Shown here in pieces: positions 1 through 5,343 of a DNA stretch of 5,343 nucleotides (within the stretch, counting starts at the first letter, position 1; every line of letters starts with the position of its first letter). The translations under genes were made by a program, and so were the position numbers. This stretch comes from an uncultured Polaromonas sp. (GTDB taxonomy: Bacteria > Pseudomonadota > Gammaproteobacteria > Burkholderiales > Burkholderiaceae), in the NCBI GenBank assembly GCA_946479075.1, contig CAMLDT010000226.1, positions 1 through 5,343 of the forward strand. Reading direction: 5' to 3'. The notes below the pieces were generated by a model. It was not told where the DNA came from. It did not search any database and was given only the letters and a program-made list of their open reading frames with translations.

Positions 1-395
1 ACGTGGCGGTCGCTGACGCCCAGTTTCGCGGCCAGCGATTCGACGGAAGGCATGCCATCCGGCCAGGCATCGGGTTCGTCCAGAAGGCGTGCCGCCTGGT
101 GCGCAAGAATGTAAGAAGCATCCTGAATCGACCACACCACCGAGTGCGGCGCCAGCTCCGGCCGGCAGCGCAGGCAGGGACGAAAGCCCGCGTCTTCGGC
201 CTGCGCCGCATGGCCAAAGAAGCGGCAGTTCTCGCGCTTGGGCGTTTTTACGCTGCAGACCGGCCGGCAATAAATGCCGGTGGAAGTCACGCCGGTGAAA
301 AAACTGCCGTCGAAACGCGCGTCACGCGTCTTCAGTGCCGGGTAGCAGGCGTCGTCGGCGAGCAGGGCTTTGTCCGTGGTCATGGGCTGAATCAT
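1..395 (-). CDS. Ada/AlkA-type DNA alkylation repair protein, N-terminal part (runs off the window)
   Basis: The visible 131 residues contain an Ada-type zinc-binding methyl-acceptor domain. It has Y-C-R-P-V-C (Cys43, Cys47) and F-R-P-C-L-R-C-R-P-E (Cys74, Cys77), the four-cysteine set that binds zinc; in E. coli Ada the first of these takes up methyl groups from phosphotriesters. From about residue 115 an AraC-type helix-turn-helix begins (S-V-E-S-L-A-A-K-L-G-V-S-D-R-H-V) and is cut by the window edge. The string D-A-R-F-D-G-S-F-F-T-G-V and the linker W-S-I-Q-D-A are, from memory, typical of proteobacterial proteins that fuse this regulator module to an AlkA 3-methyladenine glycosylase. The glycosylase part would lie outside, so a plain Ada or AdaA protein is not excluded. 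The start at 395 is preceded by a weak AGGT; an in-frame ATG at 383 is an alternative. It is divergent from algC. Confidence 0.9.
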   Translation of the reverse strand, partial: MIQPMTTDKALLADDACYPALKTRDARFDGSFFTGVTSTGIYCRPVCSVKTPKRENCRFFGHAAQAEDAGFRPCLRCRPELAPHSVVWSIQDASYILAHQAARLLDEPDAWPDGMPSVESLAAKLGVSDRH

Positions 396-454
396 ACGGC
401 GCGGACCTACATCCGCCAGCCGTTTTCGGACATCTTCCCCGCCCACCCCGCGCC

Positions 455-460
455 TACAAT
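455..460 (+). promoter_or_regulatory. Candidate sigma-70 -10 box for algC
   Basis: TACAAT matches the TATAAT consensus at five of six positions. It lies 38 bases upstream of the algC start codon, which would give a leader of about 30 bases. No good -35 hexamer stands at 16-18 bases spacing (the region around 432-438 reads ATCTTCC), so the call rests on the -10 alone. It could drive algC and, by read-through, waaC and waaA. No matching minus-strand promoter or Ada box (AAAGCGCA) is clear in the same spacer. Confidence 0.4.
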
Positions 461-482
461 TGGTGGGCTCCACAAACCCTTC

Positions 483-490
483 AGGAAGGT
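483..490 (+). promoter_or_regulatory. Ribosome binding site that fixes the algC start
   Basis: AGGAAGGT is a purine-rich Shine-Dalgarno sequence 8 bases before the ATG at 499. It supports that start over an in-frame ATG at 460, which would sit right at the proposed -10 box and would add 13 residues lacking family similarity. Confidence 0.7.
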
Positions 491-498
491 CCCGACCC

Positions 499-1959
499 AT
501 GCAGGTGAACCCCTCGATTTTCAAGGCTTATGACATCCGTGGTGTCGTGCCTTCCACCGTTAACGAGTCCGTGGCCGAAGCGCTGGGCCGTGCCTTCGGC
601 GCTGCTGCGCTGGCGCAAGGCGAAAGCGTGGTCGCCGTGGGCCGCGACGGGCGTCTCAGCGGGCCGGCGCTGAGCGCCGCGCTGATCCGCGGCCTGGTCG
701 CCAGCGGCTGCGATGTGATCGATGTCGGCATGGTCACCACACCCATGCTTTATTTTGCGGCGAGCACGCTGGCTCACTCCGGCATCCAGATCACCGGCAG
801 CCACAACCCCAAGGATTACAACGGTTTCAAGATGGTGCTGGCCGGGCGCGCGATTTATGGCGACGAGATCCAGGGACTGCGCAGCCGCATGGAAGCCGGC
901 GATGCCGGCGCCAAGCCCGCGCGCAGCGGGAAGGTCACCTTGGTCAACGTGCTGGCGCCGTACCGCGACCGCATCGTGTCCGATATCAAGCTGGCACGGC
1001 CCATGAAGGTGGTGATCGACTCCGGCAACGGCATTGCCGGTGCATCGGCACCGGGCATCTTTCGCGCGTTGGGCTGCGAGGTGACCGAGCTGTTCAGCGA
1101 GGTTGATGGCGACTTTCCCAACCACCATCCGGACCCGAGCAAGCCCGAGAACCTGAAGGACCTGATCGCCGCGCTGCAGGCCGGCGATGCCGAGCTGGGC
1201 CTGGCTTTCGACGGTGACGGCGACCGCCTGGGCATCGTCACGCGCGACGGCCAGAACATCTACCCGGATCGCCAGATGATGCTGTTTGCGCGCGACGTGT
1301 TGTCGCGTGTGCCGGGCGGCACCATTGTTTATGACGTGAAATGTTCGCAGCGCCTTGCGCCCGCCATCGAGGCTGCCGGCGGCGTGCCCATGATGTACAA
1401 GACCGGCCACTCGCTGATCAAGGCGAAGATGAAGGAAGTGGACTCTCCGCTGGGCGGCGAAATGAGCGGCCACATCTTTTTCAAGGAGCGCTGGTTCGGT
1501 TTTGACGACGGCACCTACGCCGGCGCGCGCCTGCTGGAAATATTGAGCAAGGTTGCCGACGTCGGCGCGCTGCTCAACGGCCTGCCCACCAGCTTCAGCA
1601 CGCCCGAGCTCAACGTCGCCTGCAAGGAAGGCGAGCCGCACACGGTGGTGCATGCACTGATTGAGCAGGTTGCAGCGGCGGTGCGCAGCGCAGGGCCGCC
1701 CCAAGCAAGCACAGCCCCCCCGGGGGGCAGCGTCATACGCGAAGCGATAAGCGTGGGGGCCCATGTTTCGACGATTGATGGCGTGCGTGTGGACTGGCCG
1801 GACGGCTTTGGTTTGATCCGTGCGTCCAACACCACGCCGGTGCTGGTGCTGCGTTTTGAAGGCCACACCGAAGCCGCGCTCAAGCGTATCGAGACCGACA
1901 TGCTCAAGCTGCTGCGTAGCGTCAAGCCCGACGCCAGCTTCTCTGCGCCGGCGCATTGA
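499..1959 (+). CDS. algC: Phosphomannomutase/phosphoglucomutase (AlgC type) with an in-frame repeat insertion
   Basis: Cytoplasmic alpha-D-phosphohexomutase that interconverts mannose or glucose 6-phosphate and 1-phosphate, feeding GDP-mannose and UDP-glucose type precursors for surface polysaccharide. All four family loops are present: the catalytic phosphoserine in T-G-S-H-N-P (Ser101), the magnesium loop D-G-D-G-D-R (238-243), the sugar loop G-E-M-S-G-H (320-325) and the phosphate-binding loop R-A-S-N-T-T-P (441-447). The N-terminus (F-K-A-Y-D-I-R-G, G-R-D-G-R-L-S-G-P) is closer to Pseudomonas AlgC than to E. coli ManB/CpsG. The protein is 486 residues, against about 460 for the family. 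Much of the excess is a Gly/Pro-rich stretch at about 398-421, inside domain 4, encoded by a palindromic repeat. No catalytic loop is broken, so the protein is probably active. The start is chosen on the ribosome binding site at 483-490. It is followed after 97 bases by waaC in the same direction. The family call is firm; which sugar dominates in vivo cannot be read from sequence. Confidence 0.96.
   Translation: MQVNPSIFKAYDIRGVVPSTVNESVAEALGRAFGAAALAQGESVVAVGRDGRLSGPALSAALIRGLVASGCDVIDVGMVTTPMLYFAASTLAHSGIQITGSHNPKDYNGFKMVLAGRAIYGDEIQGLRSRMEAGDAGAKPARSGKVTLVNVLAPYRDRIVSDIKLARPMKVVIDSGNGIAGASAPGIFRALGCEVTELFSEVDGDFPNHHPDPSKPENLKDLIAALQAGDAELGLAFDGDGDRLGIVTRDGQNIYPDRQMMLFARDVLSRVPGGTIVYDVKCSQRLAPAIEAAGGVPMMYKTGHSLIKAKMKEVDSPLGGEMSGHIFFKERWFGFDDGTYAGARLLEILSKVADVGALLNGLPTSFSTPELNVACKEGEPHTVVHALIEQVAAAVRSAGPPQASTAPPGGSVIREAISVGAHVSTIDGVRVDWPDGFGLIRASNTTPVLVLRFEGHTEAALKRIETDMLKLLRSVKPDASFSAPAH
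1692..1763 (+). repeat. GC-rich palindromic repeat element inserted in frame in algC
   Basis: The outer arms, GGGCCGCCCCAAGC at 1693-1706 and GCGTGGGGGCCC at 1751-1762, are reverse complements apart from a two-base bulge and one mismatch. An inner run of seven C and six G lies at 1715-1727. The unit resembles, from memory, a dispersed intergenic repeat of Comamonadaceae (consensus recalled as GGGCCGCCCCAAGC...CCCCCTCGGGGGG...GCGTGGGGGC). With the estimated boundaries it is about 72 bases, a multiple of three. One other frame carries a TAA (about 1748-1750), so the used frame is one that keeps the gene open. It adds G-P-P-Q-A-S-T-A-P-P-G-G and following residues between the helix H-A-L-I-E-Q-V-A-A-A and the strand S-T-I-D-G-V-R-V-D. 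Exact ends are uncertain by several bases. Confidence 0.75.
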
Positions 1960-1970
1960 GCACGCGAACT

Positions 1971-2017
1971 GTCATCCGGGGCTTGCCCTGGGATCCATGG
2001 GGCAAACTCGCGATGAC
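1971..2017. repeat. Degenerate REP-like inverted repeat between algC and waaC
   Basis: GTCATC at 1971-1976 is the exact reverse complement of GATGAC at 2012-2017. Inside, ATCCGGGG (1974-1981) can pair with CCCTGGGAT (1986-1994) around a CTTG loop with one bulged G. The sequence resembles the widespread proteobacterial repeat recalled as GTCATCCCGG...CCGGGATCCA, in decayed form. It takes up about half of the 97-base spacer. No T tract follows, so it is not a standard terminator; it could stabilise or attenuate the transcript. Confidence 0.55.
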
Positions 2018-2056
2018 GCGGGAATCGATGGCGGGTCCAGCTCGCACAAACAAAGC

Positions 2057-3091
2057 GTGAAAATCCTTCTCGTCAAACTCTCGTCGCTCGGCGACGTGGT
2101 GCACACGCTGCCCGTGGTGCAGGACATTCGGGCCGCGCATCCTGACGCGCAGATCGACTGGGTGGTGGAGAAAGCCTTTGCGCCACTGCTTTTCCCCTTG
2201 CTGGGCGCCGGCCTGCAGCGTGTCATCCCGTGCGAACTGCGGCGCTGGCGCAAATCGCCTTTCAGCGCGGCTACCCGCGGTGCCTGGCGCGCTTTCCGGC
2301 GCGAACTGCAAAGCCAGTCTTACGACGCCGTGATCGATCTGCAGGGACTGACCAAATCCGCGCTGGTGGCCTGGCTCGTGCGGCTGGCGCTCGGCGGCAA
2401 ACGTTATGCCATGGCCAACCGCACCGAGGGTTCGGCTTATGAGGCGCCGACGCGCTGGGTGGCTGATGTGGCCATCCCGCTGGCGCCACACAGCCACGCC
2501 GTGGTGCGAGGGCGCGAACTCTGCGCGCATGCCTTGGGCTACACACTCGCGGGACGCCCGGATTATGGGTTAAATCGGCCTGCAGCCCTTATAGGACGGG
2601 CGCAAGCAGCTCCTGAAACCATAGCATTTGTACACGGCAGTTCGCGTGCCGACAAGCTGTGGCCGATTGAGAACTGGGTCGCGCTGGGCCGGCAACTGAA
2701 TGCGCAGGGCTACCGGATTGCGCTTCCACATGGCAGTGACGCGGAACTGGCCGTGAGCCACGCGATTGCAGACGGTTTGAATGCCAGCGGAGGGTCAGCG
2801 GCCGTGCTGCCAAGGCTGCCGCTGGATGAACTGACGCAGCAACTTGCACGCTGCGCCGGTGTCATCGGGGTGGACAGCGGCCTCAGCCACATCGCCGTGG
2901 CGCTCGACTTGCCGCATGTGCAGATTTACAACTTCGACACCGCTTGGCGCACCGGGCCGCTGCCCGCAACCACGGCCGGCGGGGGCGCGCGCCAGCGCAG
3001 CGTTTTTGCACAGCCTTGCCCGGCGGTGGCGCAGGTCTGGAACGCCTGGTGCCTTTGCCAGCCCGCGCCGGCGTCTGCAGAGGACGCGTGA
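2057..3091 (+). CDS. waaC: Lipopolysaccharide heptosyltransferase I
   Basis: Transfers L-glycero-D-manno-heptose from ADP-heptose to Kdo of the inner core, at the cytoplasmic face of the inner membrane (GT9 family). The N-terminus K-I-L-L-V-K-L-S-S-L-G-D-V-V-H-T-L-P is a family hallmark, with Asp13 at the position of the catalytic Asp of E. coli WaaC. D-L-Q-G-L-T-K-S-A lies at 94-102. The ADP-heptose-binding parts are H-G-S-S-R-A-D-K-L-W-P (193-203, Lys200) and G-V-D-S-G-L-S-H-I-A (271-280). The length of 344 residues is slightly above the usual 320-340. About residues 173-192, between the two Rossmann-like domains, are encoded by a short dispersed repeat. The start is taken as GTG at 2057 because the conserved sequence begins there; no clear Shine-Dalgarno precedes it, and an in-frame ATG at 1997 would add 20 unrelated residues from a decayed repeat. 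The stop overlaps the waaA start by one base. Confidence 0.95.
   Translation: MKILLVKLSSLGDVVHTLPVVQDIRAAHPDAQIDWVVEKAFAPLLFPLLGAGLQRVIPCELRRWRKSPFSAATRGAWRAFRRELQSQSYDAVIDLQGLTKSALVAWLVRLALGGKRYAMANRTEGSAYEAPTRWVADVAIPLAPHSHAVVRGRELCAHALGYTLAGRPDYGLNRPAALIGRAQAAPETIAFVHGSSRADKLWPIENWVALGRQLNAQGYRIALPHGSDAELAVSHAIADGLNASGGSAAVLPRLPLDELTQQLARCAGVIGVDSGLSHIAVALDLPHVQIYNFDTAWRTGPLPATTAGGGARQRSVFAQPCPAVAQVWNAWCLCQPAPASAEDA
2572..2630 (+). repeat. Short dispersed repeat, copy A, in frame within waaC
   Basis: Positions 2585-2611 match 3859-3885 in waaA at 22 of 27 bases without gaps, including the identical 14-mer GGGCGCAAGCAGCT (2598-2611). Both copies start near AAAT and share TAGCA eleven bases beyond the core (2622-2626). 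From memory it resembles an abundant Comamonadaceae repeat containing GCCCTTAT and GCGCAAGCAGCT. Here it encodes A-L-I-G-R-A-Q-A-A in the linker between the two heptosyltransferase domains. The flanking frame is preserved, and another frame has a TAG within TTATAGGAC. Confidence 0.75.
3079..3084 (+). promoter_or_regulatory. Ribosome binding site of waaA inside the end of waaC
   Basis: AGAGGA lies six bases before the ATG at 3091, within the last codons of waaC. With the TGATG stop/start overlap it indicates translational coupling of waaC and waaA and fixes the waaA start; longer in-frame readings from 2944 overlap waaC and are not real. Confidence 0.75.
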
Positions 3092-4392
3092 TGGAAAACT
3101 TCATCCGCAGGCTTTATTCGGTGCTGATGTGGGCGGCCCAGCCTTTCCTGCGCCGCAAGCTGCTGCGCCGCGGCCAGGCCGAGCCGGGTTACCTCGACGC
3201 TGTGGATGAACGTTTCGGTTTTTACACCCAGCCTGCAGAAGCACAGCCGGAGCTGGTCTGGGTGCACGCGGTGTCACTGGGCGAGACCCGCACCGCCGGC
3301 ATCCTGCTGGCTGCGCTGCGCGCGCGCTGGCCCGGTTTGCGCGTGCTGCTGACGCATGGCACAGCCACCGGCCGCGCCGAGGGCGCCAGCCTGCTGCGCG
3401 CAGGTGATGTGCAGGTCTGGCAGCCCTGGGACAGCGAGGCGGCCGTCGCGCGTTTTTTCACGCATTTCAAACCGCGCCTGGGCCTGTTGATGGAGACAGA
3501 AGTCTGGCCCAACACCGTCGCCGGGGCGCAGGCACGCGGCGTGCCGGTGGCGCTGGTCAATGCGCGTCTGTCCGACAAGTCGCTGCAACAGGCGCTGCGC
3601 ATCGCACCCCTGTCGCGGCCGGCGTATGAAGCCTTGGCTGCTGTTTACGCGCAAAGCGACAGCGACGCGCAGCGCCTGCGCGAACTCGGCGCGCGCGTAG
3701 AGGGCGTGTTCGGCAACCTCAAGTTCGACGCCACGCCAGACCCGGCACAGCAGACGCAGGGCCGCGCCTGGCGCCAGGCCCTGGGGCAGCCGGTGCTGAT
3801 GCTGGCCAGTTCGCGTGAAGGTGAAGAGGATGAATTTCTCAAGCAAATAGTGGCTCTGGCCCTTTCCAGCCGGGCGCAAGCAGCTATCAATAACGTAGCA
3901 GGTGCGAACGTCCAGATTCTCATCGTGCCGCGCCACCCGCAGCGCTTTGACGAGGTGCAGGCGCTGGCCGAGCAACACGGCCTCACGGTGTCGCGCCGTT
4001 CGGCATGGCAGGATGCGCCGCAGTCGGCCGATGTCTGGCTCGGTGATTCGCTGGGTGAGATGGCGTTGTATTACGCGATGAGCGATGTGGCGCTGCTGGG
4101 CGGCAGCTTCGCCGAGCTGGGTGGGCAGAACCTGATCGAGGCCGCGGCCGGCGGCTGCCCGGTCATCATGGGGCCGCATACCTTCAACTTTGCCGAGGTG
4201 TCGGAGCTGGCACAAGCCGCCGGCGCTGCGCGCCGCGTGGCCGACATGGACGAAGCCTTGCGCAGCGCCCGTGCCATGCTGGCCCGCCCGTCCGCACAGC
4301 AGGCCGCCGCCGACGCCGGCCTGACCTTCGCCGCGCAGCACCGCGGCGCCGCCGCCAACACCGTGCAGGCGCTGACGCATTTCCTGGCGTGA
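3091..4392 (+). CDS. waaA: 3-deoxy-D-manno-octulosonic acid (Kdo) transferase
   Basis: Inner-membrane-anchored GT30 enzyme that adds Kdo from CMP-Kdo to the lipid A precursor. The first 20 or so residues form a short hydrophobic, then basic anchor (L-Y-S-V-L-M-W-A-A-Q-P-F-L-R-R-K). The N-terminal domain has W-V-H-A-V-S-L-G-E-T-R (Glu65 at the catalytic position) and L-L-M-E-T-E-V-W-P-N (132-141). The C-terminal domain has G-N-L-K-F-D (208-213), A-S-S-R-E-G-E-E (239-246), I-V-P-R-H-P-Q-R-F (278-286) and G-G-S-F-A-E-L-G-G-Q-N-L-I-E-A (337-351), then G-P-H-T-F-N-F. The 433 residues are near the family's 420-430. About residues 252-271, between the S-R-E-G-E-E motif and the I-V-P-R-H-P strand, come from a dispersed repeat. 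Whether it adds one, two or more Kdo units cannot be told. It is translationally coupled to waaC upstream; a repeat-filled spacer follows. Confidence 0.97.
   Translation: MENFIRRLYSVLMWAAQPFLRRKLLRRGQAEPGYLDAVDERFGFYTQPAEAQPELVWVHAVSLGETRTAGILLAALRARWPGLRVLLTHGTATGRAEGASLLRAGDVQVWQPWDSEAAVARFFTHFKPRLGLLMETEVWPNTVAGAQARGVPVALVNARLSDKSLQQALRIAPLSRPAYEALAAVYAQSDSDAQRLRELGARVEGVFGNLKFDATPDPAQQTQGRAWRQALGQPVLMLASSREGEEDEFLKQIVALALSSRAQAAINNVAGANVQILIVPRHPQRFDEVQALAEQHGLTVSRRSAWQDAPQSADVWLGDSLGEMALYYAMSDVALLGGSFAELGGQNLIEAAAGGCPVIMGPHTFNFAEVSELAQAAGAARRVADMDEALRSARAMLARPSAQQAAADAGLTFAAQHRGAAANTVQALTHFLA
3845..3900 (+). repeat. Short dispersed repeat, copy B, in frame within waaA
   Basis: Same family as the copy in waaC: identical GCCCTT (3859-3864) and GGGCGCAAGCAGCT (3872-3885), with TAGCA at 3896-3900 at the same distance from the core. 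It is read in the same strand and the same codon phase as copy A and encodes A-L-S-S-R-A-Q-A-A. It lies in a loop before a conserved strand of the C-terminal domain. An alternative frame reads AAA TAG at its left end, so only certain phases keep the host gene open. Confidence 0.75.
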
Positions 4393-4406
4393 TGACGCAC
4401 CATTCA

Positions 4407-4457
4407 CCGTTCGCCCTGAGCCTGTCGAAGGGCCTGGCCGCGCTCAGCCCGGACAGG
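4407..4457. repeat. Inverted dispersed repeat between waaA and the AlkC gene
   Basis: Arm CCGTTCGCCCTGAGC (4407-4421) pairs with GCTCAGCCCGGACAGG (4442-4457): six perfect pairs, two mismatches, then five pairs including one wobble, and two more past a bulged A. A second, competing hairpin is GCCCT (4413-4417) with AGGGC (4429-4433). The left arm with its continuation TGTCGAAGGGC is, from memory, the very common proteobacterial repeat whose other strand reads CTTCGACAGGCTCAG. No T tract follows either hairpin, so it is not a typical intrinsic terminator, though it may slow or protect the 3' end of the algC-waaC-waaA message. The rest of this spacer up to 4508 holds only a small 5-bp hairpin (CAGGC/GCCTG, 4454-4467). 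Confidence 0.7.
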
Positions 4458-4508
4458 CTTGCGCCTGCAGGGCGGAAATCAGCAAGTTAAACCGAAAAAG
4501 CTTGATCC

Positions 4509-5343
4509 ATGGCTGAGCCCCTCGTCAACCAATACGGCGCCGACGTTCCCAGAGCCATTGCCCGCATGATCAGCGCGGTGCACCCGGCCTTTGATTCGCG
4601 CAAGTTCGTCGCGGACGCACTCAAGGGCTACGACGAGCTGGCCCTGATGCCGCGCGGCAAACACATCGCCCGCGCACTGCACAAGCACCTGCCGCCCGAC
4701 TACTCCAAGGCGGTGGACATCCTGCTGGCCTCGCTGGACCAGCCGCACGGACGCGACCCCGGGCTGACTTTGGGCTCCTTCCTGTTTCTGCCGCACACCA
4801 TGTTCGTCGCGGAGTTCGGGCTCGATCATTTTGAAGATTCGATGCGCGCGCAACACGCGCTGACGCAGCGCTTCACGGCCGAGTTCAGCATCCGCCCCTT
4901 TCTGCAAAATCATGAAGCCGCGACGCTGAAGCGTTTCAAACAATGGGCCAGCGACCCGAGCGAACATGTGCGCCGCCTGGTGTCCGAAGGCAGCCGCCCA
5001 CGCCTGCCCTGGGCCAGCCGCCTGCCGGCTTTCCAGCAAGACCCGGCGCCGGTGCTGGCGCTGCTGGAACTGTTGAAGGACGACCCGGCGCTGTACGTGC
5101 GCCGCTCCGTCGCCAACAACCTCAACGACATCGGCAAGGACCACCCCGACGTGCTGGCAGCCACCGCAAAGACGTGGCTCAAAGGCGCCAGCGACGAGCG
5201 CCGGTGGATCGTGCAGCACGCGCTGCGCTCTGCCGTCAAACGCGGCGAGGCCGGCGCGCTGGCGGTGCTGGGCTTTGGCAAAAGCGCAGAGGCCGCGGTG
5301 AGCGGCGCGCGCATCACGCCCCAACGCGTGGTGATGGGTGACA
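4509..5343 (+). CDS. AlkC-type DNA alkylation repair glycosylase (runs off the window)
   Basis: The reading frame is open from ATG 4509 to the end of the window (278 residues). It is an all-helical HEAT-like repeat protein of the AlkC/AlkD superfamily; members with AlkC-like sequence excise 3-methyladenine from alkylated DNA. Hallmarks are A-L-T-Q-R-F-T-A-E-F-S-I-R-P-F (117-131), D-P-S-E-H-V-R-R-L-V-S-E-G-S-R-P-R-L-P-W (149-168) and the repeat-like V-R-R-S-V-A-N-N-L-N-D-I-G-K-D-H-P (197-213). After the helical part ends at about L-G-F-G (254-257), the last residues I-T-P-Q-R-V-V-M-G-D suggest the start of the C-terminal Ig-like domain known in some AlkC proteins; this is inference, since the window ends there. 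The ribosome binding site is weak (GAAAAAG about 8 bases upstream). The next in-frame ATG (4568) would cut into the conserved N-terminal helix. It has its own spacer after waaA, so whether it shares the waaA transcript is open. Confidence 0.92.
   Translation, partial: MAEPLVNQYGADVPRAIARMISAVHPAFDSRKFVADALKGYDELALMPRGKHIARALHKHLPPDYSKAVDILLASLDQPHGRDPGLTLGSFLFLPHTMFVAEFGLDHFEDSMRAQHALTQRFTAEFSIRPFLQNHEAATLKRFKQWASDPSEHVRRLVSEGSRPRLPWASRLPAFQQDPAPVLALLELLKDDPALYVRRSVANNLNDIGKDHPDVLAATAKTWLKGASDERRWIVQHALRSAVKRGEAGALAVLGFGKSAEAAVSGARITPQRVVMGD

Follow-up and report, generated by a model that had tools for sequence, protein, structure and literature searches.

Two lipopolysaccharide (LPS) genes of this locus share a short repeat in the same reading frame, and the question is what this repeat is and how it came to stand in both. 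The window, which is the whole stretch of DNA that was analysed (5,343 nucleotides), carries waaC (lipopolysaccharide heptosyltransferase I; 2057..3091, + strand, GTG start assumed) and waaA (lipid IV(A) Kdo transferase; 3091..4392, + strand). WaaC matched TIGR02193 with 295 bits (cut-off 185). For WaaA the best model, NF004386, scored 467 bits and missed its cut-off of 524; the best segments of WaaA showed 84-88% identity to the four first-listed Polaromonas relatives.

The repeat is real. Positions 2585-2611 (waaC) and 3859-3885 (waaA), both on the + strand, are identical at 22 of 27 bases with no gap. Each begins with GCC CTT and ends with CGG GCG CAA GCA GCT, with ATA GGA between them in waaC and TCC AGC in waaA, giving A-L-I-G-R-A-Q-A-A and A-L-S-S-R-A-Q-A-A, respectively. 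The in-frame, same-strand repeat encoding A-L-x-x-R-A-Q-A-A that the sequence-only reading had reported was therefore confirmed in both genes. The codon phase is common to both (2585-2057 and 3859-3091 are divisible by 3), and in a repeat search of the window the pair grew to 42 nt at 71%.

A model was built from 44 copies of other Comamonadaceae genomes, with the window sequence excluded; 4 of 48 candidates had been removed by eye, and one of the 44 was the copy in the WaaA orthologue of P. eurypsychrophila (L125:4973-5036). Up to E 1 it matched the window only at two 64-nt stretches, 3838-3901 in waaA (+ strand; cmsearch 64.1 bits, E 6e-20) and 2564-2627 in waaC (+ strand; 57.5 bits, E 9e-18), the E-values being rough owing to short calibration. 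Agreement of this order lies far outside what chance would give. The earlier limits of 2572-2630 and 3845-3900 had the places right, with ends a few bases off. The waaC copy is translated as Y-G-L-N-R-P-A-A-L-I-G-R-A-Q-A-A-P-E-T-I-A and the waaA copy as L-K-Q-I-V-A-L-A-L-S-S-R-A-Q-A-A-I-N-N-V-A. In the waaC core (GCGCAAGCAGCT...ATAGCA; 2600..2627, + strand) two of the five pairs of the GCTAT/ATAGC hairpin are broken, and the waaA core (GCGCAAGCAGCTATCAATAACGTAGCAG; 3874..3901, + strand) shows the hairpin GCTAT/GTAGC. Both units contain codons that are rare in the host, namely TTA (0.9%), GTA (4.7%), ATA (5.6%) and GCT (9%), given as the share of the own amino acid's codons in P. eurypsychrophila. 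An Rfam scan of the window, taken up to E 5, gave 4 matches, each falling far short of its gathering score.

Neither stretch is exceptional: both belong to an old, high-copy family of interspersed 64-bp DNA units in Comamonadaceae, hosted by Polaromonas, Rhodoferax, Acidovorax, Diaphorobacter and their kin. The sequence-only reading had staked its idea on further copies in the genome, and these are abundant: 407 were found in 13 genome samples and 0 in the reversed-sequence control. In 12 of the 13 sampled genomes the density lay between 12 and 22 copies per 100 kb; the values for G018, G022 and G012 may run high, since known matches had partly guided the choice of the G018 stretches and of the contigs from the other two. 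In 396 kb, 51 copies had E<1e-3. By extrapolation, a genome would hold several hundred copies. A short core pattern undercounts some lineages (in G023, 2 copies by pattern vs. at least 94 by model).

The proposal of a repeat lying in frame inside genes and also outside them was borne out. With genes called by a home-made hexamer gene finder, the 315 copies of five large samples comprised 138 intergenic, 93 intragenic and 84 at gene edges. Comparison of reading phases placed 67 of the 93 intragenic copies in two of the six frames, mostly stop-free ones. Copies occur on both strands, some antisense to genes, and inverted overlapping pairs were seen (five in G021, one each in G019 and G022). Hints of a replication-strand polarity in G240 (47 of 72 exact cores, hand count) and G004 (33 of 51) vanished at 169 copies co-oriented with and 168 opposite to the G-rich strand. 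A strand rule drawn from the 125:8 imbalance in waa loci was also rejected, as it reflects the orthology of a few places. In the one locus examined, copies stand at the same places across different genera. Phage records gave no match to the WaaA unit. A unit also lies beside an amidohydrolase gene on pADP-1.

The unit has sharp ends at ~66 bp and featureless flanks, as seen in 40 copies of one genome and 38 of another. It holds only two short stems; in the small stem GCTAT/ATAGC, 94% of cells are paired. Stem covariation was no better than in shuffles, and RNAalifold kept just 3 pairs. Inspection by eye of the copies of these two genomes showed neither terminal inverted repeats nor target duplications. 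An IHF site was considered and rejected, since the C of WATCAA (position 51) is variable. The long palindrome with terminal inverted repeats expected from the comparison with Rickettsia palindromic elements (RPE) was thus not seen. The likeness to RPE lies in dispersal, in frame inside protein genes and between genes. RPE measure 105-146 bp and carry long stem-loops as well as terminal inverted repeats (PMC2229807), whereas the Comamonadaceae unit is 64-66 bp, conserved in sequence and not in structure, old, and under DNA-level constraint.

The sequence-only reading had also pointed to a mobile or spreading element tolerated as protein, which is only partly supported: the data back neither mobility at present nor a status as tolerated junk. 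No near-identical copies were found, the best pair in 12 genomes reaching 84%. Across one 11-kb region in 11 close Polaromonas contigs (110 ordered pairs), a counterpart was present in 293 of 309 covered comparisons. The remaining 16 concern three places (site B in L002 and L007, site A in L020) and align with 0-3 gaps, none unit-sized, which indicates that copies were lost by substitution; no jumping was seen, and the family does not behave as an active MITE.

Informative motif positions of orthologous copies are conserved beyond the needs of the reading frame. Orthologous copies showed 0.13 differences at motif positions vs. 0.39 at others, with complete WaaA and WaaC data for all 12 species of the window's clade; two places outside waaC/waaA had a scored copy in 7 of 12 species, where detection bias may inflate the contrast. 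At high- and low-information positions the differences were 0.17 and 0.34 in WaaA, and 0.09 and 0.44 in WaaC. Third codon positions alone gave 0.21 vs. 0.60 (WaaA) and 0.21 vs. 0.45 (WaaC), with 0.33 in the rest of WaaA. The whole 64 nt is not slower than its flanks: the WaaC copy of L002/L003 is identical at 50 of 64 positions inside a 91% block, and over 11 distant rows identity is 63% in the unit and 68% elsewhere in WaaA, with only the 28-nt core higher, at 72%.

The clean insertion of about 20 residues predicted from orthologue comparison is probable in WaaA and not evident in WaaC. The WaaA loop measures 32-44 aa in element-bearing rows. Without the element (42 measured rows) it is 17-28 aa in 29 and 31-57 aa in 13, and the 11 element-free rows of Ramlibacter, Caenimonas and Limnohabitans have 17-21 aa in 9, the others 27 and 34. 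Judged from these alignments, the element probably came as an insertion in WaaA, at one point in Polaromonas and at another, 9 nt away, in six other lineages. In WaaC the corresponding segment is 18-27 aa with the element (two element-bearing rows of 34 aa were cut at an earlier G-L/G-V) vs. 11-37 without. The left end of the 64-nt waaC unit overlaps conserved Y-G-L codons, and the linker of 2gt1, the solved WaaC structure (E. coli), is about as long; a clean insertion is therefore not established there. Orthologues of distant families did not carry the same residues at these positions.

Each lineage has its own sub-type, and the orthologous WaaA copy tends to match its own lineage. With known WaaA copies excluded from the genome sets, the observed own-lineage match was reached in 0 of 20,000 permutations over 11 lineages that are not fully independent (L053/L060 and G019/G022 are close kin). 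For the six lineages with one insertion point it ranked 2 of 720, and by raw score the own genome came first or second for just 5 of 11 WaaA copies. Spacing in three genomes is evener than random (P 7e-5, 3e-4 and 0.03 in 10-kb, 20-kb and 40-kb bins, respectively); taken by itself, the variation in gap length did not reach significance. In the Polaromonas clade of JS666 and CF318, decay has left the motif nearly gone. With at most 150 candidates scored per genome, so that low counts may be underestimates, JS666 gave at least 10 model matches and CF318 at least 14, against at least 150 in each of G004, G012, G013, G018 and G021. Their WaaA loop is of the same length class with another sequence.

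A possible, if doubtful, explanation is a non-autonomous mobile repeat (MITE/REP/RPE-like), active in ancestors and now mostly dead, with neutral genic insertions and with sub-types from gene conversion between copies or from separate bursts. A WaaA loop about one unit longer than in element-free relatives fits this, and the insertion points 9 nt apart could be separate events. The intergenic excess and stop-free genic frames are consistent with tolerated insertion, and the small stem also agrees. Against it stand the lack of near-identical copies, of unit-sized gain or loss among the close contigs and of target duplications or inverted terminal repeats visible by eye, the constraint on motif positions at orthologous places, and decay across the whole JS666/CF318 clade. 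A Y1 transposase (PF01797) does not track copy number, with 1-2 matches in all 18 genomes (12 copy-rich, 6 copy-poor).

The transposase result also sets the family apart from REP/BIME with RAYT, which is likewise short, high-copy, small-stemmed and mostly outside genes; no GTAG/GGAG-tagged palindrome was seen by eye in the consensus. The text of a survey (PMC3733652) has no mention of Polaromonas, Acidovorax, Comamona-, Rhodoferax or Delftia. The beta-proteobacterial repeat element (BRE) is also short, with some copies in coding sequences, but an excerpt of PMC3110155 gives ~90 bp, often tandem, with a peak of 29 copies in JS666, where the 64-bp unit is nearly missing (at least 10 places); BRE is distinguished here by description only. 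ERIC/IRU, a dispersed repeat with some copies fused in frame, differs in belonging to enterobacteria and, in part of PMC2229807, in its 127 bp, terminal inverted repeats and target duplication.

One form that the explanation favoured below could take is a DNA-uptake type of signal, with the motif built up and kept by biased uptake plus recombination (molecular drive); taken by itself, this form is quite improbable. Uptake sequences of Neisseriaceae and Pasteurellaceae accumulate by biased uptake and recombination, and the known uptake words have cores of ~9-12 bp. The family resembles such systems (DUS/USS, DUES) in its many copies on both strands without replication bias, inside and outside genes, in its inverted overlapping pairs, its lineage dialects and its fairly even spacing. 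Within ORFs lie 65% of uptake sequences in H. influenzae and 35% in N. gonorrhoeae, with no orientation bias, according to part of PMC1939737; the same part cites even spacing as reported by Karlin and disputes it, which weakens that point. At 64 bp and 49-59 bits the unit is far longer than known uptake words, and it apparently came with an insertion at WaaA. All 18 genomes tested have ComEC, whether they are rich or poor in copies, and its presence does not track copy number. A literature search found no paper pairing Comamonadaceae with 'DNA uptake sequence', and an uptake role is hypothetical.

That A-L-x-x-R-A-Q-A-A is kept for protein reasons, with the DNA match following, would suit the WaaA loci, where 35 of the 36 scored copies stand in the same frame; it is practically discounted, being refuted by copies of this DNA that lie antisense or between genes. 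Absence of the segment from most Ramlibacter, Caenimonas and Limnohabitans rows and the retained rare codons also speak against it. That two GC-rich runs of codons resemble each other by chance, for which short length alone would speak, is refuted, as the other-genome model picks no further place in the window and gives each of the two E<1e-17.

We favour, with a probability of roughly 0.55, an anciently dispersed site that is now maintained by a trans-acting process reading the DNA. The family would have spread early, entering WaaA by insertion. Copies would now be kept by this process, the specificity of which would drift between lineages; candidates are a chromosome-organising DNA-binding protein and a bias in DNA uptake or in recombination. 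Within genes, tolerance would extend mainly to copies in stop-free frames, which would explain why waaC and waaA read their copies in the same phase; the encoded peptide would be a mere by-product, placed in loops or linkers that vary. Points against this reading are that Y1 transposase and ComEC occur in copy-rich and copy-poor genomes alike, that the unit as a whole evolves no more slowly than its flanks, and that neither covariation above shuffles, a leading-strand bias nor significant gap-length variation was found.

Bacterial interspersed repeats in genes are usually taken as selfish DNA. A bolder proposal, to which we give somewhat less than even odds, is a whole-chromosome signal of several hundred evenly spaced 64-bp sites, whose lineage dialects would track a co-evolving putative reader, which would stay fixed for longer than genera last, even in LPS genes, and which would decay chromosome-wide on reader loss (JS666, CF318). 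The reader may be a nucleoid, segregation, recombination or uptake factor. Our literature search found no description of the 64-bp Comamonadaceae family and, if true, such a DNA signal would be previously undescribed. With both copy-rich and copy-poor genomes in a single genus, orthologous places that stay fixed and a dialect for each lineage, the family makes a natural experiment, and comparing JS666/CF318 with copy-rich sisters offers a way to look for the trans-acting reader. Variable inserts in conserved proteins, WaaA among them, would likewise be explained by the family, and a unit found elsewhere, e.g., on pADP-1, may indicate that the DNA around it came from Comamonadaceae.

The 5.3-kb window carried, from its upstream end, a putative Ada/AlkA-type gene on the minus strand (judged by its P. 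eurypsychrophila counterpart), a phosphoglucomutase/phosphomannomutase gene, waaC (2057–3091), waaA (3091–4392), and a partial gene downstream of waaA. The nearest WaaA proteins among named contigs were from Polaromonas (84–88% identity for the four first-listed). All genome-wide figures derive from relatives' genomes, not from the window's own genome. The waaC and waaA stretches agreed at 22 of 27 bases, on one strand and in one codon phase, and a repeat search lengthened the match to 42 nt at 71% identity. A search model built from 44 copies of other genomes, including the P. eurypsychrophila WaaA copy, matched just two places in the window, in waaC (2564–2627) and waaA (3838–3901), with 57.5 and 64.1 bits, respectively. 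The agreement claimed in the sequence-only reading is thus real, and its guess of a dispersed short element was correct, these copies being two among hundreds.

The core pattern GCGCAAGCAGCTATNAA, with at most one mismatch, was searched in 25 selected genomes of Comamonadaceae. It gave 14–256 matches in 19, 1–4 in three and none in three, although it undercounts some lineages (in G023, 2 by pattern versus 94 by model); the reversed control gave 0–1 matches per strand. A slightly wider pattern was matched in 129 of 250 genomes drawn from Comamonadaceae, with at least 10 matches in 53 by hand count. A position matrix detected 407 copies across samples from 13 genomes; 12 of these had densities of 12–22 per 100 kb (G014 showed 0 in an 18-kb sample), and reversed-sequence controls gave 0 in 13/13. 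This density extrapolates to roughly 500–800 copies per genome. The unit was sharply bounded, with a length of about 66 bp, and its information content was 49–59 bits across five lineages; its Polaromonas consensus was TTTAAGTCAAATCGGCCTCCAGCCCATGTCGAACGGGCGCAAGCAGCTATTAAATTAATAGCAA.

Two units (L278:2027–2090 and 2993–3056) were observed on a 373-kb replicon of Comamonas odontotermitis with the genes dbpA and dtd; copies thus occur on large secondary replicons too. A full-length copy (63 bits, pooled matrix) was present on pADP-1, a plasmid of Pseudomonas sp. ADP (L277:5963–6026; at about 33.9 kb in NC_004956.1), as one of two places in this record. It lay between IS1071 and an amidohydrolase gene, presumably atzA, which suggests that this segment derived from a Comamonadaceae genome.

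Outside subscription journals and preprints, where the family may have been described, the literature searched yielded no occurrence of the 17-base cores of the unit, and none of the papers listed for repeats in Comamonadaceae or Polaromonas, Comamonadaceae uptake sequences, or betaproteobacterial short interspersed repeats was recognizable as describing it. The beta-proteobacterial repeat element BRE (PMC3110155) is, judged by length and distribution, a repeat distinct from the 64-nt unit. Excerpts of PMC2229807, PMC3733652, and PMC1939737 were the sources for RPE (Rickettsia palindromic element) and ERIC features, REP survey statements, and uptake-sequence statements, respectively.

In five large samples, with a called coding share of 85–89%, 315 copies were divided into 138 intergenic, 84 across gene ends, and 93 intragenic. 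The intragenic copies comprised 35 in sense with GCG as a codon, 32 antisense in one phase, and 26 in the remaining four frames. The open-frame frequencies of the copies gave expectations of 24 and 32 for the first two classes, so the phase rule is largely accounted for by stop avoidance, and the frame found in waaC and waaA shows some excess beyond it (35 versus 24). In three genomes (G004, G021, and G019) copies were under-dispersed in bins of 10 kb (P = 7e-5), 20 kb (3e-4), and 40 kb (0.03), most strongly in G021; gap-length variation by itself reached significance in none of these genomes. The even spacing arises partly because copies sit in intergenic slots. Unit pairs overlapping at the GCTAT/ATAGC hairpin were seen in the samples of G021 (5), G019 (1), and G022 (1), with the units 40–48 bp apart (44 in most); we read them as opposite orientations with a common hairpin.

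Other repeat-like stretches were visible in the window. The phosphomannomutase gene contained an additional stretch rich in C-runs and G-runs at 1690–1765 (about AGPPQASTAPPGGSVIREAISVGAH), missing from the P. eurypsychrophila orthologue, with 15 occurrences of a related pattern in 3.65 Mb of fetched DNA; it is possibly another in-frame repeat. The intergenic stretches 4400–4470 and 1966–2020 were similar to other dispersed repeats (AGCCTGTCGAAGG and CCTGGGATCCATGG); the former pattern occurred 6 times in the fetched 3.65 Mb, and the exact latter pattern had no occurrence there.

The WaaA loop, measured from S-R-E-G-E-E to V-P-R-H-P, spanned 32–44 aa in 37 rows with the element; in the 42 measured rows without it, the loop spanned 17–28 aa in 29 and 31–57 aa in 13. 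The latter included the Polaromonas strains JS666 and CF318 (34 aa), which the tree placed amid element-bearing Polaromonas, with some forks modestly supported; their long loops are taken for decayed copies. The distribution of the element (present or absent) required no fewer than 10 changes on the starred branches of the tree. Six residues separated S-R-E-G-E-E from the unit in six non-Polaromonas lineages (L049, L051, L053, L057, L060, and L064) versus three in the window and its Polaromonas kin, which implies either one insertion plus an indel or two insertions. The insertion case was weaker for WaaC, because linker lengths overlapped (18–27 aa with the unit, two rows of 34 being cut at an earlier motif; 11–37 aa without), the conserved Y-G-L lies partly within the unit, and in the solved WaaC structure 2gt1 the linker is about equal in length. 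Linkers lacking a scored unit in L038, L052, L045, L068, and L080 kept A-P-E-N-I-A or H-E-R-V-A-L-G-like residues that resemble what a decayed unit would leave behind.

Copies within a genome were diverged, with mean pairwise identity of 0.46–0.60, median nearest-neighbour identity of 0.56–0.77, and 0.84 for the best pair. This locus has four copy places, of which the Ada/AlkA-type gene holds two and waaC and waaA one each; they recur in several genera. When 11 Polaromonas contigs were compared both ways, a scored counterpart was present in 293 of 309 covered comparisons (71 uncovered ones were left out). The 16 exceptions came from site B of L002, site B of L007, and site A of L020, all three of which aligned with 0–3 gaps over 64 nt, so those copies were lost by substitution. 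No gain or loss of units by insertion or deletion was found among these contigs in the one 11-kb region covered. The analogy with a selfish, tolerated palindrome is incomplete, as the family looks ancient and maintained.

Orthologous copies at all four places in the window's clade differed in 0.13 of comparisons at genome-wide informative positions versus 0.39 at uninformative ones. WaaA and WaaC entered this comparison with 12/12 species, so detection bias cannot account for the contrast there; the other two places entered with a scored copy in 7/12. At third codon positions the values were 0.21 versus 0.60 in WaaA and 0.21 versus 0.45 in WaaC, with 0.33 for the rest of WaaA. Over 11 distant rows, identity in WaaA was 72% for the 28-nt core, 63% for the full unit, 68% for the remaining gene, and 55% at fourfold sites elsewhere; the unit overall is thus no slower than its flanks, and the motif positions alone are slower.

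Sub-types followed lineage: GCCC..GGGC in Polaromonas, GCGCTT..AAGCGC in Acidovorax-like genomes, and GGCGCCCGTGGAATATGCGC in G240. Leave-one-out analysis assigned 54/61, 54/60, 66/90, 47/55, and 45/56 copies to their own genome. WaaA copies at the orthologous place tended toward their own genome (0 of 20,000 permutations as good, double-centred table, 11 lineages), although kinship between lineages weakens this test. When only the six lineages sharing one insertion point were considered, the true pairing ranked 2 of 720. By raw scores the own genome came first for 4 of 11 copies, second for 1, and third to fifth for 6, several of these with small genome samples. Of 40 Polaromonas (G004) copies, 12 had AAAT and 10 had TTTT as the AT block at unit positions 9–12; intermediates were few, an alternation not easily derived from single changes.

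Of two candidate partners examined, Y1 transposases and ComEC, neither followed copy number. The dispersed DNA motif is old, fixed, constrained, and lineage-specific, and would be recognized by a trans-acting reader. The strongest hint of such a reader comes from JS666 and CF318. Their genomes have almost lost the motif (10 and 14 model matches, with at most 150 candidates scored per genome), and their WaaA loop is still long with a different sequence.
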